Assembly (NCBI GenBank): GCA_021821565.1
Contig: JAKACI010000040.1
Coordinates: forward strand, 1-9,561
Source of the DNA: a bacterium
Lineage (GTDB): Bacteria > SZUA-79 > Acidulodesulfobacterales > Acidulodesulfobacteraceae
DNA: 9,561 nt
Direction: 5' to 3'
This document shows, in pieces, positions 1 to 9,561 of the stretch. The notes beneath the pieces are model-generated. The model made no database searches and was not told the DNA's origin. It worked only from the letters and a program-made list of their open reading frames with translations. Each line of letters opens with the position of its first letter. Positions within the stretch are counted from its first letter, which is position 1. A program made the position numbers and the translations under genes.

Positions 1-1462
1 AAATTTCTTCAGCAAGAACTTTACTATCGGTATGTATTGTAGGCGTAAAACCAGAGTCGTCTAAGATAAATCTAACTGCGGATTTACCTGCTAATCTGCC
101 TTCCGTAAATGATCCTGAAGAGAACTTATGTCCCGAAGCGCCGACGCCGTCTCCCGCCGTAAAAAGACCGTTAACTGTAGTCATTCTATTGTAACCCCAT
201 TGCCATTCCTTAGGTGCAATATCAGATGGACCGCTTACCCACATTCCGCAAGCTCCGGCATGTGAACCAAGAAGATACGGTTCGGTTGGCATAACTTCGG
301 AGTTTGTTTCTTTAGGGTCTATATCCATAGCTGCCCATAAACCGGCCTGAGCAATAGTCATATCAAGAAAATCTTCCCATGCGTCGCTTTCTAACGTTTT
401 TTTTCTCTTTTCAGGTAATGTCTCAAATAACGCCTTTATAGCTCCGCTCGTATCCATGTAGAACGGCCCGTTGCCTTCATGCCAGTCTTTCAGCATAACA
501 TGATTCCATAAACATGTTGCAGGAACATGAGATAATCCATAAGGAGCATAATCCTTAAGCATGTCTCCCCATTTCTGCATATAATCCTCTCCGTATGCAT
601 TTTTAACTCTAGATTTGAATAATGTGAACCACGCTCCTACAGGGCCATAACCGTCTTTAAATCTATTCGGAACAAATCTGTTTTCCATTGTAGTCATTTC
701 AGCGCCTGCTTCAAAACCCATAGCATAAGTAGAACCTGCATTCCACAGGGCATACCATGTTCTGCCCATACCTTCTGCCTGAGAACGCGGCCTAAAAACA
801 TTAACCGCTCCTCCGCAAGCCATCATTACGGCTTTTGCTTTATATATGTATATTTTGGCTTCTCTTAAGCTAAAACCTATAGCCCCTGCAACTCTGTTAG
901 GATTTTTTTCATCCATAAGAAGTCTGATAATGAACACCCTTTCGTAGATATTTTCTTCTCCTATAGCTTTCCTTGCCGCTTCCGCAACTAAAACTTTATA
1001 TGATTCGCCGTGAATCATTATCTGCCATTTTCCTGCCCTTAAAGGCTTGGCTCCTTCAGCTAAAGTTCTTGTATCTTCTTCATCTTCTTTCATAATGGGA
1101 AGTCCTAATTTCTCAAAAAGATGAACTGAACTATCAACATGTCTTCCTACGTCATATATAAGGTCTTCTCTTGTTATGCCCATAAGGTCGTTTGAGACCA
1201 TTTTAACGTAATCTTCGGGCTGGTTCTCGCCAAGGTAAGTGTTTATTGCCGATAAACCTTGAGCTACCGCACCGCCTCTATCAATAGCCGCTTTTTCAAC
1301 CATAGTTATTTTCATATCTTTCGGAGCCCATTTTTTAATTTCAAATGCAGCGCCGCATCCTGCCATACCTCCTCCTACAATAAGCAGGTCGGTATTTACT
1401 TCTTCAATAGTATAATTGTTTAATACTTCAGAGCTTGTTAAAGAACCTTTTTGTTCTGCCAT
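1..1462 (-). CDS. aprA: Adenylylsulfate (APS) reductase alpha subunit, 3' end cut by window edge
   Basis: FAD subunit of dissimilatory APS reductase, which interconverts APS and sulfite plus AMP in the cytoplasm together with AprB. The frame is open from ATG at 1462 to the window edge (487 codons; I read it through with no stop), so roughly three quarters of the usual ~640-660 residues are present and the C-terminus is missing. Visible features: an N-terminal FAD-binding Rossmann segment (LLIVGGGMAGCGAAFE, about residues 26-41); the AprA hallmark MENRFVPNRFKDGYGP at about 259-274, whose arginines correspond to the substrate-binding region; LLGSHAGACGMW with His at about 401, matching the catalytic histidine region; and the flavin-binding GDGVGASGHKF further on. 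A GGGG ribosome-binding stretch lies about 7 bases upstream. It is third in the order sat-aprB-aprA, but sits an unusually long 242 bases after aprB. Electron-transfer qmo genes often follow aprA, but any would lie outside the window. Confidence 0.96.
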   Translation of the reverse strand, partial: MAEQKGSLTSSEVLNNYTIEEVNTDLLIVGGGMAGCGAAFEIKKWAPKDMKITMVEKAAIDRGGAVAQGLSAINTYLGENQPEDYVKMVSNDLMGITREDLIYDVGRHVDSSVHLFEKLGLPIMKEDEEDTRTLAEGAKPLRAGKWQIMIHGESYKVLVAEAARKAIGEENIYERVFIIRLLMDEKNPNRVAGAIGFSLREAKIYIYKAKAVMMACGGAVNVFRPRSQAEGMGRTWYALWNAGSTYAMGFEAGAEMTTMENRFVPNRFKDGYGPVGAWFTLFKSRVKNAYGEDYMQKWGDMLKDYAPYGLSHVPATCLWNHVMLKDWHEGNGPFYMDTSGAIKALFETLPEKRKKTLESDAWEDFLDMTIAQAGLWAAMDIDPKETNSEVMPTEPYLLGSHAGACGMWVSGPSDIAPKEWQWGYNRMTTVNGLFTAGDGVGASGHKFSSGSFTEGRLAGKSAVRFILDDSGFTPTIHTDSKVLAEEI

Positions 1463-1704
1463 AGCAAATCCCCTTTTTTAATAATATAATTTAGGAACCG
1501 ATAAAAAATACCGTCATCACCTTAAGAATTATAAATTAATAATTATAAATTTTTTAATTACGTCAAATAATTATATCAAAGCAAGTGAACTACTTATCAA
1601 TAAATAAATTGATAAGCTTCCTGCTTCAACGTATGAAAACGTCTCATTAAGAAAATTATATATATTAATTTAATTAATATATAAATTAATATAATATTGT
1701 AATA
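1463..1704 (-). other. aprB-aprA intergenic spacer with hairpins
   Basis: This stretch has no gene. It holds a 9-bp perfect inverted repeat (CTTATCAAT / ATTGATAAG, 1593-1616, 6-base loop) whose flanks can add further imperfect pairs (GCA..GAA against TTC..TGC). Nearer aprB is an all-A/T 10-bp inverted repeat (1659-1683). Neither is followed by a clean T-run in the direction of transcription, so a strong terminator is not indicated. An mRNA processing, stability or attenuation element between the two subunit genes is possible. Confidence 0.5.
1593..1616 (-). promoter_or_regulatory. Hairpin between aprB and aprA
   Basis: Perfect 9-bp stem CTTATCAAT/ATTGATAAG with loop AAATAA, extendable by a few imperfect outer pairs. 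It would be transcribed in the aprB-aprA message about 90 bases after the aprB stop and about 130 bases before the aprA start. The symmetry is directly visible. A role in processing or stability is inference, and a DNA-binding palindrome is an alternative. Confidence 0.45.
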
Positions 1705-2139
1705 TTATTTTTTAGGAACCGATAAAGTTTTACCTGACTCATCGCACAAAATATCAGAATTTAAATCGTCTGGATTAACATCTGGTATCCCTTGATAAGG
1801 ATCAATTCCTCCTTCGGGAGTTGTCCTTATAGGAAATTTAAAACGTTTTAACGCTCCATTGCGATATTTTATAGTCCACATAATTGAATCAGAAGCTCTT
1901 AACGGAATAACCGACGACCCCATAGGGGCAAAATCTTGATAAGCTCTAACCTCAACTGCCGACTGAGGACATATTTTTACACAATTATAACATTCCCAAC
2001 ACTGTTCCGGCTCCTGATTATATGCTTTCATAATATCTTTATTAAGCACCATAAGATCATTAGGACAGATATACTGGCAAGCAGTTTTATCTCTTCCTTT
2101 GCAGCCGTCACATTTTTCCGCAATAACAAAACTTGGCAT
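1705..2139 (-). CDS. aprB: Adenylylsulfate (APS) reductase beta subunit
   Basis: Ferredoxin-like electron-transfer subunit (144 aa) that forms a heterodimer with AprA and passes electrons to its FAD. Two [4Fe-4S] cysteine sets are visible: C10-x2-C13-x7-C21-x3-C25-P, and C47-x2-C50-x2-C53-x3-C57-P. The expanded spacing between the second and third cysteines of the first set is typical of AprB. The second half (IRTTPEGGIDPYQGIPD onward) is the tail that in known structures wraps around AprA. Length is close to the family norm (~150). The start at 2139 is fixed by an excellent AAGGAGG site at 2147-2153, seven bases upstream. The gene follows sat on the same strand after 377 bases and precedes aprA. 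It may be read from the sat promoter, though possible operator repeats just upstream (2181-2210) leave room for its own control. Confidence 0.96.
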   Translation of the reverse strand: MPSFVIAEKCDGCKGRDKTACQYICPNDLMVLNKDIMKAYNQEPEQCWECYNCVKICPQSAVEVRAYQDFAPMGSSVIPLRASDSIMWTIKYRNGALKRFKFPIRTTPEGGIDPYQGIPDVNPDDLNSDILCDESGKTLSVPKK

Positions 2140-2180
2140 TTTTATACCTCCTTAAAATTACTTAAATGTTTAAATGTTAT

Positions 2181-2210
2181 GTAATATTACACTGTAACAG
2201 TTACTGTAAC
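2181..2210. promoter_or_regulatory. Candidate operator upstream of aprB
   Basis: A perfect 10-bp palindrome (GTAATATTAC) is immediately followed by two direct copies of ACTGTAAC separated by four bases, a 12-base period that puts them on nearly the same helix face. The cluster lies 42-71 bases upstream of the aprB start and is the least A/T-biased stretch of the spacer. On the minus strand the palindrome contains TAATAT, which could serve as a -10. A regulator-binding role is inferred; no known binding consensus was recognised. Confidence 0.35.
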
Positions 2211-2254
2211 CATTTTTTTGGTTTAATGTTTATATATATTTAGTCTAAGATTTA

Positions 2255-2287
2255 TATTTTAGATATATTTTAGGTATATTTTAGGTA
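2255..2287. repeat. 11-bp tandem repeat, three units
   Basis: Three consecutive units TATTTTAGATA, TATTTTAGGTA, TATTTTAGGTA (one mismatch). They lie in the sat-aprB spacer. They could be slippage products or helically phased binding sites. Confidence 0.75.
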
Positions 2288-2405
2288 TTTATTATAGTTC
2301 TATCTAAAATAATATAGACAGTTAAGATATTAATAAATAAATTAAATTAATAAAATTAATAAAAATTTTTATATATTTTTACATTAATTTATTTAATTCA
2401 TCTTT

Positions 2406-2444
2406 CAAAGTTTATAAGCAAAGTTTATAAGCAAAGTTTATAAG
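2406..2444. repeat. 13-bp perfect tandem repeat, three units
   Basis: CAAAGTTTATAAG occurs three times head to tail with no mismatch, about 70 bases beyond the sat stop codon. The perfect identity suggests a recent slippage expansion or selection as a binding array. On the transcribed strand each unit reads CTTATAAACTTTG. Confidence 0.9.
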
Positions 2445-2516
2445 ATAAATTAACATAGCAACTTAATTAATAATTAAATTAAACTTAAAATCTTAATAAC
2501 AAATATTAATAGCTTT

Positions 2517-3743
2517 TTATGTCGATTCCCCCTTAGCGGCTTTATGTAATTTTACTTCAACGTTCTCATCTTTGGAAAGATTAGAGTAATAATCTTTTAA
2601 GATTGCAAGAACTTCTGGCCTAGAAAAATGATCGGGTATATCTTTACCTTCCGATAAAAGCTTTCTAAGCATAGTTCCGCTTAAAACAAGCCTATCTTCC
2701 TTTGAATGCGGGCAAGTTCTGGTAGATGCCATCCCATCGCATTTATGACAATAAAATGTCCAATCCATTTTTAATGGCTTTAATTCAAGAGAGTCTTTAG
2801 GTATCTCGTCAAAAATTTTATGAGCATCAAACGGACCGTAATAATCTCCTACTCCGGCATGATCTCTTCCGACAATAAGGTGAGAACAACCGTAATTTTG
2901 CCTAAAAACTGCATGAAGGAGCGCTTCCCGTGGACCTGCATATCTCATTTCCATAGGGTAGCCTGCCTGAACAATTGTATTTTTTACAAAATATTTATCT
3001 ATTAATGTGTTGATTGCAACCGCTCTTACATTTGCAGGTATATCTCCGGGTTTTAATTTACCTATAAGTTGATGAATTAAAACACCATCGGTGGTTTCTA
3101 TCGCAACCTTTGCAAGGTATTCATGAGACCTATGCATTGGATTTCGAGTTTGAAAAGCTGCTATAGTGCTCCAACCTTTTTCCTCAAATATTTTTCTAAC
3201 TTCTGTCGGACGCATATAAATTTCTTTAAATTCTACAGGATAAGACCCTTCGCTTAAAACTTTAACTTTACCTGCAATATTAACATCACCCTGCGCCATA
3301 ACTTTTTGAACCCCCGGATGTTCCAAATCCGTAGTCTTAAATATTTTCAGACATTCATAAGCTTTATCTATTGAGTACTTTTCGGAAATCGTAAGAGTTC
3401 CCATAATTTCAGAAGTTTCAGGGTCTACTAGTGCAATATCATCGCCTATTTTAACAGTATCCGATTTTTCTTTAGTTGTTGAAAGAGTAATTGGAATAGG
3501 CCAGAAAGTTCCATCCCGCAAAACAAAGTTGTCACAAACGCTTTTCCAATCGTTTTTACCCATAAATCCTTCTAATGGGGTAAATGCGCCTATCCCCATC
3601 ATTATAAGATCGGATGTTTCACGAGATGTCATGCTGATTTGGTTTAGCGTCTTAGCTTTCTCTTTTGATTCTTCAAGTTCTTTGCCTGATAAAAGAAGGG
3701 GTTTTAAAATTTTCTCTTTTCCATGAGGATTAACCAATGCCAT
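2517..3743 (-). CDS. sat: Sulfate adenylyltransferase (ATP sulfurylase), dissimilatory type
   Basis: Catalyses ATP + sulfate to APS + pyrophosphate (or the reverse), the cytoplasmic entry step that feeds AprBA. The 408-aa protein has the N-terminal PUA-like domain (to about 165) followed by the nucleotidyltransferase domain. Key motifs are [11 protein letters not shown] (198-208, with the QxRNP and HxxH signatures), [12 protein letters not shown] (292-303) and SGTMLRKLL near 356-363. A zinc-type set C332-x2-C335...C344-x-H346 is seen in homo-oligomeric Sat of sulfate reducers. There is no APS-kinase domain, which fits a dissimilatory enzyme. The ATG start is supported by GGAGG at 3753-3757. 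It is the first gene of the sat-aprB-aprA array, and ppa, whose product removes pyrophosphate, is divergently placed. A strong promoter about 375 bases upstream implies a long leader. Confidence 0.97.
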
Positions 3744-4110
3744 ATATTTATTCCTCCGCAGCGTGATGATAAACTTCGTTAGATTAATTTTAAAAAATTT
3801 ATTTATTTCATTTTATTATTATATTTGTATTATTTGTATTATTATAATGCTTTACAAAATTTTAAAAATTAAATAACTCATTAAATTAAATAAATTAACA
3901 AATTTTAAAGATTAAAAATACTATTGATAATTTGATAATTCAAAAATATAAACTCAAAGTAATTAAAGAGATATATAATTTGATAATTATTATAAAGATA
4001 TAAATTCTTATAAACTCTAAATTATAAACTCTAAAGATAATTAAAATTTAAGATTATATATATTAAATATTAATTAAAAAAACAAGCATCTAAAAGATAA
4101 AATAATATAT
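3744..4110 (-). other. Long A/T-rich leader of the sat transcript
   Basis: About 370 bases between the candidate sat promoter and the sat start, with no gene on either strand. It contains the sat ribosome-binding site (GGAGG, 3753-3757) and a perfect 14-bp tandem duplication TTATAAACTCTAAA (4008-4035). No recognisable riboswitch core or terminator hairpin was seen. It may be a genuine long 5' leader, or transcription may start closer to sat from a weaker promoter I cannot single out in this sequence. Confidence 0.4.
4008..4035. repeat. 14-bp perfect tandem duplication
   Basis: TTATAAACTCTAAA occurs twice head to tail inside the presumed sat leader. It is typical of the short tandem duplications scattered through the intergenic DNA of this window. 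Confidence 0.85.
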
Positions 4111-4117
4111 TCAAAGT

Positions 4118-4145
4118 ATTATACATTCTAAAATAAAAAAGTCAA
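4118..4145 (-). promoter_or_regulatory. Sigma-70-type promoter for sat-aprB-aprA
   Basis: Read on the minus strand: TTGACT (-35, 4140-4145), a 16-base spacer, then TATAAT (-10, 4118-4123). This is the best promoter match in the window. Transcription would begin near 4111 and run into sat. The -35 box lies only 13 bases from the left end of the inserted repeat element E1. Confidence 0.65.
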
Positions 4146-4153
4146 TAGTTTTT

Positions 4154-4400
4154 TTAGACCCAAAATTGCCGATAGAAAATTATTTTCTGGATGAGTCGTC
4201 TAAATGCCGACGGCTTTAAAGCGTCCCCCGCTTTCGCGGGAATGACTTTGCAAGTTTTTAAGTTTTCATCTTTCGCGGGAATGGCTCTGCAGGTTTTTAA
4301 GTTTTCATCCAACTGGTGTCATTCCCGCGAAAGCGGGAATCCAGTATTGATAATACTTTAAAGTAATTTTAAAAATCTCTATCGGCAATTTTAGGTTAGA
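4154..4400. mobile_element. E1: 237-bp miniature inverted-repeat element with 5-bp target duplication
   Basis: Termini are CCCAAAATTGCCGATAGA (4159-4176) and TCTATCGGCAATTTTAGG (4378-4395), an 18-bp inverted repeat with one mismatch, flanked directly by TTAGA on both sides (4154-4158 and 4396-4400). There is no coding capacity, so it would depend on a transposase elsewhere. The two ends differ further in: end A continues GAAAATTATTTTCTGGATGAG, and end B (inverted) continues GAGATTTTTAAAA. Both extensions recur in the second copy E2, so they define an orientation. The centre carries an extra palindromic block (4227-4340) absent from E2. The element lies between the divergent sat and ppa promoters. 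Confidence 0.85.
4227..4340. repeat. Palindromic GC-richer block nested in E1
   Basis: A perfect 20-bp inverted repeat, CCCGCTTTCGCGGGAATGAC (4227-4246) against its complement (4318-4337), brackets a 39-bp tandem duplication (4231-4269 and 4270-4308, three mismatches). The right arm is itself a hairpin, ATTCCCGC-GAAA-GCGGGAAT (4321-4340). The sequence resembles the widespread intergenic repeats of the ATTCCCGCGAAAGCGGGAAT type. Its absence from E2 suggests it is an insertion inside E1 or was lost from E2. Confidence 0.75.
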
Positions 4401-4424
4401 CCTTGAACAAAATTAAAAATTGTC

Positions 4425-4452
4425 TTGTAAAAGATTTTTCAAACTATATAAT
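4425..4452 (+). promoter_or_regulatory. Candidate ppa promoter
   Basis: TTGTAA (4425-4430), a 16-base spacer and TATAAT (4447-4452) place the start near 4459, about 95 bases before the ppa ATG. The -10 is perfect and the -35 matches four of six positions. It begins 29 bases after the right end of E1. Confidence 0.5.
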
Positions 4453-4553
4453 ATGTATAACAAACAATAAAATTAATATGATTTAAATTTAAAAATCTGA
4501 ATTATCTGATTAACTTAATTATAATAAATATAAATATATAAAGGAGCTAATTT

Positions 4554-5084
4554 ATGGATTTTAAAAAAATAGAATCAGGCGATAATCCGCCTGAATATTT
4601 AAACGCAATTATCGAAATTCCTAAGGACGGAAGCGTAAAATATGAACTTGATAAAAATTCGGGTATTATGGCTGTTGACAGATTTTTATATACGGCTATG
4701 TTTTACCCTTTTAACTATGGGTTTATCCCTAAAACTTTAGCGTCCGACAAAGACCCTTTGGATATTATTGTAATTTCATCAATGTCTGTTATGCCAGGCT
4801 GTCTTTTAAAAGTTAGGGTCATCGGAATGCTTGAAATGGAAGACGAGAATGGAAAAGATGAAAAAGTCATATCGGTTCCGATTAGCAAAATTGACGCCGG
4901 TTTTGACGATATACAAGACATAGATGATGTTCCAAAAGTATTTTTAGATCAAATCAGGCATTTCTTCGAAAACTACAAAACGCTTGAACCTGAAAAATGG
5001 GTTAAATTAGAAAACTTTGTAAATAAAGAAAAAGCTATGAAAGTTATTTTAGAAACAATAGAAAAATATAAAGAAAATAATTAA
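4554..5084 (+). CDS. ppa: Inorganic pyrophosphatase, family I (soluble)
   Basis: Hydrolyses pyrophosphate to two phosphates in the cytoplasm with Mg2+. At 176 aa it has the usual bacterial family I length (~175). Conserved features are in the expected order: E21, K29 and E31 (EIPKDGSVKYELD), R43, FYPFNYGFIP with Y51 and Y55, the metal-binding aspartates of DKDPLDIIV (D65, D67, D70), then acidic positions around 97-104 and the late Tyr in ENYKTLEPEKW. The start is supported by AAGGAG at 4541-4546. It is divergent from sat, whose forward reaction makes pyrophosphate, so the pair is functionally coherent: Ppa would make sulfate activation effectively irreversible. All catalytic residues I looked for are present. 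Confidence 0.95.
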   Translation: MDFKKIESGDNPPEYLNAIIEIPKDGSVKYELDKNSGIMAVDRFLYTAMFYPFNYGFIPKTLASDKDPLDIIVISSMSVMPGCLLKVRVIGMLEMEDENGKDEKVISVPISKIDAGFDDIQDIDDVPKVFLDQIRHFFENYKTLEPEKWVKLENFVNKEKAMKVILETIEKYKENN

Positions 5085-5134
5085 TTAACAGTTTTAACAA
5101 TAAATCTATTAATTTTAATAAATCTGTTAATTTT
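5083..5134 (+). terminator. Possible weak terminator after ppa
   Basis: AATTAACAG (5083-5091) and CTGTTAATT (5124-5132) form a 9-bp inverted repeat with a 32-base loop, followed by a short T-run. The loop is long and the stem A/T-rich, so efficiency is doubtful. The right arm overlaps the stop codon of the truncated methyltransferase frame on the other strand. Confidence 0.3.
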
Positions 5135-6084
5135 CCCAAAATTGCCGATAGAAAATTATTTCCTGTCTTATTTCTTCAGCAAGTGCACTATTTAAAACCA
5201 ATTCTTTTTTGCTGTGGTAAGAAGTGCCAATAAATCTTTTGCGAAAATCGGTTAAATCTTTTGTGTAATCAAACCACAGAGCTGTTAGTTGATGTAAATC
5301 AGCGTATTCGTAAGAGGTAACATAAGGCGGCGAAGTAACGATCAAACTAACTGAGTTATTTTCAGTAGATATTGTCCGAGCATCTGCGCAATAAAGTTTA
5401 CTTGATATTTCGAAATAATTTTTTTCTTTCAATAATTTATAAAATTGAGCATTTCCTCTCAACATCATTTTGACCTGTTTATAAAAAGTTGGTATTGAGT
5501 CAGAAGGTTTTTTGTTAATGTCCCTCGTAGGTTTATTGCTTTTGCAACCAAATTGAGCAGTTTTTTAATATATTGGAAAACCCGCAATATAAGAAATCTC
5601 TTATATCTTGGTTTTCCAATTTTGATATTTCAACAAAAATAAAAGTGAGTTTTCTTTTTTCTTCAGGTTTAAACCAATAATCTATTCTTTCATGCTTGAG
5701 AACGTTTATTTTTGTATTTTTGTTATAAGTATCTAATTTTTTCTTTAAGGCAATAAATGCTTCTTCAATTTCCTCAGACTCAATTGGAGCAATTTTTGCC
5801 TTTGTTATCAAAACAGCAACAGGGTTTATATCAACCCCAACCGATAACCTTCCCATTACTTTTGACTCAACAAGCGTTGTCCCTCAGCCGCCAAAAGGAT
5901 CAACAACCAAATCACCCTCTTTAGTGTATTTTTCTACTAAACGAGAAACTATTTGTGGAATAAATTTAGCGGGATAACGATGATAACCGTGCGTAATATA
6001 AGCCGTGTCTTTTCGCGTTTTATCTGCAAAAGACCACGAATGATCAATTTTTGTATTTGAAAATAATGTAATTATTCGGCTCAT
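5127..6084 (-). pseudogene. Decayed site-specific DNA methyltransferase (N4/N6 type)
   Basis: Remnant of an AdoMet-dependent DNA methyltransferase, probably of a restriction-modification system. Reading from ATG at 6084: HGYHRYPAKFIPQ (about residues 32-44), then motif I VDPFGG-stop-GTTLVE, where an in-frame TGA (5884-5886) replaces the Ser expected in the family's GSGTT. The frame continues with GVDINPVAVL to WLQK near 5541. A frameshift in an A-run (5540-5543; one extra or two missing bases) separates it from the continuation SNKPTRDINKKPSD...QVKMMLRGN. The catalytic motif IV TSPPY is at 5322-5336, in VTSPPYVTSYEYADLHQL. The frame then runs into a fragment of the E1/E2 element end, which supplies the last codons (EIIFYRQFWEN), so the usual C-terminal third is missing. 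With three independent lesions the gene is almost certainly inactive. TGA recoding is unlikely because the frameshift and truncation also break the gene. Confidence 0.85.
5135..5165. mobile_element. E1/E2-family terminal fragment (end A)
   Basis: CCCAAAATTGCCGATAGA followed by AAATTATT and CCTG matches end A of E1 over 31 bases with one mismatch (T to C at 5162), then similarity stops. No matching right terminus is present further right. The fragment joins the 3' end of the methyltransferase remnant and encodes its final residues on the minus strand. It is either a leftover of a deleted copy or the end of a larger related element. Confidence 0.75.
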
Positions 6085-6086
6085 AA

Positions 6087-6212
6087 TTATTTTTTTATTA
6101 AGTCGTTTATTAAGTCGGCAGTGGTAACACCAATAACTTTGGCAATTTTTACTTTGCAATCAAAAATAAATTCATGGTTTTCGTCAGAAAGTAAAGTTCG
6201 GATTTGTCTAAC
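6087..6212 (-). pseudogene. C-terminal gene remnant between tRNA-Ser and the methyltransferase
   Basis: Directly after the tRNA CCA end an open frame of about 41 codons (VRQIRTLLSDENHEFIFDCK... to ...TTADLINDLIKK) runs to a TAA, with only two bases before the methyltransferase ATG at 6084. The composition is protein-like and the tight spacing is typical of a co-translated partner. The frame can be extended upstream only by reading through the tRNA, so the 5' part of the gene appears lost. A restriction endonuclease or other R-M partner is a guess from position only; the family was not recognised. Confidence 0.45.
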
Positions 6213-6304
6213 TGGCGGAGAGAGAGGGATTCGAACCCCCGGTAAGCTTTCGCCTACAATTGATTTCGAGTCAATCGCCTTCAACCGGACTCGGCCATCT
6301 CTCC
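6213..6304 (-). tRNA. tRNA-Ser, anticodon CGA
   Basis: Class II tRNA of 92 bases including an encoded CCA (6213-6215). Acceptor stem GGAGAGA/TCTCTCC with G discriminator; D-arm GCCGAGTCCGGTTGAAGGC; anticodon stem ATTGA/TCAAT with loop CTCGAAA, giving anticodon CGA (6266-6268) that reads UCG. A long variable arm (GTAGGC/GCTTAC) marks Ser, and the T-arm GGGGGTTCGAATCCCTC has one G-T pair. All stems close. Its 3' end abuts the remnants of a possible restriction-modification locus, a position where integrating elements often insert. Confidence 0.96.
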
Positions 6305-6317
6305 TTTGCTTTAATAT

Positions 6318-6346
6318 ATAATATAATAATTAAAGGTAGCGTTCAA
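6318..6346 (-). promoter_or_regulatory. tRNA-Ser promoter
   Basis: On the minus strand TTGAAC (6341-6346), a 17-base spacer and TATTAT (6318-6323) place the start near 6311, seven bases before the tRNA. Spacing and position are ideal for a stable-RNA promoter. Confidence 0.65.
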
Positions 6347-6391
6347 TATTTAATTAATTCTTTTTTATATTTATTTTATTCTTTATTATAT

Positions 6392-6411
6392 TTTTATCTA
6401 ATTTTATCTAA
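6392..6411. repeat. 10-bp tandem duplication
   Basis: TTTTATCTAA twice head to tail, in the A/T-rich gap between tlpA and the tRNA. No other signal was seen in that gap apart from the tRNA promoter. Confidence 0.7.
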
Positions 6412-6451
6412 TTCTTTGTTTATTACTTAATTTATTACTTTGTTTATTTAA

Positions 6452-7036
6452 TTATTTCTTATTGTTTCCTGCTATTTTTTTAAATTCATAACTTAAAAAT
6501 CCAGGAGGCAATTCTCCCGTAAAATGCGCAACAACATATCCTTTTTTGTTAATGATAAAAGATTGCGGTATTTCGTAAACATTGCCGTATTCTCTGTCAA
6601 TATGTTCATTAGCCATACCGACAGGATAAGTTATTATGCCCCCTTTGAATGTTTTAATAAAATGAGCTACATAATTAGGTCCTTGATTATTCACCGATAA
6701 ACCGATAATTTGAAACCCTTCTTTTCTATGAGATTTATAAAATTTTTCAAGCCTCGGTATTTCCGCTCTGCATGGAGGACACCATGTTGCCCAGAAATTT
6801 ACGAGCACTATCTCCCCTCTATATTTTTTTAGCGTTAATGTAAGTCCGGGATAATTAATACTTTTCACTTTAAAAGCAGGGGCAAAAGCTTTATTTCCCG
6901 AAACTGGTATTTTTTTACCGCTTTTGCTATGCCCTCCCCATAATAAATCAGGAAGTTTAATTATATAAATAGAGGCTAAAATAATAGCTGTTATAAATAC
7001 TATAAGCTTTATAGATTGTTTTATTTTATATTGCAA
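6452..7036 (-). CDS. Membrane-anchored TlpA/ResA-like thiol-disulfide oxidoreductase
   Basis: A 194-aa thioredoxin-fold protein of the AlkC/TSA-Redoxin TlpA-like class. An N-terminal hydrophobic helix (about residues 9-27, IKLIVFITAIILASIYII) with no clear cleavage site suggests a membrane anchor and an extracytoplasmic domain. The fold begins with APAFKVKSINYPGLTLTL (52-69), then VLVNFWATWCPPCRAEIP with active-site C86-P-P-C89, and the cis-proline loop EIPQSF (P157). Such proteins reduce disulfides in cytochrome c maturation or general envelope thiol metabolism; the specific substrate cannot be told here. The start is TTG (7034-7036), supported by AAGGA at 7045-7049 eight bases upstream, and an in-frame TAA just beyond excludes a longer version. 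It is monocistronic, with its own candidate promoter. Confidence 0.9.
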   Translation of the reverse strand: MQYKIKQSIKLIVFITAIILASIYIIKLPDLLWGGHSKSGKKIPVSGNKAFAPAFKVKSINYPGLTLTLKKYRGEIVLVNFWATWCPPCRAEIPRLEKFYKSHRKEGFQIIGLSVNNQGPNYVAHFIKTFKGGIITYPVGMANEHIDREYGNVYEIPQSFIINKKGYVVAHFTGELPPGFLSYEFKKIAGNNKK

Positions 7037-7125
7037 TTTAATTTTCCTTTATTTTATTATATTTTTATTTTATTATATTAATATATTAATTAATTAATAG
7101 TATGACAAATGTATGGCAAATTTTT

Positions 7126-7154
7126 AGAATATTCTTTTATCATCCGTCCGTCAA
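7126..7154 (-). promoter_or_regulatory. Candidate promoter of the tlpA-like gene
   Basis: On the minus strand TTGACG (7149-7154), a 17-base spacer and TATTCT (7126-7131) predict a start near 7119 and a leader of about 80 bases before the TTG codon. The -35 is good and the -10 moderate. Confidence 0.45.
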
Positions 7155-7296
7155 AGCTTGCTTGGCTGGTTTAAACTTAGTATATTATACATATTATAAC
7201 TAATGCTTTATATTTATTTATAAATAAATATTATAATATTTTAATAATTTTATCGCAACTTAATAATTGTTTTTAAAGTTAACTTTTTTTATATTT

Positions 7297-7320
7297 TTAT
7301 TTAATTATTTAATTATTTAA
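7297..7320. repeat. 8-bp tandem repeat, three units
   Basis: TTATTTAA three times head to tail, in the tlpA-galU spacer. It is simple A/T sequence of low information and is recorded as another short tandem array. Confidence 0.6.
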
Positions 7321-7397
7321 TTATAAAAAATACCAATTTTATGATATATTTATTTAAAACATAAAAATGTAATGTAATATATTTGCAAAACATTAAA

Positions 7398-7435
7398 CAT
7401 AAAACACTTTTTATAACATAAAACACTTTTTATAA
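7398..7435. repeat. 19-bp perfect tandem duplication upstream of galU
   Basis: CATAAAACACTTTTTATAA occurs twice head to tail without mismatch, ending 64 bases before the galU start. The identical copies suggest a recent duplication. Each copy carries a possible -10-like TATAA, so the duplication may have doubled a promoter part or an operator. Confidence 0.9.
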
Positions 7436-7499
7436 TACGATAATACAAGATAATACAATATGATATATAATTATAAACTAATTATAGGAGTTTCTATAG

Positions 7500-8363
7500 A
7501 TGAAAGTCAATAAGGCTGTATTTCCCGCCGCGGGTCTCGGAACAAGATTATTGCCGATTACAAAATCTATACCGAAAGAAATGCTGATTCTCGTAGATAA
7601 GCCTTTAATACAATACGGCGTAGAAGAATGTATAGAATCTGAAATTCAAGATATAATAATAATCACAGGCAGAGGGAAAACCGCAATTGAAGACTATTTT
7701 GACAGGTCTATAGAACATGAGGTGCTTCTTAAGAAAAAAGGTAAACATGACCTGTTAAAATCAGTTAATGATATTGCCAGTATGATTAATTTCTCATATA
7801 CAAGACAAAAAGAAGCATTAGGTTTAGGACATGCAATATTATGCGCTCAAAATTTAATAGGAGATGAACCTTTTTCTATAATATTAAGTGATGATATAAT
7901 AGACGCTAAGGTGCCTGTTATGAAACAAATGATAGAAATATATAAAAAATACAGATACAGCATTTTAGCTGTTCAAAAAGTAAAAGACGAAGATATCCCA
8001 AAATATGGTATAATAAAAGGAATAGAAATAGAAAAAGGGATATATAAAATAGAAAATTTAGTAGAAAAACCTGAATTGGCAGAAGCACCTTCCAATCTTG
8101 CAATAATAGGAAGATATATATTAACTCCGAGAATTTTTGATTTTTTAAAAGAAACTAAACCCGGAAAGGGAGGAGAGATTCAATTGACCGATGCAATCAA
8201 ATCTCTTCTTAGCGTTCAGCCTGTTTACGCGTTAGAATTTGAGGGCACACGATATGACGGAGGCAATAAACTTGAACTTCTTGAAGCTCAGATTACCTTT
8301 GGGCTTAAAAACGAAGAATTAAAAGATGGACTGATAAATTTTATTCAAAACATTAATTTATAA
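7500..8363 (+). CDS. galU: UTP-glucose-1-phosphate uridylyltransferase
   Basis: Makes UDP-glucose from UTP and glucose-1-phosphate, feeding envelope polysaccharide and lipopolysaccharide synthesis in the cytoplasm. The 287 aa match the usual bacterial GalU length. Signatures: nucleotide-binding AAGLGTRLLPITKSIPKEML (10-29), with the arginine and lysine of the family; RQKEALGLGHAIL (102-114); the metal/sugar-phosphate LSDDI (129-133); LVEKPELAEAPSNLAIIGRY (187-206); GGEIQLTDAI (224-233); and the late GTRYDGGNKLE (249-259). The ATG is supported by AGGAG at 7486-7490, nine bases upstream. It stands alone between divergent tlpA and a repeat-rich gap, so no operon partner is visible. A closely related nucleotidyltransferase such as RfbA/GlmU-type is less likely given the GalU-specific motifs. 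Confidence 0.95.
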   Translation: MKVNKAVFPAAGLGTRLLPITKSIPKEMLILVDKPLIQYGVEECIESEIQDIIIITGRGKTAIEDYFDRSIEHEVLLKKKGKHDLLKSVNDIASMINFSYTRQKEALGLGHAILCAQNLIGDEPFSIILSDDIIDAKVPVMKQMIEIYKKYRYSILAVQKVKDEDIPKYGIIKGIEIEKGIYKIENLVEKPELAEAPSNLAIIGRYILTPRIFDFLKETKPGKGGEIQLTDAIKSLLSVQPVYALEFEGTRYDGGNKLELLEAQITFGLKNEELKDGLINFIQNINL

Positions 8364-8424
8364 TAAAACATTATTCAATGATACTCTTTAATTCTTCCAT
8401 AGAAACTATCAATGATATTTCAAT

Positions 8425-8448
8425 GATAAGTAATACGATAAGTAATAC
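8425..8448. repeat. 12-bp perfect tandem duplication
   Basis: GATAAGTAATAC twice head to tail downstream of galU, amid several looser TCAATGATA copies. Confidence 0.8.
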
Positions 8449-8471
8449 ATAGATAAGCAACACCTGATTCC

Positions 8472-8645
8472 TGCTTTTCTTCGGAATGACTGTATATAGC
8501 GGATGAAATTATAAAATATTCTCTAAGTCATTCCCGCGTAAGCTGGAAAGTTCTAAAGACAGAAATACACGTCGTTTCTGCCCATGAGGCTATAAGCCAT
8601 ATAAACGCATGCCGTTTATGGCGAAGCGGTCATCCGGAAAATAAA
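8472..8645. repeat. Degenerate hairpin-rich repeat segment
   Basis: GGAATGAC (8483-8490) and GTCATTCCCGCG (8527-8538) are diverged relatives of the E1 inner block. They are followed by nested small inverted repeats: CAGAAA/TTTCTG, GGCT/AGCC, and GCCAT-AT-AAACG against CGTTTATGGC (8596-8622, a two-base bulge). The segment is GC-richer than its surroundings and has no open frame worth calling. It is probably an eroded intergenic repeat; a structured RNA is possible but unsupported. Confidence 0.45.
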
Positions 8646-8689
8646 TTTCTATGAAAGAGATGACAGCTAATAGATAATAGATAATAATG

Positions 8690-8824
8690 ATGCTCCCAAA
8701 ATTGCCGATAGAGATTATTAAAAGTGCTTTAATGTTTTAATAAAGATTAAAAAGATTGGATGAGCCGTCTAAATACCGACGGCTCATCCAGAATAGAATT
8801 TTCTATCGGCAATTTTGGGATGCT
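8690..8824. mobile_element. E2: 125-bp miniature inverted-repeat element with 5-bp target duplication
   Basis: Perfect 18-bp terminal inverted repeats, CCCAAAATTGCCGATAGA (8695-8712) and TCTATCGGCAATTTTGGG (8802-8819), are flanked by identical ATGCT on both sides (8690-8694 and 8820-8824). It is in the opposite orientation to E1: its right side carries end A (TTCTGGATGAG in complement) and its left side end B. The interior is a perfect 12-bp hairpin GGATGAGCCGTC/GACGGCTCATCC (8758-8769 and 8778-8789). It has no coding capacity. It lies about 30 bases upstream of the probable hsp20 promoter. Confidence 0.88.
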
Positions 8825-8851
8825 ATGGTGACTACAAAATAAAAAATAAAA

Positions 8852-8860
8852 TGTTATAAT
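8852..8860 (+). promoter_or_regulatory. Extended -10 promoter upstream of hsp20
   Basis: TGTTATAAT is a perfect TGnTATAAT extended -10. No good -35 sits 16-18 bases upstream. A second TATAAT is at 8876-8881. No CIRCE palindrome or heat-shock sigma pattern was recognised. The start would fall near 8867, giving a leader of about 95 bases. Confidence 0.4.
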
Positions 8861-8961
8861 ATCAACTCGGTGGGTTATAATTTTAGAATAATAAAAGCGG
8901 TGAATTTAAGAAAAGAAAAATATTTTAATATAAAAATACAAATAATGGGAATTAAAATATT

Positions 8962-9465
8962 ATGAATCATCATAATAACGCCAGCGATAATTATAATAAC
9001 AAGATTAGAAAATTTAAAAAAGAAGTGGAAAAATTATTCAGGGAACTGTTTGAATCAATTTATCTTGAAGAATTATCAGCTTCTTTCAGCGCTAATACTT
9101 CTCCCATTGATATTTACAATACAAAAAACAAACTTATCATTGAACTCGAGGTTCCGGGCGTTAGGAAAGAAGATATAGCTATAATTATACAGGACAACAT
9201 ATTGATTATAAGATGGTTTTTGATTTCCGATTTAAACAATTTTAGTAATTTTAATAAAGAACACATCAAAAACCACGAAAATGTTAGATTTTTATGTATG
9301 GAAAGAAGATTTGGCAAATTTGAAAAATTTTTACTTTTACCTTTCAGTCCTGCAAGTAAAAATATTAAAGCGATATTATCAAACGGCGTGCTAAAAATTA
9401 TATTTAATATAGAAAATCAAAATATTTATTCAAAAATAAATATTGAAATTGATTATTTTAAATAA
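8962..9465 (+). CDS. Hsp20/alpha-crystallin family small heat-shock protein
   Basis: ATP-independent cytoplasmic holdase chaperone, 167 aa. After a variable, Asn-rich and Lys-rich N-terminus, the alpha-crystallin domain starts at about residue 47 (SPIDIYNTKNKLIIELEVPGV), followed by KEDIAIIIQDNILII, a loop, then MERRFGKFEKFLLLPF (about 113-128) and the family-typical SNGVLKIIF (144-152). A C-terminal KINIEI resembles the I-x-I motif used for oligomer assembly. The segment after the central strand (RWFLISDLNNFSNFNK) is unusually hydrophobic where the family normally has a polar R/K-E-rich stretch, so this is a divergent member. The ribosome-binding site is weak (GGGA at 8947-8950, 11 bases away). 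The next gene starts 85 bases downstream on the same strand and may be co-transcribed. Confidence 0.85.
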   Translation: MNHHNNASDNYNNKIRKFKKEVEKLFRELFESIYLEELSASFSANTSPIDIYNTKNKLIIELEVPGVRKEDIAIIIQDNILIIRWFLISDLNNFSNFNKEHIKNHENVRFLCMERRFGKFEKFLLLPFSPASKNIKAILSNGVLKIIFNIENQNIYSKINIEIDYFK

Positions 9466-9489
9466 TTATTTAATAATATAAAAATATTT

Positions 9490-9512
9490 ATTATATTATA
9501 TTATATTATATT
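9490..9512. repeat. Pentanucleotide tandem repeat (ATTAT)
   Basis: Four full ATTAT units plus a partial fifth lie in the short gap between hsp20 and the next gene. Pentamer tracts are prone to slippage, and this one lies about 40 bases upstream of the start codon at 9551. Confidence 0.75.
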
Positions 9513-9550
9513 GTTCTTACACTAATTTACTTTACAGGAGATATATTTAT

Positions 9551-9561
9551 ATGACCATTAC
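9551..9561 (+). CDS. Start of an unidentified gene, cut by the window edge
   Basis: An ATG at 9551 is preceded by a good AGGAG at 9536-9540, ten bases upstream. Only three codons (M-T-I) and two further bases are visible. The product cannot be identified. The same strand and short gap suggest it could be co-transcribed with the small heat-shock gene. Confidence 0.5.

Follow-up and report, generated by a model that had tools for sequence, protein, structure and literature searches.

A miniature inverted-repeat family with IS1380-type affinities, often found at a fixed offset upstream of predicted sigma70 promoters

The window, the whole 9,561-nucleotide stretch of DNA analysed here, belongs to a relative of Ca. 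Acididesulfobacter, from an uncultured clade of acid-loving sulfate reducers. It holds two short stretches with inverted-repeat ends, E1 and E2, and a lone third end. The question is whether these are mobile and, if so, what moves them and what determines where they land. The features are:

4154..4158, no strand: target duplication TTAGA left of E1, exact
4159..4395, no strand: E1, complete 237-bp miniature element assigned to the IS1380 type, end A left and end B right
4396..4400, no strand: target duplication TTAGA right of E1, exact
5135..5165, plus strand: lone end A of the E1/E2 family, overlapping the final codons of a broken DNA methylase gene
8690..8694, no strand: target duplication ATGCT left of E2, exact
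8695..8819, no strand: E2, complete 125-bp element of E1's family, opposite in orientation to E1
8820..8824, no strand: target duplication ATGCT right of E2, exact

The 18-mer CCCAAAATTGCCGATAGA occurs in the window without mismatch at 4159, 5135 and 8695 (plus strand) and at 8802 (minus strand), and with one mismatch at 4378 (minus strand, CCTAAAAT...). With up to three mismatches allowed, there are five matches in the window against 0.01 expected from shuffles. The preliminary description gave both copies common 18-bp termini; this stands except for the right terminus of E1, which is 17/18 because of the mismatch at 4378, a small correction. With zero and one mismatch, the E1 termini fall in the same family as 109 independent paired sites. 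The inverted repeats reach 57 nt in E1 (84%) and 45 nt in E2 (87%), bearing out the inner extensions and opposite orientations noted earlier, and both pairs of 5-bp duplications are exact where they had been placed. The third site had been described as carrying just end A, and this holds: 5135-5165 matches 4159-4189 at 97% identity, and has neither a partner end nor a promoter at the fixed distance discussed below. The interior of E2 contains a hairpin module (GGATGAGCCGTC...GACGGCTCATCC), and no open reading frame of at least 80 aa in the window's list overlaps E1 or E2. E1 has no match in plasmids, and Rfam at gathering threshold finds only a tRNA. Four viral contigs with the 18-mer, judged from sequence, are chance matches, as no second terminus lies within three mismatches.

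With at most two mismatches, the terminus is found 430 times in related genomes, 23 of the 24 carrying it; the reversed pattern is found 10 times. The richest genomes are G001 and G023 (97 and 117 matches); the window itself has the family in three places. The main miniature sizes are about 165 and 234 bp. An exact 5-bp duplication flanks 53 of the 109 independent paired copies, while lengths of 2, 3, 4, 6, 7, 8 and 9 bp account for 13, 6, 5, 9, 2, 0 and 0. In an earlier set of 85 pairs, 46 were exact, whereas random re-pairing of flanks gave 1.2 on average and 6 at most. Relatives without the copy are found at orthologous loci, for family copies other than E1 and E2: L201 against L173 (96% over 200 bp, no gaps), L178 against L167 (97%, 2 gaps), L023 against L022 (93%, no gaps; the L023 copy is also missing in L024 and L021) and L088 against L349 (91%, 3 gaps). 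The mobile miniature family proposed in the preliminary description, which would have to be mobilised in trans, fits all of this evidence. Its two refuting conditions, copies elsewhere that lack 5-bp duplications and copies fixed at orthologous positions, were both checked, and neither speaks against it, given the duplications at copies elsewhere and the empty sites. The ends could instead be fixed regulatory elements preceding promoters, either hairpins or operators, as their constant promoter distance and the palindromic ends upstream of sat in four species (one with a second-family element) might suggest. We regard this as extremely improbable, since it is contradicted by the empty orthologous sites, the exact 5-bp duplications at sat differ between species (TTAGA, TCAAA, ATAAA), the interiors are varied and a full-length copy with a transposase exists.

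That copy, L231, is located in a relative's genome and is the kind of full-length element, with family ends around a transposase gene, that the preliminary description had proposed looking for. It is 1632 bp long, with a left terminus of 18/18, a right terminus of 14/18 and the target duplication TTTAC/TTTAC. Its intact 431-codon open frame matches NF033539 with 228 bits (cut-off 180) and also PF13701. A related locus, L233, has 77% protein identity. In L275, the same two end types enclose 508 bp that keep only 54 transposase residues (76% identity), as would be expected of a deletion intermediate; it has no TSD. In G016, end regions like those of L231 are present at 6 + 8 contig ends, and 5-bp TSDs link four pairs of these; its full-length-like copies are known from these ends. 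In G001 and G023, none of the IS1380 loci fetched carries the family terminus, and the helper there would be unassembled, lost or of another kind. Other candidate partners were set aside: 14 PF01609 matches in 10 genomes, among them ISAs1 and IS1634 elements, do not have the terminus within three mismatches, and 12 terminus pairs of more than 300 bp contain ordinary genes or spacers, not transposases.

Judged from the profile matches and ends of L231, the IS family, which could not be named earlier, is IS1380. Target duplications in this family span 4-5 bp, and the peak of the E1/E2 family, at 5 bp only, lies within that range. The likeness to elements such as IS1247, ISPme1 and ISEcp1 comprises the two profiles, the 1.6-kb partner, the 5-bp duplication and termini that start with CCC, as in an Aliarcobacter IS1380; a passage of one source gives IS1247 as DR 5 and 1672 bp (PMC3281130). 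The family differs in being a gene-less miniature, in reaching roughly 100 terminus matches per genome in two genomes, and in its preference for positions upstream of promoters. It resembles bacterial MITEs (Correia elements, MITEAba12, MITEPye1) in that the copies are short, gene-less, intergenic, bounded by terminal inverted repeats and TSDs, and presumably mobilised in trans. MITEPye1 is linked to IS1182 in the relevant passage of PMC11578231, and a 2024 MITE review does not mention IS1380 and, in the portion consulted, describes an intergenic preference with no fixed promoter offset (PMC10969869). We place a probability of about 0.88 on the reading that E1, E2 and the fragment form a miniature inverted-repeat family derived from IS1380-family insertion sequences, whose copies an IS1380-type transposase moves in trans with a 5-bp stagger and which, in about a quarter to a third of insertions, occupies a fixed site upstream of sigma70 promoters.

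The fixed site was measured on 336 distinct ends (at most two mismatches, at least 60 nt of flank) from fetched DNA, a subset of the 430 matches. Ends near contig edges were dropped, and grouping at 70% flank identity reduced the 336 to 313 clusters, in which the window and L005 share a single sat entry; among the 109 paired sites their sat sites are separate. TTGAC[AT] is located 13 bp outside the terminus in 22 of the 313 end clusters, against 3, 7 and 2 at offsets 12, 14 and 15 and 13 at all remaining offsets summed (0-2 each); in reverse orientation it has no peak. TATAAT lies 35, 36 and 37 bp outside the terminus in 9, 18 and 12 clusters (39/313), preceded by TGn in 16 of the 39. A promoter score of at least 10/12 is reached by 44 of 313 ends, compared with a mean of 2.2 in shifted windows. 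Statistically, the insertion site is not random: between about a quarter and a third of sites have a sigma70 promoter, predicted from sequence, at the fixed offset, and more than half have none at this distance. The duplication would occupy approximately -48 to -44, leaving 8 bp to the -35 hexamer; the predicted promoter is directed away from the element. Copies lie both ways round, with no clear bias in the miniature end that faces the promoter (6 vs 5 classifiable, 28 sites). Ten promoter-facing-type ends of full-length-like copies include three with 10/12 at offset 13 (L231, L279, L351) and two with 8-9 there; the other five reach neither.

The offset was first noticed on 46 TSD-positive elements, which form part of the 313. 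TTGAC[AT] at 12-15 was found 5 times in the 75 discovery ends (elsewhere 2), 18 times in the other 138 early ends (elsewhere 6) and 11 times in 100 ends fetched after the peak was noticed (all other offsets 5). In these 100 later ends, TATAAT at 35-37 occurs in 12, against 0.30 per offset.

Both elements in the window lie beside predicted promoters:

2517..3743, minus strand: sat (sulfate adenylyltransferase), open reading frame named from its translation, downstream of the promoter adjoining E1
4118..4123, minus strand: predicted -10 TATAAT of the sat promoter, spacer 16, read from sequence
4140..4145, minus strand: predicted -35 TTGACT of the sat promoter, 13 bp from the E1 end (5-bp TSD + 8), score 11/12
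8855..8860, plus strand: predicted -10 TATAAT, after TGT, 35 bp outside the E2 end, with a weak -35
8962..9465, plus strand: small heat-shock (Hsp20-like) protein gene, open reading frame named from its translation, downstream of E2

TTGACT and the sequence that follows are present without an insert in L021, L022 and L024, and sat has 83-89% identity with 24 loci from the clade. The promoter on the E2 side scores 9/12 with the -35 at offset 13, under the 10/12 threshold of the main count. The other sides of E1 and E2 have no promoter at the fixed distance.

The position could arise in several ways. The transposase may directly bind a box resembling TTGAC that lies 8 bp past the staggered cut, promoters being targeted for carrying the box. 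The sharp -35 peak agrees with this (offset 13 in 22/313; among TSD-positive sites, 12 promoters at offset 13 and none at 12 and 14), and the terminus itself contains TTGCC seven bases in. However, a reader of TTGAC would have no need of the -10, and TGn precedes 16 of the 39 TATAATs. In the 197 ends with no -35 match better than 3/6, TATAAT is still enriched at 35, 36 and 37 bp (3, 10 and 7, vs 1.28 per offset elsewhere; in total 20/197 vs about 4 expected). The objection is tempered by the small subset with a -35 match of at most 2/6 (4/80 vs about 1). We consider direct reading of the box possible, leaning towards doubtful. Alternatively, insertions may occur anywhere upstream of genes, and selection would retain those upstream of promoters as insulating or harmless. 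A gene start within 350 nt is more common with a promoter (36 of 44 promoter ends vs 79 of 191 with scores under 8; the 78 with scores of 8-9 are in neither group), and the internal hairpins could serve as terminators. Selection of this kind would be expected to leave a broad zone, yet the peak is 1-3 bp wide, and the CCTTAAAT family in the same DNA has no peak; we think it unlikely.

The simplest cause of the fixed position, which we favour slightly, would be guidance by the RNA polymerase holoenzyme or by DNA that it shapes. The IS1380-type DDE transposase of the full-length element would recognise the common 18-bp terminus and, as the shared ends suggest, move the gene-less copies in trans. 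These are joined to a target cut with a 5-bp stagger, as the duplications, the empty sites and the full-length element show. The holoenzyme, or DNA shaped by it, would guide the transposase at the upstream boundary of the promoter complex.

A comparable position is known from ISLre2/TnGBS (p-MULT 3) and part of ISKra4 (p-MULT 4) of the Mutator superfamily, which, in the portion of the source consulted, insert 15-17 bp upstream of the sigmaA -35 with a peak 16 bp from IRr (PMC3942029). The positional peak at a fixed distance from the element end is common to both systems, and subtracting the 8-9-bp duplication leaves 7-8 bp to the -35, against 8 bp here. The present family differs in its IS1380 transposase, in a duplication of 5 bp where theirs is 8-9 bp, in a -35 at 13 bp and in mostly miniature copies in both orientations. 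Given this transposase and duplication, it behaves like the Mutator-type promoter targeters but is not one of them. It is an evenly balanced proposition that in acidophilic sulfate reducers the transposase of one IS1380 lineage acquired, separately from Mutator-type elements, the ability to dock on sigma70 RNA polymerase at promoters, and that its miniatures spread by this docking at -48 to -44. The same edge of the polymerase complex would then set the joint, about 8 bp before the -35, nearly as in TnGBS/ISLre2.

In 2014, the same source, in the portion consulted, called insertion at a fixed position upstream of promoters a unique, atypical specificity, with two Mutator-type lineages known (PMC3942029). 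We found no literature report of such a preference for any IS1380 element. A second transposase family with a nearly equal promoter-proximal edge would make this a more general strategy and allow asking whether RNA polymerase itself is the landing mark. The miniatures would repeatedly rebuild the DNA that immediately precedes promoters, among them the promoter of sat, a core sulfate-reduction gene, and could act as natural promoter pointers in genomes without expression data.

Other IS1380 elements were compared. One Aliarcobacter IS1380 with a 5-bp TSD has no promoter adjoining it, and among plasmid IS1380s, ends with a 5-bp TSD came from one of four fetched. The IS1380-type terminus CCTTAAATCACCGTTAGA in the same DNA has no promoter peak in 47 clusters, so the promoter trait is not general to the IS1380 family. 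In the CCCAAATCCCGATTTAGA family, the TTGAC peak is absent and TATAAT is found at 36-37 in 4 of 22. The window also contains a remnant of a further family:

8386..8664, no strand: remnant of a miniature element from a second family, also IS1380-type, with terminus CTTTAATTCTTCCATAGA; right boundary approximate

Its left terminus has no mismatches, its right end is decayed, and at both ends it is similar to the element that precedes sat in L027. Second-family termini are few (10 clusters), with one at offset 13. The remnant at 8386 and the promoter-relative position are additions to the preliminary description.

The two complete miniature elements and the lone end A described in the preliminary description are all present in the window, as are both 5-bp duplications. 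The shared 18-bp termini hold overall, with one mismatch in the right terminus of E1. The terminus repeats beyond chance, with five matches in the window versus 0.01 expected. The features concerned are as follows.

4159-4395: E1, complete miniature element
8695-8819: E2, complete miniature element
5135-5165: lone end A
5127-6159, minus strand: DNA methylase gene split over three separate ORFs
8386-8664: remnant of a second IS1380-type miniature family, terminus CTTTAATTCTTCCATAGA

Lone end A, at 5135, overlaps the last codons of the DNA methylase gene, in which only the 5884-6159 piece matches PF01555. From their translations, the other window genes read as aprA, aprB, sat, a pyrophosphatase, a TlpA-like protein, a UDP-glucose pyrophosphorylase and a small heat-shock protein. 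A protein search with Sat gave 24 loci (83-89% identity), including Ca. Acididesulfobacter diazotrophicus AP1 and MAG SZUA-79; the 24 genomes carrying them served as the relatives for family counts. A term search of the main text of PMC6776010, on the Acidulodesulfobacterales, gave no transposons or repeats.

The family transposes with a 5-bp stagger. The terminus (≤2 mismatches) occurs 430 times in 23 of the 24 relatives, and the reversed pattern 10 times. Among 109 independent paired copies from the fetched DNA, each up to 320 bp, 53 carry an exact 5-bp duplication, and every other length is found at 13 or fewer. When the flanks in an earlier set of 85 copies were re-paired at random, such duplications averaged 1.2 and never exceeded 6, compared with 46 observed. 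Joined flanks match the empty sites of relatives across the junction (for instance L201 versus L173, 96%, and L023 versus L022, 93%, both with no gaps); these sites belong to other family copies, and no relative is cleanly empty at the exact E1 or E2 site. Copies are mainly about 165 and 234 bp long. Their interiors look modular, with constant ends and hairpin modules that differ from copy to copy; inverted modules often resemble ATTCCCGC...GCGGGAAT. This module and GGATGAGCCGTC...GACGGCTCATCC are hairpins inside E1 and many family copies, and TTGCGAGCGAAGCGAGGCAA is a hairpin module in L023.

The IS family had been left unassigned; an IS1380 partner carries the family's own end. IS1380-family transposases (NF033539) are matched in 11 of the 24 genomes, in six above the curated cut-off, and several of the matching elements have related termini. 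One of these loci is L231.

L231 (genome G021): 1632 bp, IS1380-family transposase, 431-codon open frame
L231 termini: CCCAAAATTGCCGATAGA (18/18) and CTGTAATTTGCCGATAGA (14/18), TTTAC on both sides

Inward of the left terminus of L231, the match to end A continues (AATTATTT). A transposase of this type would mobilise the miniature copies in trans, as the preliminary description had supposed of some helper. L233 (G020), a relative with 77% protein identity, is without an exact duplication. In L275 (G015, 465-972), L231-type ends lie 508 bp apart with no target duplication, and just 54 residues from the start of the transposase are retained (76% identical); it is possibly an intermediate between full-length and miniature forms, as internal deletion would give. 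In G016, contigs break at 6 + 8 ends (two end types) of a repeated element with L231-like end regions, and four end pairs are matched by 5-bp duplications; the element is known from its end regions alone. The near-identity of these ends suggests recent activity. The repeat is collapsed in the assembly (L279-L297), many contigs stopping about 110 bp inside the element. Among the loci fetched from G001 and G023, the genomes richest in miniature copies, no IS1380 locus has the family terminus, so their helper has been lost, escaped assembly or belongs to another subgroup. IS1380 transposases of four genomes (G001:C192, G017:C112, G016:C3, G002:C177) go out of frame at a common profile position, about 351-355, perhaps by shared decay or a programmed frameshift. 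L126/L234 hold an IS1380 element with terminus CTTTAATCCTTCCATAGA, similar to CTTTAATTCTTCCATAGA of the second family.

A family copy lies upstream of sat in the window, in L005 and in L023; its terminus is always exactly 13 bp before TTGACT, and the duplications differ.

Window: TTAGA
L005: TCAAA
L023: ATAAA

A second-family element in L027 (about 9599-9762) is also 13 bp before TTGACT, with TCAAA on the left and TTAAA on the right. L021, L022 and L024 have TTGACT and its following sequence with no insertion. In L005 (9600-9810), a partial terminus GGCAATTTTGGG adjoins TCAAA and a complete element follows, as if two copies had arrived successively at one target.

Because of this common distance, the offset from terminus outward to promoter boxes was examined over all ends. 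Insertion is positionally targeted to predicted promoters. In 313 flank clusters, TTGAC[AT] falls at offset 13 in 22, 14 in 7, 12 in 3 and 15 in 2, with 13 at all remaining offsets combined and no peak in the reverse orientation. The offset was first spotted on elements with target duplications, and the remaining ends were checked separately: 138 other early ends gave 18 at 12-15 versus 6 elsewhere, and for 100 ends retrieved later the figures were 11 versus 5. A two-box score of at least 10/12 is reached by 44/313 ends, drawn from 15 of the 23 end-contributing genomes, where shifted windows give 2.2; the promoter side of E1 is merged with that of L005 in this count, and no further window end reaches 10/12. 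Per site, 9/12 at 12-15 is found on one side in 48/109 (9.5 in shifted windows) and on both sides in 0. E2, upstream of an Hsp20-like gene, has TATAAT at offset 35 preceded by TGT and scores only 9/12. Among the full-length-like copies, three (L231, L279 and L351) reach 10/12 at offset 13; by eye, TTGAC lies at offset 14 beside L264, a fragment, and L275, the deletion form.

TATAAT peaks at offsets 35, 36 and 37 (9, 18 and 12), with 0-6, mostly 1-3, at any other offset. The peak persists without TTGA at 12-15 (6, 15 and 9 of 261) and with a poor -35 (3, 10 and 7 of 197). A transposase reading TTGAC directly is less favoured, since the -10 enrichment survives a poor -35, although the poorest -35 class is small (4/80). 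That the -10 box counts even beside a poor -35 favours guidance by RNA polymerase, which may direct insertion. If the -10 element is taken to begin at -12, as is standard, the duplication would lie at about -48 to -44, where the core promoter complex has its upstream edge.

There is nothing unusual about the kind of element, a MITE family within a known IS family. We found no report of an IS1380-linked MITE or of promoter-upstream targeting by IS1380 in a largely non-subscription literature, which is weak evidence of absence; neither feature was found in passages of PMC3542288, PMC4133298, PMC9330008, PMC11578231, PMC3281130, PMC10433421, PMC10969869 and PMC9208149. In the print sources available, the insertion rule is described solely for a different transposase superfamily: TnGBS/ISLre2 elements, and some of ISKra4, are reported to insert upstream of sigmaA promoters with 8- or 9-bp duplications, a specificity that the authors call "atypical" among prokaryotic elements and for which they propose contact with the polymerase initiation complex (PMC3942029). 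TnGBS and related ISs lie 15-17 bp before the -35, with a peak at 16 from IRr (PMC3942029); once the duplication is subtracted, this leaves 7-8 bp to the -35, compared with 8 in the IS1380-type family.
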